Source: Methanomassiliicoccales archaeon
GTDB lineage: Archaea; Thermoplasmatota; Thermoplasmata; Methanomassiliicoccales; JACIVX01
DNA: 64,000 bases
NCBI GenBank assembly: GCA_038850735.1
Contig: JAWCLO010000004.1
Location: 62,001 to 126,000 of the forward strand
Reading direction: 5' to 3'
Numbering within the stretch: position 1 is the first letter of the stretch; every line of letters starts with the position of its first letter. Position numbers and translations under genes: made by a program. Of this stretch, positions 1 through 64,000 are shown in pieces. The notes under the pieces were generated by a model, which was given only the letters and a program-made list of their open reading frames with translations, ran no database searches and was not told the origin of the DNA.

Positions 1-107
1 TGTAATTTGTTTAACAATTTCTCCGTTGTTTCAGCAGAGAGCAATCTGAAAGGAAATATCATGACTTCGGGTAGCGGCACCGGCTCCGGCATGGATTCAG
101 CGGGCAT
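1..107 (-). CDS. mcrD: Methyl-coenzyme M reductase operon protein D, 5' end only (partial)
   Basis: The gene begins at 107 on the minus strand, two bases after the mcrB stop, and runs off the left edge. The 35 visible residues include a stretch reading IFPFRLLSAETTEKLLNKL, which matches the usual McrD N-terminus. McrD accompanies mcrB in nearly all mcr operons and is thought to help assemble or activate methyl-CoM reductase; it is not a catalytic subunit. The tight spacing implies translational coupling with mcrB. The rest of the operon (mcrC/G/A) should lie to the left. Confidence 0.8.
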   Translation of the reverse strand, partial: MPAESMPEPVPLPEVMIFPFRLLSAETTEKLLNKL

Positions 108-109
108 TC

Positions 110-1438
110 CTACATCACATCCTTTAGCTTCTTAGCCTCTTTTCCGACCACTTTGATGGGTGACTTAAACTCAGGTATGTCACCGAATACCTCTTTCACA
201 AGCCCTGATGTCGCTTCGGGAGAGAACATCTGCGTACCGGCATCGAGTGCACAACCTGCTGCAATCGCAGGTATGACAAATCCCTTTGAGTGTCGAGTCA
301 CGATGTGATTTCCATGGAATAGTCCAGGTCCTCCACCGCCGTAAATCGAGTGCGAGAAGAAGGACATCCCAACCGATGTACCCATTGCTCGACCAAAGTC
401 AACACCAGGCAGTCCGGTCTCGTGCTCGAGTAAATCGTTGTAGTACAAAATCGTCGATGGTACACCCTGCGCAGCTCTAGCTGCACCGCAGTTCACCATT
501 ATTGCAGCAAGCATACCTACAGCTGCATATGCGTTCCATAGAGCGAAATCGTTAGTCGTATATACCTTGTATCCCGACGGTAGTTTTTCTTTCACCTTAA
601 TGACCCTGTCTTCAATCGCTCTGCCGACGATTGAGCCTACAACAGTACCGACAGTTCCAGTCTTGCCGTTCTCTTTCACAATATCGTATACCATGTTGTT
701 TGCGTTGAGACCCTGGTATGCAAGACCCAGCAGGTGCAATCGCTCAAATGGTCCTATTGCGTCTCCCATCTCAAACATCGCAGTCTGCTCAAATATCGAC
801 GCAAGGGCTGCCGCATTCATGGCATTTCTGCCAGTCAGTGCCACTATGTGATTTGCCATGATATTCCTCAATGCATACCCTGCACCCTCATTGTTCTGAG
901 GCACTTCTAGGATCGATTTAACATTTGCTCCTAGAAATGTCAATGTCTGGGGATACCTACCCCAAACGGCAGCCTTCACCATGTTTGCACGGAACATATC
1001 GATGTTGAAAAGCTCGATGATCGCCTGAGTTACCGCGGCGGCGGCAGCCGTGAAGCCCGTTGTATACTCCACGCCTGCCTCTAGCCTTGCTGAGGGAACT
1101 TTCACGATCATCTTCTTCCCATCTGCAAGTACGGCAACCTCAGTGTCGTCATTCTTGGCCACTTTCAATATGTCGCGAACTGCCTTTGCAATTTTTTCCG
1201 CGTTCGCAACAATCGCCACATCGATTTCCTTTCCTTTAATGTGGCCACCGCCAACCTTACCGGTCTTAAGTCCCTTTTCAATTCCGGCCAGATCAACAGC
1301 GACCACTCGCTTGGCCAAAGCTACCGTTCTCTTGATTGCAGGGTTGTAAAGAGGACTGATGGCTTCAAGCGGCACATTACTTTCGATCAGCTTGCCCCTA
1401 TCGTCATACAAGTCCACTTTGTCCTTGTACTTCGCCAT
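110..1438 (-). CDS. mcrB: Methyl-coenzyme M reductase beta subunit
   Basis: This 442-residue protein is full length for McrB, the beta subunit of the alpha2-beta2-gamma2 nickel-F430 enzyme that makes methane from methyl-CoM and coenzyme B. The N-terminus ([15 protein letters not shown]) and the glycine-rich segment near residue 365 ([20 protein letters not shown]) are diagnostic. The start is supported by a strong GGAGGT ribosome-binding site six bases upstream. The stop is TAG and mcrD follows after two bases. Normal length and motifs argue for a canonical methanogen-type Mcr; McrA, which would settle substrate type, is outside the window. Confidence 0.97.
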
Positions 1439-1573
1439 TCAATACCTCCCTCTTTTTTTCCGATCTTCAGAGTCTCCGAAGAATTTCGAAGACAGTGAAA
1501 ATCGATCCCCTTGCGATATTTCATTAAAGCGAGCTACCTTATATTTTTGATTATGGATGGATACTCCATCCAT
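1439..1573 (-). promoter_or_regulatory. mcr operon promoter with perfect 8-bp inverted repeat and leader hairpin
   Basis: On the minus strand a perfect inverted repeat ATGGATGG-N5-CCATCCAT (1553-1573) is followed by a TATA-like AAAAATATAA (about 1538-1548). The implied start site is near 1515, giving a leader of about 75-80 nt. The leader contains a short hairpin (1465-1481, CUUCGG/CUGAAG arms with one G-U pair) just before the ribosome-binding site. The repeat lies about 22 bp upstream of the TATA centre. A nearly identical repeat with the same spacing precedes the corrinoid protein gene at 14324-14342, so this looks like an operator or activator site. The binding protein is unknown. Confidence 0.65.
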
Positions 1574-1643
1574 GCTAAACAATTGATTACCCAGCGGAAT
1601 TTAGCCAGACATCGAACAAACGCATCTTAACGACTATTTATTA

Positions 1644-2291
1644 TTAGAGAGATCCTATTAAATCTTTGATGGTCATGACAACCAATTCGGCATCTTGCCG
1701 CTTCAAGTCTTTTTTATTTTCTTCCAAATACGATAAAAATCGAGAATAGTCTTGTTGTTTTAATTTCGTTGCGGCGATACTTTTGAGTAAATCATACGAT
1801 CGCATAGGAAAGTAAATTTTCTTGATTTCTTTAATCAGCTCCTCATAATCCCGCGATGAGATTATTCCGTGGGCGACAGCGTTTTCAAGATTATGTCTTA
1901 TGTTAATCAAAGGCTCAGATAGCGGGCAAAAAGTCAAAGGATCAAAGGCCAAGGCGACTTCGTCGTCACCTTCGATCACTCCTGAACGATACAATCGAAA
2001 AATTTCTCCAACTCCCATCATCCCGAAATCGCAGAGTTCTGATGCTCTTAACGCTCCCATACTGCCTCCCCCAATTACCTTGATGCCTCGATTGATGAGT
2101 TCTAAGATCTCCCTATGACCAACCGCAGATTCGCTGAAGAAGACGCCGTCAATTATCCCAACAACAATATCTTCTTCGTCGTACAAATGAACAAGATCTC
2201 CTCTCTTGATCGGAGGTCTGTAGTCTGCAGATAGTATCTTACGCGCTAGTTCGTGTGGTAGACTAGGTCCAACGTAAATCACAGCTCTCAT
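1644..2291 (-). CDS. tfuA: TfuA domain protein, partner of YcaO (McrA thioglycine formation)
   Basis: The 215-residue protein has the TfuA core, including the GGGSMGALRASEL motif near residue 75. In methanogens TfuA acts with YcaO to convert a glycine of McrA to thioglycine, TfuA probably delivering sulfur. Its ATG overlaps the YcaO stop (ATGA), so the two are translationally coupled. Location next to the mcr operon, on the same strand, supports a role in Mcr maturation. There is no Cys-rich domain; the sulfur donor is not evident here. Confidence 0.9.
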   Translation of the reverse strand: MRAVIYVGPSLPHELARKILSADYRPPIKRGDLVHLYDEEDIVVGIIDGVFFSESAVGHREILELINRGIKVIGGGSMGALRASELCDFGMMGVGEIFRLYRSGVIEGDDEVALAFDPLTFCPLSEPLINIRHNLENAVAHGIISSRDYEELIKEIKKIYFPMRSYDLLKSIAATKLKQQDYSRFLSYLEENKKDLKRQDAELVVMTIKDLIGSL

Positions 2292-3517
2292 GAGACATTA
2301 CTCCTTAATCTGGGTCCATATCGCTCTTCGTCGAGTGCAAAAACCTCCAATCCAGGTATGATAACCCTAACGACGGGGATATTGAGCTCTTGTCGAGTAA
2401 GATCGACTACTATAATTTTCTTAAATCCCCTTTGCTTTATCTTCTCCAATACAATCATAATATCTTCATAAATATCCAGTGTGTCGAGAGGCGGCATTTC
2501 AGACAATGCGATTCTTTTGCCAGAATCTGAAAACCACATACTGTTGATTGCTTTGGTTCTTTCGTAGCCTAAACGTTGTCTGAACTTTGCCCGCACAGTG
2601 TCCTCTCTTGCTCCGTGTATTTGTGTCACGCGGCTTTGCGCCGCTTCTGTCAGAGCACGAATTGCCGCTATATTAGGATTCAAATGAGTTCCAATTCCCA
2701 TAACCAAAAGAGTAGCATCTCTCGTTTTCCAATCATCTGCGGCAACGCCTATCGTCGGTATGCCGATATCGCTGGTAAGGTCTTTCATGTGAATTGATAT
2801 TCCTTGAGATTCAAATTTCTGTACAAGATCATGAACAAGTCCTGTTTCAGTATCGAGTACTAGATCTGCTTTCACACATCTGTGTGCTTCGCAAATGGAC
2901 CATGCATCTCTTTCTACAACCTCACAGAGACCGTGCAATATTGCTTCTTCAATTGAGTTTCCTGATGCGAGTCCATTAGTATTCGATCTAAAAAGGGGGA
3001 TATCGAGCTTGGGTGCATATGGGTGAAAAACGGCAGCGGCCGGAACCCATATAGATTCCATTTCCCCAAGGTCAATTCCTTCAATCCAAGCGATTTTCTC
3101 AAATTCGAGATAGTGCATCGCTCTATGGGGAAGAATCAATTCTCTAGGATTAATAACATGTTTAGAGGATTGCATATCATCAAGTGTGGCTCGAATTATC
3201 TCTCGATTTCCTAATTCAGCGCTATATCTTTCCAAGCCTTCCATTATCGCGGAAACTTTAGCCTGGTCTTTTGTGGCTCCCTTTCCATTATAAATACTAA
3301 TCGCTCCAGTTTCAGCCGATGGTCGGACGCTCGAATATACGGGAATTCCAACTCTGTCGAGATGAGTAATATCAGCAACGCGCGTTATGCCAGCAACCTT
3401 GCAGAGCGGTTCAATGCGTTTCAGTGTAATTGAAGGATCAACCGCTCGATGTCCATCATATAAGTATTTCTTCGGGGTTGACCGCAATTGAAGGGGTCGT
3501 CGCATTTGATATCGCAT
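2288..3517 (-). CDS. ycaO: YcaO-domain thioamidating enzyme
   Basis: This is an ATP-dependent YcaO cyclodehydratase-fold enzyme that activates a peptide amide so sulfur can replace oxygen; in methanogens the target is McrA glycine. ATP/Mg-binding motifs typical of YcaO are visible (EGLERYSAE and LCEVVERDAW). The open frame extends upstream to 3715, but that stretch looks non-coding in composition, and an AT-rich TATA-like element (ATTATTTAATAAT, around 3528-3540) lies just upstream of the ATG at 3517, so I prefer 3517 (or 3505) and a leaderless or very short leader transcript. The stop overlaps the tfuA start. Confidence 0.85.
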   Translation of the reverse strand: MRYQMRRPLQLRSTPKKYLYDGHRAVDPSITLKRIEPLCKVAGITRVADITHLDRVGIPVYSSVRPSAETGAISIYNGKGATKDQAKVSAIMEGLERYSAELGNREIIRATLDDMQSSKHVINPRELILPHRAMHYLEFEKIAWIEGIDLGEMESIWVPAAAVFHPYAPKLDIPLFRSNTNGLASGNSIEEAILHGLCEVVERDAWSICEAHRCVKADLVLDTETGLVHDLVQKFESQGISIHMKDLTSDIGIPTIGVAADDWKTRDATLLVMGIGTHLNPNIAAIRALTEAAQSRVTQIHGAREDTVRAKFRQRLGYERTKAINSMWFSDSGKRIALSEMPPLDTLDIYEDIMIVLEKIKQRGFKKIIVVDLTRQELNIPVVRVIIPGLEVFALDEERYGPRLRSNVS

Positions 3518-3805
3518 GCACTGAAAGATTATTAAATAATTGTTTTTCACATCAATAGTAATCGTTCGTTTCTTTGCGGAAATATCTCGCAAACCATATG
3601 GAGAAATATAAACCTCGACGAAAGAGTTGGAAAAACCAATATTCATATCCATTGTGATTATTAATTCAGCAAGTCTACTGAAACAAATAAATTGCGCCAA
3701 AGAATTCATGAGCACAATACCTAAGATACTGAAATTAATTAAAATCTAAAATTACCTTTCTTAAAGTTATTCATCAAAAAGATTTCGATATATTTGCGTT
3801 AATTT

Positions 3806-4279
3806 TCATGTGGAACTTGTTGATTTGCCCGCAGCCGTATTGAAGTCCGCATCTGGATTAAGTGAAATTCTTTCAATCAAAATATCAACTTCCACATTGT
3901 GGATCTGTGGTATTGTAAGAATCTTCCCCTGGATCAATTGATAGAGGTTGTCTACACTTCTAGTATATACTTCGCATATAAGTGAATGGTCCCCGAACAC
4001 CTTGTGGATATATTCGATCTCGTCAAATTTCTTTAACTCTTCTATCACAGAATTGATGGCTGATCCTACCACCTCAAGAAAAATGAGGGCTCTCATAACG
4101 CCCATTCTGGAAAGATTCATTATCGTAGTATAACCAGAAATATAGCCCTCCCTTTCCATTCTTGAAATTCTCCTGCTGACGGTTGCCTTCGATACGCCAA
4201 GTCTCTCTGCAATATTTCCTAAGCTTTCTCTCGAATTCGCTCTTAATATTCTAAGGATCTCAACATCTAACTTGTCCAC
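3806..4279 (-). CDS. Lrp/AsnC family transcriptional regulator
   Basis: The 157-residue protein has an N-terminal AsnC-type helix-turn-helix (residues 1-60, RLGVSKATVSRRISRMEREG) and a C-terminal RAM/Lrp ligand-binding domain. Such regulators usually form dimers or octamers that respond to amino acids or related small molecules. The start is GTG, set by a GGAGGTG ribosome-binding site five bases upstream. It stands alone between the YcaO gene and a 401-bp spacer. It is one candidate to bind the palindromes upstream of mcrB and the corrinoid gene, but nothing in the sequence links them directly. Confidence 0.9.
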   Translation of the reverse strand: MDKLDVEILRILRANSRESLGNIAERLGVSKATVSRRISRMEREGYISGYTTIMNLSRMGVMRALIFLEVVGSAINSVIEELKKFDEIEYIHKVFGDHSLICEVYTRSVDNLYQLIQGKILTIPQIHNVEVDILIERISLNPDADFNTAAGKSTSST

Positions 4280-4680
4280 CTCAGCACCTCCTGAGCATCA
4301 TTTATGCGAAATCATAGAAAGCTAGATTCAATCGAGCGCTCTTTTTTCAATAAACAATCAAGGAATTTTAATGAAGCGACATTCGGCGAACAAACCCTGT
4401 GTGATTGCATCATTGTTACAAATTAATGACCATAATAGATATAATTATCGCGAGAAATGAAACGAATTCGCTCAGTCTTTACTTAACATGAAACAAATTC
4501 ATTATTATCTATAGTGCCTTTTGACCGAAAACTAAAGCAAAAATCATTTCACCAAACAAAGTTACTTGCCAAATTTCGTGAAATTCAAGAAATTCAAAAT
4601 ATATCAATCACGAAAAAAAATTATGTATTCGAAAGAATAAGTGAACGAAAAAATCGATCAACTAATCGTGCGGTGGACAA
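4280..4680. other. Intergenic region without a gene (AT-rich)
   Basis: This 401-bp stretch separates two minus-strand genes, the Lrp regulator and the DUF169 protein. It is very AT-rich with homopolymer A runs, and I find no credible coding frame, tRNA or stable hairpin. It must contain the Lrp promoter at its left end; otherwise I see nothing specific. Confidence 0.5.
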
Positions 4681-5394
4681 TTAGGACTTCGATCGTGATT
4701 TTGGAATTGGACCTGCTCCAAGCTTTTCAAGTGCTCTTAATATACCATCTAATTTACTAAACGGAATACCAACATACATTTCTTCGGGAGCAATGTCAGT
4801 GCTTCTTCGACATCCAAAGCATCCAAGCGAGATGTTGATGTTTTCTGTAATGTAGGGAATAATCGTCGAATCAACACAAGTTGCTTGCATGGTTGCCGTA
4901 GTAATAGTCACGCGACCGCCAATTTCATAGGTCGCGGCTGCAGGTAAGATCCAGTAAATTTGTTCAGGCGTGCCAACTACAACCACCACATCGGGTTTGA
5001 ATCTTGCCTTACTCAACGGAGCAACTACAGTCCCAATAATATCCCCCAATGGCAAAGTCGGTCTTGCGTCAATCATCTTCTTTGCTGCTTCAGCACATGC
5101 GAACATTCCCAAATTTGCATGGAATTCGCCGGAAGCAACTTTCTCGGGAGTTGGTAGAATCCCAAGAGCAGACGCACCAACAGGGCAAGCATGCTTTGAT
5201 GCCGGTATCCAGAATTCCTCACCTTTTCTTGCCCTCATTATCGACTGGCAGTGCCTTAAGCTAGATGCAACCTCCACATACCCTTCGGGAGGAGATTCTC
5301 CCTTCTTCACAAGTTTCACCGCAACCGGTTCGTACTTGAGGCCAAGAATTTCTACAATCTTCTTTGATGCTTCAGGACAATTCATAAAATGCAC
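4681..5394 (-). CDS. DUF169 family protein
   Basis: A 237-residue protein of the DUF169 family, common in methanogens and other anaerobes and of unknown function. It begins with the family's usual pattern (a target of 'EPVAVKL' type) and carries several conserved cysteines, including HCQS, HACPVG, FACAEA and the pair CFGCRR near the C-terminus. These could bind metal or a cluster, but this is not established. A TATA element (TTTATATATTA) about 28 bp upstream of the ATG suggests a leaderless transcript. It is divergent from the MtrA-MtrH pair; shared regulation is possible. Confidence 0.8.
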   Translation of the reverse strand: MHFMNCPEASKKIVEILGLKYEPVAVKLVKKGESPPEGYVEVASSLRHCQSIMRARKGEEFWIPASKHACPVGASALGILPTPEKVASGEFHANLGMFACAEAAKKMIDARPTLPLGDIIGTVVAPLSKARFKPDVVVVVGTPEQIYWILPAAATYEIGGRVTITTATMQATCVDSTIIPYITENINISLGCFGCRRSTDIAPEEMYVGIPFSKLDGILRALEKLGAGPIPKSRSKS

Positions 5395-5674
5395 CAGTTG
5401 ATATTACAGGGGATTAATATATAAAAATGTCGAATTTGATTTCGCCTCACAAAATATTGATTATTCTACATGAAAACAATGAAAATTACACGCAGAACTC
5501 AAATACATGATCCAAAATTCGAATTTTCTCTAATTGAATAAACATGTGTAGTTCTGTTACGATAATTATGTTGGCTCAATACATCCCGATTTACAAATCC
5601 ATTCACATGCGACGAGGAAACCGTTCACAATTAGCTAACACAGAAAATTATTAGAGAGCTAGATTTATTTTCAT

Positions 5675-6460
5675 TTGTTGCAAGACCCTGAAAACCTGAA
5701 AAGCGTGTGGCCGATTTTGGACGGAGACTATGAGCTCGGCGACGGTGATTCGCCGGTAGCAATTGCGATTATTGGAAGAGGACGTGTTGAGCTTTCACCA
5801 AAACAATACTGTATTAAGGGCACTGTAAAAACCGAAAACATTGGAATCGAGAAAATCATCGGAAACATCGTCAGCAATTCTACAATACGATTTTTGATTG
5901 TCTGCGGGAAGGAAGAATTCGGTCACTTTCCTGGCGATGCATTGATTAGTTTGTGGAAGAATGGAGTCGATGAGCGAATGCGCATTGTCGGAACGAGAGC
6001 TGCAGTTCCTTACTTGTGTAACGTTTCTCCCGAAGCAATTGAACGGTTCAGAAAGCAAGTTGAATTGATTGATCTCGTCTATCCCAAAGATGTTGAGGAA
6101 ATCATTGCATACGACCCCGTGTATCATTTCGATGATGAAAGAATAAGTGCGTTGATTAAGGTCATTGAGGAATGTGTAGCGCGCAATCCAGGTCCCTTTG
6201 AAGGACAACCTATTATTATCAGCCATAATGCACTCAAATTGGAAGGAAGTTTTATTGGAAGGTCTCTAAATCTTGCTGCCGATAAATTTGCATCACATAT
6301 GCTTCGGCTCTCGAGTGAAAAACTCAGCACAACAGCTTCATTGGCCATTGTCTCCGAGGAATTTGGCGTAATATTTGATGTGATTGATCATGAGATCTTC
6401 GTGGTTCCATCAATATCGCTGGTTACGAAGATTAGAGCATATCTAACTGGAGGGGTCTGA
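5675..6460 (+). CDS. MtrA-like corrinoid protein, soluble (methyltransferase subunit A homologue)
   Basis: Residues about 12-160 match MtrA, the corrinoid-binding subunit of tetrahydromethanopterin:CoM methyltransferase: WPxLxGDY, GTVKTENIGIEKI and a glycine-histidine at residues 83-84, matching the His84 that coordinates cobalt in MtrA. The last 100 residues differ and contain no transmembrane helix, whereas MtrA in the full complex is membrane-anchored. The start is probably TTG at 5675; no ribosome-binding site is visible, and an upstream AAAATTATTA box fits a leaderless message. mtrH follows after one base. Genes for MtrB-G are not nearby, so this is a cytosolic MtrAH module rather than the sodium-pumping complex. 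Confidence 0.85.
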   Translation: MLQDPENLKSVWPILDGDYELGDGDSPVAIAIIGRGRVELSPKQYCIKGTVKTENIGIEKIIGNIVSNSTIRFLIVCGKEEFGHFPGDALISLWKNGVDERMRIVGTRAAVPYLCNVSPEAIERFRKQVELIDLVYPKDVEEIIAYDPVYHFDDERISALIKVIEECVARNPGPFEGQPIIISHNALKLEGSFIGRSLNLAADKFASHMLRLSSEKLSTTASLAIVSEEFGVIFDVIDHEIFVVPSISLVTKIRAYLTGGV

Positions 6461-6461
6461 C

Positions 6462-7352
6462 TTGTTTAAATTTCAAAACGAGCAAAAAGTTTTCAATATC
6501 GGCGGGGTGAATTTTGGAGGACAACCTGGAGAAAGACGCACTGTCCTTATTGGTTCTCTTTTTTATCCTGGTCACAGTATTGTAAAGAATAGGATGCATG
6601 GCGAAATTGACATGGTTAGGCTTGAAGAAATCATTAGTGCACATGATGAGATGATGGCGTGCACGAAATGTAATGCGGCTTTAATGATCTATGCTGAAAC
6701 CACAGATTCCATGTATTCTTACATCAAACTTTTACCTGAACTAACTGAACTTCCCCTGTTCATCGATTCGCCTAGCTCCGAGGTTAAACTGGCCGGCATA
6801 AGGAGAGCAATCGAAACAGGTCTCGGTGACAAAGTAGTTTATAATACCCTAAGCCTAGGGAGTTCTCAAGGGGAACTAGAAGCACTCGCACAAATGAATG
6901 TTAAATCAGCTATGCTTCTTGCATTTAATCCTCGAAATCTCGGAGTTAAAGGGAAGATATACCTCCTCGAAAATGGCGGAGGTATTTTGTCAAATGGCCT
7001 TATCGATATTGCGAAGAATTACGGGATCGAAAAACCGCTAATTGATGTCGCTGTAATGTCATTTGATCAGAACGCAGGTTCTGCTCTTCGAGCAATAGTC
7101 GTTTCAAAGGCAAAGTGGGGATTACCTACGGGTTGTGCTGTTCATAATGCTGTGGAATCATGGTCTTTGCTTGCAAAACTGAAAGAAAGAGATTTGCGTG
7201 TTTACCGGGAAGTCGATACTGCTTCACCTATAATTCCAATTATGGCAGGGGCCGACTTCGTGGTATACGGTCCCATTGAGTATTACCGCTCCGTATTCCC
7301 GATTGCCACCTTTGCCGACGAATTAATAAGACAAGCTGTTCAGGATATTTGA
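6462..7352 (+). CDS. MtrH-like methyltransferase (methyl-pterin:corrinoid type)
   Basis: A 296-residue TIM-barrel methyltransferase of the MtrH family, which moves a methyl group from a pterin to Co(I) corrinoid. The N-terminal FNIGGVNFGGQPGE and GSLFYPGHSIV and the C-terminal GCAVHNAVESW and IIPIMAGADFVVYGPIE are characteristic. The TTG start is set by a strong GGAGGGG six bases upstream and is coupled to the MtrA-like gene one base before it. The natural donor may be methyl-H4MPT, or another methylated compound if the cell lacks that pathway. The gene is convergent with the MBL/RamA operon. Confidence 0.88.
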   Translation: MFKFQNEQKVFNIGGVNFGGQPGERRTVLIGSLFYPGHSIVKNRMHGEIDMVRLEEIISAHDEMMACTKCNAALMIYAETTDSMYSYIKLLPELTELPLFIDSPSSEVKLAGIRRAIETGLGDKVVYNTLSLGSSQGELEALAQMNVKSAMLLAFNPRNLGVKGKIYLLENGGGILSNGLIDIAKNYGIEKPLIDVAVMSFDQNAGSALRAIVVSKAKWGLPTGCAVHNAVESWSLLAKLKERDLRVYREVDTASPIIPIMAGADFVVYGPIEYYRSVFPIATFADELIRQAVQDI

Positions 7353-7427
7353 TTAAAGTCCCACTGTCAGAAATCAAATTACAATTCCATACTTTCAATC
7401 CCATGAAAACACATACATGAATCAATA

Positions 7428-8285
7428 TTACAGGATTATTTCGCTTCCTACAGACACCAGCTCAAAGCCTGTGAACCTATCAGATATGAGTTTCATGGCT
7501 TCAAACCCTGTGCAGTGCATCGGAGCTACTCGTTCAACGCCGAGCGACTTGAGATGATCCATGGTCTTCAGAAGTCTCTCAGTGTCACCAGAATATAGAT
7601 GGAATCCACCAGCTATCATGAATATCTTCGAACCGGTTATTTTCTTCAAATGATGAACGATATTGACTATTCCGATATGCCCGCATCCTACGATGAGGAT
7701 CAATCCTTTCTTCGAGTTCATCAAAAGAACTTGCTCATCAACAAATGTATCGGGAACTAGCACACCGTTCTCTTCAACCATATAATTGCCAAGTTGCTCA
7801 AACGGGAATAGACGTGGTATTTCCCCGGACGTGCGTATACCCTCAAAGATCTCTCTCGGCTCAGAATCTAGGATCATATTTGCAGAACTGAGTGCCTCTA
7901 AAATCTTACTTGGAGGCGAGAGCTCGGTTGTCTTTTCGTTTACAAGAGAAAAGCGACGGCGAGAAAGCGACTTAGGGTGCGTAAAAATCGGAGTTTTCGC
8001 TGTAATGAATGGTAAAAGACCGCCGACATGATCGTAATGGCCATGCGTTACAAATACCGCATCGATCTTCTGGGGGGATAACTCAAGCAATTCCAAATTG
8101 TGAAGAAGAACTTCTTCAGAAGCTCCTGCGTCTACGAGAATCCTCCGGCCATTTTCAGTCTCTACCAACATGGCAAAGCCATGCTCCGAAAGGAAATGCT
8201 TTGCCGGGGAATCCAGCCTCCTCACCAACCCTGAGGGCGAATAAGGAGGGGCAGATGTATTATCAACAACAGAAATCAGCCGCAC
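7428..8285 (-). CDS. Metallo-beta-lactamase fold hydrolase
   Basis: The 285-residue protein has the metal-binding motif THGHYDHVGG (His81, His83, Asp85, His86) plus later GCGH and PMHCTG segments, resembling the MJ0301-like MBL group often annotated as involved in dihydropterin/beta-RFAP chemistry. That annotation is not secure for this subgroup. The GTG start overlaps the end of the RamA-like gene by ten bases, so they are one operon and a role in corrinoid or pterin methyl metabolism is plausible. Confidence 0.8.
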   Translation of the reverse strand: MRLISVVDNTSAPPYSPSGLVRRLDSPAKHFLSEHGFAMLVETENGRRILVDAGASEEVLLHNLELLELSPQKIDAVFVTHGHYDHVGGLLPFITAKTPIFTHPKSLSRRRFSLVNEKTTELSPPSKILEALSSANMILDSEPREIFEGIRTSGEIPRLFPFEQLGNYMVEENGVLVPDTFVDEQVLLMNSKKGLILIVGCGHIGIVNIVHHLKKITGSKIFMIAGGFHLYSGDTERLLKTMDHLKSLGVERVAPMHCTGFEAMKLISDRFTGFELVSVGSEIIL

Positions 8286-9937
8286 TTACCGTCCAACTCC
8301 TCTCTTTTGACAATTTTGAGCTCATTAAATCTGAGAATATTATCTGGGCATACCTGCTCACAGTTCTTGCAAGCTGTCCCCAGGCAATATTCTGTAGCTA
8401 TCCTAATCCTGAATTCCTTCCGTCCGATCTTCTCAACCGTCAAAGCCCTCTCAGGACATTCCATCTCGCACCTCTTACAACCCTTGCAACCTGGGAAGGA
8501 ACCTAGCAAGTACACGCCTACGTGATCTAGAGTCTTCAGACCTCTCGATCCTACATTTGGTATGTCCCTGTCAACAATTCTCAGCGTTTTTTCCGGCCTC
8601 ACGATGTTTGGTAAAGGTGACAATCCTGCGAGCTTCAACATCTTATTGTAATAATCCATCGGCATTCCCTCTAGCCAATATGCAACCTCATTGATGTATA
8701 TGTCCTCGAATATCTTTGATGTCGCAAACATGATATGCTTTGAAGCTATCGAATCAGCAACGGACTGCATCATATCAAGGACGGATGGGTCAACCAGCAA
8801 ATCATAAGCCATCATCAAGGATGTATTGCCGACTTGGACAGTCTTCTTAACAATTCGAGGGACTAGACCACATGTTTGCGCCTTAATCGGATCAACATAC
8901 GTACCCGATGCACCGGCAAGATACATCGTTTCTATATCTTCATCCCTTATCCCAACTTCTTCGATCAGAGTCTTGTGGCCAGCGCGGATAGCTCCCATAG
9001 CTTTGCCAGCTTCCCGCAAGTCTTTCTCATTAAACGTAATATCGTCCTGAAAATGAAGTGTCTTATCCTCGGTTGCGATGCCTGGAAGCTTGATTAGGCC
9101 TGTTTCAAGACCGAGCGCGACTGCTGCCACAACACCAGTTCCTGTGATTCCTCTTGCCTCAATATCGTCTAGCTTCTTAGTCTCACCAGTTCTAGGATCG
9201 ATCAAAGAGGCCTTTCTGGGACCGAGGCGATCGTCAAGAACAAAATTCGACCAGTAGCCGTCGTTTTCAATGTTGAGATCCGAAATTGCATAGGGGGCAG
9301 CAAGCATCCCATGAGAAATATGTTGACCTTCCATTGCTGGTCCAGCAGCGGCACTGCCACTGAACAATTCCCCATCGTGATAGAGTCCCATCTCAGCATT
9401 TGTTCCATAATCAGTAACCATGCATGTTTCCTTTTTCTCAAGCATTTGAGACTTGATGATCATGGCAAGTGCATCCGCACCAACTTCATGCCTAATGGCA
9501 GGCGGTATTGCAACTTCCGTTTCAGGATCGACTGAGCTCAATCCTATTGTCCCAGCTGTTGTCACGTGCCCTCTTCGGCTGGGTCTCGTTACATTTAAAC
9601 GCTTCAAGATCGATTCGCCAGCATAGGCGAGATCCCGCACTTCAATGCCTTCAAACATAGATAGTTGAGCGGGGTTTCCACAAACTGCAATTCTCTTTAT
9701 CTCTTTACAATTAACACCATGAAGCGCAATAAGCTTATCAACGGTTTCAAGAATGATTCTATGACCAACCTCTGAACCATTTTCAATCCAGAAATGCAAA
9801 TGATCCATGATATTTGCGCCCGGAAGCGGATGCCTCATAGTGATTGCTGTTGAGATTATCTTGCCCCTATTTGAAAGATCGACCAGGTGAGTTCTATAGC
9901 CGCTCGTTCCTAAATCAAGTGCTATGCCGTATGCCAT
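8276..9937 (-). CDS. RamA-like corrinoid-protein reductive activase
   Basis: The family couples ATP hydrolysis to one-electron reduction of inactive Co(II) corrinoid proteins. The N-terminal two-thirds is an ASKHA fold with GIALDLGTSGYRTH, VTDYGTNAEMGL and a YLAGASGTY segment. The C-terminus holds two [4Fe-4S] sites, CKGCKRCEMECP and CLGTACKNCEQVCP, as in RamA of Methanosarcina. I choose ATG 9937, eight bases after GGTGG, over an upstream in-frame GTG at 9949. A TATA box (CTTTAAATA, around 9969-9978) is 30-35 bp upstream. It forms an operon with the MBL gene and probably reactivates the corrinoid protein at 13613 and/or the MtrA-like protein. Confidence 0.9.
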   Translation of the reverse strand: MAYGIALDLGTSGYRTHLVDLSNRGKIISTAITMRHPLPGANIMDHLHFWIENGSEVGHRIILETVDKLIALHGVNCKEIKRIAVCGNPAQLSMFEGIEVRDLAYAGESILKRLNVTRPSRRGHVTTAGTIGLSSVDPETEVAIPPAIRHEVGADALAMIIKSQMLEKKETCMVTDYGTNAEMGLYHDGELFSGSAAAGPAMEGQHISHGMLAAPYAISDLNIENDGYWSNFVLDDRLGPRKASLIDPRTGETKKLDDIEARGITGTGVVAAVALGLETGLIKLPGIATEDKTLHFQDDITFNEKDLREAGKAMGAIRAGHKTLIEEVGIRDEDIETMYLAGASGTYVDPIKAQTCGLVPRIVKKTVQVGNTSLMMAYDLLVDPSVLDMMQSVADSIASKHIMFATSKIFEDIYINEVAYWLEGMPMDYYNKMLKLAGLSPLPNIVRPEKTLRIVDRDIPNVGSRGLKTLDHVGVYLLGSFPGCKGCKRCEMECPERALTVEKIGRKEFRIRIATEYCLGTACKNCEQVCPDNILRFNELKIVKREELDGKCG

Positions 9938-9949
9938 GGAGGTTACCAC

Positions 9950-10387
9950 CGGGTATTTTGATTTCCATATTTAAAGATGCACTCAAGAATGCAATGGCAA
10001 TTTGAAAATATTCGATGATTATACTCAGTCTATTGTGCATTTTCTCTGAATCTCAAAGACTTGTCTTACAAAAGCAGACCGTGTCCATCTATAATCGAGC
10101 AACTGGTTATTTACATTTTAAATTCTCTGGTTTGGAATAGAAGTGAAGATGAAGGTGTGATATAATGGTTTAAAATAAAAGATTCACCAGTCCTCATCGA
10201 CATAACTCAATCATCTTAAATTTCCGCTTCGGTTCTTTGTTTACTTGGAAAAAATGAATTCATTTTTGGGACATAATGTTTTTAAGCCGCCAACTTAAAA
10301 AAACGACGAAATAATTCTCGAGTTCCTTCAAATAAATGCATATAAAAATTAAATGTGGGATTCGATAGAACCCCACCGATACTTAAA
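9950..10387. other. Intergenic region with RamA promoter, perfect palindrome and terminator
   Basis: This 438-bp spacer between two minus-strand genes has no coding frame. It carries the RamA-operon TATA box near 9969-9978, an 18-bp perfect palindrome with an EcoRI-like centre (AAAAATGAATTCATTTTT, 10250-10267), and a terminator-like hairpin for the upstream methyltransferase gene (10340-10376). The palindrome sits about 310 bp from the RamA start, so a link to it is uncertain. Confidence 0.5.
10340..10376 (-). terminator. Intrinsic-type terminator of the CoM methyltransferase gene
   Basis: Just after the methyltransferase stop the minus strand can form a nine-pair stem (GTGGGGTTC with GAATCCCAC, one G-U pair, loop TATC; 10355-10376) followed by an AT-rich ATTTAATTTTTATA tract. 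Stem-loop plus U tract resembles an intrinsic terminator. Archaeal termination relies mainly on the U tract, so the hairpin's role is inferred. Confidence 0.6.
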
Positions 10388-11395
10388 TTATCCTTTTACC
10401 GCCTTGACAAGTGCCTGTATATTTTCCTTCGGCACTCTAGCAGCAAGACCGCAGCCGGGCGCAACCAAGTGGAAACCTGATTTTGCGACTCTCTTTGCAT
10501 CCTTCATGACATCATCTGGCGTACCCTGCAAGAGCGGCTTTACCACACCAACATTTCCAATTAGTGCCACTCTATTGTTAACGATTTCGACTGCCTTCTC
10601 AGGAACTACCTTTTCTTCAATGCTCAATCCATCCACACCTGTGGCCATCATATGCTCGAGTAATATCGTTGTATCTCCACAGATATGCAGAACCCTCTTT
10701 GCATCAACATTTGAGAATGCTTGCTTTATGTACGGCGCTGCAAATTCATCGAACATCTCACCAGAAAGCATGTCTGTAGATGCAGATGGGTCGCTCATCA
10801 CGATGACATCCGCACCAGCGTCCGCAATCGCCTTCACATACTGGTGCTCGATTTCGGCAGCAATCTTCAGAAACTTGTGCACGGCATCAGGATCAGTAAT
10901 AATCCAGAGCAATATGTTCTCCGTTCCAACGAGGTGACCGGCAATGGTAAATGGGCCCGTTGTACCAACAACCACAGGCAATTTTCCTTCAACCTTTTTC
11001 TTTAGAATCTTCGTGGCCTCGACAACAATCTTCGCACGGCCGCGGCCAGCGAAATCCTTTGGAATCTCAACCTCGCTTGAGGCTTCGTATGGGTGTTTCT
11101 TAACCATTGGCGTCCTGTCTATTTTACCAAGATCTACAGTTGCTCCCATGATCTCCGCTTCAACCGTGAGACAAAAAGGCAATCGAGCTGATTCAAGTCC
11201 AAAGACCTTGTTAGCCGCCATCGCCAGTGTTGCCATTTTCTCAGGATCTGTATGCGCGTCTGGCCAGTAGACACCTACAGCTTCCATTTGATCCACAGTC
11301 GCACTCTGTGTGAAGCAGACAACAGGAGGTCTGTCTAGTGGCTTGCGATTCAAAGCTGCTATTACCCGATCCCTTGGATTCATTCCATCGTTCAC
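10388..11395 (-). CDS. MtbA/MtaA-type methylcobamide:coenzyme M methyltransferase
   Basis: A 335-residue member of the UroD-like family that transfers the methyl group from a methylated corrinoid protein to coenzyme M. The zinc ligands are in place: His237, Cys239 (LHICGDT) and Cys315 (APGCGLA), the spacing of MtaA/MtbA. The GTG start follows GGAGGGA by five bases. It has its own terminator-like hairpin. In sequence alone I cannot separate MtaA (methanol) from MtbA (methylamines). With the corrinoid protein and RamA-like activator it completes a methyl-CoM-forming branch. Confidence 0.88.
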   Translation of the reverse strand: MNDGMNPRDRVIAALNRKPLDRPPVVCFTQSATVDQMEAVGVYWPDAHTDPEKMATLAMAANKVFGLESARLPFCLTVEAEIMGATVDLGKIDRTPMVKKHPYEASSEVEIPKDFAGRGRAKIVVEATKILKKKVEGKLPVVVGTTGPFTIAGHLVGTENILLWIITDPDAVHKFLKIAAEIEHQYVKAIADAGADVIVMSDPSASTDMLSGEMFDEFAAPYIKQAFSNVDAKRVLHICGDTTILLEHMMATGVDGLSIEEKVVPEKAVEIVNNRVALIGNVGVVKPLLQGTPDDVMKDAKRVAKSGFHLVAPGCGLAARVPKENIQALVKAVKG

Positions 11396-11511
11396 AAAAT
11401 TCCCTCCTTACGTAGTAGTTATTTACTCCTTTTTTAAAATATCTTATTGAAACTTTTCTACTTCAATGTTTCGAAAAAGGGTGATAATATGTACAAAATT
11501 TGAACTTCGAA

Positions 11512-11526
11512 TGCAACATTGTTGCA
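11512..11526. repeat. 15-bp perfect palindrome between hydantoinase-like and methyltransferase genes
   Basis: TGCAACATTGTTGCA (seven-base arms, one-base centre) lies 11 bases downstream of the hydantoinase-like stop. It could be a dimeric-regulator operator in the region upstream of the methyltransferase gene, or the stem of a terminator, though the U tract after it is weak (AAATTTTG). No second copy was found. Confidence 0.5.
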
Positions 11527-11537
11527 ACAAATCCCAT

Positions 11538-13508
11538 TCATACTTTCGGTATGCCCATTGCTGTTGCTCTTACATCGACCCAGTTAATGAATTTCATTTC
11601 CTTACCGTAGCCATCTGAGAATCTGCGCTCAATAATGTCAATCTTAATGCTTACATTGCCTTCAATACCAGCAGCTGACACTCTATCGGCAACGAATCTG
11701 CTCGCGTAGGACTTCGCCGAAGCAACAGCCTCTTCAACGTGTCCATATTCAATTGGCGTCGTACCTGGTGCAAATACCAGGAATTTCGCCTCCTTGGGAT
11801 AGACCCTGACAGTTATAGATTCCATAATCTGACTGCATACTGCACCGATCGCATTTCCAACATCGTAATTATCCGGAATAATAACCCTTGTCCTCATTCT
11901 TTTTTCGAGTGGCGCAACGAAGATCTCGGCCGGCGCCCCTATTGCAACTATAGGACGGTCGAAGCTCGTCGTGATGTTCATGGAATCAAAGCGCTTTTCA
12001 CCAGTACTTGCTTGTAAGACCCTCCTCAATATTTTCGAATTTTCTGAGATGCCAGTTTCGTCGTAAATGATTTTCCTGATGATCTCTTCCCCCACCCGCG
12101 TTGACATTCGCAAAAGCACTTTTTCGATAAAATCGTCTCGCGAATACCCAGCTTTTTCAGCCATATATCTAACACCGAATTCAGAGGCTTCGATGTCCCC
12201 ACTCATGTAGAGATTCGCTACGTGCATGATATCTGTAGGCGTCAAACCCGTCTGCAGCACACGACCGCGCCTTTTCAAGCTATTGAGAACTTCTCTTGTC
12301 AATACAACCTCAGTAACTCCGTCCATAACCTCGAACAGCGTTGAAGGACCATTAGCTATAAGGAATTGCAGAATCTTCGATTCTGGCTCTCTTAAACCTT
12401 TAGTATTGTGAGAGGACGCAAGATAAAAATTGAGATCAGAATATCTTCTCAGACGTTCCCTGAAAGTAGTGCATGAGGCAGAGGCTACGGCCAGTGGTAC
12501 TACTCGCTCAGGTCCTATTTGCAATTCACCGTCATCATCGATCCAAATGCAAGAGTCCCCACCGAGGCCGCATGTCCACATATCCACGGCCTTAACCCTC
12601 GTTCGCCATCCACCGACAACTGCCCCTTCCGAGACCAATCTCGGAAATCCGTCTTCGAGAAATGCAATGTCTGTTGACGTCCCGCCGATATCAACTACAA
12701 CACAGTTGTCAACTTTACCCAAAACCTTTGCCCCCATCAGGCTTGCTGCTGGACCGGATAGAATCGTTTCTATAGGTCGCTCCTTAGCCATTTCGAGCGA
12801 CATCAAACCGCCATCACCCTTGAAAACCATGATCCTTGACTTCAGACCCAATTCATGAAGAGATTTCTCAACCGAAGCCATGAATTCGTGCATAACTGGA
12901 ATCAATTTCGCATTCAGTACAGCTGTCACAGCTCTTTCATAAATTCCAAGATCTCCAGTCAGCACGTGACTTAAAACAACAGGAACATCTGTCCATTTCC
13001 TGACGATGTCTTTCGCTCGAATTTCGTGAGAGGGATTGCACACGCTAAAGAGACCTGCAATTGCAATGGCATCCACCTGTCCAGCCATGTCTTGGGCAAT
13101 CTTATCAACAGCTACAACATCAAGTGGCTCATTTTGATTCCCAAGGGAATCGTGGCCACCCCTAATAAATTCATACACGTCGCATCCAAGATTCCAATCA
13201 TCACTGGGCTTCCAACCGATGCCTATGAGACCAACTTTTCCCCCCCTTCCTTGAAGGATAGAATTTGTGGCAATGGTTGTAGATATGCCAACTAATCGTA
13301 TATCCTCTGGGTTCATACGAAATGCATTAAGAGCCATTAATACGGAGTTTTTGATGCCAATTGAAAGGTCTTCATAGGTCGTAGGAGATTTTGCTTTCGC
13401 GAGAACTTCTCGGGTATTCATATCGACAATTACGCAATCAGTAAATGTGCCCCCAGTATCGATGCCCATTCCAATTTTTTTCGTTGCTGGAACTGATTCT
13501 GATGCCAT
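11538..13508 (-). CDS. Hydantoinase/oxoprolinase-family ASKHA protein, probably corrinoid-associated
   Basis: About 656 residues. The N-terminal Hydant_A_N domain has GIDTGGTFTDCVIVD; the hydantoinase A core contains GDGGLMS, ETILSGPAASLMGA and VVVDIGGTSTDIAF, the nucleotide-binding signature of the family. The C-terminal part is family-like but divergent. Bacterial relatives open cyclic amides with ATP. In methylotrophic archaea such proteins are often found beside methyltransferases, and a role in corrinoid reactivation is suspected but unproven. I prefer ATG 13508 because GGTGAT lies eight bases upstream; an in-frame GTG at 13532 lacks one. Neighbours are the CoM methyltransferase and corrinoid protein genes on the same strand. 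Confidence 0.82.
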   Translation of the reverse strand: MASESVPATKKIGMGIDTGGTFTDCVIVDMNTREVLAKAKSPTTYEDLSIGIKNSVLMALNAFRMNPEDIRLVGISTTIATNSILQGRGGKVGLIGIGWKPSDDWNLGCDVYEFIRGGHDSLGNQNEPLDVVAVDKIAQDMAGQVDAIAIAGLFSVCNPSHEIRAKDIVRKWTDVPVVLSHVLTGDLGIYERAVTAVLNAKLIPVMHEFMASVEKSLHELGLKSRIMVFKGDGGLMSLEMAKERPIETILSGPAASLMGAKVLGKVDNCVVVDIGGTSTDIAFLEDGFPRLVSEGAVVGGWRTRVKAVDMWTCGLGGDSCIWIDDDGELQIGPERVVPLAVASASCTTFRERLRRYSDLNFYLASSHNTKGLREPESKILQFLIANGPSTLFEVMDGVTEVVLTREVLNSLKRRGRVLQTGLTPTDIMHVANLYMSGDIEASEFGVRYMAEKAGYSRDDFIEKVLLRMSTRVGEEIIRKIIYDETGISENSKILRRVLQASTGEKRFDSMNITTSFDRPIVAIGAPAEIFVAPLEKRMRTRVIIPDNYDVGNAIGAVCSQIMESITVRVYPKEAKFLVFAPGTTPIEYGHVEEAVASAKSYASRFVADRVSAAGIEGNVSIKIDIIERRFSDGYGKEMKFINWVDVRATAMGIPKV

Positions 13509-13569
13509 CGAAATTATCACCAACATTGACACTTTAAACTGATGCTGACGAATAACCGATTCAAATTAT

Positions 13570-13598
13570 TAAAAAATTACAGAGGGCATGTGCCCTCT
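13570..13598 (-). terminator. Intrinsic-type terminator of the corrinoid protein gene
   Basis: The minus strand has arms AGAGGGCA and TGCCCTCT (13581-13598) followed by GTAATTTTTTAAT. This strong GC stem plus U6 tract begins 14 bases after the stop of the corrinoid gene, implying that gene is transcribed separately from the hydantoinase-like gene downstream. Confidence 0.7.
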
Positions 13599-13612
13599 CA
13601 TCAAGATGAAGT

Positions 13613-14257
13613 TTACTTCTTTTTCAGAAGCTCAGCTGCTATCTTTACAGCTTCAACGGCGTCGTATCCCCACGCATCAGCGCCGATTTGCGCTGCAAAT
13701 TCCTTGGAAGTAGCTCCCCCTCCTATCATTGTTTTTACAGGACCCTTTAAACCAGCCTCTTTCAGCATTCTTTCTAGTTCTCTCATTCCCGCTAGCGTCG
13801 GGGTCATAAGGGTCGATGTTGCGAGTATATCGGCCTTTACCTCTTGTACTTTTTCAATGTACTTCTTCAAAGGAACGTCTCTTCCCATATCAAACATCGT
13901 GTTTCCCGCTCCAGTCAGCATGGCCTTCACGATGTTCTTTCCTATATCATGAACATCTCCCTCGACGACGCCGATAACGATCTTACCAGCCGCACCAGTT
14001 GCTTCTACTTTGAGCTTTGGCAAAACAACGTCTAATGCCGCATACATTGCCTGGGCAGACAAAAGAACTTGAGGCAGGAAGTATTCTTTCTTTTCGTATT
14101 TTTCACCAACAACGGCCATTCCCTTGCTTAGACCATCAAAGATAATCGTTTGTGGTAGAATTCCAGCATTGAGTGCCTGCTCTGCTAGCGGCTTGGCCTC
14201 TTTGATTTTTCCCTTCACCACGACTTCGGCTAGCTTATCCAGAATCTCATTACTCAT
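13613..14257 (-). CDS. Methyltransferase corrinoid protein (MtaC/MtbC/MttC type)
   Basis: A 214-residue two-domain corrinoid protein. Residues 1-90 form the helical B12-binding cap domain; residues 91-214 the Rossmann-like cobalamin domain with the DVHDIGKN motif, His103 being the lower axial ligand. It carries the methyl group between a substrate methyltransferase and the CoM methyltransferase. The start has a GGAGGGA ribosome-binding site. No substrate methyltransferase is adjacent, so the class (methanol, methylamine, methylthiol, methoxy) is undetermined. It is flanked by a palindromic promoter and a strong terminator, so it seems monocistronic and probably highly expressed. Confidence 0.93.
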   Translation of the reverse strand: MSNEILDKLAEVVVKGKIKEAKPLAEQALNAGILPQTIIFDGLSKGMAVVGEKYEKKEYFLPQVLLSAQAMYAALDVVLPKLKVEATGAAGKIVIGVVEGDVHDIGKNIVKAMLTGAGNTMFDMGRDVPLKKYIEKVQEVKADILATSTLMTPTLAGMRELERMLKEAGLKGPVKTMIGGGATSKEFAAQIGADAWGYDAVEAVKIAAELLKKK

Positions 14258-14303
14258 TCAGCGCTCCCTCCACAAATTAAGACTTGTTTTTTGGATTGGG
14301 GTT

Positions 14304-14342
14304 CCTTATTATAAACCCTTTTATGGATGGATACACCATCCA
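14304..14342 (-). promoter_or_regulatory. Corrinoid gene promoter with palindrome shared with mcr
   Basis: TGGATGG-N5-CCATCCA (14324-14342) is followed on the minus strand by a TATA box (TTTATAATA, around 14307-14315). The palindrome differs from the one upstream of mcrB at only one central base and one outer base, and both centres lie about 22 bp from the TATA centre. The implied start site is near 14286. The geometry favours a dimeric factor acting next to the BRE/TATA. Confidence 0.65.
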
Positions 14343-14374
14343 CCTCTATCCATATATTAACGATAGTGATTTAA

Positions 14375-15445
14375 TTAAATCAAAATTATAGGAATTGGAT
14401 GATTGCAAGACGGACAGCATCCATCTTCAAGGTGCATCTCAATTTTCGCAAAATCAGGACAAAACCGACTGATTTCAGAATTCCTAACGCAAACTTTTGA
14501 TGGATTCACACTTTCTCTTCGTATAAGCAAGGCACCGCATACCGGACAGTATGTGTTCTGGTGTTTACTCCCAACTGCTCCACCAATATAAGTGTATTCA
14601 ATTCCACATTCCCTAGCGATGTTGCATGCTTCCAACAATTTTTCGAATTTCTGCGCGGGCAAATGCGACAGCTTGTAGGATGGTTGAAATCTGAAAAAAT
14701 GAATTGGTGTGGTAGAGCCAAGATTGCTGAAGACCCATTTTGAAAATTCCACTATTTCCTCTTCACTGTCATTCAATCCTGGTATCAAAAGGTATGTCAA
14801 TTCCAAATGGACGCTCGAATCTTTTGCGGCCAAACATGTTTCTAGGACATCATTTAAACTCGCATTGCATATTTCTCTGTAAAACTTCTCGCTAAATCCT
14901 TTGACATCGATATTCGCTACATCGATGAGATTGAATAAATCTGCTCTAGCCTCTTTATCGATAAACCCATTCGTGTTGATGAGCGAAAAAAGACCAGCAT
15001 TTCTTGCTCCAAGAGCAACATCGAGCAAGAACTCGCACCAGACGATCGGTTCATTAAATGTCCACGCAATCCCATCAACATCCTTTTCCAGGGCCTCTAT
15101 GACAACATCATCTGGATCTGAATTTCTATATTCAAGATCCTCACCAGAGGATCTTGCTAAAAAGTAATTCTGGCAATTCTTGCAGTCCATATTGCATCCG
15201 AAAGTACCCAGGGACAAGAGTTTTGAACCTGGTTTATAATGATAAACAGGTTTCTTTTCAATAGAGTCAATGTTACTTACGCAGATGTTACCGTACGTAA
15301 GCGAATAAAGCGATCCCCCTAGATTCATCCTAGCATGACAAAATCCTTTTTGTCCTTGCTTTATTAGACAGCGATGAGGGCAAAGCAGACATCTAACTTC
15401 ATCCTCGCCCACGGCGACCCAATATCTCGCCAATTTCATCTTCAT
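14375..15445 (-). CDS. amrS: AmmeMemoRadiSam-system radical SAM enzyme
   Basis: A 356-residue COG1180-type radical SAM protein. The cluster motif is CNMDCKNC (Cys84, Cys88, Cys91; CX3CX2C). An N-terminal cysteine set (C19, C22, C26, C36) and C-terminal CPVC and CPSC pairs suggest extra zinc or cluster sites. AmrS proteins occur with MEMO1/AMMECR1 homologues and their substrate is unknown; those partners are not in this window. A 33-residue zinc-ribbon gene lies 17 bases upstream on the same strand and is likely co-transcribed. Confidence 0.85.
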   Translation of the reverse strand: MKMKLARYWVAVGEDEVRCLLCPHRCLIKQGQKGFCHARMNLGGSLYSLTYGNICVSNIDSIEKKPVYHYKPGSKLLSLGTFGCNMDCKNCQNYFLARSSGEDLEYRNSDPDDVVIEALEKDVDGIAWTFNEPIVWCEFLLDVALGARNAGLFSLINTNGFIDKEARADLFNLIDVANIDVKGFSEKFYREICNASLNDVLETCLAAKDSSVHLELTYLLIPGLNDSEEEIVEFSKWVFSNLGSTTPIHFFRFQPSYKLSHLPAQKFEKLLEACNIARECGIEYTYIGGAVGSKHQNTYCPVCGALLIRRESVNPSKVCVRNSEISRFCPDFAKIEMHLEDGCCPSCNHPIPIILI

Positions 15446-15462
15446 CTATTTCCATTCCTTTC

Positions 15463-15564
15463 TTAGTAATCGTCCTCTTCATTCTGAGAAGCACCACAGA
15501 CAGGACATTTCATTTGATTTTTTTGAAGTGGAAACCCACAGACAATGCATTCGCGCATTGCCAT
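15463..15564 (-). CDS. Tiny double-CxxC zinc ribbon protein (33 aa)
   Basis: The short frame encodes 33 residues with CIVCG and CPVCG separated by eleven residues, the pattern of a zinc ribbon or rubredoxin-like knuckle, followed by an acidic tail NEEDDY. A GAGGGG ribbon-binding site lies four bases before the first ATG and ten before the second (15558). It ends 17 bases before the AmrS start. I cannot name a family. It could supply a metal site or protein contact to AmrS, but that is inference. Confidence 0.6.
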   Translation of the reverse strand: MAMRECIVCGFPLQKNQMKCPVCGASQNEEDDY

Positions 15565-15838
15565 TCTACCCCTCAATTAATGTAATGGAAGTGGGCACCT
15601 AAATAGTTCTCCATTCAGTCCTGATCATCCGCACGGGTAAAGATTTTTGATCGTACTGGGTGACCATCAAACAATGAAAAATCTAAGTTAAAGTGCAGAT
15701 GAGGAAACCACATATATTCCAGTATGAAACCTAGCAATTACGATTTTTTGGAATCGAAACCCGCATTCCTAGATCTGCTTCAACCTTTGTCTGATCGAAT
15801 ACTGCAATTCAATTTTCAATACGAAAATATGCAGAAAA

Positions 15839-16564
15839 TCAAACAGTTAAAGATCGTATCGTTTCAACAGTCCCAAGTTTCAGCAATCCGACATCGCTAC
15901 ATGCGTAGATTTCTGCACTCGAAAGATTTGCCTTTTGGAGAATGGGAGAGAGGCACTCGCTCGGATCAGCTCTCACTATATCAACACCAGTAGCAAGCGG
16001 GCTAAACGCTGGCATTACTAAAATCCTTTCATCTTTTAGATGGACAAAGCATGGTAACTTAATTGCTGCTCCCACCCTGTCAAGGAGTTTTACTGATGGA
16101 TGTTCGTGACCTATGATTAGTGGTCTTTGCTCAGCATATAGATGACCATGGGAAAAAGTAATACCACCTATCTCAAGTTTATTTACCATATCTATTTTCA
16201 ATTTAGATGCGATCGTTTTGAGATAATTATCATGATTTCCACGAATGAGAATAACTCTTGATCTGTCTTTGAGGAATGAGAGTACAAGACGAACTTCGTC
16301 CCATTCCTGCTCAAGATTACGACTGAATTCGTGTTTCAAATCGCCAACTACAATAATCTGTTCAGGAGAGTATTTATCAATAATCCTCTGAAGCGAATTT
16401 TTCATCGTCTTCATTTGCATTCTCGGTACAAAAAAGCCATTCTGTTCCATTGCAGACTCAATTCCTATGTGCAGATCGGCAAGCGCCAAAATCATATGAG
16501 ATTTGACGAGGATACAAAGATCGTTCGTGATTTGGATTCCAGGAAAAACTTCGAAAATTTCCAT
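15839..16564 (-). CDS. Metallophosphoesterase (COG1407 type)
   Basis: The 241-residue protein carries the calcineurin-like motifs in order: ADLHIG, GDLKH, RGNHDN, SHGH and GHEHP, which bind two metals. COG1407 enzymes are archaeal ICC-like phosphoesterases of unclear substrate. It is divergent from the RNase H-like gene on the plus strand. No ribosome-binding site is obvious. Confidence 0.85.
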   Translation of the reverse strand: MEIFEVFPGIQITNDLCILVKSHMILALADLHIGIESAMEQNGFFVPRMQMKTMKNSLQRIIDKYSPEQIIVVGDLKHEFSRNLEQEWDEVRLVLSFLKDRSRVILIRGNHDNYLKTIASKLKIDMVNKLEIGGITFSHGHLYAEQRPLIIGHEHPSVKLLDRVGAAIKLPCFVHLKDERILVMPAFSPLATGVDIVRADPSECLSPILQKANLSSAEIYACSDVGLLKLGTVETIRSLTV

Positions 16565-16701
16565 TTTTCGCCTCGCAATTATCTTATTTTTCTCCTATTT
16601 TTTATCTTTGACCATGATCGACAAAAAAAAGTAAATGACGACCACCAGCATGTGTGCTTTATGATGATCCAAGCAGTGCACTTTCACTAACCCCTACACA
16701 A

Positions 16702-17547
16702 ATGATACAGAGAGTCTTTAACATTTGCCAATCATCGATGATCGAGAATTCATTCATAATCCTGCCCCGAATAAGCTATGCTACTGAGATGAAACTCTGG
16801 AGAATGGGAATTACAACTTGGGAAGATTTCATAAATTCCAGTAAAGTGAGCGGCTTCAGCAAGATTCGAAAAGAAAAATGCGACAAGATACTCTCTTTAG
16901 CTTTCCGTTTTATTGACGCAGGAAACTCTTCATACTTCAAAGCAATGCTTCCTTCATCTGAACAATGGAGAATTTATTCTCGATTCCGAGATAGAGCTAC
17001 TTATTTGGATATTGAGATAGACGGCGAGGGCCCGTCTAAGAAAATTACTTTGATAGGAATCCACAGGAACGGGCAAACCCATTCTCTAATCAGGGGGATC
17101 AACCTTACTAGGAACATAGTGCGTGAGATTCTTAAAGACAGCACGATTCTCGTTACATTCAATGGCAGCTCCTGCGATATTCCACTCTTAGAAAAAGAGT
17201 TTCCATTTATAGCATCACGCATTCCTCATTTTGATCTGCATTATGCTTGCCGTCGAATCGGGATCACAGGAGGATTGAAAAAGGTGGAGCAGGCGGTCGG
17301 AATCAAGAGGGAAAGAAATCTAGAGTATCTCACAAGCGAACATGCTTCTTATCTCTGGAAACTCTGGGAGAAAAAAGGAAATAAGAATGCATTGAAACTT
17401 CTCGTTAGCTACAATAGGGAAGATACGCAAAGCCTGATCACCTTGGCAACATATCTGTACGAACAGCTTAAAAGGGAATTACTCAACATTATCACCGAAT
17501 CACAGAAGATGGGGGATCGGAGGATTGCATCGGGTACAAAATCTTGA
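16702..17547 (+). CDS. RNase H-like (YprB-type) exonuclease-fold protein
   Basis: About 281 residues. An N-terminal helical part (about 70 residues) precedes a DnaQ/RNase H-like domain with the acidic motif YLDIEIDGEG, the FNGSSCDIPLLEKEF block and a C-terminal YNREDTQSLI segment holding the last Asp. Such proteins are predicted 3'-5' nucleases. The true start is uncertain: ATG at 16702 or 16738; neither has a clear ribosome-binding site. The 3' end overlaps the DHH gene by 23 bases, suggesting co-expression in nucleic acid processing. Confidence 0.78.
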   Translation: MIQRVFNICQSSMIENSFIILPRISYATEMKLWRMGITTWEDFINSSKVSGFSKIRKEKCDKILSLAFRFIDAGNSSYFKAMLPSSEQWRIYSRFRDRATYLDIEIDGEGPSKKITLIGIHRNGQTHSLIRGINLTRNIVREILKDSTILVTFNGSSCDIPLLEKEFPFIASRIPHFDLHYACRRIGITGGLKKVEQAVGIKRERNLEYLTSEHASYLWKLWEKKGNKNALKLLVSYNREDTQSLITLATYLYEQLKRELLNIITESQKMGDRRIASGTKS

Positions 17548-18976
17548 GGGTTTTAGGAATGCTGCAAAAGATATTGCCGAAATTCTTCAAGGATCTTCTA
17601 GAGTTTCCATAGTTACGCATATAGATGCTGACGGTATATGCGGCGCCTCTATCGCCTCGATGGCCTTGGAGCGCGCTGGTATTGAGCATATAGTCAGGTT
17701 TGTCAAAAGGCTGGACGAGATCGAAATCGCCCGCATAAATGGAGATCCGGCAGATGTCGTATGGCTTGTTGATCTGGGCAGCGGAGTGCGTTCCCAAATA
17801 AAGCATCCTTGCGTCTGCGTTACCGACCATCACATTCCAGAACAAAACTCATTGAAAAGGCGGCATGAAGGCCAAGTAAACTTGATGAGCTTCCTTCAAA
17901 CGCATCTTAACCCTCACCTCTTTGGAATCGATGGGTCCACGGAATTGAGTGGAGCTGGGACCGCATATATGGTCGCAAAAGAGATGACAGAAAAAAACAT
18001 GGATCTTGCATCTTTAGCTATTGTGGGGGCGATTGGAGATTTACAGGATTCAACGGAGTGCAGACTGCAGGGTATGAACAGAGAGATACTAGAAGATGCT
18101 GAGAAATATTCCAAAATGGAGACGATTAGAGACTTACGTGCATTCGGAAGAGAAACTAGACCGGTGAGCAAAATGCTCCAATATTCCACGGATCCGATTC
18201 TACCTCAATTAACAAATAACGCTGATGCATGTAACAAATTTCTTTCTCAACTCGATATTCAATTGATTGAAGGGTCTGAATGGCGTCATTGGGTTGACCT
18301 GCCATTCGAAGAAAAAAGGAGAGTTGCCTCTGCGCTTTGTCATCATCTCATTGACTCAGGAAGTGGCCATTGGGCTGTCAGGCGCCTCATTGGGGAAGTA
18401 TTCATTCTCAAAAAGGAAAAACCAAGAACGGCACTCCACGATGCAAAAGAATTTGCCACTCTTCTCAATGCCTGCGGGAGATATGGGGAAGGCGAAATCG
18501 GAATGAAGATCTGCAAGGGAGATAGAGAAGAGGCCCTCGAAGCTGGTTTGAGATTGCTCCAAAATCACAGAGGAAATCTAGCCGACGCGATTTGCCTGGT
18601 GAAGGGACTAGGGGTAGTAAGGGGACGCAATGTGCAATACTTTCATGGAAAGGATGAAATTCTTGACAGCATTGTCGGCATCGTAGCTGGAATGGTTCTT
18701 GGGTCGGGCGAAATCCCCTCTGATTTGCCGATCGTTGCCTTTGCTCAATCCGAAAACAACAAAATCAAGGTCTCTGCAAGGGGCACCAGAGATATGGTTA
18801 AGAAAGGGCTCGATCTTGCCGAGGCTGTGAAACTCGCATCGAAGAAGGTCGGCGGCATCGGTGGAGGACATAATATTGCCGCTGGTGCTACAATCGACGC
18901 AGGGAAAGAAATCGAGTTCATCGAAGAAATTGATAAAATCATCGAATTCCAACTTTCATCAAGAGCTACTGAATGA
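17525..18976 (+). CDS. DHH superfamily phosphoesterase (archaeal RecJ-like)
   Basis: A 483-residue DHH/DHHA1 protein. The DHH domain has VTHIDADGICGAS, LVDLG and VTDHH; the C-terminal DHHA1 domain has the GGIGGGHNIAAGATI motif. Archaeal relatives are RecJ-like 5'-3' exonucleases or GAN proteins that act with the CMG helicase. The start is TTG at 17525, inside the preceding gene, with purine-rich GGGGGATCGGAGGA before it. It is convergent with argF, overlapping by 11 bases. Confidence 0.88.
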   Translation: MHRVQNLEGFRNAAKDIAEILQGSSRVSIVTHIDADGICGASIASMALERAGIEHIVRFVKRLDEIEIARINGDPADVVWLVDLGSGVRSQIKHPCVCVTDHHIPEQNSLKRRHEGQVNLMSFLQTHLNPHLFGIDGSTELSGAGTAYMVAKEMTEKNMDLASLAIVGAIGDLQDSTECRLQGMNREILEDAEKYSKMETIRDLRAFGRETRPVSKMLQYSTDPILPQLTNNADACNKFLSQLDIQLIEGSEWRHWVDLPFEEKRRVASALCHHLIDSGSGHWAVRRLIGEVFILKKEKPRTALHDAKEFATLLNACGRYGEGEIGMKICKGDREEALEAGLRLLQNHRGNLADAICLVKGLGVVRGRNVQYFHGKDEILDSIVGIVAGMVLGSGEIPSDLPIVAFAQSENNKIKVSARGTRDMVKKGLDLAEAVKLASKKVGGIGGGHNIAAGATIDAGKEIEFIEEIDKIIEFQLSSRATE

Positions 18977-19880
18977 GCTTCAGCAAGATAGCTTGCTGCG
19001 CATGTAATCTATTTTCGGCTTGATCGAAAACAACGCTGTTCTTGCCCTCAATCACTTCATCCGTAATTTCCTGCCCTCTATGAGCGGGCAGGCAGTGCAT
19101 GATTATACAGTCCTCTTTTGCATTCGAAACAAGCCGTGAATTTACTTGGTAGGGAATGAATGCACTCTCGCGCACTTTTGCTTCTTCTTCCTGTCCCATT
19201 GAGGTCCAAACGTCTGTGTAAATGACATCGGCACCTCTGACTGCATCGACAGGATCTCTTACAATCAACGATTCACACCCATTTCGATGGGCAATCGATC
19301 TTGCTTCGGCAGCGATGTCTTTATTTGGCTCATAGCCAGATGGACACGCAACTACAAAATTGAGTCCAACGATCGCGGCACCAAGTAGCAGAGAATTGCA
19401 CACGTTATTGCCATCTCCAACATACGCCATTTTGATTCCCTTGAAACCCCCCTTCTTTTCTAGTATGGTAAGAAGATCGGCGACAATTTGGCATGGGTGT
19501 TCAACGTCGTCAAGCCCGTTGATAACTGGGACGCTCGCGTGTTTGGCTAGTTCGAGCAGGGCGTCATGACTGAAAGCACGGTACATTATGGCATTCACGT
19601 ATTTACTGAGGACCCTTGCCGTATCAGCAATTGTTTCCCCCCGTCCTAGTTGAAGGTCTTTCGGGCTCAAATAAAGCGCATGTCCGCCAAGCTGAGCCAT
19701 CCCAACCTCAAAGGAAACTCTTGTTCGGGTGCTAGGCTTTTCAAATATCATGGCGAGCGTTTTCCCCTTGAGCATGCCGTCTTTTCTGATCTTTCCCTCT
19801 TTAAGATTTTGGGCTAGAGTCAGAACTTCATTCATATCTGATAGCAAGTCCTTGACAGAAAGTAAGTCTCGCTTCATCAT
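18966..19880 (-). CDS. argF: Ornithine carbamoyltransferase
   Basis: At 304 residues this is normal length for the enzyme that forms citrulline from ornithine and carbamoyl phosphate in arginine synthesis. The carbamoyl phosphate motif KPSTRTR and the ornithine-site HCLPAHRG are present, with DDVEHPCQ between them. Its end overlaps the DHH gene's end on the other strand. The start has two ATGs in tandem and no strong ribosome-binding site. Confidence 0.95.
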   Translation of the reverse strand: MMKRDLLSVKDLLSDMNEVLTLAQNLKEGKIRKDGMLKGKTLAMIFEKPSTRTRVSFEVGMAQLGGHALYLSPKDLQLGRGETIADTARVLSKYVNAIMYRAFSHDALLELAKHASVPVINGLDDVEHPCQIVADLLTILEKKGGFKGIKMAYVGDGNNVCNSLLLGAAIVGLNFVVACPSGYEPNKDIAAEARSIAHRNGCESLIVRDPVDAVRGADVIYTDVWTSMGQEEEAKVRESAFIPYQVNSRLVSNAKEDCIIMHCLPAHRGQEITDEVIEGKNSVVFDQAENRLHAQQAILLKLIQ

Positions 19881-20244
19881 TATCTGATGATGAACCTAAA
19901 CAATGCATTTAATTGTTGCGAATAGCAGCGAGCTACAGAATGCCTTCATTGTCGGATTTGTATGAACTGCGAATACACATGAGAAGAATATGAAATGACC
20001 TTACTCAACTGGACGAAGCGAACCAACTAAACGGTTGAATTTAATATAAAAGTCAAATAAATAACTGTTTTTATCTATACCAGACTATCTATTTTCAGAA
20101 AGTCTAATAGTTTTTGCTTTCTATCCTGGTGAAGATTTAGCCATCGGTTTGCAACATTGAGTACCAAAGAATTCATAAAAATTTTCTTGTTATTCCGACA
20201 AAGAAAAACATTTATTATGAAACAAATCTTCACATCCGCCGCAT
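19881..20244. other. Intergenic region upstream of tRNA-His
   Basis: This 364-bp AT-rich stretch contains the argF promoter at its left end and the tRNA-His promoter at its right end (TATA-like ACATTTATTATG, about 20208-20219, some 30 bp from the tRNA). No coding frame or repeat stands out. Confidence 0.5.
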
Positions 20245-20321
20245 GGCCGGGATGGGGTAGCCTGGTATCCTGTGGGACTGTGGATCCCTAGACCCGAGTT
20301 CAAATCTCGGTCCCGGCCCCA
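20245..20321 (+). tRNA. tRNA-His (anticodon GTG), CCA encoded
   Basis: The cloverleaf has acceptor GCCGGGA/TCCCGGC, T-stem CCGAG/CTCGG with loop TTCAAAT, and anticodon loop CTGTGGA giving GTG. A G precedes the acceptor (20245) and the discriminator is C (20318), the G-1:C73 pair that identifies tRNA-His. The CCA tail is encoded (20319-20321). The first anticodon-stem pair is a T-T mismatch and the D-stem is imperfect, but the rest is strong. The last 22 bases overlap the 3' end of a minus-strand protein gene. Confidence 0.92.
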
Positions 20322-21523
20322 TATAATCTTGTGCACTCGAATTCCTTTTCCAGAATCGAAAGATAGCGCGTTTCGATGGTTTCGGGGTCAATTGGAATGA
20401 TCAATATAGACTTTGCAGTGATTACTTCGTCCTTGATAGACAAAAGAACTCTCAGAACCTTTTCTGGCGTATTGTTTGATACAAGATACTCCACTCCGTC
20501 GATCATTACAACGGCGTTCTCACCCTTTCTTAAAAACTCGACAATTGTATGCTGTAAGACTGAAAGATTGCTGGGATCGATTCGATCGGCACCTGGTTGT
20601 GCTGCCAACCAGATAATGGGCGTATTGTGAATCCCGTATTTCTGTGAAATGAGTTCAGGATGGTATCTGGTCACCAGAATACCTTTCCTTCCTTTCGAAA
20701 TTTGATCAATAAAGGCGCCGTAGGCGATACTAGAATTCTTGCTCTCGATAACCAGACAAACAGGGGGGCTGAGTTTTTCGTAAATTGATTGAGCGGGTTC
20801 ATTGGCAATTTGAATCAGCGCACCCCTTTCTCTTTCAGGAGAAATAACAAATAGTTTTTGTCTAACCACACAAATCATGAAAAAGAGTGATGCAATTAGA
20901 AAACCAGGGGATAAAATAGAAGGTAAGTCTGAATCGAACAACTCCATGACGGCGAGGCACAAAGCCCACAATAGCGGAGATGCTATGCCAGTCGCTAATA
21001 GTATTACCTGGGTTCTCAACTTGCTATCTTTTGAATGTTTGTATACATCCGCAAGTATAATAAGAGCTGCACTTGCATATCCAGCGAGGATAATGATGAG
21101 CGAATACTCAGCAGGTGAATCGGGAATACTCCAACCCATGTCCGTCATTAAAAGTTCCGAGACAAGCATCGCTGGGATTGATGCAAATATCAATAGAGGT
21201 ATGATAAATCGGTACGAAGGATAGAAAATTCTCCGCCATCTAGATCCAGATATGAGAAACGAGGAGATGTATAGGAAGCCGCCGTAGATGATGACGAGAA
21301 TGAAAATGACGAGCCTTGCAAGGATCTTAGCTGTTGCCTCATCTTCCACGTTCATAAATAGGAAATCGAGAAATCCAGCTACGAGAAAAAGGGACATCAA
21401 AAAAGCAAAGAACCTTGAGGCTGGAAGAAAGGGATTTTTTGTCATGACATACACACCAATCATAAACGCAAATGAGCCCGTGATGGGCGAAATGAGGGAG
21501 TAGATGTGTTGGCCTTCTAGCAT
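20300..21523 (-). CDS. Seven-TM sensor-like membrane protein with C-terminal DUF835
   Basis: The 407-residue protein has about seven hydrophobic helices (residues 10-240), like the 7TM N-terminus of some archaeal sensors, followed by a DUF835 domain (about 255-400). DUF835 is common in Thermococci and Thermoplasmata; its fold is RecA-like but its job is unknown. There is no histidine kinase domain. The last seven codons lie antisense within the 3' half of tRNA-His. No ribosome-binding site is visible. Confidence 0.78.
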   Translation of the reverse strand: MLEGQHIYSLISPITGSFAFMIGVYVMTKNPFLPASRFFAFLMSLFLVAGFLDFLFMNVEDEATAKILARLVIFILVIIYGGFLYISSFLISGSRWRRIFYPSYRFIIPLLIFASIPAMLVSELLMTDMGWSIPDSPAEYSLIIILAGYASAALIILADVYKHSKDSKLRTQVILLATGIASPLLWALCLAVMELFDSDLPSILSPGFLIASLFFMICVVRQKLFVISPERERGALIQIANEPAQSIYEKLSPPVCLVIESKNSSIAYGAFIDQISKGRKGILVTRYHPELISQKYGIHNTPIIWLAAQPGADRIDPSNLSVLQHTIVEFLRKGENAVVMIDGVEYLVSNNTPEKVLRVLLSIKDEVITAKSILIIPIDPETIETRYLSILEKEFECTRLYGAGTEI

Positions 21524-21837
21524 TAAATTGCATTGATTATCGATCGTACTAAAATGCTTTTCTTTGCGGACGGTTGATCATTTCAAAAATATTTTGATGA
21601 AAAGATCGAGTCAGTAAGCAAAAAATATCCAAATAATGAGACACTTAGAATTTATTTGGACGAGATTGAATGAGTGAAATAAAGAGTTGCTCAGGACGGA
21701 TAAATAGATCGAACAATTCGACCTGCGATGAAAACAAAGAAGTAAATGTTGAAAAATGATAACTCCTACGTTCCCCTCAGATTTCATTCAAAGAATTAAT
21801 AAAGAAATTGGTGTATAAATGCCGGAGGTGCACGCCC
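21524..21837. other. Divergent intergenic region (7TM protein / rtcB)
   Basis: This 314-bp spacer holds promoters for two divergent genes. It is AT-rich; the rtcB ribosome-binding site GGAGGTG is near its right end. I see no other feature. Confidence 0.45.
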
Positions 21838-23292
21838 ATGGTATGGAACGGCCCGCTCAATAGAATCGACGATTTTCGCTACGAAATCCCTCAGAACTAT
21901 AAGAAATGCATGAGAACCAGCAGTATCCTATACATTGACAGCAAGATGCTGGATACTGTGAGAGCTGATAACGCCCCGGAGCAGGCGGCGAATGTGGCAT
22001 GTTTGCCTGGCATTGTTGGAAAGGCTCTTGCTATGCCTGATATTCATTGGGGATACGGTTTTCCGATAGGAGGTGTCGCCGCATTTGATGCTGAAAATGG
22101 CATAATTTCTCCTGGTGGCATAGGTTTCGACATCAACTGCGGAGTCCGCCTCGTGCGAACTAACCTTGCGGTTCAGGATATTAAACCCAAGATCAAAGAG
22201 CTCATATCCGTTTTATTCAGAAACGTTCCAGCTGGCGTTGGTTCAGAAGGTGTCACAAGCGTTGCCGCAAATCAAATAGACGACATTCTTGAGTTAGGGG
22301 CAGAATGGGCCGTTAAAAAGGGCTACGGCTGGGAAGAGGATCTTAAAGTTACGGAAGAAGAGGGGAGAATGAAGGTAGCAGATGCCGATGCGGTAAGCAA
22401 GAAAGCTAAGGATAGGGGCATCCCTCAAGTAGGATCATTGGGCTCAGGAAATCATTTTTTAGAGGTTGACGTCGTGGAGAAGATTTATGATCACGAAGCG
22501 GCTAAAGCCTTTGGACTTGTTAGCGAGGGCCAGATCGCAGTCACTATTCATTGCGGATCGCGAGGGTGTGGACACCAAATAGCAACTGATTACCTCGCTG
22601 TTATGGAGAAGTCTACGAGAGATAGAAAACTTGAACTTCCCGATCGTCAGCTTGCATGTGCGCCGTTGACTTCAAAAGAAGGTGAAAATTACTTCAAGGC
22701 CATGGCTTGTGGCGCTAACTATGCGTGGGCAAACAGACAAATGATACTCCACTGGGTCCGGCAATCGTTTGAGGAAGTCTTCAAGCGCAGTGCAGAGGAT
22801 ATGGATATGCACTGCGTTTACGATGTGGCACATAATATAGCGAAAATTGAGGAACACATCGTGAATGGAAAGAAAGTGAAGGTATGCGTCCATCGCAAAG
22901 GGGCAACCAGAGCATTTCCTAAAGGTATGAACGAAGTACCCGCCAAATATAGAGATATCGGGCAGCCCGTCATTATCCCTGGAGATATGGGTTCTGGCGG
23001 ATACGTATTGGTTGGTACGGATAGAACTATGAAAGAGGCCTTCGGATCAACGTGTCATGGAGCAGGCCGACTGATGTCAAGAGAAGCTGCTATTCGGCGA
23101 TACAGAGCAAATGAGGTGTGCGCGGAGCTTGAACGCAGGGGAATATATATTAAGTCCAGCACAAGGGATGGGATCATAGAAGAGGCTCCAGGCGCCTACA
23201 AAGACGTTGATCATGTTGTATCTATCGTAGAAGGTGCGGGGTTGTCAAAGAAAGTGGCCCGCCTTTGGCCAATCGGTGTTATGAAAGGCTGA
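21838..23292 (+). CDS. rtcB: RNA-splicing ligase RtcB (tRNA 3'-phosphate ligase)
   Basis: RtcB joins 2',3'-cyclic phosphate or 3'-phosphate ends to 5'-OH ends with GTP and Mn, completing archaeal tRNA splicing. Key motifs are present: MPDIHWGYGFPIGG, GGIGFDINCGVRL, GSLGSGNHFLEV, HCGSRGCGHQ and STCHGAGRLMSR, the last holding the guanylated histidine. No intein interrupts it. I start at ATG 21838 because GGAGGTG lies seven bases upstream; a frame ten codons longer would place that site inside the gene. About 484 residues, normal length. Confidence 0.95.
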   Translation: MVWNGPLNRIDDFRYEIPQNYKKCMRTSSILYIDSKMLDTVRADNAPEQAANVACLPGIVGKALAMPDIHWGYGFPIGGVAAFDAENGIISPGGIGFDINCGVRLVRTNLAVQDIKPKIKELISVLFRNVPAGVGSEGVTSVAANQIDDILELGAEWAVKKGYGWEEDLKVTEEEGRMKVADADAVSKKAKDRGIPQVGSLGSGNHFLEVDVVEKIYDHEAAKAFGLVSEGQIAVTIHCGSRGCGHQIATDYLAVMEKSTRDRKLELPDRQLACAPLTSKEGENYFKAMACGANYAWANRQMILHWVRQSFEEVFKRSAEDMDMHCVYDVAHNIAKIEEHIVNGKKVKVCVHRKGATRAFPKGMNEVPAKYRDIGQPVIIPGDMGSGGYVLVGTDRTMKEAFGSTCHGAGRLMSREAAIRRYRANEVCAELERRGIYIKSSTRDGIIEEAPGAYKDVDHVVSIVEGAGLSKKVARLWPIGVMKG

Positions 23293-23376
23293 TATAAAAA
23301 AATTACAATCCAGCTGGGAGGTCGTCCAAATATACATCTAAGGGGCTACAAAATTCCATCGAGGTGAGCCGAGGAT

Positions 23377-23898
23377 TTGATCGAATTATTGATAATCCCA
23401 ATTGGAGATCTAGATGATGAGATTATCAAAGACCTTGCAGGTCGCCTTGAATCGAAGTTTGGGGTTCCCCAAATCTCATCGAAAATGCCAGTCCCTCAAG
23501 CAGCATATAACCCTTGCAGAAATCAATATGACAGTTGGCATCTTCTGAAAATCTTGAAGAATCTTCCTGGCAACATCCTTCTTGGGATTACACACGTTGA
23601 CTTGTATGCTGAAGGGCTCAATTTTGTCTTCGGACGGGCGGAAGTCGGAGGGAGATGCTGTTTAATTTCAACTGCAAGGCTTTTACATCACGACACAAAG
23701 ATTTTCTACAACAGAATTGAAAAAGAGGCGATCCATGAGATCGGACATGTACTAGGTCTTCGTCATTGTAGCAACAGAAAGTGTGTTATGTTTTTCTCCA
23801 ATTCGATTTTTGACACTGATGCGAAGGAGGCCTGGTTTTGCGAACGTTGTTTCATTGCAATAGATCCAAGGAAATTTGCCATCAAGTCTTTCCATTAG
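23377..23898 (+). CDS. amzA: Archaemetzincin-family metalloprotease
   Basis: A 173-residue zinc peptidase. The catalytic motif HEIGHVLGLRHC is followed by the family's cysteine set (CSNRKCVM and CERC), which holds a structural zinc. The start is TTG with GAGGTGA nine bases upstream. Archaemetzincins occur widely in archaea; native substrates are unknown. It follows rtcB on the same strand but with an 84-base gap. Confidence 0.92.
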   Translation: MIELLIIPIGDLDDEIIKDLAGRLESKFGVPQISSKMPVPQAAYNPCRNQYDSWHLLKILKNLPGNILLGITHVDLYAEGLNFVFGRAEVGGRCCLISTARLLHHDTKIFYNRIEKEAIHEIGHVLGLRHCSNRKCVMFFSNSIFDTDAKEAWFCERCFIAIDPRKFAIKSFH

Positions 23899-23932
23899 CC
23901 TTCCTTCTGGACATGAAGTTTGATGATGAAAA

Positions 23933-25246
23933 TTACTGAGCGAGGATAACCTTTTTTGCAACGTCACCGACAATATCCTTATATTTTTCAGGTGCCGACA
24001 CCATTACAGCCCATGAGTGAACGCTTCTATTCTGCAGCGCCTTTGCCAGGGGACTGTGCCTTGCAAGGCTCTTTACTTTATTCCCATCGAGTATTGGAAC
24101 GTCGGTTTTGCCGATGCGCGGTTCGGAGATTAATAGTTCCTTCTCAGGGACGTCCACGATTACATCAGATTCCTTGATTTTGGCGCGTTTAGCAATTTTC
24201 GCTTCAGCCTCTTTTCTTTTGTAATAGTTTGTAAGTTCTAAAAGACATGAAAGAGTGTTCTCATCGAGATCGGCGATGTTTATCGAAAATGCTTTCTTGT
24301 AAAGGTGGCGGTATTGTAGTGCCGTCATTATACACCTCGCTTCTCCCCCAGATCTCAATAGCTTTGATGCAAACGTACAATCAGTTTCCATTTGGATATC
24401 ATTAAAGACGTCTTTAGGCGCTGATTCAGCAGCCTTGCAGAGCATCATTTCAGCAATTCGAACGGTCTTGTGGAAATATACTGAAGTGTACATTAACGCC
24501 CTGGCCACGAGAAGTCCTTCGGCGGCAACCAGACCGCTCTTATCAACGACAAGATCTCCATGAAAGATTGCAACAGTTTGGAGAAGTCTGTCAAGGTCTA
24601 TCGTCCCGTGAGCTACACCGGTATAATGGGCGTCCCTCAACAGATAGTCCATTTGATCCACATCAATCGGACCGTGTATCATTTGCCGTAAGTAATTTCT
24701 TCCACCAAAGAAGCCCTGTCCTCCCTCCACCTCAAGACGACTTTGTAACGAAAAATTAGGAGAAGATGATGAAACCAGTTCTGCCACATCATTTGGCGAT
24801 ATGTCTGCTTCCTCCAGAAGATCGCGTATCGTACCAGATACGCCAAGAAATTTCATTGTTCGGCGATTCACAGACATTTTTTCTCCCAATATAATAGATT
24901 TTGTGAGTTCTACATGGGTGAGACCAAGGCGATCGTTCAATACTGCCTCAAGCGTATGAGAATAGGGAGGATGACCTATGTCGTGCAGGAGTGCAGCTGC
25001 CATTACGCAGAGTTTTTCCTCTTCAGATAACTGCAAAGCATTTGCCATTTTCTCTGCTATGAAATAGGTTCCTAGTGAGTGCTCGAGTCTCGTATGGTTT
25101 GCACCAGGAAAAACAAGATGCGCTAACCCCAATTGATGAATACCGTGCAGACGCTGCATTTCCGGGCGCTCAAGAAGTTTGAGAAATATCCCATTGAGTC
25201 TCACGCTACCGTGAACACTATCGTGAACAATCTTGTAATCTGGCAC
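23933..25246 (-). CDS. HD-domain phosphohydrolase (dNTPase-like)
   Basis: A 437-residue HD protein. The HD metal motif is ALLHDIGHPPYSHTLE, with an upstream HTRLEHSLGTYF block, matching the COG1078 dNTP triphosphohydrolase group related to SAMHD1. The start is GTG; an AATAAATATTC box about 28 bp upstream suggests a leaderless message. It may control dNTP pools; substrate unknown. Confidence 0.88.
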   Translation of the reverse strand: MPDYKIVHDSVHGSVRLNGIFLKLLERPEMQRLHGIHQLGLAHLVFPGANHTRLEHSLGTYFIAEKMANALQLSEEEKLCVMAAALLHDIGHPPYSHTLEAVLNDRLGLTHVELTKSIILGEKMSVNRRTMKFLGVSGTIRDLLEEADISPNDVAELVSSSSPNFSLQSRLEVEGGQGFFGGRNYLRQMIHGPIDVDQMDYLLRDAHYTGVAHGTIDLDRLLQTVAIFHGDLVVDKSGLVAAEGLLVARALMYTSVYFHKTVRIAEMMLCKAAESAPKDVFNDIQMETDCTFASKLLRSGGEARCIMTALQYRHLYKKAFSINIADLDENTLSCLLELTNYYKRKEAEAKIAKRAKIKESDVIVDVPEKELLISEPRIGKTDVPILDGNKVKSLARHSPLAKALQNRSVHSWAVMVSAPEKYKDIVGDVAKKVILAQ

Positions 25247-25393
25247 CTAAACGTCAAAAGCGTTGTGAATATTTATTGTTATTGAATTGATGAGAAATTC
25301 AAAAAAATAGAACGCAATGAGGTTACATTAGTATTCCTAGATAAGAGCAGAAATAGAAATAGAGAGAAACGGGACATGGATAGGGACAAAAGT

Positions 25394-25774
25394 CTAAGTA
25401 AAACCGCCTTTGATCTTTTGCCTATCAATTTTTATTCCATTTGGGGCCACTACAAGGAAATTCCTACCGATAGCGGCAACATCGCCATTCGTGTCACGAG
25501 CAACGGATTTGAGCTCACTTGTGATTCGCTTAAGGGTAAGAGAGTCGTTTGCAATGGCAGAATAATCAATGATGAGTATGTTTCCGTTGTAGACAGGTTG
25601 TGTAATCGTTCTCAAATCCTCGTACCTGTAAATCTCAGCAACCTTAATCATTCCTTTACCTGAAAGAGGGCTTCCCTCGTCAAAACTCAGCTCCCCAAGA
25701 TCTATATACTGATCGCTCTCAACGGTTTCGACTTCCTCCTTAGGTTTTCCGAACGGCTTTCTAATCAATGGCAT
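25394..25774 (-). CDS. sepF: SepF cell-division protein
   Basis: The 126-residue protein matches archaeal SepF (DUF552): a flexible N-terminus with a phenylalanine-containing segment, then a globular domain with DLRTITQPVYNGNILIIDY and a terminal GRNFLVVAPNGIKI block. SepF anchors FtsZ to the membrane in archaea. Here the N-terminus (MPLIRKPFGKP) could be the amphipathic membrane-binding tip. A GAGGGG site precedes the ATG. FtsZ is outside the window. Confidence 0.9.
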   Translation of the reverse strand: MPLIRKPFGKPKEEVETVESDQYIDLGELSFDEGSPLSGKGMIKVAEIYRYEDLRTITQPVYNGNILIIDYSAIANDSLTLKRITSELKSVARDTNGDVAAIGRNFLVVAPNGIKIDRQKIKGGFT

Positions 25775-26193
25775 CGCATCCCCTCAATGTAATGGCCCGA
25801 GGCATTATTAATCTTTTCTGAAAGGCACCCATTGCATTGGATGTTTCTTGAAAGAAAAATCGTTGTTCTGAAAGCAATTAGCGATGTTACATTAATCCAT
25901 CAACTTATTTTGTGCATAATCGATGTGTCTAGTCCACAGTATCCTGATGTGCTCAGGCACTTCTGGTTCAGGTACGCTGTTGAATCTGCAAATAAACACA
26001 TCTAATAAAATCTGTGTTACCTTCAGAAAATTTCTATTTCAGGTGCATGACTTGCTATGTTCCAGATCAAGAAAATCCGAAATTTCTTGAATCAGATCGC
26101 AGAATGATTTTTGCATTTCCCATCTCTAGGAAATTAACATTCAAGATTAAAAAATGTTAAAGCATATTCGATGTGAAAAATCCATATGACTGA
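25775..26193. other. Intergenic region without a gene
   Basis: This 419-bp AT-rich spacer lies between two minus-strand genes. A short inverted repeat (CCTGA-N5-TCAGG, 25942-25956) is visible but has no U tract. I see no coding frame or RNA gene. Confidence 0.4.
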
Positions 26194-26694
26194 TCAGCCC
26201 AATTCTTCGCTAAATTTCCACAGCTTATCTCCAACCCAATGCAGTGTTTTTACCGCCTTTCCGCTTTTACTTTTCTTGATATCTTCTGCTGATATCAAAG
26301 CCTTTCCAATTGCAATTGGCACCCTGTTTCTTACATCTCTGATCCAAACTAAATCGCCTTCCCTGATGATTTCGTCGATCTCAACGATACCAGGACACAT
26401 GACATCCGCACCATTGGAAATATAGGGTACTGCTCCCATATCAACCGTAACAAACATTCGCTGGGGTCTATATTTCAACAAACCCTTCATAGTGAGAAAA
26501 GGCTTGCCCTCATATACTACTGCTACAATTTCATTGTTCACGAAGATTAAATCAAAATCGCTACTCTCAGCTCTATCGACCGTGTCACTTGCATTGAAAA
26601 CCTCTACACCAAGCTTCGAGGAAATTTCATTTGCTATTGCATCAATTTCTTTCCTTCTAAGTCTGTGACGCTTTCTAACTCTAAGATCGGACAT
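26194..26694 (-). CDS. PUA-domain RNA-binding protein (COG2016, MCT-1/Tma20-like)
   Basis: About 166 residues. An N-terminal basic segment (VRKRHRLRRKE) leads into the DUF1947-like part, and the C-terminal PUA domain has GADVMCPGIVEID and GDLVWIRD. Relatives bind ribosomes or rRNA. The frame is open to 26859, but that would overlap the zinc-ribbon gene; the ATG at 26694 fits the family start, and TTTTTATGG about 28 bp upstream fits leaderless expression. Confidence 0.88.
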   Translation of the reverse strand: MSDLRVRKRHRLRRKEIDAIANEISSKLGVEVFNASDTVDRAESSDFDLIFVNNEIVAVVYEGKPFLTMKGLLKYRPQRMFVTVDMGAVPYISNGADVMCPGIVEIDEIIREGDLVWIRDVRNRVPIAIGKALISAEDIKKSKSGKAVKTLHWVGDKLWKFSEELG

Positions 26695-26737
26695 TGAGTC
26701 TAAAATAAGGCACGGCCATAAAAATCCTTTTAATACG

Positions 26738-27115
26738 TCAATTTTTTCTAAATTTGAATCTTCCAAAAATGCCTTTTCTTTCCTTTCTAGTTTGTTCTTC
26801 TGAACTCTGAACCGATCCACCTTGATTCGCATTGGAGAACTGTGGTCTTCTGTTTTCAATCTTTGTACCCGATACTCCTACATGGGAGCCCGATGGGGCC
26901 TCGACAGAAAGAGGCGATACCTGTTCCGTCGAAGAAAAGGTCTGTTGATCCATAGCAACCACAGATCCTTCCCGTACAAGTTCTTCTGCAACCTGCTCCA
27001 ATTCCACCAGATCATGACTTTCGAACTCAGCCCCGCAGTAAGGACACGTTCTCGCGTCTGCAGCGATCTGCCTGCTACAGATTGGACATTCTATTTGATC
27101 CGACTTGTCTTTCAT
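26738..27115 (-). CDS. Zinc-ribbon protein with disordered tail
   Basis: The 125-residue protein has a single zinc ribbon near the N-terminus (CPICSRQIAADARTCPYCG) followed by a polar Ser/Gln/Glu-rich tail and a basic C-terminus (GIFGRFKFRKN). No enzymatic motif. It may anchor other proteins or nucleic acid. It ends 43 bases before the PUA gene on the same strand. Confidence 0.75.
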   Translation of the reverse strand: MKDKSDQIECPICSRQIAADARTCPYCGAEFESHDLVELEQVAEELVREGSVVAMDQQTFSSTEQVSPLSVEAPSGSHVGVSGTKIENRRPQFSNANQGGSVQSSEEQTRKERKGIFGRFKFRKN

Positions 27116-27483
27116 AGCTACACACCCTCAGCAAATCCCATGATATTGAAGATTGCTCCTGAGCCAAACATATCAGGAATGGAGGTTTCAGAGTTTCTAA
27201 GTATCTACTAATTGTGTGCCCCTTTATAAGAATTTAAGGATGCATTTACCAAGAATGATAATACTTAGCATGATGAATTTAAATGATTAGACTGGCCAGT
27301 TCTGGTTAATTCCCTCCCGAAGAAGATCTTAGGAATGATCGAGAATGGAATAAGTGATGTGTCAAGATTTTTCCAATTAGCAGTTAAGCTTTGAGTTCCA
27401 GAAATCCCAACGTAGATGCCGACAGCGGCAAACTTCGCAATAATACGTTGGCCTTTTATACAGGAATTCAGCTATACCTTTGC
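27116..27483. other. Divergent intergenic region
   Basis: This 368-bp spacer separates the minus-strand zinc-ribbon gene from the plus-strand membrane-protein pair. A CTTTTATAC element near 27450 lies about 30 bp from the ATG at 27484. Nothing else is evident; a weak upstream TTG (27391) in frame is probably not used. Confidence 0.45.
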
Positions 27484-28317
27484 ATGCGATGGGGAATTTT
27501 TTTCGTACGATTGGTCCGAATTACTCTTAGCCTCTTTATTGCAGCGCTAGTTATATTGAGCATTTTGCCGCTGGCAATGGGGGGATTGAGAGTAGACACA
27601 CCTCAAGACGAGGAGGGGGGAGTTAAGCTCGAGGGGGATATTCTGAAGATGTCCCTTCCCATTGAAATCAGCAACGGGGGATACTTCAGCATCGAAGACC
27701 TCTTGTTTCATTATGTAGTAACCGATCTCCAGGGGGAAACCGTTGCTGAAGATAGTTCAGAGCCAGTAACTGTCGAAGCAGGAGAGGACAAGAGAATTAA
27801 TGTCGAATTGGAAATGAATCTTAATGATTTTAGCCCTTCGCACCTTAGAAGTCTCGTATTTGAAGGTGGCCAGTTCAATATGCTGATCGAAGTCAACAGT
27901 TACTACACGATGAGATTTTTCAGATTTAATTTAGCACTAAACGAGACGATCGATTTCGAACCGATGATTAACGATTACGGGATCCACACCGAGGGGATCA
28001 CTCATAGTTATGACTCCAGCGCGGAGGCGATGACATTCTTCATTCCATATTATATATACGGATCGCCGATGCTGGAAGGACAGAGCTTGATTTTACGCTG
28101 TGCAATATTCAACAGCACCTCTGAAATAGCAGAAAAAGAGACGGCAATCGTTTTTTCAGTGCATAATGAACAATCAATGGAGGTATTGATAGTCGGCGAA
28201 GCTGCGCAGTATTTATTGACCTCGTCAGATTTGCTTACTATATCATTTGAGGTTGAATTCAAAGGTATTAGCGACAAGAAATCATTTCAGTACCAATGGC
28301 AAGGGGGTCAGCCTTGA
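27484..28317 (+). CDS. Predicted secreted/membrane-anchored protein, unknown
   Basis: About 277 residues. A hydrophobic signal-anchor (residues 5-30, RITLSLFIAALVILSILPLAM) precedes an extracellular beta-rich, Asn/Glu-rich region with no recognised domain. I choose ATG 27484 because the TATA element is about 30 bp upstream. A second membrane protein follows with a TTGA start-stop overlap, so the two likely work together at the cell surface. Family unknown. Confidence 0.7.
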   Translation: MRWGIFFVRLVRITLSLFIAALVILSILPLAMGGLRVDTPQDEEGGVKLEGDILKMSLPIEISNGGYFSIEDLLFHYVVTDLQGETVAEDSSEPVTVEAGEDKRINVELEMNLNDFSPSHLRSLVFEGGQFNMLIEVNSYYTMRFFRFNLALNETIDFEPMINDYGIHTEGITHSYDSSAEAMTFFIPYYIYGSPMLEGQSLILRCAIFNSTSEIAEKETAIVFSVHNEQSMEVLIVGEAAQYLLTSSDLLTISFEVEFKGISDKKSFQYQWQGGQP

Positions 28318-28898
28318 GCGAGTTCTCATTTAAACACGGAGTATTATGGAAAGGTGCATTGTCGGCGATCATCAGCGCATTGAACTTCTTGATTGTGCCG
28401 ATTATCATAATATCTGTCATTTCGAAATTTGGAGAAGAGATCCTCGGTGACTATTTTGCGGTGACGAGAAGTGCGATATTAACTATTGGAATTCCAATAA
28501 TCATAATGAGTTTCTTGAAGGGCTTTTATCCGAAGGGATCAATATCGAGACTCATTTTCGGAATGATGACTGCTGCCCTCGTATGTGCGTGGATCTGGTT
28601 TGTATTGCAGGGAGGAATTATTAACATTCATGCAGAGGAAGTGGAAATCACGTTTGACTTCTCCATGTTTGTTGTTGTCTTAATCGTTATAGCAGCACTC
28701 GGTGGGGCACTCTATGTTGCAGAATTTGTCTCATTTAGAAAGGAATTTTTGGACCACGTACAGAGAAAAGAAGAGATGAAATCAGAAGAAAAATCTAAAT
28801 CTAGTGAACTAAACGAGACGAAGCATGTGTGTGATGAAGTTGAAGAAACATCAACGAACGAAAGGCCATCTGAGTCGAGCGAAACAACAAACAAATGA
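28314..28898 (+). CDS. Four-TM membrane protein with charged tail, unknown
   Basis: About 194 residues: four hydrophobic helices (residues 15-145) and a long Glu/Lys/Ser-rich cytoplasmic-type tail. The start is probably TTG 28314, overlapping the previous stop (TTGA) with GGGGGT five bases upstream. No family recognised. Operon partner of the signal-anchored protein before it. Confidence 0.68.
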   Translation: MSEFSFKHGVLWKGALSAIISALNFLIVPIIIISVISKFGEEILGDYFAVTRSAILTIGIPIIIMSFLKGFYPKGSISRLIFGMMTAALVCAWIWFVLQGGIINIHAEEVEITFDFSMFVVVLIVIAALGGALYVAEFVSFRKEFLDHVQRKEEMKSEEKSKSSELNETKHVCDEVEETSTNERPSESSETTNK

Positions 28899-28976
28899 TC
28901 TAGACAACTGGATACCGCTTAGCTATAAAAAGGCGCTAAGGATTGTTTGAAAAGGCGCATTTAAGGGTGAACAGTT

Positions 28977-29666
28977 TTACTGAGGCATCTTGATTCCTTG
29001 GTTTGTTATATCGAATAAAATGTAATCGATAGGCGTCCGGACTCCTCTCATCTTTACTATTTCAATGGCTCTTTCTCTTGAGTCTGTATAAGGATTGTCT
29101 CTCCTGAACAATCGAATGATACCATAAAAAGGATGGAAAACGCATTCCCCAAAGTTTTGAGTCGTTGATTCGTCAAGAATAATCAATGCGGTGCAACGCC
29201 GCTTTTCGAGAGAGTAAATCAAATAATTGATTTGCCGCAGAAATTGCGAGCGTTCCATATCAGGGGCAAGCAGACCTAGATTATCGATGATAACATTCTT
29301 GACATCAGATTCTAGAAAATTCAGCAATCCGACGAATCCGCTGTCTATTAAACATTCAAATGAATGATTGGATTCGGCAGATCTCTCCTGGAGCACTGAG
29401 TAAAATCTAAGATAGCCTGCAGATTCATACTTCTCTAAGTTCCACCCAAAGGCTGTCGCTTGTTCGAATATATTTTCCTTAATCTCTTCAATGCCTATAT
29501 ATGCCGTTTTTTCCTTTTTCTCGCAACGCTCCTTAATAAAATGCAGGGCCATTACTGTCTTCCCATCACCTGGTTTTCCAGTAATCAAGATACTTTTTCC
29601 TTTGGGAAAACCAACGATTAATCGATCCAGTCCTTCGATCCCAGTCGATATCCTTTCAATCACCAT
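28977..29666 (-). CDS. RAD55/KaiC-like RecA-superfamily ATPase
   Basis: The 229-residue single-domain protein has Walker A GKPGDGKT (residues 30-37) and a Walker B-like VIIDNLG. This RAD55 group is expanded in archaea and often linked to signalling. The start region MVIERISTGIEGLDRLIVGFP is typical. It is convergent with the four-TM gene and divergent from the unknown Cys-containing protein at 29967. Confidence 0.85.
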   Translation of the reverse strand: MVIERISTGIEGLDRLIVGFPKGKSILITGKPGDGKTVMALHFIKERCEKKEKTAYIGIEEIKENIFEQATAFGWNLEKYESAGYLRFYSVLQERSAESNHSFECLIDSGFVGLLNFLESDVKNVIIDNLGLLAPDMERSQFLRQINYLIYSLEKRRCTALIILDESTTQNFGECVFHPFYGIIRLFRRDNPYTDSRERAIEIVKMRGVRTPIDYILFDITNQGIKMPQ

Positions 29667-29966
29667 GAAAATCCCGTTTAATTACCAGCATTGTACCTCA
29701 TGCTTATTTCCCAGATAGATACTTGCCTGTATTTATTGATGTTTTTTTGAAGAAAACGAAGTTCATTTTGGAAATGATAAAATCTCTCTCATAGTGACAA
29801 AAAAAAGAAATATTTCTGATGCACGCTTCGCCGTTCAAATCACTTTTGCATTATGACTAAATCATGAGAAAGAATGGTCTTACAGGAATAAATAAGACAG
29901 GGAAGCGATAAATACATCAATTGCGCTTGCGGGCCGGAAGTCGATAGAAGAGGAGAGGCTGAAAGT
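29667..29966. other. Divergent intergenic region, no gene
   Basis: A 300-bp spacer with promoters on both sides. The right gene has a GAGGAGAGG ribosome-binding site. I see nothing else. Confidence 0.4.
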
Positions 29967-30692
29967 ATGGGTATGAGCATTGCGATTAGCGAACTCGACA
30001 GCAATGAGGCTTTATGTAGGAAAATGAAAAACACCATCATAAAAGTCTACCTGCCATCAATTAAAGGGTTCGAAAACTACGCAGATTACGATGAGGTTGT
30101 TGATGTCGAGACGGCAAAGCGCATATTCGGCAACGATTGGAATGCTTTCGCTAAGAGGAATAGAATTGCGGAAGAAACGGGAGAGATTTACCTGTCAAAG
30201 ATACGAAATGCTGATGATTCCTCGAGACTGCACCAATCAGTTGTCAAAAGGTATACTGGCTGGATTGAGGTTGCTAAAATTCCAGAGAATATGAGAGAGA
30301 GTGTGCTTGCTCAGGCATCCCCTGACAACAAAATAACCGAATGGGATATGTTGGGATTCGATGAACTAAATGAGACTTGCTCAAAATGTCCCTTGTCGTG
30401 GGACAGTGGACGAGGGTGCATTGGAACATTCGGTCCAGACAACAGCGCATTACCAGATATCGCAAGAAAGTACAACTGCTCCATAATCGCTGATGTTCCA
30501 AAATATGCGAAGGAGGGGCGAAAGCTAGGGAAGGAAGAAATCATTAGGCTACTTGACGAAATTTCCATTCTGAGAGAGAAATTAGTTGCAGAAGGTAAGA
30601 TGGCCGTAAGAAGATATGCAGGTGTGTTGGATAGACTTGAAGCCGCAGGAAAGACCGCTCTCAGATACAACACAAGGATGTACTTTGTTTAG
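29967..30692 (+). CDS. Unrecognised protein with CxxC...C motif, 241 aa
   Basis: I do not recognise a family. The 241 residues are mostly charged and helical, with a central ETCSKCPLSWDSGRGCIGTFGP segment whose three cysteines could bind metal or a cluster, and a C-terminal helical stretch (residues 190-240). The ATG follows GAGGAGAGG. It is convergent with the ThiF gene of the tungsten-cofactor cluster, gap 27 bases, which might hint at a link. Confidence 0.7.
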   Translation: MGMSIAISELDSNEALCRKMKNTIIKVYLPSIKGFENYADYDEVVDVETAKRIFGNDWNAFAKRNRIAEETGEIYLSKIRNADDSSRLHQSVVKRYTGWIEVAKIPENMRESVLAQASPDNKITEWDMLGFDELNETCSKCPLSWDSGRGCIGTFGPDNSALPDIARKYNCSIIADVPKYAKEGRKLGKEEIIRLLDEISILREKLVAEGKMAVRRYAGVLDRLEAAGKTALRYNTRMYFV

Positions 30693-30719
30693 CAATAGTA
30701 AGCCGTTTGACAATATTGG

Positions 30720-31472
30720 TTACAGATGGCTACAAACAGGGCACTTATCAGTGCGACAAACTTCAATAGCTTCCCAGTATTGGTACAAGAGATCGCCGAT
30801 TAGCAACTTGGATTTTAGCGGCTCTCCCAAGTGGGTTATCAATTTGATGGCCTCAGCAGCTTCAAGAATTCCAAAAATGCCAGCCGTGACTCCAATAATC
30901 GGAAAAATCCCTTTCTTCGGAGGGGGTTTGGGAAATAAACACCTGAGACACGGTGTTTCTCCGGGAATTATGGTGGTAATTTGGCCATGAAACCCTTCGA
31001 CAGCACCATGAATCAATGGCATTTTCTTCCTGATGCAATAATCATTAAGCATGTAACGGGGGGTAAAATCATCGAGGCAGTCTATTATTAAATCCGCCCC
31101 TTCAAATACACTATCAATATTTTCATCAGTAACCTTAACCATCTTTGGTATGACCTCAATGCTAGAATTTAACCTAGTTAATTTCCAGGCAGCAGATTGC
31201 ACTTTTGGTGTTCTCTTTTCTACATCTTCCTCCCAGTGAAGAACCTGCCTATTCAGATTGGAAATATCTGGAATTTGATAGTCGACGAGAATCAGTCTCC
31301 CAACGCCCGCCGCGGCAAGATATGTAGAAACTGGAGATCCAAGCCCACCTTGACCCATGATTCCAATAGTAGCTTCTGCTAATTTTCTCTGCCCGTCTTC
31401 TCCAAACCCCTCGATCATTATTTGCCTTGAATATCTCTCAAGTTCCCGATTTGAAAACCTGCTATCATTCAT
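30720..31472 (-). CDS. ThiF/MoeB/HesA-type adenylyltransferase (E1-like)
   Basis: The 250-residue protein has the nucleotide motif MGQGGLGSPVSTYLAAAGVG and two zinc pairs (CLRC and CPVC). E1-like enzymes adenylate the C-terminal Gly-Gly of MoaD/ThiS proteins so sulfur can be attached. Two MoaD-like genes and an AOR lie upstream on the same strand, so it probably works in molybdopterin/tungstopterin synthesis. Catalytic cysteine assignment is uncertain. Confidence 0.88.
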   Translation of the reverse strand: MNDSRFSNRELERYSRQIMIEGFGEDGQRKLAEATIGIMGQGGLGSPVSTYLAAAGVGRLILVDYQIPDISNLNRQVLHWEEDVEKRTPKVQSAAWKLTRLNSSIEVIPKMVKVTDENIDSVFEGADLIIDCLDDFTPRYMLNDYCIRKKMPLIHGAVEGFHGQITTIIPGETPCLRCLFPKPPPKKGIFPIIGVTAGIFGILEAAEAIKLITHLGEPLKSKLLIGDLLYQYWEAIEVCRTDKCPVCSHL

Positions 31473-31788
31473 TCCATTGGCCCCTTTAATTGATTCCCAT
31501 ACAACACAATTTTATCAGCGAAATTCATCGCCTCCAATTCATTGTAGAGATGCAACCACACCTACATATCGCAATCCGCATCAATTTTATTTAGACGCGG
31601 TATTGATCTAATGGACGATTTTTCAATTAAGGATTTCTATTGCACCAATGCTGAAATAATTTGAATTAACATTGTGTTTCTCCCGGTACGCCGATAGAGA
31701 ATTTTGATGAATTTGGGGCGTTGCCTGTTATTCTTTAGCATCGTATACCTGAACCGGGCTGGTTTTTTGTTTAATATCTGTACGAGAC
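31473..31788. other. Intergenic region between MoaD-like and ThiF genes
   Basis: A 316-bp spacer of mixed composition. A weak hairpin AACC/GGTT followed by T6 (around 31750-31770) reads on the plus strand, where no gene is present upstream. No coding frame recognised. Confidence 0.4.
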
Positions 31789-32067
31789 CTATGCGCGCTT
31801 GCTGAAATACCACCTATACAGCAGTGCCATATCACGTGGAAATATTGCGACGATATCGCCGTCTCTGACTTCGCGCTCCGGTGCAGAGTAATCATTGTTT
31901 AAGAATAAATGACTTGTTTCTTCGAGATTGATACCTAATTTCTTTAATATATCCGAGATACTCTTGATTGCAGAACCGTCTAATTCAACAATTCCAACCT
32001 GCCCACTGAAATCTACGATAGATGCATACTTTTTCAATTTTCCATACAGCTTAACTTTAATTGCCAT
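31789..32067 (-). CDS. MoaD/ThiS-like beta-grasp protein lacking the C-terminal Gly-Gly
   Basis: About 92 residues with the ubiquitin-like MoaD fold: MAIKVKLYGKLKKY, a central LNNDYSAPEREVRDGDIVAIFP. Sulfur-carrier MoaD ends in GG, but this one continues with DMALLYRWYFSKRA and stops. It could be a structural MoaD paralogue, or a frame-shifted gene. The start is ATG 32067 or GTG 32076; both have possible ribosome-binding sites. It sits directly after the GG-type MoaD gene. Confidence 0.78.
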   Translation of the reverse strand: MAIKVKLYGKLKKYASIVDFSGQVGIVELDGSAIKSISDILKKLGINLEETSHLFLNNDYSAPEREVRDGDIVAIFPRDMALLYRWYFSKRA

Positions 32068-32087
32068 CAATATCACCAGATTCCTCT

Positions 32088-32366
32088 TTATCCTCCAGCA
32101 AGCACAGGGAAAACGGCAACTCTGTCCCCATCTGACAATGGAGTTTCGAATCCTTTGAGATGTTCGATATTGTACCCGTTTACCATAACCTTTACCCTCA
32201 TCTTGACCTTTTTTTTGTCAAAATCATCAAAAATCTCATCTCGTAAGTTCTCGAATTTCGACACCAGTTGTTCTAAAACAGACATCACATTAGACGCTTC
32301 CAAATACAACTCGCTTGTTTTTGCGAGATCCTGAAGCGTGGCAAATAGCTTCACTCGAACGGCCAT
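32088..32366 (-). CDS. MoaD-family sulfur carrier with C-terminal Gly-Gly
   Basis: About 92 residues, MoaD-like: MAVRVKLFATLQDLAK at the start, VMVNGYNIEHLKGFETPLSDGDRVAVFPVLAGG at the end in conserved order, finishing in the GG needed for thiocarboxylation. It supplies the dithiolene sulfur of pterin cofactors. An in-frame ATG at 32426 overlaps the AOR stop (ATGA), so the longer form cannot be excluded; the ATG at 32366 fits the family length. Confidence 0.88.
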   Translation of the reverse strand: MAVRVKLFATLQDLAKTSELYLEASNVMSVLEQLVSKFENLRDEIFDDFDKKKVKMRVKVMVNGYNIEHLKGFETPLSDGDRVAVFPVLAGG

Positions 32367-32422
32367 GGCAATAAAAATAAGAGAAAGGAAAGAGAAAAGG
32401 GTTTCGCCTAATTCCCTTCTAT

Positions 32423-34135
32423 TCATTCTGGAAATACTCGATCGAGCTCATCGTTAGGCACGTCGTATACAACATTCTTCGGTGGCAAGGGCTCTAATGT
32501 CATGAACTCCGGAAGCCTGTCCTGTGCTTTTGTGAATCCAGCTGCCTTATTGAACTTCCTCTCAACCTCAAGAATCTTTGCACCGAGCTTCACTGCATCA
32601 TCTACACTCCAATTGGTGCCGAGAACACCATTGCAGGACTCGACCATACCTTCAAAGCCTTCAGGTATGTCCATGATTGCAAATGCAGTGAACAAGCAAT
32701 ATCCAGAGCTATCGATAAATGCGGTGCTCTGCTGTAGGGCCCTTGATAAATCCGCCTTCTTTTTGTCAAGTGGATCGACTTTTCCGCCAACTCCAAGAAT
32801 CTCTGGTGCAATCGCATAACCTGCTGTATGATCTGCTCCCATCGGCGTTGTTGCGTACGTAACTCCAATGCCTTTGATGGGTCTTGGATCATACGCTGGA
32901 ATGCTCTGTCCTTTTACGGTTGGGATCCTCGTCACACCAAATGCCTTACCGGTGAATTCCGTCCCATTTGCAATGATGCGACCCAAAGGCGATTTTCGAC
33001 GAACTTCCTCAAGCAGGCACAGCGCACCCTTTCCATCGCCGAATTTAATGATCCCTCCTTCCATCGCAACACCGATCGTGCCTCCCATCTCTATCGTATC
33101 CAGACCAAGATCATTGCAGGCACGGTTTAGCTCTCCAACATCATCCAAGTTATAAATACCGCAGTTTGGTCCCAGAGCCCACACTGATTCGTATTCCAAA
33201 ACTCCAACCGGATCCTTACCCCCTTCTTTTACCCAGACCTCCGAACACTGAATAATACACCCAGGGCTGCAGACATGCGGTCTTTCGCCGCCTCTCTTCT
33301 TGATAATTTCTGCCTTCTTCTCACCAGATACAAGAGGCGCCAGCTCATCGTAACCGGCAGAAAAGTTCCTGTGCGGAAGGGCTCCTGCTTCATTGATGAC
33401 GTTAATAAGCGCGTCTGTTCCATAACTGTTCAAAGTTCCTCCAGGTTTCGTTATGTCGTGTTTCTGCAACGCTGCAGTGAGCTTCCTTGTTCCCTCTTTG
33501 AACCGCTCCTTGTCCTTAATCTCGACGCCCGGAGCGCCCTCATCATCCGCGATTATGAATTTCAGTCCGCGCGTTCCCATTACTGCTCCCAGACCGCCTC
33601 TCCCCGCGTATCTGCTGGGCAAACCGTCAACGTCGTTGAAGCATACCCCAGCACCAGCACCGCCGATTTCTCCAGCAATACCCGTAGAACAAATAGCGAT
33701 GTTCTTTCCGAATATTTCCCTCAGCTGTGGATAAACCTCATAGAGACCTTTTCCAACCCACGGCTTCGCATCGAAAAATTCGACTTTGTCCTTTGTGATC
33801 TTGACACCATAAAATGAGCCTTTTCGCTGCCCTTGTACAATAATTGCTTTTATTCCTAGCTTAGCAATTTTCTGGGCAAAATTAGTACCTGCGTTCGCTT
33901 CTTTTATCCCGCCTGTCAATGGCGATTTACCTCCCACAGATATTCTACCCGAAGTCGGCGCGCTTGTTCCCGTTACGATACCTGGCGCCAGGACGACTTT
34001 GTTGTTGGGTCCAAGTGGATGGCAAGTTGGAGGTACTTCATCAGCAACAATTGTTGACGTAAGACCACGACCGCCAAGATTCTTCCACTTCTCTGGCACG
34101 TCCTCGTACTTGGCTTTGAGCTCGGTCATGTCCAC
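32423..34135 (-). CDS. Tungsten-containing aldehyde:ferredoxin oxidoreductase family protein
   Basis: About 570 residues of the AOR family, which oxidises aldehydes to acids with ferredoxin via a tungsten bis-pterin and one [4Fe-4S]. Seen are LGGRGL, the cluster set CSPGCIIQC, the DLGLDTIEMGG pterin motif and C-terminal SSGYCLF. Upstream of the GTG given, the codons continue in frame as T-S-K-I-L-R-V-D, matching the family start, back to ACG at 34153, which sits five bases after GGGGGTGAT. The true N-terminus is therefore probably near 34153 with a non-AUG start. The gene heads a cluster with two MoaD-like proteins and a ThiF protein. Substrate unknown. Confidence 0.9.
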   Translation of the reverse strand: MDMTELKAKYEDVPEKWKNLGGRGLTSTIVADEVPPTCHPLGPNNKVVLAPGIVTGTSAPTSGRISVGGKSPLTGGIKEANAGTNFAQKIAKLGIKAIIVQGQRKGSFYGVKITKDKVEFFDAKPWVGKGLYEVYPQLREIFGKNIAICSTGIAGEIGGAGAGVCFNDVDGLPSRYAGRGGLGAVMGTRGLKFIIADDEGAPGVEIKDKERFKEGTRKLTAALQKHDITKPGGTLNSYGTDALINVINEAGALPHRNFSAGYDELAPLVSGEKKAEIIKKRGGERPHVCSPGCIIQCSEVWVKEGGKDPVGVLEYESVWALGPNCGIYNLDDVGELNRACNDLGLDTIEMGGTIGVAMEGGIIKFGDGKGALCLLEEVRRKSPLGRIIANGTEFTGKAFGVTRIPTVKGQSIPAYDPRPIKGIGVTYATTPMGADHTAGYAIAPEILGVGGKVDPLDKKKADLSRALQQSTAFIDSSGYCLFTAFAIMDIPEGFEGMVESCNGVLGTNWSVDDAVKLGAKILEVERKFNKAAGFTKAQDRLPEFMTLEPLPPKNVVYDVPNDELDRVFPE

Positions 34136-34413
34136 TCTCAGAATTTTTGACGTAATTAATCACCCCCTAAAATTTTAATATCACATTCCGACTTAAATAA
34201 ATTTCGAAAAATGTTGAATTTTCATATCAGTTATCAGATGTTATGGATATGCTCTAATCAACATTTCGACGTGCTATCTTGAAACAATTGATCTTCGTTC
34301 TTTAGCTGCACTGAAGAATAGCACACTTGCCATCTCTTTCTCAAAATAATTAAAGGGGAATGCATGGAAGATGTGACCCAAGAAAATGTTTTACATATTA
34401 TACGCAATCGATT

Positions 34414-35442
34414 TTATTTCCAGCTCACTAGAATCTCTTCCCGACGAAAGACTTTGAGGCTGATATAAAAGACGACAGCATCGATTACGGCTGTAAGCAA
34501 AACAAAGGAGAGCATGAAAAGAAGATCAAGCGTTACGAGACCAGTTATCGCTATAATGAAAAAAGCGACCACGGGCAGCACCACGAGCCCGCCTATTTGC
34601 TGCGATGCCCTTACATCACTAACCTTAGAGGATATCAACATGTTTACGAGGATGCTGAGTATGCAGAAAAGTGGCGCAAGTACAAATACCCCGATAATCC
34701 ACACAAGATTAGGCAATGGATAGTAACCAATTACTGGGAATACGATAGTATCAACGAGAACAATGAATGGTACGAGGCTTATCCAAGTCACTACCATAGT
34801 CGGAATGAATATTGAAACACACTTGCCGGCAAGCAGTTCAGTATCGGTTGTAGGCGTTGCCAACAGGGGTTCTAAACTCTTATTGATTTTCTCTCCAACA
34901 AAACTGTAAGAAGCGATCACTGTCGGGATCACTGAGGGAATCAAGATGAAGAACATGAGCAAAGAATCAATGAAAACCCTAAGAAAAGATTCAGCTTCGC
35001 TCACTTCTCCGATAACCACACACCGATCGAGTACTGAATTTATTCTGAGGGTATTCTTAAGATTGGAGTGAAACACTAGCGACTCACTTGTAGTCGAATT
35101 GATAATCCATGAATCGCGTATCACCGAACCCGATATATTACATTCCTCCAATACGCATGAAATGAGCACAGAATTCGTGAGGTTTGCGCCGACCAGTCGG
35201 AGATCTTTCAACGATAGCTCAGATATATTGCCACCGATGACAGTTATAGAAATATTGAATTTCAAATTGAGAGGCTCTTGTTCGTTAGGTCCAGCGAACA
35301 TCGTTACGGGAACTAGATAGACAACTGGCATGACCACAGCCATGACAAGAGGCATCGCTATGAGGCTGAACAAGATGTACTTATTTGTTCTAAACTCAGC
35401 AAGATCTTTTCTTGCAACAGTCAGGATCTTTTCTAGCCTCAT
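34414..35442 (-). CDS. ABC-2 type exporter permease
   Basis: A 342-residue membrane protein with a first helix at residues 20-45, a large external loop (about 60-165) with polar repeats, and five further helices to the C-terminus. This is the NatB/ABC-2 layout. It overlaps the ATPase gene by an ATGA. Substrate unknown; NatAB-like exporters move sodium or peptides in relatives. Confidence 0.85.
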   Translation of the reverse strand: MRLEKILTVARKDLAEFRTNKYILFSLIAMPLVMAVVMPVVYLVPVTMFAGPNEQEPLNLKFNISITVIGGNISELSLKDLRLVGANLTNSVLISCVLEECNISGSVIRDSWIINSTTSESLVFHSNLKNTLRINSVLDRCVVIGEVSEAESFLRVFIDSLLMFFILIPSVIPTVIASYSFVGEKINKSLEPLLATPTTDTELLAGKCVSIFIPTMVVTWISLVPFIVLVDTIVFPVIGYYPLPNLVWIIGVFVLAPLFCILSILVNMLISSKVSDVRASQQIGGLVVLPVVAFFIIAITGLVTLDLLFMLSFVLLTAVIDAVVFYISLKVFRREEILVSWK

Positions 35443-36371
35443 CTCGATCCCCCAATCAGCTTCAAATAAATATCCTCGAGCCCCCGCCTCATCTCCTCAA
35501 CAAATTCAATCTCTCCTCCGGCCTCAATGAGTGAGCGAACAATAATGGGGTTGTCTTCTTCTGGGTTCTCGACATCGATCATCAGGGTTTTATCGTCCCA
35601 GCGGACAGATCGCACACTGCGGAGTCTCTTCACTGCTTCAATGAGCTGGGGGGTGATTGTTTTCAACTGGATTCGCGTTGTCTTACCCCAAAGCCTACTC
35701 GCCAAGTCCTCTGCAGAACCTGTCGCAAGCAGCTTCCGCTGAATTATACCGACTCGATCGCATATTTTTTCTGCATCGTCCAAGTTGTGTGTATTGATGA
35801 AGATTGTACGACCTTCCTTCTTCAATTCGACGAGGTAATTTCGAACCGTAACCGCAGCGAGCGGGTCGAGTCCCGAGGTAGGTTCATCAAGGAAAAGAAA
35901 ATCTGGTTCATGAACAAGCGCCCTTGCTATCGCGATCTTCTGCTTCATTCCCTTCGAAAACTTAGCAACGGGATCATCTCGTCGATCCCATACGTCTAGC
36001 TTCATCAGCAGCTCCCTAATTTTTTTCTCTCTATCGCTCTTCGGAACGCCATACAAATGAGCGAAGAAATCTAGATTTCGATATGCGCTCAAAGATTCGT
36101 AAAGTCCTGGACTTTCAGGAAGGAGACCAATCATTCCTCTTATCTTGAGTGCATCATCGGGATCTGTTATATCAAGGCCATTGAGAAAAGCTGTACCAGA
36201 GGTGGGGGCTATGAGACAACAGAGCATCCTGATCGTTGTTGTTTTTCCAGCCCCATTTGGACCGATGAAACCGAAGACCTCTCCATCGCGGATTGTCAGA
36301 TTAAGATCCTCAACAGCGATTATGTTTCCAAAGTTCCTTGTAAGATTAAGCGTCTCGATCAGATACTTCAC
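35439..36371 (-). CDS. ABC transporter ATP-binding protein
   Basis: The 310-residue ATPase has Walker A GPNGAGKTT, signature FSKGMKQKI, Walker B FLFLDEPTSGLDP and switch His (NTHNLDDAE). It is coupled to the permease by a four-base overlap. The C-terminal ~90 residues match the extension of ABC-2 exporter ATPases. Likely a two-gene exporter. Confidence 0.93.
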   Translation of the reverse strand: MKYLIETLNLTRNFGNIIAVEDLNLTIRDGEVFGFIGPNGAGKTTTIRMLCCLIAPTSGTAFLNGLDITDPDDALKIRGMIGLLPESPGLYESLSAYRNLDFFAHLYGVPKSDREKKIRELLMKLDVWDRRDDPVAKFSKGMKQKIAIARALVHEPDFLFLDEPTSGLDPLAAVTVRNYLVELKKEGRTIFINTHNLDDAEKICDRVGIIQRKLLATGSAEDLASRLWGKTTRIQLKTITPQLIEAVKRLRSVRSVRWDDKTLMIDVENPEEDNPIIVRSLIEAGGEIEFVEEMRRGLEDIYLKLIGGSR

Positions 36372-36425
36372 CGTTTCCAGGATAATTTTTTTAAAGTTAG
36401 GCAGGAGTCAAACGTTGTTTATGAA

Positions 36426-37112
36426 TTAAAGCCTTGGCTTGTAATCCGGTGACTCTCCTTGTTTCAGTCCCGCACCTGAGTCTTCTCGCGACTTTGATAA
36501 CCCTTCAGCAGAAGTGTCTTTTGATGCAGCTGCTTCAGCTTTACGCGGCTTCATCTCGAGATAGTCCTTAAGCTCTTCGGCATCGATTTTCAGTATGATC
36601 ATATCTCCAATCGTTTTGATGTCGCTGGTTTGAATCTTAATGAGGGGAGTTGATAGCAATGATTTCTTGACTTTCAAATAATCAATTGCTTCCTTGTCAA
36701 GCTTTACCTCGACGAAGGGGATTGACCATTTCCTTTCTGGGGAGAAGATAATATTGTTTGCAAAGCCGATTTGCCTTGCCTTCCTGCAGATGACTCTCTT
36801 CCCAACGATGTCTGCTGCAGTTGTAACGGTCATTTCTTCATCCAATAATGCATCCTTAATCCCATTTATGGGTACAGATAGCGTTATCGTATCCGACACT
36901 GATTCAACTTTGTCGGTCTTCAATAGAATCTTAGCCGATGAGAACAATGGTTTTTTTACGCCAACCGCATCTTCTAAACCTTTTTTTACGGAAATTCTTA
37001 ACGCCGGAATGTACCAATTCTCGATATCGAGGGCAACGCCCTCGACAGTTCCCACAATTCTCGCGTCCGAAGTTACGATCTCAAGGCCAATTATGTCCTC
37101 CATTTTCAACAT
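36426..37112 (-). CDS. Double PRC-barrel domain protein
   Basis: About 228 residues with two PRC-barrel repeats (residues ~4-80 and ~105-185: IGLEIVTSDARIVGTVEG and VGKRVICRKARQIG), then a low-complexity tail rich in Lys, Ser and Asp. PRC barrels bind RNA or proteins in archaea. I start at ATG 37112, with GGGAT five bases upstream. It is next to the ABC exporter on the same strand, 54 bases before it. Confidence 0.8.
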   Translation of the reverse strand: MLKMEDIIGLEIVTSDARIVGTVEGVALDIENWYIPALRISVKKGLEDAVGVKKPLFSSAKILLKTDKVESVSDTITLSVPINGIKDALLDEEMTVTTAADIVGKRVICRKARQIGFANNIIFSPERKWSIPFVEVKLDKEAIDYLKVKKSLLSTPLIKIQTSDIKTIGDMIILKIDAEELKDYLEMKPRKAEAAASKDTSAEGLSKSREDSGAGLKQGESPDYKPRL

Positions 37113-37275
37113 GAATATCCCATATCTATTACGCACTTCATAGGTTAAACAATTTTCTCAATACAGCGTTAAATAATATATAATTAATTGATAATAATAA
37201 TGTTAATTTTTGTATCTTCATCTACTGCCAGCCCTAGATGCTGTGATTTCCCAAAAAAATTCCAAACCTTTATTC

Positions 37276-39594
37276 TTATTCAGGTCGCCTCCATTTCATA
37301 ACATATATGACCATTGCGATCCCAACGAAAACGAGAACAAGAGGAATGACAAGTATCCATAATGGAAAATCCTCGACAGAACTCACATTAATGGTAGCCA
37401 ATGCCATGTTGTTTGATTCATTCAGCTCGGGAATTTGATTAGAGGGGTCGATGATCACCGTCACGGTGTGACTCCCTTTAATTGCAATCCACGTGACCTT
37501 TGCTGTGGCAGTGCCGTTGATTGGCAAATACGGAATAATTTTCTGAGTTGGCAAGGGCGTGCCATCGATGGCAAACGTAACCATCACATTCATTGCATCC
37601 TCTGTGCCTAAATTTCTTATCGAGGCAGTGATCACAATTTCATCGCCATCCTTAATATCGCTTGATGAGAATGAGATGTTCGCATCCTCTATGACCAAAT
37701 CAGGCATGAAATAAGTAGATGGAGGAACTAAGATTTGAGTGGATGCAATGTTATTTGATTCGTTTAACTCTTTAATCTTGTCATCTGGATCTACAGAAAT
37801 GATAATCGTGTGCAACCCTTGCAGCGCTTGCCACTGAAAATCAATCTGGATAGTTGAATTTATCGGGATGAAATTCGCTTTTTTAAGCGTTCCGATCTGA
37901 AATGCGCCACGCATCGCCTTAATTTCCACGTCTGAAGCATTTGCATTGCCGATATTAGTAACATTGACGAGAATTCTTACCAAATCTCCTTCTTCGAGTT
38001 GTGCTGGTGAAAAAGTAATGTTTGAAGATGTGATTACTAGATCTGGAAAGAGCTCGATTGGATTATCGATCGTCACACTCGCGAATGCATATTCAGAATA
38101 TGCATCACCATCGTAAGCCCTAGCCTCAATAAGGTAATCACCGTTAAAGAACTCTGTCGTGTTGATTTGGACACTCCATTCGGTCAATCCGGTAGCATTG
38201 ATCCATTGTGTCGCCTCTCCCGATTCAAGGCGCGTGAGGCGAACTTGCACGGATACGAGGGTATCATTACCATCGGAATCGCTTGCAAGTCCAGAAATAT
38301 GAATGGTTCCTTGAAGTACCGAACCAGTCAGAGGTTGAAGAATCGTACAAGATGGTGGCATATTTAACATTCGCGCAAACATAATGCATTGAGGAGAAGT
38401 CCTTCTATCTTCAAACACTACCAGCGGCCAGCCGTCTGTTCCCACGGCGATATCTGGATTCTGTCTCTTGCTTGGTGATGTTGCATCATCGACCCTAATG
38501 CTCGGCGAAAAGGTAGTTCCATCATTTCGAGAAATTGCAAGTCTAATTTCGTATTCTTCAAGAGTTTGCAATTTGTAGACTACGGCCACAATTCCATTTT
38601 TACCGGCGTCTACCGATGGATCCACGCAGTAACCTCCGTCACTCACGACACTGGAAAAAGAAAAAGCAGCTACGCCATTCGATGATGTTGCTATTCTGAT
38701 TTCCGGAGTTCCACTTCTATAATCTTCCCAAACGACTGCAATATTTCCGTCATTCGCGAAGCAAACATCCGGCGATGTTTGGCGCTTATTGGACGGTCCG
38801 TCGCTAATGCGCAATGCTTTCGAAAAATTTTCTCCTGAATTATTGGAAACGGCGCCGTAGATATCAAAATACGGATCTGACCTGCTGTCTTCCCATACAA
38901 CGATGAGATGATCTCCCAATGCTGCGATTCTCGGCGAATTTTGAATGCAAGTTGCAATGTTGTAACTATCAATCTGGTGTGGCACTTCAAATGATGAACC
39001 CCAATCAAAAGATCTTGTACAATAGATTCTTGTAACATTGTGAGAATCGATTGTCACATTTTGCGACCATACAACGACTATCGTGCCATTTGAAATGGCA
39101 ATGTCTGGTTCATACGCCGCAACGTCAACGGAGCTTATCCGCACGTTTGCAGAAAAACTTTTGCCACCATCATCGGATCTTGAGAAGAAAATGGATGAAA
39201 TCCCATCTTCCCTGGAATCTTCCCACACAACGAAAATCGATCCATTGTCATTGATGGCGATTGATGGGGATGATCTTATGCCCATATAATCGTTGACATC
39301 ATCTACCCTGATCTTTTCGAGGAAGCTCGAGCCTGAATCTTCCGATTTTGCATAGAAAATCGCTGTTGGTTGAATGGCGCCCTCAGCCCAAACAACTGAT
39401 ATGTTACCGCCAGAGTCAACAGCGATTCTTGGAAAACCTTGAGTTCCATGAGATTCGCCACTGTCAACGGGGATATTTGTCGAAAAAGAGAATGCCAAGC
39501 TCTTATTGAGAACAATTGCAAATGAAATGGATGAGAAAAGGAGCACAAATATCATACCACATGTGGCTACCTTCCGCTTCATCATTTTCTCCAT
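37276..39594 (-). CDS. Large secreted surface protein with Asp-box repeats and CARDB domains
   Basis: The 772-residue protein has a signal peptide (hydrophobic residues 12-35), about five Asp-box (S-x-D-x-G-x-x-F) repeats in the first half (e.g. SDDGGKSF), as in sialidase-like beta-propellers, an Ig-like section, two CARDB domains (about residues 515-620 and 630-740) ending in LNESNNIAS- and LNESNNMAL-type motifs, and a C-terminal transmembrane helix with basic stop (MKWRRPE). It is probably a cell-envelope protein that binds glycans or other surface molecules; no catalytic residues could be assigned. Confidence 0.82.
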   Translation of the reverse strand: MEKMMKRKVATCGMIFVLLFSSISFAIVLNKSLAFSFSTNIPVDSGESHGTQGFPRIAVDSGGNISVVWAEGAIQPTAIFYAKSEDSGSSFLEKIRVDDVNDYMGIRSSPSIAINDNGSIFVVWEDSREDGISSIFFSRSDDGGKSFSANVRISSVDVAAYEPDIAISNGTIVVVWSQNVTIDSHNVTRIYCTRSFDWGSSFEVPHQIDSYNIATCIQNSPRIAALGDHLIVVWEDSRSDPYFDIYGAVSNNSGENFSKALRISDGPSNKRQTSPDVCFANDGNIAVVWEDYRSGTPEIRIATSSNGVAAFSFSSVVSDGGYCVDPSVDAGKNGIVAVVYKLQTLEEYEIRLAISRNDGTTFSPSIRVDDATSPSKRQNPDIAVGTDGWPLVVFEDRRTSPQCIMFARMLNMPPSCTILQPLTGSVLQGTIHISGLASDSDGNDTLVSVQVRLTRLESGEATQWINATGLTEWSVQINTTEFFNGDYLIEARAYDGDAYSEYAFASVTIDNPIELFPDLVITSSNITFSPAQLEEGDLVRILVNVTNIGNANASDVEIKAMRGAFQIGTLKKANFIPINSTIQIDFQWQALQGLHTIIISVDPDDKIKELNESNNIASTQILVPPSTYFMPDLVIEDANISFSSSDIKDGDEIVITASIRNLGTEDAMNVMVTFAIDGTPLPTQKIIPYLPINGTATAKVTWIAIKGSHTVTVIIDPSNQIPELNESNNMALATINVSSVEDFPLWILVIPLVLVFVGIAMVIYVMKWRRPE

Positions 39595-40440
39595 CGAGTG
39601 AATGCGCCCGTTAAGTTAAAATGATTTTGTGTTGGATAAAAATAAATTCTTGATGCCTGACTTATGATAAAAATCTTTTAGACGCAGGATAGAGAATTAT
39701 TGAAAATTCTTACTGGATACGAAATTTCCTGCACTTATGATATTGCTAATTCTTCATTTTCAAGAAACTATCAATCCCTCTTAGGTATTTCCCAATCTTC
39801 TTGATATTTACTCGAAATGGAAGAGGCAAAAGCTTCATCGTATGAAAGAATTGGTTTTTTGATTTGTTCTACCAAATGTCCTTGTTCCATATTTTCGATG
39901 AAAATGTACATAGTAAATAAAGAAACACTATAACATTATCGAAACACTTTTTCCGTGCAGATATGTGGGGGCTGGGTCATCGATATCTTGAAAAAACATG
40001 ACACGAAAGTCGAATTCTTCGAGTGCATTTGTTTAGAATAAAAAGTTGAAGTTACTTGGTAGAATTTTACATAGCTCGGCCGACAGTTGAGGCGACCAAA
40101 GCGATGATCGTTGGCATGACTAAAATAGAATACACATATGGAATCTTCTCGAGATAACCCTGGGAACTTGTGGTCGAGGATGTCAAGAATCTTAATGATA
40201 GTACGCTATTGACTTCTCTTGATTGGGCGATTCATCACGGAATCGTGTTCCATGTAGCTAGAATTGGGTAATGACTCCTCTAAATAAGGTTGTTAATAAA
40301 AAGAGTATGATTGCATCCGTTAGTCGAGGATCCGTTTCTCGCATGAACTTGCCATGATAGCAAGACTTTCTGGTAAGAAAGATTGATCCGTAGACTGCAA
40401 GGGCAATTTGAAATATCTTGAGAATATACTAGTTTCTTCA
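39595..40440. other. 846-bp intergenic region without a recognisable gene
   Basis: An AT-rich stretch between the divergent surface-protein gene and the cupin gene. Short frames exist but none has a family match or ribosome-binding site; one plus-strand fragment around 40165-40270 stays open for about 35 codons and may be decayed coding sequence. No tRNA, repeat array or terminator is evident. Confidence 0.45.
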
Positions 40441-40788
40441 ATGCCACTGAAATGCATTCTTTATTCGGAGGTAAAACAGGAACAAGTTAAAGACGAGGGT
40501 GCGAGGGGCGCGAAGGTTCGATGGCTTATTACAAAGTCTGATGGTGTTTCCAATTTCGCTATGAGACAATTCGAAGTTGAGCCATCTGGCAGTTCCCCGA
40601 TGCATAAACATCCATACGAACACGAAGTTTTCGTGCTAAAAGGTAAATGCCAGGTGTATTGCGATGGCGAAACCGCAACTATAGGTCCAGGGGGAGTTAT
40701 TCTCATTCCTCCAAATGCTATGCATCAATTTCGAAATGTAGGATTCGAGCCACTCGAGTTTATATGCATGATTCCATACACCGACTAA
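40441..40788 (+). CDS. Small cupin-domain protein
   Basis: A 115-residue single cupin. Metal ligands HKHPYEHEVF (His, His, Glu) and a later His in PPNAMHQFRN fit the cupin 2 pattern. Such proteins bind metal or act as small isomerases, decarboxylases or sensors. I start at ATG 40441; an upstream TTG adds 11 unlikely residues. No operon partners on its strand. Confidence 0.85.
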   Translation: MPLKCILYSEVKQEQVKDEGARGAKVRWLITKSDGVSNFAMRQFEVEPSGSSPMHKHPYEHEVFVLKGKCQVYCDGETATIGPGGVILIPPNAMHQFRNVGFEPLEFICMIPYTD

Positions 40789-40899
40789 TAATATTTAGAT
40801 TCGATGAAAAAATGAAAATCCATGAACATTTTGGAAGGCCTATGGATATAAGCCTTTCCGGATCAAGCCTGTGCTGATCTCCTGCCTAATCTCAGGTAC

Positions 40900-41130
40900 T
40901 CAATACCACCAGCCTCGCCTCCGCAACCGATCCAGCCCTCTCCAGATGAAGCCAGGTGGGGTTCCGCGGCCGATTCCCCAGAATCTATACGGCCAGAGTC
41001 CTCTGCAGTAACAAAACGGCAATGTGAATGGGTTTGCATAGCCTGCAACTTGAAATCCAGCGCAATATCCTGCCCTTCGTCCAGTCATTGCACCAAGACC
41101 AAGCGGGCCTGTTCCGTCGCCACCAGGCCT
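40900..41130 (-). CDS. DUF5320-type protein whose start codon appears to be AGG
   Basis: The frame reads R-P-G-G-D-G-T-G-P-L-G-L-G-A-M-T-G, the usual DUF5320 start (MPGGDGTGP...), but the position of Met is AGG (41128-41130) and no ATG, GTG or TTG lies upstream before a TGA. AAGGAG lies 11-12 bases before the AGG. The first ATG in frame is 41088, which would cut 14 conserved residues. Either the start is mutated (pseudogene or sequence error) or an unusual start is used. The rest (76 codons) is intact, with aromatic/Gly-rich FGWGIGRG segments. The preceding gene stops two bases upstream. Confidence 0.6.
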   Translation of the reverse strand, partial: RPGGDGTGPLGLGAMTGRRAGYCAGFQVAGYANPFTLPFCYCRGLWPYRFWGIGRGTPPGFIWRGLDRLRRRGWWY

Positions 41131-41132
41131 TC

Positions 41133-41420
41133 CTAATCAGCTCCTTTTTTCATATTTTCGATTTCTTTCTTCAAAGCAGCGATGTCTCGTTCAATTTCGT
41201 CCCTTTCAGCTTCTAAGTATTGGAGTTCTTCTTCTAGCATTCGGGCTTCCTCTTCTCTTGATAGCTCTTGAGAGCTGTATGGTCTCACTGGCCACATTGG
41301 GGGCGCGATCGGATAAAGTAAATCCGCAGGATACGGAGGGCAATGCCTTGCTCTCATCCATTCAGGCAGACCAGTCACCCAATACATCCACAGGTAACCT
41401 CTTCCAAATCCTCTAGGCAT
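41133..41420 (-). CDS. DUF5320-type protein with C-terminal coiled coil
   Basis: About 95 residues from ATG 41420 (MPRGFGRGYLWMYWVTG). The first half is Pro/Trp/Tyr rich; the second half (residues 55-95) is a heptad-like coiled coil rich in Glu/Lys. This pairing with a DUF5320 partner and a DUF134 regulator is often seen near nitrogenase-cofactor-like NifX proteins, but none is here. An in-frame upstream start at 41465 is less likely. Stop is TAG. Confidence 0.78.
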   Translation of the reverse strand: MPRGFGRGYLWMYWVTGLPEWMRARHCPPYPADLLYPIAPPMWPVRPYSSQELSREEEARMLEEELQYLEAERDEIERDIAALKKEIENMKKGAD

Positions 41421-41680
41421 TTTTATCACCTCCTGAACGTTTTTCACTTCTGGATAGGGATCCACTTAAAACGGAATCCGATATCAAATTCTACAATTAA
41501 GGAATATGGAGATATAATATATAATTAATTTGCACTTATGCGCATAAATAACGATGCACTCAAAAGAATAGGAAAGGAATATATTGCCAAGTGCCACGAA
41601 AAAAATCTTATGAATGCACGACCATGATAAGTTCAAAAGGAAGCGTAATATACATTATAAGGAATAACCAGACAGATCAA

Positions 41681-42040
41681 ATGTTTCCGCCTCGACGAGG
41701 GAGAAGACGAGGACCTCGATGGATCTCAGAAATCCCAATCTTCAGGACATTTGGGCCAATTGACAGGCCCCACATAAGCGTCGTTAGAATGAGCTTCGAA
41801 GAACTTGAAGCGATCCGCCTCGTTGACTATCGGGGCTTTGATCAGGAGACCGCCGCGATGATGATGGGAATCTCAAGAAAATCACTATGGCTGGACCTAC
41901 ACTCCGCACGGTATAAACTCGCAAAGGCACTGATTGAGGGGGCCACAATTCATATCGAAGGTGGAAACTTTCTTCTAAGACCGGCTGATTTCTCTGGGTC
42001 TGATACAAAGACAAGAGAGCAAAAGAAGGATTATTCCTGA
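41681..42040 (+). CDS. DUF134 family putative DNA-binding protein
   Basis: About 119 residues. After a basic N-terminus (MFPPRRGRRRGPRW) there is the DUF134 helix-turn-helix: ELEAIRLVDYRGFDQETAAMMMGISRKSLWLDLHSARYKLAKALIEG. DUF134 proteins are sigma-70-region-4-like putative regulators. It is divergent from the DUF5320 pair, which it may regulate. A GTG at 41591 would add 30 residues that do not match the family. Confidence 0.82.
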   Translation: MFPPRRGRRRGPRWISEIPIFRTFGPIDRPHISVVRMSFEELEAIRLVDYRGFDQETAAMMMGISRKSLWLDLHSARYKLAKALIEGATIHIEGGNFLLRPADFSGSDTKTREQKKDYS

Positions 42041-42166
42041 TGGAGCAATCAAGGGCTTCATCTGCCGAGCGATTTCTGAGCTAGTATATAGTCTGATTTT
42101 TAAAGAATGATAATTCTACCATTTTTAAATGTGCTTCACACTTTTTGTTAAGCGCTAGAGATCGAG

Positions 42167-43330
42167 CTAATTTGATCCTTTCTTGATGTGAGGAAACATG
42201 AGTTCAGGCTTTGGTGTGAAAGCTAGTTCTCCTTCATTTACTAATTTAATTTTCGCTGATTCTGCGACTTTTCTCATTGCGTTGCTAATTGTTTGCTTCA
42301 TTTTTTCAGGCGAGGAACATATTCTCGCATTAATCACAATTCTTCCCTCACCAACAAAAGTACGACCTCCTCGAATATCATCGATTCGAAGCGTATCGCC
42401 GACCACACTGAGTTTCAGTGCGCTTTCACTCGATATGAGCATCGCCTTTAGATGAGCGACTGAAGTATCGTCAAAATCCTTCGAGATTTCTTTCATTACT
42501 TCGACGAGAAACGCTCGAGCATCTGTCGACATATCCGATCGGATAGTTGCATAGTAATTACACCATCCTAGGATGGCCTTTTCTCTTGCGAAGATCCTCT
42601 GATCAACCGGGAATGGCTTTTTTGTGCTGAGGACATTTGAAATCATCAAGTCTGCGATTACATCAACGCTTCTCTTTGAAATGAAAGAATAGGGAATTAC
42701 CACAGCCTCCTGGTTAAAATTTTTGACGTATTCGATGATTCTACCCAGATCTGCTTCATCAACAAGATCGCATTTCGACAAAACGATGACTTCAGCTTCT
42801 CTGATCTGATGGACGGGTATCGTATTTGCAACGTGAAAGGGTTCTACGCCCTCCTTTAAACATTTCGATAAAGAATATGCATCGACTACGGTGATCAATG
42901 GAGAAAGAGAAAAGTCGTTGGCATAAAATTCCCTCATCGGGGAGATTACAGCGGACAAAAGGTTAGTTGCTGTGCCTATCGACTCTGCAATTATGAGATC
43001 TGGTTTCCTTGACGATACGAAACGATAAGCATTATTGACAAATTCATCAAACCTCACACAAAAACAACCGCCTCGTACTTCCTCGACGTCAAAGCCGCCG
43101 CTACGCATAAATTCTGTGTCGACAAGTGCATTTCCCTGGTCGTTTGTAATGATCCCTACGATGGCATTTTTCTCTTTTCTCAAATATGACGCGACGGCAA
43201 ACGCCATGCTAGACTTGCCCGCACCCAAGAATCCACTGATAATTGCGATTCTGACAGGTGCATTTCCTTGCTTCTCAAAGCCTTTATTCACATTCGGTGC
43301 AATCGATCGATGCGCTAAATAAATTACCAT
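42167..43330 (-). CDS. CobW/G3E-type P-loop GTPase
   Basis: The 387-residue protein has Walker A GFLGAGKSS, the metal-binding loop GGCFCVR, and an SKCD guanine motif. G3E GTPases deliver metals such as cobalt, zinc or nickel. The usual loop is GGCxCC; here the third cysteine is replaced (CFCV). That may lower or alter metal affinity. The first ~25 residues are extra. It precedes the winged-helix regulator on the same strand, gap 59 bases downstream of that gene. A role in cobalt supply for corrinoids is possible. Confidence 0.82.
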   Translation of the reverse strand: MVIYLAHRSIAPNVNKGFEKQGNAPVRIAIISGFLGAGKSSMAFAVASYLRKEKNAIVGIITNDQGNALVDTEFMRSGGFDVEEVRGGCFCVRFDEFVNNAYRFVSSRKPDLIIAESIGTATNLLSAVISPMREFYANDFSLSPLITVVDAYSLSKCLKEGVEPFHVANTIPVHQIREAEVIVLSKCDLVDEADLGRIIEYVKNFNQEAVVIPYSFISKRSVDVIADLMISNVLSTKKPFPVDQRIFAREKAILGWCNYYATIRSDMSTDARAFLVEVMKEISKDFDDTSVAHLKAMLISSESALKLSVVGDTLRIDDIRGGRTFVGEGRIVINARICSSPEKMKQTISNAMRKVAESAKIKLVNEGELAFTPKPELMFPHIKKGSN

Positions 43331-43389
43331 AAAGTAAGATATTGGAGCTTCTGCTCTGAATGCTCATTTTCTGAAATAGCGATCAGATT

Positions 43390-44010
43390 TCAAACCCCAT
43401 TGATCTTTACTATTCTTTTGATAAATGAGCACCTTTCGCAGGGAATTGTTATGACACTTTTTTCTCCTTTTGAAATACCTCGCAACGAACGGATTATTGC
43501 ATAATCTAAGGGTTTAAGCGGGGGGAGTCGTTGATTCGTTGCCAGAACGCTTTTTTCGGGTTGAGTAATTTGGAAAGTAAGAGATGCTTTTTTTAAATGC
43601 TCGAGACAATTGCCAACTTCCTCTTCGCTGCAGGAATCACATCGAACGCCAACTTTCTTCAATGATCCAAAAAGACCAGCAAGAGGATCTATCAGATGAA
43701 TCGTGTTTTCCTTTCCCAATGTTATGAAGATTGCATTCTTGGATAATGGCTCAATAAACTCTATTCGCGTGCCTCTAACTTTCCTTTCGTGAGCAACCTT
43801 CCAGAATTCATTGAGTTGATTGTTAAGTTGATATACAAGTTGGTGATAGTCGATTCCTATTGCATCAGCGAGTTCTTTTTTTGAGATTGGCGAATGTAAA
43901 GTTTTCCTGTACAAAGCTTTGACGATCTCTTTTCTGAGATTGTGATTGACGACGTTCACATATGCATCGGGGTCTATATACATAACTTCAATAACACAAG
44001 CCCTCTCCAT
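43390..44010 (-). CDS. Winged-helix regulator with cysteine motifs
   Basis: The 206-residue protein begins with an ArsR-like winged helix (about residues 15-80, RKEIVKALYRKTLHSPISKKELADAIGID), then a region with GVRCDSCSEEE and a C-terminal IPCERCSFI pair. Two CxxC pairs suggest metal or redox sensing. Divergent from hdrA with a palindrome between them. Exact family not recognised. Confidence 0.72.
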   Translation of the reverse strand: MERACVIEVMYIDPDAYVNVVNHNLRKEIVKALYRKTLHSPISKKELADAIGIDYHQLVYQLNNQLNEFWKVAHERKVRGTRIEFIEPLSKNAIFITLGKENTIHLIDPLAGLFGSLKKVGVRCDSCSEEEVGNCLEHLKKASLTFQITQPEKSVLATNQRLPPLKPLDYAIIRSLRGISKGEKSVITIPCERCSFIKRIVKINGV

Positions 44011-44092
44011 TGATTATCAAATGTATGTTTATTATTAAAGTTTTATCTCAAATATTTTCGAATTTTCAAAGGAGCGGTTGGTTTCACAAAAA

Positions 44093-44118
44093 TTATAAAA
44101 TAATATTACAAGTGTAAT
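44093..44118 (+). promoter_or_regulatory. hdrA promoter with perfect 6-bp palindrome
   Basis: A TATA-like TTATAAAATA (44093-44102) is followed by ATTACA-AG-TGTAAT (44105-44118). The palindrome would overlap the region just after the TATA, a common repressor position. It lies between hdrA and the divergent winged-helix regulator, a natural candidate to bind it. Confidence 0.5.
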
Positions 44119-44181
44119 GTCTTCTGCCATCGTTACGCAATCACCCTCATTACAATAGAAAGGAGATCTGGGCTGATCAAT

Positions 44182-45930
44182 ATGGAAAGGAAGAATCAAG
44201 CAAAAATCGGTGCATATTTATGTAGGGAAAAGGGCGAGATTAGCGATCGGATCGATCTTGAAGAGGTTGCGGCATTCCTAAAACAATTTGACGATGTTAT
44301 TGACGTCGGCATATTTGATGAATTGGCATCAAAGGAAGGCATCGATTATCTCATAAGCAGATATTTAGAAAAGAAATTCGATCGGATTCTCATCGGTGGC
44401 GCAATACCGAATATTCAAGGAGAGACCATAAGAAATGCCCTGGCTACCGCAGGAATGAATAGATATCTTTTTGAAATGGTGAATCTCAGAGAGCAGTGTG
44501 CTTGGGTTCATCCTAATAAACATGAAGCGACGAAAAAGGCGAAGTCATTGATGCTTGGTGGTCTTGAACGCGTAAGACGGTTGAGGCCTCTAGAAGATAT
44601 CATAATTCCCATAAAAGATGCGGTGCTCGTCATTGGCGGTGGAGTGGCTGGAATGGCCGCTGCGCTCGAAATTGCAAAGGCTGGACACCAAGTCTACCTC
44701 GTTGAAAGGGAAAAGGAACTGGGTGGAAGGGCTTTCAAACTCGCAACAACATTCCCCACACATAACTGCGGTATCTGTTGCATGCAGTACTGTAAAGAAT
44801 GTATTTTCACTCCAAAGATCGAGGATGTTGAGCGGAATCCTTTCATTGAAATCATGCTCAACACGCAAATAGTAGAAATCACAGGAGGATTTGGGAATAG
44901 ACATGTAAAGTTGCTCCAAAACGGCAGAGAGCGAGAACTTGATGTGGGCGTAATCGTCGTGGCAACTGGGTCAAAGACTTTTGATCCGGTGCGGATTCCA
45001 TCGTATTCCTATGGAAAAAGTAAGGACATTCTCACATCAATGGAATTTATTGACATCATGAAACAAGCCGATATTACAGGGCTTAAGAGGCCATCTGATG
45101 GTACGATACCAAAAGTCGTAAACTTTGTGCTTTGTGTTGGCTCGAGAGACGCAGCAAAGGGCAACCCCCACTGTTCACTCGTCTGCTGTACATACACCAT
45201 CGGCATCGCAAAGGAAGTGAAAAAACTTCACCCAGGGACCGATGTATACATCCATTATATCGATCTTAGAGGTCCATATCGAGGGTTCGAAGAATTCTGT
45301 GCTGAGGCTAGAGAGATGGGCATAAGATTCGTCAGAGGAAAAGTTGCCGAAATTGTCCCAGAAAACGATAAGCTCATCGTCCGCGCTGAGGATACCGACA
45401 CCGGAGCGCTACTTAATATTGAAAGCGACTTGGTTGTACTAGCTGTGGGTCAGGAACCGAGCGAGGGTACCGAGAAGCTGAGCAAGATGCTCCACATTCA
45501 GACGGATGTTGACAAATTTATGAAGGACGTCAATCCAATGATGCCCCCACAAATCCGGCGTGGCATATATATTGCAGGCTGCGCGCAGGGTCCAAAGGGG
45601 ATAAGATACTCGATTGACGATGCAAAAACAATTGCGCAAGAAATCGTGGAGCTACTAAACTCAGGCAAGATCAACGTTGAAAGAATCACAGCCCAGGTCA
45701 ACGAGGAACGGTGTCGCGGTTGTGGTCGCTGCGCTGAGGTTTGTGTATTCAAAGCTATCTCTCTCGTTCCAAAAGAAGGTAAGAAAGTTGCCGTCGTTGA
45801 CGAATTCCTTTGCGAGGGGTGTGGAGCGTGCGCCGCAGCGTGCTGTAACAAGGCAATGAGCGTCAATTATTACGAACACGATTCTATTGAATCCATTATC
45901 TGTGCGCTTGTCCAGGAGGTAAGAGAATGA
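44182..45930 (+). CDS. hdrA: HdrA-like heterodisulfide reductase flavin subunit
   Basis: The 582-residue flavoprotein has a ~135-residue N-terminal domain, an FAD site IGGGVAGMAAALEIAKAG (about residue 148), the HdrA middle region with CGICCMQYCKEC and the CVGSRD motif, and two C-terminal ferredoxin clusters (about 510-580, CRGCGRCAEVC, CEGCGACAAAC). HdrA is the bifurcating flavin subunit. The ATG is 14 bases after GGAGAT, longer than usual; a CTG at 44173 sits five bases after it. The partner gene overlaps by an ATGA. Confidence 0.92.
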   Translation: MERKNQAKIGAYLCREKGEISDRIDLEEVAAFLKQFDDVIDVGIFDELASKEGIDYLISRYLEKKFDRILIGGAIPNIQGETIRNALATAGMNRYLFEMVNLREQCAWVHPNKHEATKKAKSLMLGGLERVRRLRPLEDIIIPIKDAVLVIGGGVAGMAAALEIAKAGHQVYLVEREKELGGRAFKLATTFPTHNCGICCMQYCKECIFTPKIEDVERNPFIEIMLNTQIVEITGGFGNRHVKLLQNGRERELDVGVIVVATGSKTFDPVRIPSYSYGKSKDILTSMEFIDIMKQADITGLKRPSDGTIPKVVNFVLCVGSRDAAKGNPHCSLVCCTYTIGIAKEVKKLHPGTDVYIHYIDLRGPYRGFEEFCAEAREMGIRFVRGKVAEIVPENDKLIVRAEDTDTGALLNIESDLVVLAVGQEPSEGTEKLSKMLHIQTDVDKFMKDVNPMMPPQIRRGIYIAGCAQGPKGIRYSIDDAKTIAQEIVELLNSGKINVERITAQVNEERCRGCGRCAEVCVFKAISLVPKEGKKVAVVDEFLCEGCGACAAACCNKAMSVNYYEHDSIESIICALVQEVRE

Positions 45931-47564
45931 CTGAAAACTTTGAGCCAACGATTCTCGTCTTTGCATGCAATTGGTGTGGCTACCCAGCTGCTACACTTAC
46001 AGGCGTTAACAGAATCAGCTATCCTGCCAGCGTGAAGATCATTAGGGTGATGTGCACAGGTCGCATCGAGCCTTCTTTTATGATGAAGGCTTTCGAATGT
46101 GGGGCTGATGGTGTCGCCGTTGTTGGATGCAGAATTGACAATTGCCATTACACAGATGGTAACAAGCATGCACTCAAGCGCATAGAGGCTGTGAAGAAAT
46201 TACTGAAATACACGGGTCTAGGTGAAGATAGACTTAGATATGAATGGCTCTCGGCTTCCGAGAAAGCAAAGTTCCTCAACCTCGTCAATAATATGTACGC
46301 TGATTTGAAGAAAATAGGTCCCAGTCCGATACCAAAAACCGAAAAGAAGGAGATTATGACATTTGACAAGAAAGCTGTCGATGATCTCATTGCAGACACA
46401 GGTGCTCATGACTGCGTTGAGTGCGGAAAGTGCACATCAGTGTGCCCCGTTGCTCGTTTCGATCCCGATTTTGCACCGCGTGTCATTGTTCTGAGAGCGC
46501 TTGAAGGCGTCTCGGACAGCCTGAGCAAAGATCGAGACATCTGGTCGTGCATCACATGCGAGATGTGCAACTCCATGTGTCCCTACAAAGTAGACTATTC
46601 AGGATTTATCCAGGGAATGCGATCAGAAGCGATTCTGCTGGGTAACGAACCAGAATGTTCACAAGGAGGTCTTCTGCAGAGCATGATGCGTGTTATGGCC
46701 CATACAAAGGAACAGAATCGGCTTGATTGGGTTCCTGGAGATGTCAAGATCGCGGATAAGGGCGAAGTGCTCTACTTTGTTGGATGCGCACCGCATCTCG
46801 ACGCCGTTTTCTATGATAGAAATCTGAATCTGACGAGCACGGCAATCTCAGCGATCAAAATCCTCAATTATGCGGGCGTTACACCGGTCGTGAGCAATGA
46901 AGAGGTATGCTGTGGGCATGACCTTAATTGGGCAGGAGATAATGAGCATTTCGAGAAACTCATGGAAAGGAACGTTGAAATGATTAAGAAAAGCGGGGCA
47001 AAGAAGGTCGTGTTTGCATGTCCCGAGTGTTACAGGACATTCAACATAGACTACCAGGACATCCTTGGCGATCTCGATTTTGAAATGATGCACATTACAG
47101 AATATCTTGCCGATCTTCTCGATCAGGGGAAAATAGAATTGAAAGCTGCGGGAACAGAGGAAGATACGGTCACTTATCACGATCCCTGCCGTCTTGGAAG
47201 GCACTTGGGCGTATATGAAGAACCGCGAGACATTTTGAAGGAAGTGGGTGTCGCTGTAAAAGAAATGGCAAATACGAAAGACAAGGCGCAGTGCTGTGGT
47301 GTTTCTGCATGGATTACGTGTGGTAAGGCGGCTAAGCAGATGCAACTTGATAGAATCGCCGAGGCGAAGCGAACCGGTGCACATCGACTCCTTACAATGT
47401 GCCCGAAATGCAGGATTCATCTTGATTGTGCTGTATCAAAAGAAGTGGACATAGACAGGGCGCTTATTGATATACCAATGGAAGACTATGTTACCTACGT
47501 GGCAAAGCGTTTGGGATTATGGGAAAGTGCTCAGTCAAGCAAACATGAGAATGAAGGAGACTAG
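45927..47564 (+). CDS. MvhD-HdrC-HdrB fusion (heterodisulfide reductase)
   Basis: A 545-residue fusion. Residues ~7-135 are MvhD (FACNWCGYPAA, VGCRIDNCHY), the [2Fe-2S] adaptor to hydrogenase or formate dehydrogenase. Residues ~155-245 are HdrC with CVECGKCTSVCP and CITCEMCNSMCP. Residues ~270-530 are HdrB with both CCG domains complete (C286/CC327/CPEC364 and C418/CC454/CPKC491), so both noncubane clusters can form. ATGA overlap with hdrA; ribosome-binding site GGAGGT. One polypeptide thus replaces three subunits. No hydrogenase gene is near. Confidence 0.92.
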   Translation: MTENFEPTILVFACNWCGYPAATLTGVNRISYPASVKIIRVMCTGRIEPSFMMKAFECGADGVAVVGCRIDNCHYTDGNKHALKRIEAVKKLLKYTGLGEDRLRYEWLSASEKAKFLNLVNNMYADLKKIGPSPIPKTEKKEIMTFDKKAVDDLIADTGAHDCVECGKCTSVCPVARFDPDFAPRVIVLRALEGVSDSLSKDRDIWSCITCEMCNSMCPYKVDYSGFIQGMRSEAILLGNEPECSQGGLLQSMMRVMAHTKEQNRLDWVPGDVKIADKGEVLYFVGCAPHLDAVFYDRNLNLTSTAISAIKILNYAGVTPVVSNEEVCCGHDLNWAGDNEHFEKLMERNVEMIKKSGAKKVVFACPECYRTFNIDYQDILGDLDFEMMHITEYLADLLDQGKIELKAAGTEEDTVTYHDPCRLGRHLGVYEEPRDILKEVGVAVKEMANTKDKAQCCGVSAWITCGKAAKQMQLDRIAEAKRTGAHRLLTMCPKCRIHLDCAVSKEVDIDRALIDIPMEDYVTYVAKRLGLWESAQSSKHENEGD

Positions 47565-47575
47565 GACGATACAAT

Positions 47576-48256
47576 TCAAGGAATGCTATACCTCTCACCA
47601 GGACGAAGTATGACGCACTTCGCCTTCGTCTTTTCTACAAGCTTCTTCTTAAATTCTTCAGGGTCTGTTCTTATTGCGTCGAACGTGTTGTAATGCATAG
47701 GAATGACCGTATCGGCATTGAGCAGTGAAGCGGCTCTTACCGCATCATCTATGCCCATTGTATAGTGTCCTCCGATAGGGAGGAGCGCTACATCGATTCT
47801 GAATTCTTCACCGATGAGCTTCATATCACCAAATAAAGCGGTATCCCCAGCGTGATAAACGACTCTGTCATCTGCAGCTATAGCAAAGGAACAAGCTATG
47901 CCGAGAGAAACTGCACCTTCGATCGAAGAACCATGAATGGCCTGGAACGTTTTCACTGTTGTGAAAGGCAGTTTGAGGACACAGCCAATGTGTCCGTCAA
48001 TCGCCCTTGCCCCTTTTTGCAGTGCATAATTTGCAATTTCGTATGTTGAATGAATTGGTGCGCCAGTTCTTTTTGAGATCTCAATCGCATCTCCCAAATG
48101 GTCGCCATGTGCATGCGTAACTAAAATCAAGTCGACCTTCAAATCCTTCGGAGCCACAGCCATCGGATTTCCTTTAATAAAGGGATCGATGAGAATGTTA
48201 CCTCTGAAACCCTCAATGATAAAGGCCGAATGGCCAAGATAATTGATGCTCACCAC
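47576..48256 (-). CDS. UPF0173-type metal-dependent hydrolase
   Basis: A 226-residue MBL-fold protein with VTHAHGDHLGD metal motif, YHAGDTALFGDM, and a later PMHYNTF. UPF0173 enzymes include predicted Zn hydrolases; function unknown. Convergent with the HdrCB fusion, 11-base gap; divergent from the flavoprotein. Confidence 0.9.
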   Translation of the reverse strand: MVSINYLGHSAFIIEGFRGNILIDPFIKGNPMAVAPKDLKVDLILVTHAHGDHLGDAIEISKRTGAPIHSTYEIANYALQKGARAIDGHIGCVLKLPFTTVKTFQAIHGSSIEGAVSLGIACSFAIAADDRVVYHAGDTALFGDMKLIGEEFRIDVALLPIGGHYTMGIDDAVRAASLLNADTVIPMHYNTFDAIRTDPEEFKKKLVEKTKAKCVILRPGERYSIP

Positions 48257-48450
48257 GAAAATCCCCTTGCTAAATTATCACTGAAATCATATTTTAATTC
48301 TTTGCATTGATGCGCGTCCAGATCAAAAAAAGAATCGGATTGAGATATCGCAGGTATCTAGCCAATGCACCTACCTTATTTCACTGAATTTCGCCAAGAC
48401 GATAATATAATAACAAAGATGAAGCACTATCATAAAGAGGAGGAATTGTG

Positions 48451-50049
48451 ATGGAAGAATTCGACGTATGCGTGGTCGGAGGCGGTCTGGCAGGACTTTG
48501 CGCCGCCCACGAGGCGGCGAAACGCAATGCAAGCGTTTGCGTTGTTACAAAAGGCTGCGCAGGAAAGGCGTCTGCCACTTCAATGTCCGCCGGCATCTTT
48601 TCCCACGTGACAGCACAAGTGAAAGAAGAAGAACTCTTCAAAGCTACCATGGAAATTGGCCGGTGGATTAATGATGAAAAACTCGTGAGAATTCTCGTAT
48701 CACAAAGCAGGGAAATTCCGCAGTATCTCGACGGCCTAGGCATCAAATTTGAGCCTAAACCATCAGGCATGCATTTAGTCCGCGAAAGGCTTACATTTCC
48801 AATGATCGAACTCACTTCAAAACTTATTGATACCCTGGATGGATTAGGCGTCACTTTTTTCGAACATTGCGCTGTGGAATCGCTCATCAAAGATGGAGAG
48901 AAGTGCATTGGCGTTAAGGCCATTGATCGTAATAATGCTTCATTTCCCATCGCCTCGAGATCGACGGTACTTGCGGCTGGTGGGTTTTGCGCAATGTTTG
49001 AGAACAACGACAACCCTTTTGCCACAACGGGCGAGTGCATGGTCATGGCCATGGAATCTGGCGCTTCTTTGAGAGATCTTGAATTTGTCCAATTTTTCCC
49101 CATATCGATGATTCACAAAGGTCTTCCACCTTTCATCCTTTTCCCGCCGTATCCTTCAGATGCGAAGATCGTCAACGACAAGGGGGAAGACATTCTCAAG
49201 AAAAGGGTGCCTGAGGAAACCGACCTAACAAAAGCAGTCATAGTCTACAGAGACAAGGTGTGCCAAGCGATCGCGTTTGAAGAGGAAAAGATGCGCAAAT
49301 GCTATCTTGATCTCTCAGCAGTCAAGAAATGGGATGATACGGACATGACAACGATGAATTCAATGTTTCAGCTTTGCAAGTATCGATTTCCAGATCGCGG
49401 CGAGCAAATGATTAGAATTACCTGCACTGCACATCACTCAATGGGTGGTGTAATCATCGATGAGCATTGTTGGACAGGGGTAGCGGGTCTTTACGCTGCT
49501 GGAGAATTTGTCGGAGGCGTACACGGAGCGAACAGAAAGGGAGGGAACGCCCTCGCCGACGCACTCATTTTCGGAAGAATTGCTGGCTCGTCAGCAGTGC
49601 GATACGGGACAGATGGGATTGAAAAAAGTCGAGTCGAGGACGCATACGCTTCAACTGAGGAGCGATACGAGAAGGGACATGAGATAGCAACTGACCGATT
49701 GTATGAAATGAGAGAGGTCATCAGAAGAATGTGTTCAAAATCTCTTGGGATACTCAGGTCAAGAGATTCGCTTAATGAATGTGCAGCAAAAGCCAGCGAA
49801 ATCGTCCGGGAATTAAATGAAGCAAAGGGAGGGAAAAAGAACAAAATTCAATTCGTTGAAACAAAATCGATGGCCCTCTTGATGGAAATGATCGCACATG
49901 CTGCACTTCTCCGGCAGGAAAGCAGAGGATCGCATTTTAGAAAAGATTTCCCAGTAGAAGATGATCGGTGGCTTGGGCACATCAAGGTAACAATGGTCGA
50001 TCAAAACCCAGCATATTCCTTCGTGCCTGGAATTGGAAAGCCGAAGTAA
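48451..50049 (+). CDS. FAD-dependent fumarate reductase/succinate dehydrogenase-like flavoprotein
   Basis: About 532 residues. FAD site VVGGGLAGLCAAHEA at the N-terminus, ATSMSAGIF, a catalytic-type HHSMGGVIIDEH near residue 330, and GANRKGGNALADALIFGR near the C-terminal FAD loop. This is the SdhA/FrdA/TfrA/NadB group. No iron-sulfur partner (FrdB/TfrB) is adjacent, so the function may be thiol:fumarate reductase-like, aspartate oxidase-like, or other. I choose ATG 48451; GAGGAGG is seven bases upstream; the GTG before it is less likely. Confidence 0.85.
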   Translation: MEEFDVCVVGGGLAGLCAAHEAAKRNASVCVVTKGCAGKASATSMSAGIFSHVTAQVKEEELFKATMEIGRWINDEKLVRILVSQSREIPQYLDGLGIKFEPKPSGMHLVRERLTFPMIELTSKLIDTLDGLGVTFFEHCAVESLIKDGEKCIGVKAIDRNNASFPIASRSTVLAAGGFCAMFENNDNPFATTGECMVMAMESGASLRDLEFVQFFPISMIHKGLPPFILFPPYPSDAKIVNDKGEDILKKRVPEETDLTKAVIVYRDKVCQAIAFEEEKMRKCYLDLSAVKKWDDTDMTTMNSMFQLCKYRFPDRGEQMIRITCTAHHSMGGVIIDEHCWTGVAGLYAAGEFVGGVHGANRKGGNALADALIFGRIAGSSAVRYGTDGIEKSRVEDAYASTEERYEKGHEIATDRLYEMREVIRRMCSKSLGILRSRDSLNECAAKASEIVRELNEAKGGKKNKIQFVETKSMALLMEMIAHAALLRQESRGSHFRKDFPVEDDRWLGHIKVTMVDQNPAYSFVPGIGKPK

Positions 50050-51469
50050 AGACAGAGCCATAGATCGTGAGGCATAAACAATATCACCTCAACAAAGGGT
50101 ATCATCCGGGATGCTTGGTGATATGTTGCGTTCCTTGGTGGATCTACTGAGGCAGAAACTTCGTTGATTTTCGCCGATGCCAATGAGGCGATTTACCCTG
50201 TCGCACAGCTGCTGTGGGCAAGGATCTTCTCTGAGACAATACATACATGCTTCTCTTTCCTAACAAAATCAAGCAAGCGCATCATCAAAATATCTGTCGA
50301 AACCCCATGCCACTATCGCTGGTATTTTTGACCACCTTAATACTTATCCTCAGCTGGTAGTGCTTTCTTGCGAATTGTGTGAGACTCATTTCTTGTTCGC
50401 GAGAGAAAAAATCGAAAATTCCTCTTTTTGGCATTTCGCCAAGAGTAATACGGAAATGAAGTTCACCATTACTTGTTATCAATCATTCCCAACAGTCGAG
50501 GTTCCGTGCCGATGAAGCTTTGCGTTCATACGGTCCGCCGTATTTTTCGAGGAATCACTTGAAAAACTCGAGATAGTGTCAATCTTACAATTGTGAAAGC
50601 GTAGAAGATCGGAGGTTTGATTCATTGCTTTGCCTCATTCTTGGTACCTCTACGGATGGCGACGAGTCACGACAAGAAAGGATTTATCGAAAGAGCGATA
50701 TGTCACGCGAAATCTCGAGGCCAGAGAGGTGTAGGGAAGTAGCATCAGATAGCAGGCGGAATCGCAATGAACACCCATAGAGACGGTTGTCTCAAGATCA
50801 CTCCAAAGAGGATTAATTGTTTAAAACGGAAGAGAGAATATCGAATCAATGTTGATGCAATCAAATCAAATTCTATTACCTGCCCGATATTCTCAATGAT
50901 TTGTCCTTTGAAATATTTCTATTCATATAGATAAATAAATATCTAGTCATGAAAGATCTGAATTCCTATGTCCATCTGATGAAACCTCCACTGCACCAAT
51001 TATCAAGAGCCTCAGATGTGAAGTCGGCAAGTGAAGCTTCCATCAAGGCTGGATCATTGTATGCAAATTGTTTTCTCAGTATATCTACGATATGAGTTGA
51101 AGAACACTCGATCAGTGAATTCGTTTGCCAAAATTGAATACGAAGTCGGCCACTTATGCTAGCTATTACTAGGAAGGAGACTGAATTACATTTGATTCAA
51201 CCAAGATAACTTTCCTATTTTTATTGAGATAATAACGACTCGCATGCCTCTTCCGTTAGTACGCAGCACTATATAGCATGGAAATCCGCCATCCAACGGG
51301 CATACGTTCGCCGGTCCCAACTTAGGATTTTTCATTTGAGTGGGCCGTAAAGATATTATTTAAATACGGACAACATTAGCTACTTCTAATCGCAGATATC
51401 TCAAAAGCTGGACCTGGATCACAATTCTTCACCATCAGATTCGTTGATGAATTCTGATGAAAGAGGGAT
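50050..51469. other. 1420-bp gene-poor region, possibly decayed sequence
   Basis: No credible gene. A plus-strand frame open from about 50125 to 50330 after a stop (containing residues such as FLGGSTEAETSLIFADANEA) has no start codon or ribosome-binding site and may be a relic. A second short open plus frame occurs around 50600-50790. The rest is AT-rich with a near-palindromic segment around 51284-51296. It separates the flavoprotein from the first large histidine kinase, so it contains the kinase's promoter near its right end. Confidence 0.45.
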
Positions 51470-54400
51470 GTGGAATTGGTAGGTGAGAAAATAGCGATGA
51501 AAAGAAAGGTGCGTGAAAAGATCAAGGCGCTTTGCGTGGATGACGAGGAAGAACTGCTAGAGATCATGAAGGTATTACTCGAAAGCGAGGGGAAAATTGA
51601 GGTTATTTGCGAAACTTCTCCAGTCCAGGCCCTCCAGATGATTGAGAAGGATGATTTTGATGTCGTAATTTCGGATTATATCATGCCTGAGATGAACGGG
51701 CTAGAACTCCTCAGAAAGATTCGTTCCTTCAGTGCTAAAATACCATTTATCATATTCACCGGCAGAGGAAGAGAGGAAGTTGTTATTGAGGCTATAAACT
51801 GCGGCGCCAACGGATACCTCCAGAAAGGCGGAGATCCTCGATCACAATTTGCCGAGCTCTCCAGGATGATCAAGACGCTCGTGGAGAAGAGCAGAGCAAT
51901 GGAAGCGCTTGAAGTGAGCGAGAGAATGCTCGCCGAGGCGCAGCGATTGGGTAGGATTGGCAATTTTGTTTATGATGTCTCAAAGGACGAGTTGAGTGTA
52001 TCAGACAACCTATTGAGGCTCCTTGGGATAGACGAGGGACTATTTGACGGAAAGTATGAAACACTTGTAAAGCACGTCCATCCAGAAGACAGGGGACTTG
52101 TCATCAGGCGGCTCTCTGAATCTGCACTGAGCAGCGAAGAGTGTGAAATCAGATACAGAGTTGTTTTGAAAGGCGAAGAAAGAATCGTTCAGCATCGGAC
52201 AGCAACAATAATGAACGAAATAGGTGAACCTGTTAAGGTCATAGGCGTCATTAGGGATGTTACCGAGGAGGCTGGATTAGTCTCTAGACTTGAAAAGCTC
52301 AATACAATGTTTTTTGCAATGAGAAGGATCAACCAGCTGATTGCAAGGGAAAAGGAAGAGAACGCGCTTCTGAGCACCGTGTGTAATGACCTTGTGAAAA
52401 CGTGCCTCTTTGAAAGTGTTATTATCAGTATTCTCAAAGGGACCAAAGGAAGAAGTCTTTATTCCTCCTGTTTGGCAGGCGACAAACATGCGGAATTGCC
52501 TACCGAGGCAATATACGAGCAGGAGCCAGCTTGCGTACGCGAAGCGCTAGCGGCATGCGATCTTGTCATTGTAAATGACGGCGATCCACGGTGCATAGGT
52601 TGCCCATATTCGCCTCGGAATGACTTTGTATGTCTTTCCAAAAAAATAGAGCATGATGGAGAAGTATTTGGATCCATATCAATCCACATGCGAAACCATG
52701 CGTATCTCGACGAAGAAATCGAATTCATTTCCGATCTTGCAGGTGATCTTGGATTCGCACTGTATAGATTCAAGCTCGAAGAAGCCAAAAAGGCTGTGGA
52801 AGAGACTCTCATGCGAAGCGAGCGGAGATATCGCCATTTCTTTGAAAGAGCAAACGATGGTTTCGCGATACTTCAGGAAGGCATTGTAAAGTACGCAAAT
52901 AACCGGCTACTTTCGATGGGAGGTTATCAAGAAAAAGATGTCATAGGGAAGCATTTTTCGGAGTTTATCGCCGATGAAGACAAGATGAGAACTTTGGAAT
53001 ACTACAGGAAGAGGGTTGCTGGTGAAAACGTACCGTCGATATATGAAGTAAAGTTGAAGAAAAAAGACGGAAACCTCATTTGGGCCGAGCTCAATGCCGC
53101 CGTGGCAGAAAACGAGGCTGGTCTGGCCACATACGTAATTATTAGAGACATCACCGAAAAAGTGAGAATGAGAGAACTCCTTGAGGAATCTGAATGGAAA
53201 TATCGCATGCTATTCGAAACATCGGGTACAGCTATGCTCATCATTGAGGAGGATATGACAGTATCGCTTGTAAATGGCGAATTCACGAGACTCACAGGTT
53301 ATTCCCGCGAGGAAATTGAGGGAAAAATGAAAACATATCAACTAGTTGCAGAGAAGGAAGTTGAAAGAATCACCGAGTATCACAGGAGAAGGAGGGAGGG
53401 GAGGAGCGATGTTCCGCGCTCTTACGAGCTCGAACTGAAACGCAAGGACGGCAGCATTCGAATGGTGAAGATCACGATCGATGTAATCCCAGGTACTAAG
53501 CGCTCGGTGGCATCCTTAGTAGATATCACCGAGGAAAGGCAGTTGAAGGAGATTCTCAAAAAGGAGAAGGAACTTTACGAGATGCTCCTCGACAGCGTCG
53601 ATACGATGATTTGGACTGCTAACGATCCTGAAACCTACGGAGAAATCGTAAATCGCGCACGTATGGAATTTCTCGGATTGAGTAGAGAAAGGATCGCTAA
53701 TAGAAAGATTTACGAATTTCTACCAAAACCTGAAGCTGAGGTGGGTGTAAAGGGTAACAGAATTGTTTTTGAAGAAAAAAGAAAGTACAGGGATTTCGAG
53801 TGGGTGACGAACGCAAAGGGAGAAAAGCGCCTTATGCTCGTTACCAAGATTCCAAAATTTGGTAAGAATGGTAATGTCGAGTTCGCTGCCTGCACGGCGG
53901 AAGACGTCACTGAGTTGAAAAAAGTGCAAGATGCACTTGCGCTTGCCAACAAGAAACTGCATCTCCTTGGTAGCGTGACAAGGCATGACATCATGAATCA
54001 ACTCACGGTCATATCAGGGAGCTTACAGTTGCTTTCTGACGCAATTCAGGATGAGAAGCAAAGGCGATTTTTGTCGATGGCACTGAGGGCGGCTTCAAAC
54101 ATTGAAAGACATCTTGATTTCAGCAGAGATTATGAGAAGATGGGCGCAAATCCACCTCAGTGGATCAATCTCAGCAAGATAATCAGTAAGGCACTCGCTA
54201 CGATTGATCGTTCCAGGGTAAATGTTAATGTACAAATCGATGAACACATTGAAATTTTTGCGGATCCGCTCATAGAAAAAGTTTTTGTGAACCTGCTCGA
54301 CAATGCGGTCAGACACGGAGGTATAAAGCTGAGAAACATCATCATTATGCAGAAAGAAAGGGACGACAGCATTACTGTTATTTGCGAAGATGATGGCCAA

Positions 54401-54580
54401 GGCATTGAGGAATCCAGGAAGGCTGATCTATTTGAAGGACGATACGGCAGGGGATTGTATCTTATCAAGGAAATACTATCGATCACAGGGATGACTATAC
54501 AGGAATGCGGCAGACCTGGCGAAGGGGCGAGGTTTGAGATCACGATTCCGAGGGATTCTTTCCGCACTCCTGGAAAATGA
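51470..54580 (+). CDS. Large cytoplasmic hybrid histidine kinase: REC-PAS-GAF-PAS3-HisKA-HATPase
   Basis: A 1036-residue soluble sensor kinase. REC domain first (residues ~15-130: CVDDEEE, VISDYIMPE with the phospho-Asp, FTGRGREEV, LQKGG), PAS (~150-265), GAF (~290-440, with CIGCPYSP cysteines), three PAS (~450-815), then the H-box TRHDIMNQLTVISG (His near 838) and ATPase (LLDNAVRHG, EDDGQGIEE, GRYGRGLYLIKEIL). No membrane helix. The start is GTG; ATG 51497 is an alternative. It resembles the kinase at 59250 throughout, so they are paralogues. Signal is unknown. Confidence 0.9.
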   Translation: MELVGEKIAMKRKVREKIKALCVDDEEELLEIMKVLLESEGKIEVICETSPVQALQMIEKDDFDVVISDYIMPEMNGLELLRKIRSFSAKIPFIIFTGRGREEVVIEAINCGANGYLQKGGDPRSQFAELSRMIKTLVEKSRAMEALEVSERMLAEAQRLGRIGNFVYDVSKDELSVSDNLLRLLGIDEGLFDGKYETLVKHVHPEDRGLVIRRLSESALSSEECEIRYRVVLKGEERIVQHRTATIMNEIGEPVKVIGVIRDVTEEAGLVSRLEKLNTMFFAMRRINQLIAREKEENALLSTVCNDLVKTCLFESVIISILKGTKGRSLYSSCLAGDKHAELPTEAIYEQEPACVREALAACDLVIVNDGDPRCIGCPYSPRNDFVCLSKKIEHDGEVFGSISIHMRNHAYLDEEIEFISDLAGDLGFALYRFKLEEAKKAVEETLMRSERRYRHFFERANDGFAILQEGIVKYANNRLLSMGGYQEKDVIGKHFSEFIADEDKMRTLEYYRKRVAGENVPSIYEVKLKKKDGNLIWAELNAAVAENEAGLATYVIIRDITEKVRMRELLEESEWKYRMLFETSGTAMLIIEEDMTVSLVNGEFTRLTGYSREEIEGKMKTYQLVAEKEVERITEYHRRRREGRSDVPRSYELELKRKDGSIRMVKITIDVIPGTKRSVASLVDITEERQLKEILKKEKELYEMLLDSVDTMIWTANDPETYGEIVNRARMEFLGLSRERIANRKIYEFLPKPEAEVGVKGNRIVFEEKRKYRDFEWVTNAKGEKRLMLVTKIPKFGKNGNVEFAACTAEDVTELKKVQDALALANKKLHLLGSVTRHDIMNQLTVISGSLQLLSDAIQDEKQRRFLSMALRAASNIERHLDFSRDYEKMGANPPQWINLSKIISKALATIDRSRVNVNVQIDEHIEIFADPLIEKVFVNLLDNAVRHGGIKLRNIIIMQKERDDSITVICEDDGQGIEESRKADLFEGRYGRGLYLIKEILSITGMTIQECGRPGEGARFEITIPRDSFRTPGK

Positions 54581-54584
54581 CTTC

Positions 54585-55853
54585 TTAGGGGCACCTGATG
54601 ATATCCTGAGCCCATAGACAATCGGCACATGAGGGGTCGTTAGCCCAGCAATCTTGATTTTCTTTGCGCAGATCGCAGTTCGCACCACAATCGACGCACG
54701 ACGGGAACTTGAAGTCACGAACTCGAGATCGGAAGAGCACATATTGCTCGCTCGACCAGATGTCTGCCAGTGTCGTGTTGTTGACATTGCCAAACACGTA
54801 GCGTTTCACGTGCTTTTCTTCTCCGAAAATGAAATAGTTGTAGGAATGCATGAGTGCATAGCACGGACTCACTGACCCATCATGCGCTATCACCGTTCCC
54901 TTCTCCTCGATGAATCGGCATTGCCTATGCGCACCCCAACTGTTTCTGGGCAGTGACATCGTGCCCCACATGACGTAGTCTCCGGCCACCACAGACCAGC
55001 CTTCCGATCTTGGGAACTTCCCATAATCCCCATTATACAGAATCTTGTGTGCTGATTCTTTAGTGTAGGGCAGGAGATGGGTTATAATCACTATCGAAGC
55101 ACCGAGTTCCTTGGCCAATTGCGGGACATTCTTGATATCATCGAAGTTCTCTTTCGTCGCTACAAATTCAAGTCCTATTGTAGGAAATCTTGATCCCTTT
55201 TTTTCTCTGGCAAGATTCAACCGTTTCACATTTTCGACAACTTCATAAAAATCAGCGCCGATCCTGAGATCGCCAAAGATTTGAGCTTGAGTGCTGTCCA
55301 TCGACACAAATATGCGATCAACTCCGATGTTCACGAGACTGTTTGCAATCTCTTCGTTAAACAGTGTGCCATTAGTGCTTATCGAGACCCTCAGGCCGAG
55401 TGATTTGACTTCCCTTACCATATCGAGTATTCTAGGATGCATGAGAGGTTCGCCGAACCCTCCAAAATGGACTTCTTTCACTTCAGGCAAATTCTGGATG
55501 CTCTTCAGAACGCTACAAAAAGTATCGTAAGACATATCAGTTAATTCTTCGTCCCAGGCATGTCGTATACAACTCGCACATCTGAGATTGCATCGGGTTG
55601 TGACCTCGAGAAAAATTTTTCTTACATCATGAGTTGCACGATGTAAAATATATCTATCAGCAGTTGCCTCAAGAATCCATCGATTTTGATTTTCCTTCTT
55701 CAGAAGATTGAAGGATTTCCATATGGGATCGTTACCGTCGGCTGTGGCGGACTCTCGATCTAAAGCTTGTGTGCTTGTCGGTTCATCATGAGAATGCTCC
55801 ACTGATTCTGTCGTGGAGTCCAACCTTAACAATTGTTCAAAGAATTTCAACAT
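54585..55853 (-). CDS. Radical SAM/SPASM protein, W-cofactor maturase-like
   Basis: About 422 residues. The radical SAM motif is CNLRCASC (CX3CX2C). The C-terminal SPASM region has CVDCGANCDLRKENQDCW and ends CLWAQDIIRCP, a pattern I associate with tungsten-cofactor oxidoreductase radical SAM maturases (TIGR04317); I cannot verify this without a search. The first ~55 residues are a variable leader. Start ATG 55853 chosen; a longer frame starts 15 codons upstream. An AOR with MoaD genes lies 20 kb away. Convergent with the first kinase. Confidence 0.82.
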   Translation of the reverse strand: MLKFFEQLLRLDSTTESVEHSHDEPTSTQALDRESATADGNDPIWKSFNLLKKENQNRWILEATADRYILHRATHDVRKIFLEVTTRCNLRCASCIRHAWDEELTDMSYDTFCSVLKSIQNLPEVKEVHFGGFGEPLMHPRILDMVREVKSLGLRVSISTNGTLFNEEIANSLVNIGVDRIFVSMDSTQAQIFGDLRIGADFYEVVENVKRLNLAREKKGSRFPTIGLEFVATKENFDDIKNVPQLAKELGASIVIITHLLPYTKESAHKILYNGDYGKFPRSEGWSVVAGDYVMWGTMSLPRNSWGAHRQCRFIEEKGTVIAHDGSVSPCYALMHSYNYFIFGEEKHVKRYVFGNVNNTTLADIWSSEQYVLFRSRVRDFKFPSCVDCGANCDLRKENQDCWANDPSCADCLWAQDIIRCP

Positions 55854-56461
55854 TATTTGATAAAAGAGGGGATTTAAAAACGTATTCCCGAATAACATTC
55901 TAGAGAGTGGTGACCATTATCACCTATTGCCACGCTAATCATTGGAATGATTTCTTGATTCAGCTCCTGCACATCAATATCTCTGGCGGGCTTTCTCTTT
56001 GAAAATATAGAAATTCAAGAAATACTTCAATACTCTTTTTGATCGGCGTGATCGAGTCTTGCCGTATTTGCTATTGCGAGGGGGGTAAGGCTAACAGCAT
56101 CAACGTTGTCCCCTCGGCACACTGTTGCCATACACCCTAAATCCTCTAAAAGACCTCCTAGCTGCATAGCTTAAGAATCCTCGATTTATTTAGATTAGCA
56201 CACATTTCCCAAGTCAAACATATTGCGCATCCCTGCATGTAGCCTTCGTCTTGCAAATGCTCGAAAAAAGGTTGATGTCGCAACAGAAATACTTTTAGGG
56301 CTAGATCGTTGCTTACGATTTAGCTAGTCATTAATTTTAGAAGATTCATAACACGGTATAACGTCCACGAGTGAAAAATCGTGATTTATGTGTGCATGTT
56401 TTAAGTCGCCGAATGAAATATCATAAAGGCTTGAAAGAACTCTACATTCAGTTGGGATCGC
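55854..56461. other. Intergenic region with strong inverted repeat
   Basis: A 608-bp spacer between divergent genes. A seven-pair perfect stem CGAGGGG (56077-56083) with CCCCTCG (56110-56116) encloses a 26-base loop with an inner ACA/TGT. It is the only GC-rich block nearby. It is not near a stop codon on either strand, so it is not an obvious terminator, and may be a small structured RNA or regulatory element. No coding frame recognised. Confidence 0.45.
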
Positions 56462-57496
56462 ATGGCGGTAGATGAAGAGGAGATACTGGGAAACTTTCGA
56501 CAAGACCAATATCCTCAAAAAAGTAAAGGAAAAGGTGGGAAGGTGGCGATAGCTCTGCTCATTGCTATTTTATTAGTTTTCACCGTTATTGCGATCCCAA
56601 GAGGAATTCCATTTCTCATCAATTTCTTCAACAGCCAATCGATCATTCCAATATATCCTGAGAATTCCGCCATCGTAACAAATTCGACTATTGTGTTCCA
56701 ATGGAAGGCCCCTAACGATATTACAGAATTCAGGTTTCAGCTCAGCAAAGTACCTAGTTTTCGCACTCAAATTGTAAATGTGACTGTGAATGAAACCTCG
56801 TATTCTCTGCAAAGCGAGCTCGAGAAAAACAAAACATACTATTGGCGCGTTATGCCGCAGGATGGTAGAGAAAAGTGGAGTGCGACATGGGATTTTTTTT
56901 ATGGACATGAGGCTTTCCAAAGAGTATTCGAATGGCACTATAAAGGAAACCTATATTCAATTACTGTGAATATCGCTGGCGAAGATTACTATACTTACAG
57001 CCTTCGCGAGAGAGTCTCGAATTACGCATCCTACGTGATTTCAGATGATCAGTCAGTCAATGAGGTGGCGTATAAACTCAATCACATCGCTGTTGAGGAA
57101 TTAAGACTTTCTTCGTACAAGAAGGCTGAGTTTATTTTGGCTTTTGTTCAATCGATGAAATATATGCTAGATAATCAAACAAAAGGCATGATCGAATATC
57201 CAAGATATCCTGTAGAAACTCTCGTCGACGGCGGAGGAGATTGCGAAGACACTGCAATACTTTTTGTTTCAATTATTCAGAATGCAATATTCAATTTTGA
57301 TGGAGTACTTCTTCTTTTTGAAGGGGATCCTGGTCATATGGCTGCTGGCATTTGGGGGGATCGTACGCTTTCTGGAACTGCATATGTATACAACGGCAAG
57401 TATTATTACTACTGTGAAACAACGAGTCCAGGATGGATCATCGGTCAAATTCCAGAAGAATTTGAAGGAAAATTTCCGAAAATTATTCCGTGTTAG
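56462..57496 (+). CDS. Membrane-anchored transglutaminase-like protein with Ig/FN3-like domain
   Basis: A 344-residue protein: charged cytoplasmic N-terminus, one transmembrane helix (~28-53), an Ig/FN3-like domain (~60-145, with YYWRVMPQD), then a transglutaminase-like domain with GGGDCEDTAILF (catalytic Cys) and GHMAAGIW (His). Archaeal members are probably peptidases or cross-linkers of envelope proteins. The ATG directly follows the upstream region; T-rich stretch after the stop may be its terminator. Confidence 0.82.
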   Translation: MAVDEEEILGNFRQDQYPQKSKGKGGKVAIALLIAILLVFTVIAIPRGIPFLINFFNSQSIIPIYPENSAIVTNSTIVFQWKAPNDITEFRFQLSKVPSFRTQIVNVTVNETSYSLQSELEKNKTYYWRVMPQDGREKWSATWDFFYGHEAFQRVFEWHYKGNLYSITVNIAGEDYYTYSLRERVSNYASYVISDDQSVNEVAYKLNHIAVEELRLSSYKKAEFILAFVQSMKYMLDNQTKGMIEYPRYPVETLVDGGGDCEDTAILFVSIIQNAIFNFDGVLLLFEGDPGHMAAGIWGDRTLSGTAYVYNGKYYYYCETTSPGWIIGQIPEEFEGKFPKIIPC

Positions 57497-57580
57497 TTTT
57501 TGATCGAATATGACCTTTTTTATTTAATCCTCATTTGTCGCTTCTTACTTCACCAATAGAGCAACATGGGCATGCTCGAA

Positions 57581-57778
57581 TTACCCTAGGATGCATGAAT
57601 CAACCTTACTTGAATTGAGAGCTTGAATTGAGAAGTACTTGTTGATTATAGAATTCAGGTTGTTCAGTTTTTCATCTTTCATTTGAGCAATTGGACCGTT
57701 CCTCATCATACAATTCATAATGATGTCGAGGACGTGTTTTTTGATCTTACTTTCGAATGATATAGCCCTCAGCTTCAT
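57581..57778 (-). CDS. Small unknown protein (65 aa), possibly radical-SAM-associated
   Basis: An ATG-initiated frame 22 bases downstream of the radical SAM gene on the same strand. The 65 residues are Lys/Asn/Ser-rich and helical, with a Cys near the end (SKVDSCILG). No family match recognised. No strong ribosome-binding site (GGAACG is weak). It could be an operon partner or a peptide substrate, or a spurious frame. Confidence 0.35.
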   Translation of the reverse strand: MKLRAISFESKIKKHVLDIIMNCMMRNGPIAQMKDEKLNNLNSIINKYFSIQALNSSKVDSCILG

Positions 57779-57800
57779 CTTGCGTTCCGAATTTCAAGAA

Positions 57801-58832
57801 TCATAAACTTAAACATTCCGAGCACATTGGATCTTCCTGGAATGGATCGCCTGTTAGCGCGAGAGCTCTAGCCCTGCATCCTCCGCATGTCGAATTGTAC
57901 TTGCAACGCCCGCAGGCGCCTTTCAAATTTTGAGGGTCTTGCAGTTCTTGAAGAAAGCTCGATTCCTCAATCCTATTCCATATCGTTTCTAAACTGTCGA
58001 TTCTTACATTGCCAAAGGTCATTGGCATAAAAACACATGACCTCACTGACCCGTCTTCCATCACATGCATGGCGTTGCCAAGGCTGCATAGTTTTGGAAA
58101 TTTTTTTCCAGATTCTTCCATCAACACTCGCACGTAAAAGGGTTCATACACAGACACATGCGTTTGTGAGCTACTATCCAAAGCATGCATGGGCAGAGCG
58201 GAATAATCTCTGACCAACATTCTGAGCATAGTCTCGTAATCAATTACACTGGGCAGCACTGAAGCCGTTGCCCTTCCAGTCGGTATAGTTGAGAGAATGT
58301 CGCAGTTGATATCTTTCTCAGCGGAGAATTCAATCACCCTCTTTACTTCCTTGCAGTTAAATCTCGTGATCGCCATGCCAATGCTCGTTTTTACTTTCTT
58401 TTCTAAACAATGGAATAGACCTCTCATGCGCAATTTGTAGGAATTTGAAAGGCCAGTAATGTACGTTTCAAGATTTTCATCCACTGCGGGATAGTTTATT
58501 GCGATTGCAACTTCCAATTCCTTGAAAAGCTCCGCCGATCTCTCATCGATCATTGTCCCATTCGTGGCAATTATTACATGGAGTCCTCGATCTGATGCAT
58601 ACCCAACGAGATCGAAAAGGTCTTTTCTCATCATCGGTTCTCCACCAGTGAAAACAATGCTTGTCGAGCCGAGTTCCGATATGGACCCGATGAGATTCTT
58701 TGCTTCTTGCGTGTCAAGCTCGTACGGCGAAATGTTGCCAGCTGATGCGTAGCAGTGAATGCACTTCAAATTGCATGCGTTTGTGCATTGCCATCCAATG
58801 TGTATTGGTAATTTTCCTGCAGATTTCATCAA
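57801..58832 (-). CDS. Radical SAM/SPASM protein (AhbD/heme-d1-like or peptide-modifying)
   Basis: A 343-residue radical SAM enzyme: CNLKCIHCYAS (CX3CX2C), GGEPMM, and a C-terminal SPASM/twitch cysteine cluster (CGRCKYNSTCGGCRARAL ... CSEC). This layout is shared by AhbC/AhbD/NirJ heme enzymes and by PqqE-like peptide maturases. I cannot separate these from sequence alone. Divergent from the second kinase; a small frame follows. Confidence 0.85.
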   Translation of the reverse strand: MMKSAGKLPIHIGWQCTNACNLKCIHCYASAGNISPYELDTQEAKNLIGSISELGSTSIVFTGGEPMMRKDLFDLVGYASDRGLHVIIATNGTMIDERSAELFKELEVAIAINYPAVDENLETYITGLSNSYKLRMRGLFHCLEKKVKTSIGMAITRFNCKEVKRVIEFSAEKDINCDILSTIPTGRATASVLPSVIDYETMLRMLVRDYSALPMHALDSSSQTHVSVYEPFYVRVLMEESGKKFPKLCSLGNAMHVMEDGSVRSCVFMPMTFGNVRIDSLETIWNRIEESSFLQELQDPQNLKGACGRCKYNSTCGGCRARALALTGDPFQEDPMCSECLSL

Positions 58833-59249
58833 CGCGGATTAAATGCAAAAAATAGGTATTATATTGATTCGATGGCTTACCTGTATTCAATCAGAACGAT
58901 AACTTCGTGATTTTCTTATTTGAAATGCTGCGTAGGACTCCAAGATAAATGCAACGTGTGAGCCGATTTCAATGAGTATTACGACATTTCACTCCGATTT
59001 TGTACGGTCATATCGGGTCTAGATTGAGATGAGTTCTTAACATAATTTGGTCATCTTTGTCTTATCTCTATTCTGCGGTGGAATCAAAGATTTGGAAAAC
59101 ATCTAGATTTGATTGCTCGCTTTCAAAATTCCAACCCATGTTATTGTCAATAAGGAAAAATTTCTGGAGTGCAGGCAAGCATTATCATAGGTGATACTGC
59201 GAAAAAATGAAATTTATATGATATATCCATTCTTACCACGAGCTATGGT
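58833..59249. other. Divergent intergenic region, no gene
   Basis: A 417-bp AT-rich spacer. A TTTATATGATATAT element (about 59213-59225) lies some 28 bp before the kinase start. Nothing else stands out. Confidence 0.45.
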
Positions 59250-62159
59250 GTGCCTATGCCACGTGCGTTGATCATCGATGATGAACCTGCGATCTTGGAA
59301 GTGATTTCGATTTTTGTTCAAGAAAAGAGTGATTATGAAGTATTGGTGAGCTACTCAGCTGAAGATGCTCTAGAGCTGCTGAGCAAGCAACCGATAGATG
59401 TGATCATATGTGACTATCAAATGTCAGGTATGGATGGCATTGCTCTTCTGAAACAATTGAGATCTAAAGGCAGCAATATCCCATTTATTCTTTTCACAGG
59501 AAAAGGAAGAGAGGAAGTTGTGATAGAGGCCCTCAATTCTGGTGCGGATTTCTATCTTCAAAAGGGCGGCGATATTAAGTCGATGTTCGCAGAACTTGTC
59601 CACCTTATGGATCAAGCGATTTCAAAGAGAAAAACCATGGAGGCTCTTGAACACAATGCAAGGCGCTTCAGATCACTCATCGAGAACAGCTCAGACCTCA
59701 TAATTACGATCGATGCTGATGCAAAAGTAAATTTCGTGAGCCCCTCGATCAAAAGATTGTTAGATTACGAGCCTGAGAAATTTGCAGGAACTCCATTTAC
59801 GCAATATATTTACGAAAAAGACCTGGAAAATTTTTGCGCCCAATTAAATCAGCTACTTTCTGGCATGAAAAGCGCCGTAAGATTCGAAATGAAAATGAAG
59901 CATAATGACGGTGCATACCGCGTTTTTGAATTCGAAATGATGGTTGATCGTTACGCTCCCAGTGGAAAGGGAATCATAATGAATGGAAGGGACATTACCG
60001 AGCGTAAGTCCCTAAAGCATGAAATTACCTCCACACGAAAATTGATGGAAGCTTTGTTGAACAATCTTGCGGAGTTGGTTGTATACCAAGATACTGAAAA
60101 TCGAATTATTTGGGCGAACAAAGCAGCAGCGGATTCCGTTGGGATGAGGCTAAAGGACGTTATTGGGAAGCACTGCTATGAAGTATGGAACAACAGGGAA
60201 TCGCCGTGCGAAAACTGCCCCATCGTCAAGTCGATACAAACTGGTAGTCCTCATTCCGCAGAAATGAGAACGTATGATGGTCGCTGGTGGCTGATCTCCG
60301 GTGCACCAATGATGGATGACCGCGGAAAAATTATAGGAGTCATCGAGTCAGCGCTTGATGTCACCGATTACAAAATCGCTCTTTCGTTGCTGGAAAAAAA
60401 CGAAGCAAGATACCAAACGATCATGGAAAACCTGCCTGTAGGTATATACATCTTCCAAGATGGGAAATTAAGATTTGTCAACGAAATGCTTTGTCGCTTG
60501 TCGGGATATTCAAGAGAAGAGCTTCTAGCGGCGAATTACCTTGATCTAGTTCACCCAGATTACAAAGAGGAATTGGAAAAACTGACCGACCTACTGCTGG
60601 CAAATCCAAAAAGATACAACCCTGAGCCATACGAGTTTGCTTACATTGCAAAAAATGGAAGCGTGAGATGGGCTCGATTATCACCAGCGATCATTGATTA
60701 TGAAGGAAGACCAGCGATATTGGGAAGCGTTATCGATACAACGGATTTCAAGAAGATGGAAGAACTTTCGAAGAAAAATGAAGAATTGTACAGATCGATC
60801 TTCGAAAACACAGGAACTGCGAGTGTTGTGATAGAAGAAGACACTAGAATATCAATGGCGAATAGAGAGGCTGAGAAATTAACCGGCTACAAAATCGAAG
60901 AAATAGCCGGAAGGAGTTTTCTTGAATTCATCGCTCCGGAAGATAGAGATCGATTGAAGGAATATCATAGACTTAGAAGAAGTCAAGAGAACGCTGTGCC
61001 AAATGAATTTGAATTCAGACTCGTCACGAAGAACGGTGATATCAGAGAGTGTAAAGCGGTCGTATCAATGATACCACGAACGAAACGTAGTTTGGCTTCA
61101 ATTATCGACTTCACAGAATTGAAAAGAGCTCATGATGAGCTCAGACAAATGGCACAGGAACAAAACATGCTGTTGGATAATATTGATACGATGGTTTGGT
61201 ACGCGATCGATCCTGAGACGTATGGACTCGTGAATGAGGCCCGTGCAAAGTTCCTTGGTCTCAAAAAAGAGGAACTGATCGGAAGAAAACTCCGAGACGT
61301 TTTACCAAAAGGGACCTGCGAAGTCTGTATCGAAGGTAACCAGAAGGCGTTCAGAGGCGAGAGGATTCTTCAAGAGGAATGGCTGATTACCACAGACGGA
61401 AACGCACAGTGCGTACTCGTGAATAAAGTGCCGATGTTTGATGAAAGTGGGAAGGTAAAGCGTGTGTTTTGCACGGCGACAGATATCACGCATATCAAAA
61501 ACATGGAAAAAGCTCTTCAACTCGCAAATCTGAAAATTAATTTACTCTATCGAATGACACGGCACGATATCAGTAATCAGTTGATGGTCATAACTGGCTA
61601 TTTAGATTTAATGAAAAATGCGCAAAACAAGATGCCATTGGAACAAATAATATCGAAACTCGAATCTGCGGTGAAAAATATCTTGGAACACCTCGAATTT
61701 ACAAAGGAGATGGAAGAACTAGGAAAGGAACTACCTTGCTGGATGAAATTACTCGACCCGATCAACAAGGCTATTTCACAGCTGGATCTCACTGGGATTT
61801 CTCTGATAATTGATGAAAAGGCAGGAAGTATCCACATCTTCTCCGATAAGATGATTTGGAAGGTGTTCTACAATTTAATTCATAACACCTTGAAGCATGC
61901 AAGAAGCGCAAAAAACATCAGGATATTTACAGAGATGAAGGGAAAGGAACTACAGATTATTTACGAAGATGATGGTCCTGGGATTGAGAAGAAGGGAGGA
62001 GTGAACATATTCGACTCGCCACTCGTAAGGAATCGAGCAAAGGGACTCTATCTCGTGAAAGAAATTATTGAAATGAATGAAATGAAAATCGAAGAAGTTG
62101 GCGAGAAAGGTGTGAAATTTGTAATTTCAGTTCCCACCCATCGGTTCAAAATCGAATGA
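59250..62159 (+). CDS. Large cytoplasmic hybrid histidine kinase, paralogue of the first: REC-PASn-HisKA-HATPase
   Basis: A 969-residue soluble sensor kinase with an N-terminal REC (residues ~4-125: IIDDEP, IICDYQMSG, FTGKGREEV), then about five PAS domains, then TRHDISNQLMVITG (His near 771) and ATPase (IHNTLKH, EDDGPGIEK). One PAS (~280-370) has a CYEVWNNRESPCENCP cysteine set that may bind a cluster or heme-like cofactor. It lacks the GAF domain of its paralogue. A TATA-like ATATGATATAT is about 28 bp upstream of the GTG start, fitting a leaderless message. Confidence 0.9.
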   Translation: MPMPRALIIDDEPAILEVISIFVQEKSDYEVLVSYSAEDALELLSKQPIDVIICDYQMSGMDGIALLKQLRSKGSNIPFILFTGKGREEVVIEALNSGADFYLQKGGDIKSMFAELVHLMDQAISKRKTMEALEHNARRFRSLIENSSDLIITIDADAKVNFVSPSIKRLLDYEPEKFAGTPFTQYIYEKDLENFCAQLNQLLSGMKSAVRFEMKMKHNDGAYRVFEFEMMVDRYAPSGKGIIMNGRDITERKSLKHEITSTRKLMEALLNNLAELVVYQDTENRIIWANKAAADSVGMRLKDVIGKHCYEVWNNRESPCENCPIVKSIQTGSPHSAEMRTYDGRWWLISGAPMMDDRGKIIGVIESALDVTDYKIALSLLEKNEARYQTIMENLPVGIYIFQDGKLRFVNEMLCRLSGYSREELLAANYLDLVHPDYKEELEKLTDLLLANPKRYNPEPYEFAYIAKNGSVRWARLSPAIIDYEGRPAILGSVIDTTDFKKMEELSKKNEELYRSIFENTGTASVVIEEDTRISMANREAEKLTGYKIEEIAGRSFLEFIAPEDRDRLKEYHRLRRSQENAVPNEFEFRLVTKNGDIRECKAVVSMIPRTKRSLASIIDFTELKRAHDELRQMAQEQNMLLDNIDTMVWYAIDPETYGLVNEARAKFLGLKKEELIGRKLRDVLPKGTCEVCIEGNQKAFRGERILQEEWLITTDGNAQCVLVNKVPMFDESGKVKRVFCTATDITHIKNMEKALQLANLKINLLYRMTRHDISNQLMVITGYLDLMKNAQNKMPLEQIISKLESAVKNILEHLEFTKEMEELGKELPCWMKLLDPINKAISQLDLTGISLIIDEKAGSIHIFSDKMIWKVFYNLIHNTLKHARSAKNIRIFTEMKGKELQIIYEDDGPGIEKKGGVNIFDSPLVRNRAKGLYLVKEIIEMNEMKIEEVGEKGVKFVISVPTHRFKIE

Positions 62160-62339
62160 AAGCCGTTCCAAATCATTTGATTTTTTTGTTTTTGAAAGGC
62201 ATTGGAACCCCATTTTCCTATTGTCCATAGACTTCGCAACTAGATAATGTCTAACACATCAGACCGTGTATTTTCAGGGCGTCGGAATGGATATGTCTCC
62301 ACCTAAACGAAATCAAAGTGGATTTCTAACTACATTTTC

Positions 62340-62543
62340 TCAAGGTATTCTTACACCTTTGAACTTCTCACTCGCCCTCTCTCCGCCTACTCCCCAGCTC
62401 TCCATAGGTATCTCATGAATCACGACTTCAACTGCCTGGGCTGGTACTCCCAGCTTAGAAAAAACTTCGGTTATCCCCGCTATCACACTCTTTTTCGCCT
62501 CATCCGAGAATCCTTTCCAGACATGTACATGGACAATCGGCAT
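62340..62543 (-). CDS. 4-oxalocrotonate tautomerase-family protein
   Basis: The 67-residue protein starts MPIVHVHVWKG, placing the catalytic Pro1 after Met removal, and has the family's EVVIHEIPMESWGVGG. It forms hexamers or dimers and tautomerises keto-enol compounds; substrate unknown. GGGGAT ribosome-binding site five bases upstream. Confidence 0.92.
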   Translation of the reverse strand: MPIVHVHVWKGFSDEAKKSVIAGITEVFSKLGVPAQAVEVVIHEIPMESWGVGGERASEKFKGVRIP

Positions 62544-62659
62544 TTACATCCCCGAGCCATTTAACAAGAGGATTATCTTCATATCAGTATGAAAAGCTAC
62601 CGCTACCGGCGATTGGAATGGAGATTTCATATGAAGCTCATGATATTCCGCTCGTCATT

Positions 62660-63814
62660 CTAAAAAGCCGCGAGTAATAGACTCCTACACTCATCTTTGT
62701 CGAGGGGGCTCGCATTCGTGATGAAGCCTGATGAGTTCACGGTTCGCTCCACAAGAGCATCGAGGGCGCCTATATATTCCTCTTGTGAGATTCCTAACTC
62801 ACCGATTTTAGTCGGCATATTGATTTTCTTCAGCAAGTTCGTTATGTAATTGGCCAGGAGTTCACCAGGGTTCTCAAAGCTTTCAAGTCTGGCAGCCTTG
62901 ATAATCTCCTTGTAATCTCTAGCCGCCACTTCAGCATTGAATCTGATCACGTGCGGTAGGAAGATGCCAACGGCCACTCCATGCGACATTTTGAAAAGCG
63001 CGCCAACCGCGTGCGCCATTGCATGAGCCAACCCGACCCCTGAATTTCCAAAAGCTATTCCTGCCATTGTCGCAGCATAGTGCATCTTTTCACGGGCTTC
63101 GATATCATCTGCATTTTCGACCGATCGCACCAGATATTCGAAAATTGTTCCAATCGCTCTAATTGCAAATGCATTTGAGAAATCGTTGCGCCATTGCGAT
63201 ACAAAAGCCTCAATAGCATGGGCGAGGGCATCGATGCCTGATGATGCCGTTATGCGAGGCGGCATAGAAATGACAAGCTTAGGGTCCAGTAACACGAGAT
63301 GCGGCACAACCTCTCTCGATGCCAATTCCATTTTTGTATCGTTTTCCTCATCGAATAGAACCACAGCCCAATTCGAATCTGAGCCAGAGCCACTCGTCGT
63401 CGGAATGCAAATAAGCTTCGACTTCTTTCCAAGACCAAGGGTTTCCAAGGGTGACAAGGTGGTTATATCAATATCAGGTCTTTCGTACAATGCGTATATC
63501 GCCTTGGCGGCGTCAATACTGCTTCCTCCACCAAGTCCTATGATGCAATCAGGCTGAAAATTGATAGCAAACTGAGAGCTCTTGATCACCGATGCCAACG
63601 AAGGTTCCACCTCTATCCAATCGATTGTTTCGACCTCCGCCCCGGCCCTCTTTATAATTTCACTCACTTCATCGAGTATGCCGATCTTTTTCACAGTAGG
63701 CCCGCATATGATGAGTACTCGTCGGTATTCTAACTCAGCGAGCGTTTCTAGCGCATCTTCCCCAAATACTATTTCTCTTGGACTCGCATATCTCCACATC
63801 TTACCCTTTCCCAT
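62660..63814 (-). CDS. Iron-containing (group III) alcohol dehydrogenase
   Basis: A 384-residue protein with the NAD-binding GGGSSIDAAKAI, the substrate segment CIPTTSGSGSD, and metal-binding ALAHAIEAF and MAHAVGALFKMSHGVAVGI. It probably reduces aldehydes or oxidises alcohols. ATG 63799 (MWRYASP...) has AAAGGG before it and may be the true start. It overlaps nothing; SCP2 gene ends 6 bases upstream on the same strand, suggesting an operon. Confidence 0.93.
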   Translation of the reverse strand: MGKGKMWRYASPREIVFGEDALETLAELEYRRVLIICGPTVKKIGILDEVSEIIKRAGAEVETIDWIEVEPSLASVIKSSQFAINFQPDCIIGLGGGSSIDAAKAIYALYERPDIDITTLSPLETLGLGKKSKLICIPTTSGSGSDSNWAVVLFDEENDTKMELASREVVPHLVLLDPKLVISMPPRITASSGIDALAHAIEAFVSQWRNDFSNAFAIRAIGTIFEYLVRSVENADDIEAREKMHYAATMAGIAFGNSGVGLAHAMAHAVGALFKMSHGVAVGIFLPHVIRFNAEVAARDYKEIIKAARLESFENPGELLANYITNLLKKINMPTKIGELGISQEEYIGALDALVERTVNSSGFITNASPLDKDECRSLLLAAF

Positions 63815-63820
63815 CGAATA

Positions 63821-64000
63821 TTAGCGAATCGTTGGTACCCTGCTTGCCGTTTTTGCAAGTTCGGTGGCCGCCGTCTTATACCTCATTATCTGGGCTAGAT
63901 TTCCCTTCACCTTCAATTTGCCCGTAAGAATCGCCTTCACAGGATCGAGTTCGCCCGAACCTATTTTCATCCATACTCCATATTTCGCAAGCATCATGTA
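63821..64000 (-). CDS. SCP2 sterol-transfer-like domain protein, 3' end only (partial)
   Basis: The last 59 residues include GSGELDPVKAILTGKLKVKG and end with TAA at 63821-63823. This is the SCP2 (sterol carrier protein) fold, which binds acyl or lipid ligands. The start is beyond the right edge. It probably forms an operon with the Fe-alcohol dehydrogenase gene. Confidence 0.82.
   Translation of the reverse strand, partial: YMMLAKYGVWMKIGSGELDPVKAILTGKLKVKGNLAQIMRYKTAATELAKTASRVPTIR

Follow-up and report, generated by a model that had tools for sequence, protein, structure and literature searches.

The Na+-pumping Mtr complex (MtrA–H; M. marburgensis 8q3v, M. mazei 9qts) combines a cobamide domain marked by His84 and Glu54 in MtrA with the pterin-binding residues of MtrH. 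The MtrH dimer of this complex is reported to be bound and held in place by the N-terminal segment of MtrB (PMC12774963). Homologues of MtrA and MtrH also occur outside the mtr operon as the mtxX-linked MtxA–MtxH of some methanogens (PMC3087415). In addition, MtgA of Desulfitobacterium hafniense (6sk4), which transfers a methyl group from a methylcorrinoid to tetrahydrofolate (THF), is a barrel of the MtrH family and shares the four pterin residues of MtrH. Within the order Methanomassiliicoccales itself, mtrAH of MALP was reported in 2018, its 'unusual C-terminal extension' was noted and methyl-THF:CoM transfer was proposed (PMC6147122), and mtrA/mtrH were described in 2024 in most environmental clades of the order (PMC10804542).

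Here, we analyze a window of 64,000 nucleotides from a Methanomassiliicoccales archaeon that encodes such a pair. The soluble mtrA–mtrH pair itself is not new, as it has been published for the order with nearly the same proposal; the published and present pairs share the order, the lack of MtrB–G, the extended MtrA and the proposed methyl-THF:CoM transfer. The present analysis adds an MtrB-like end of MtrA, the loss of the H4MPT patch of MtrH and the coupling of the pair to CODH/ACS across 147 genomes.

Architecture and distribution of the MtrA–MtrH pair

The mtrA gene (5675..6460, forward strand; TTG start) encodes a corrinoid protein of 261 residues that matches PF04208 with 163 bits (E 5.9e-48) and TIGR01111 with 156 bits, below the cut-off of 249. 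The mtrH gene (6462..7352, forward strand) encodes a TIM-barrel pterin methyltransferase of 296 residues that matches PF02007 with 269 bits (cut-off 22.8; E 5.9e-80; profile positions 1–293 of 299) and TIGR01114 with 267.4 bits, just below the cut-off of 271.4. Both genes are present as a single copy in the genome (1.66 Mb, 98% complete). The TGA stop codon of mtrA at 6458–6460 is separated by one base from the TTG start of mtrH at 6462, and GGAGG sits just 5' of this start. mtrA and mtrH are translationally coupled, and in every same-strand pair inspected in the order the stop and start codons lie only a few bases apart. Internal-looking TAG/TGA stops in MtrH might suggest readthrough in a pyrrolysine-using order; however, the codons in question are ordinary terminal stops, and readthrough was rejected.

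The residues required of a corrinoid protein and of a pterin methyltransferase are kept, in agreement with the earlier note on this DNA. His84 of MtrA, the predicted lower cobalt ligand (codon 5924..5926, forward strand), falls precisely on residue 84 and shows no variation across 34 aligned relatives. K52, T53, E54, N55, G57 and N64, which complete the cobamide site as defined from PMC4915002, are conserved in the same relatives; a loss of corrinoid binding, which the note had held to count against its proposal, is thus not predicted from these residues. No transmembrane helix is evident in MtrA by hydropathy or in the AlphaFold2 model (mean pLDDT 87), which places helices and short strands where the membrane helix is expected. 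The peak Kyte-Doolittle value over 19 residues is 1.66 for MtrA of the window, with a median of 1.11 for the order, compared with 1.85–2.43 for four canonical MtrA proteins. A fold search with full-length MtrA retrieves known MtrA only, and the nearest named relatives are Methanomassiliicoccales MAGs (LCB019-061 at 71% identity). MtrH is likewise intact and retains all four residues that PMC10998594 lists for the pterin head group (D102, N128, D195 and N229).

The note had also reported that MtrB–G are absent near the pair and had regarded a complete Mtr operon elsewhere as contrary evidence. No such operon appeared. In a genome-wide search for the subunits MtrE and MtrD, the controls were positive, MtrE was not found in any of the 147 Methanomassiliicoccales genomes, including that of the window, and MtrD was not found in the window genome, a draft of 24 contigs in which absences rest on family searches. 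As separate genes, MtrB–G are indeed absent nearby, but MtrA ends in a fused MtrB-like piece, which the note had not remarked on. Compared with the Na+-pumping complex, the pair shares the cobamide domain and the MtrH pterin residues but contains no MtrE/MtrD, no membrane helix in MtrA and only remnants of a basic patch in MtrH.

The pair recurs within the order. mtrH is present in 42 of the 147 genomes, and a quick maximum-likelihood tree groups the MtrH proteins of the order into one clade (SH-aLRT 98), into which neither the MtrH proteins encoded in complete Mtr operons nor the soluble ones of other Thermoplasmata fall. Families f1, f3 and f46 largely share the gene order mcrB-tfuA-ycaO-lrp-DUF169-mtrA-mtrH-MBL-ramA-mtaA-hydantoinase-corrinoid protein. 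Given the single MtrH clade and the shared gene order, the mtrA–mtrH pair is a conserved feature of Methanomassiliicoccales. The window begins within mcrB, and mcrD-, mcrG- and mcrA-like ORFs, recognized by eye, follow mcrB just outside the window. The DUF169 (COG2043) gene (4681-5394) is kept next to mtrA in most loci of the order.

Several variants were observed. A second form of MtrA (L098:9630-10388, L100:2744-4317, L101:6645-8230) keeps His84 and replaces Glu54 with Ala (RSAN for KTEN). A divergent MtrH lies opposite this form, on the other strand, in L100 and L101. In genus g9, MtrA seems decayed in L097 (8865-9635) or broken in L096, where the match is limited to an 81-residue C-terminal open frame, and MtrH is intact in both. 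Six Methanomicrobiales loci (L139, L149, L170, L171, L186 and L190) contain two tandem mtrA genes ahead of mtrH. The complete-looking Mtr region of L160, on a contig labelled Candidatus Nitrosotalea, is near-identical to the ANME type and is probably a binning error.

The MtrA extension and its likeness to the MtrB N-terminus

What is the role of the extension that replaces the membrane helix in MtrA? The extension, which is carried by the MtrA proteins of the order (34 aligned), spans approximately residues 140–261 (6092..6457, forward strand) and is modeled with moderate confidence as helices and three short strands. The MtrA profile of the order covers the extension in members of the order and, in the sample examined, only in Methanomassiliicoccales; other MtrA proteins match to approximately position 135 and at most to 198. 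Two further leads were discarded. Matches of ANME MtrA to residue 247 failed to hold with the profile, and an origin from DUF4346, hinted at by Thermoplasmata operons, was rejected as PF14251 matches separate proteins of those operons and not the extension.

A Foldseek search with the extension alone returned no significant row. Its third row was 9qtp chain E, which is M. mazei MtrB (0.8 Å over 22 columns, E 2.5), and this row led to a sequence comparison of the extension with MtrB. In hhalign, whose E-values are single-comparison values, the extension matches the MtrB profile at 91% over 24 columns, approximately MtrB residues 1–23. The matching strand-turn motif, a proposed MtrH dock, occupies MtrA residues 221–244 (6335..6406, forward strand). 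None of 200 column shuffles matches (highest 5.7%), and the controls against MtrB yield less than 1% for the reversed extension, less than 1% for the MtrA core and 9% for MtrH; the MtrG control yields 0.1%. Furthermore, when an HMM of the MtrB N-terminus was run over 4760 ORFs from the loci of the order, the top 28 ranks were all MtrA C-termini, although these matches are individually weak (E 0.003–1.6) and mutually related. The window copy is among the weakest (4.1 bits), and no single MtrA tail sequence produced a match reaching the Pfam MtrB model. Among 4253 ORFs of other loci, the best non-MtrB match lies at the C-terminal end of an MtrA from the Asgard locus L188 (10.1 bits, E 0.15). This MtrA (Ca. 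Sifarchaeum, L188:1198-2961) carries the MtrB-like end PEFNINLDPYTGLV and is flanked by two MtrH genes.

The MtrH side of the putative contact is also kept in part. In canonical operons, the reported salt bridge between MtrB position 9 and MtrH position 211 covaries, with Lys-Ala in 9 and acid-Arg/Lys in 18 of 20. The partner of MtrB Glu9, Arg211 in M. mazei, corresponds to Arg210 in MtrH of the window (codon 7089..7091, forward strand), and the equivalent position is Arg in 29 and Lys in 2 of the 31 MtrH proteins of the order. An acid at MtrB position 9 is combined with Arg/Lys at MtrH 211 in 22 of 28 MtrA–MtrH pairs of the order. A second bridge, reported between MtrB position 5 and MtrH position 5, is not retained in the order.

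The MtrA tail thus seems to reproduce the MtrB hook that keeps MtrH in place in the complete complex, and probably serves to hold MtrA on the MtrH dimer. The MtrH dock of the Na+-pumping complex would then be shared, but in an MtrB-like form fused to the end of MtrA. The new element is this sequence match between the end of the MtrA extension and the MtrB N-terminus; the extension noted in 2018 had lacked an explanation, and no earlier description of an MtrB-like MtrA hook was found in the literature searched, the coverage of which is incomplete.

The pterin and the methyl partners of the pair

A three-residue basic patch of MtrH was proposed to hold the tail of H4MPT (PMC12774963). All canonical MtrH sequences without gaps carry K/R at these positions. 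In MtrH of the order, positions 1 and 3 are nearly always altered, and position 2 is K/R in 13 of 31 proteins. The Asgard MtrH of L188, which belongs to a similarly adjacent stand-alone pair, differs in that it keeps the patch (K, K, K), making an H4MPT-type pterin likely there, and contains Leu rather than Arg at 211. At residue 75, which lines the pocket, the present MtrH has Met, where canonical MtrH has Gln and both MtgA and the soluble MtrH of Thermoplasmata have Asp; the pocket therefore follows neither the canonical nor the MtgA type and is not of a plain folate type.

beta-RFAP synthase is required for H4MPT synthesis. No beta-RFAP synthase was found above the cut-off among the 147 genomes of the order, and methenyl-H4MPT cyclohydrolase (Mch) is absent from the window genome. 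These absences make methyl-H4MPT, which the note had proposed to test as a methyl donor, unlikely. Taken with the four retained pterin residues and the mostly lost basic patch, they point to methyl-THF as the likely pterin substrate. The window genome contains the genes of a complete tetrahydrofolate Wood-Ljungdahl pathway (FolD, Fhs, MetV-like, MetF, AcsE and CODH/ACS). FolD and Fhs lie side by side in L109:530-11446, followed by HdrA-like, MetV-like, MetF and AcsE genes; FolD and MetV were assigned by eye, and AcsE, the methyl-THF:corrinoid/FeS protein methyltransferase, matches NF005719 with 313 bits (cut-off 259). A fused CODH-ACS, CdhD, CdhE and an AcsV-like activator are encoded on another contig. 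Of the 42 genomes of the order that contain mtrH, 41 also contain CODH/ACS, the lone exception being 73% complete, and 34 contain MTHFR, both counts being uncorrected for kinship.

Three features of these contigs are of separate note. In L108:4412-10787, a bacterial-type CODH and ACS are fused in a 1358-residue ORF of an archaeon, followed by CdhD and CdhE. The methyl branch in L109 is acetogen-like, in a methanogen. A ribose-1,5-bisphosphate isomerase-like ORF lies beside a RuBisCO-like ORF in L109:15130-17305 (by eye), a possible AMP pathway.

Which proteins would perform the second half-reaction? Given that the locus of the pair contains no MtrCDE, the neighboring MtaA and RamA are the obvious candidates. 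The mtaA/cmuA-type methylcobamide:CoM methyltransferase gene (10388..11395, reverse strand) matches TIGR01463 with 347 bits (cut-off 235) and the MtaA model NF040654 with 381 bits, just below 400. The ramA-like gene (8276..9949, reverse strand) encodes a corrinoid reductive activase and candidate reactivator (TIGR04270, 725 bits; cut-off 500). MtaA and RamA adjoin mtrAH across families f1, f3 and f46, but families f2, f4 and f47 lack MtaA next to the pair. MtaA is thus put forward only tentatively as the coenzyme M partner of MtrA. A possible methyl source in the methylotrophic cluster is an MttC/MtbC-like corrinoid protein (13613..14257, reverse strand; PF02607 and PF02310), which matches TIGR02370 with 204 bits (cut-off 215).

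Proposed function and its alternatives

We propose, with a probability of roughly 0.55, that MtrA and MtrH form a membrane-free methyltransferase unit that unites tail docking, THF exchange and a link to coenzyme M through MtaA. The tail would fasten MtrA to the MtrH dimer at the site taken by MtrB in the complete complex and, once docked, would keep the B12 domain near MtrH. MtrH would swap the methyl group between the MtrA cobamide and tetrahydrofolate, rather than H4MPT, and the neighboring MtaA would swap it between MtrA and coenzyme M, with RamA reactivating the oxidized cobamide. Without pumping sodium, the unit would thereby connect the methyl-CoM pool of methanogenesis with the folate-based Wood-Ljungdahl pathway (AcsE, CODH/ACS). 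We tentatively favor the direction from methyl-CoM or a substrate methyl group to methyl-THF for acetyl-CoA synthesis; the dependence on CODH/ACS is compatible both with methyl assimilation into acetyl-CoA and with the aceticlastic route suggested for MALP. A cytosolic pterin-corrinoid shuttle without sodium pumping, as the note had put it, stays the best reading in the absence of MtrE/MtrD, but probably with a pterin other than the H4MPT it had named.

Soluble MtrA–MtrH pairs of other Thermoplasmata (L164, L179, L181 and f24) are also adjacent and have mostly lost the basic patch, but their MtrA is approximately 190 residues long without the extension and their MtrH forms a separate clade. 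An MTHFR gene lies 5' of soluble mtrA–mtrH in L164:6030-9732 and similarly in L179:6030-8471, and a MesA-like methionine synthase and a PterinBD-DUF4346 protein are encoded downstream in L164 and L181:1282-4034. This gene order suggests a folate-to-methionine route through MtrA in other Thermoplasmata.

As a short beta hairpin, the tail motif could resemble MtrB by chance or through convergence, with no bearing on MtrH binding. The match of just 24 columns, the insignificant structural match and the divergent window copy would agree with this explanation, which is nonetheless unlikely in view of the failed shuffles, the top 28 ranks, the negative MtrG control, the restriction of the match to the MtrH-binding segment of MtrB and the retained salt-bridge partner. 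Still less probable, indeed the least probable of the alternatives, is a true methyl-H4MPT enzyme that uses H4MPT or a related pterin imported or made via an unrecognized route: over its whole sequence, MtrH scores higher against canonical MtrH (196 bits, M. mazei) than against MtgA (143 bits), but beta-RFAP synthase and Mch are missing and the patch that the Asgard MtrH keeps is mostly lost.

Two other explanations retain a soluble pair with different partners. MtrA could be a substrate-specific corrinoid protein loaded by a dedicated donor enzyme rather than coenzyme M, with MtrH passing the methyl group to tetrahydrofolate like MtgA, the nearest non-Mtr relative with a solved structure, which moves a corrinoid-protein methyl group to folate in glycine-betaine metabolism. 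The location of the pair among methylotrophy genes is in keeping with such a role. However, no MtxB-type substrate methyltransferase is found among the neighbors annotated at 0-16 kb, MtrH scores 175 bits against an NF047990 cut-off of 550, and the nearby MttC-like protein already fills the corrinoid role; moreover, MtgA works with an MttC/MtgC-type corrinoid protein rather than MtrA and differs at residue 75. We consider this role improbable, and likewise find no mtxX among the neighbors scanned that would ally the pair with MtxA–MtxH. A transfer of methyl groups from methyl-THF to methionine, with MtrA donating to a core methionine synthase, is more doubtful still. The MTHFR and/or MesA-like genes near soluble mtrA–mtrH in L164, L179 and L181 speak for it, but MesA was sought and not found in the window genome (the sole model match is MtaA, 28 bits), no methionine gene was recognized near the pair, and Methanomassiliicoccales are reported to use MesB, which is predicted to draw its methyl group from the CODH/ACS corrinoid protein (PMC7857596).

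Returning to the membrane-free unit linking coenzyme M and folate, we advance a wider evolutionary reading with less confidence. The N-terminal hook of MtrB may have been fused to MtrA of soluble pairs more than once, replacing the membrane stalk and yielding a cytosolic methyltransferase that tethers itself. The Methanomassiliicoccales unit may also have exchanged H4MPT for tetrahydrofolate, thereby linking a folate Wood-Ljungdahl pathway of bacterial type with methyl-CoM without sodium pumping. If true, the pair would be a natural minimal and uncoupled form of the energy-coupling Mtr, workable without membranes, in which the pterin half-reaction would be isolated. It would account for the MtrA extension noted in 2018 and would show how a methyl-reducing methanogen could channel methyl groups into acetyl-CoA, or methyl-folate into methane.
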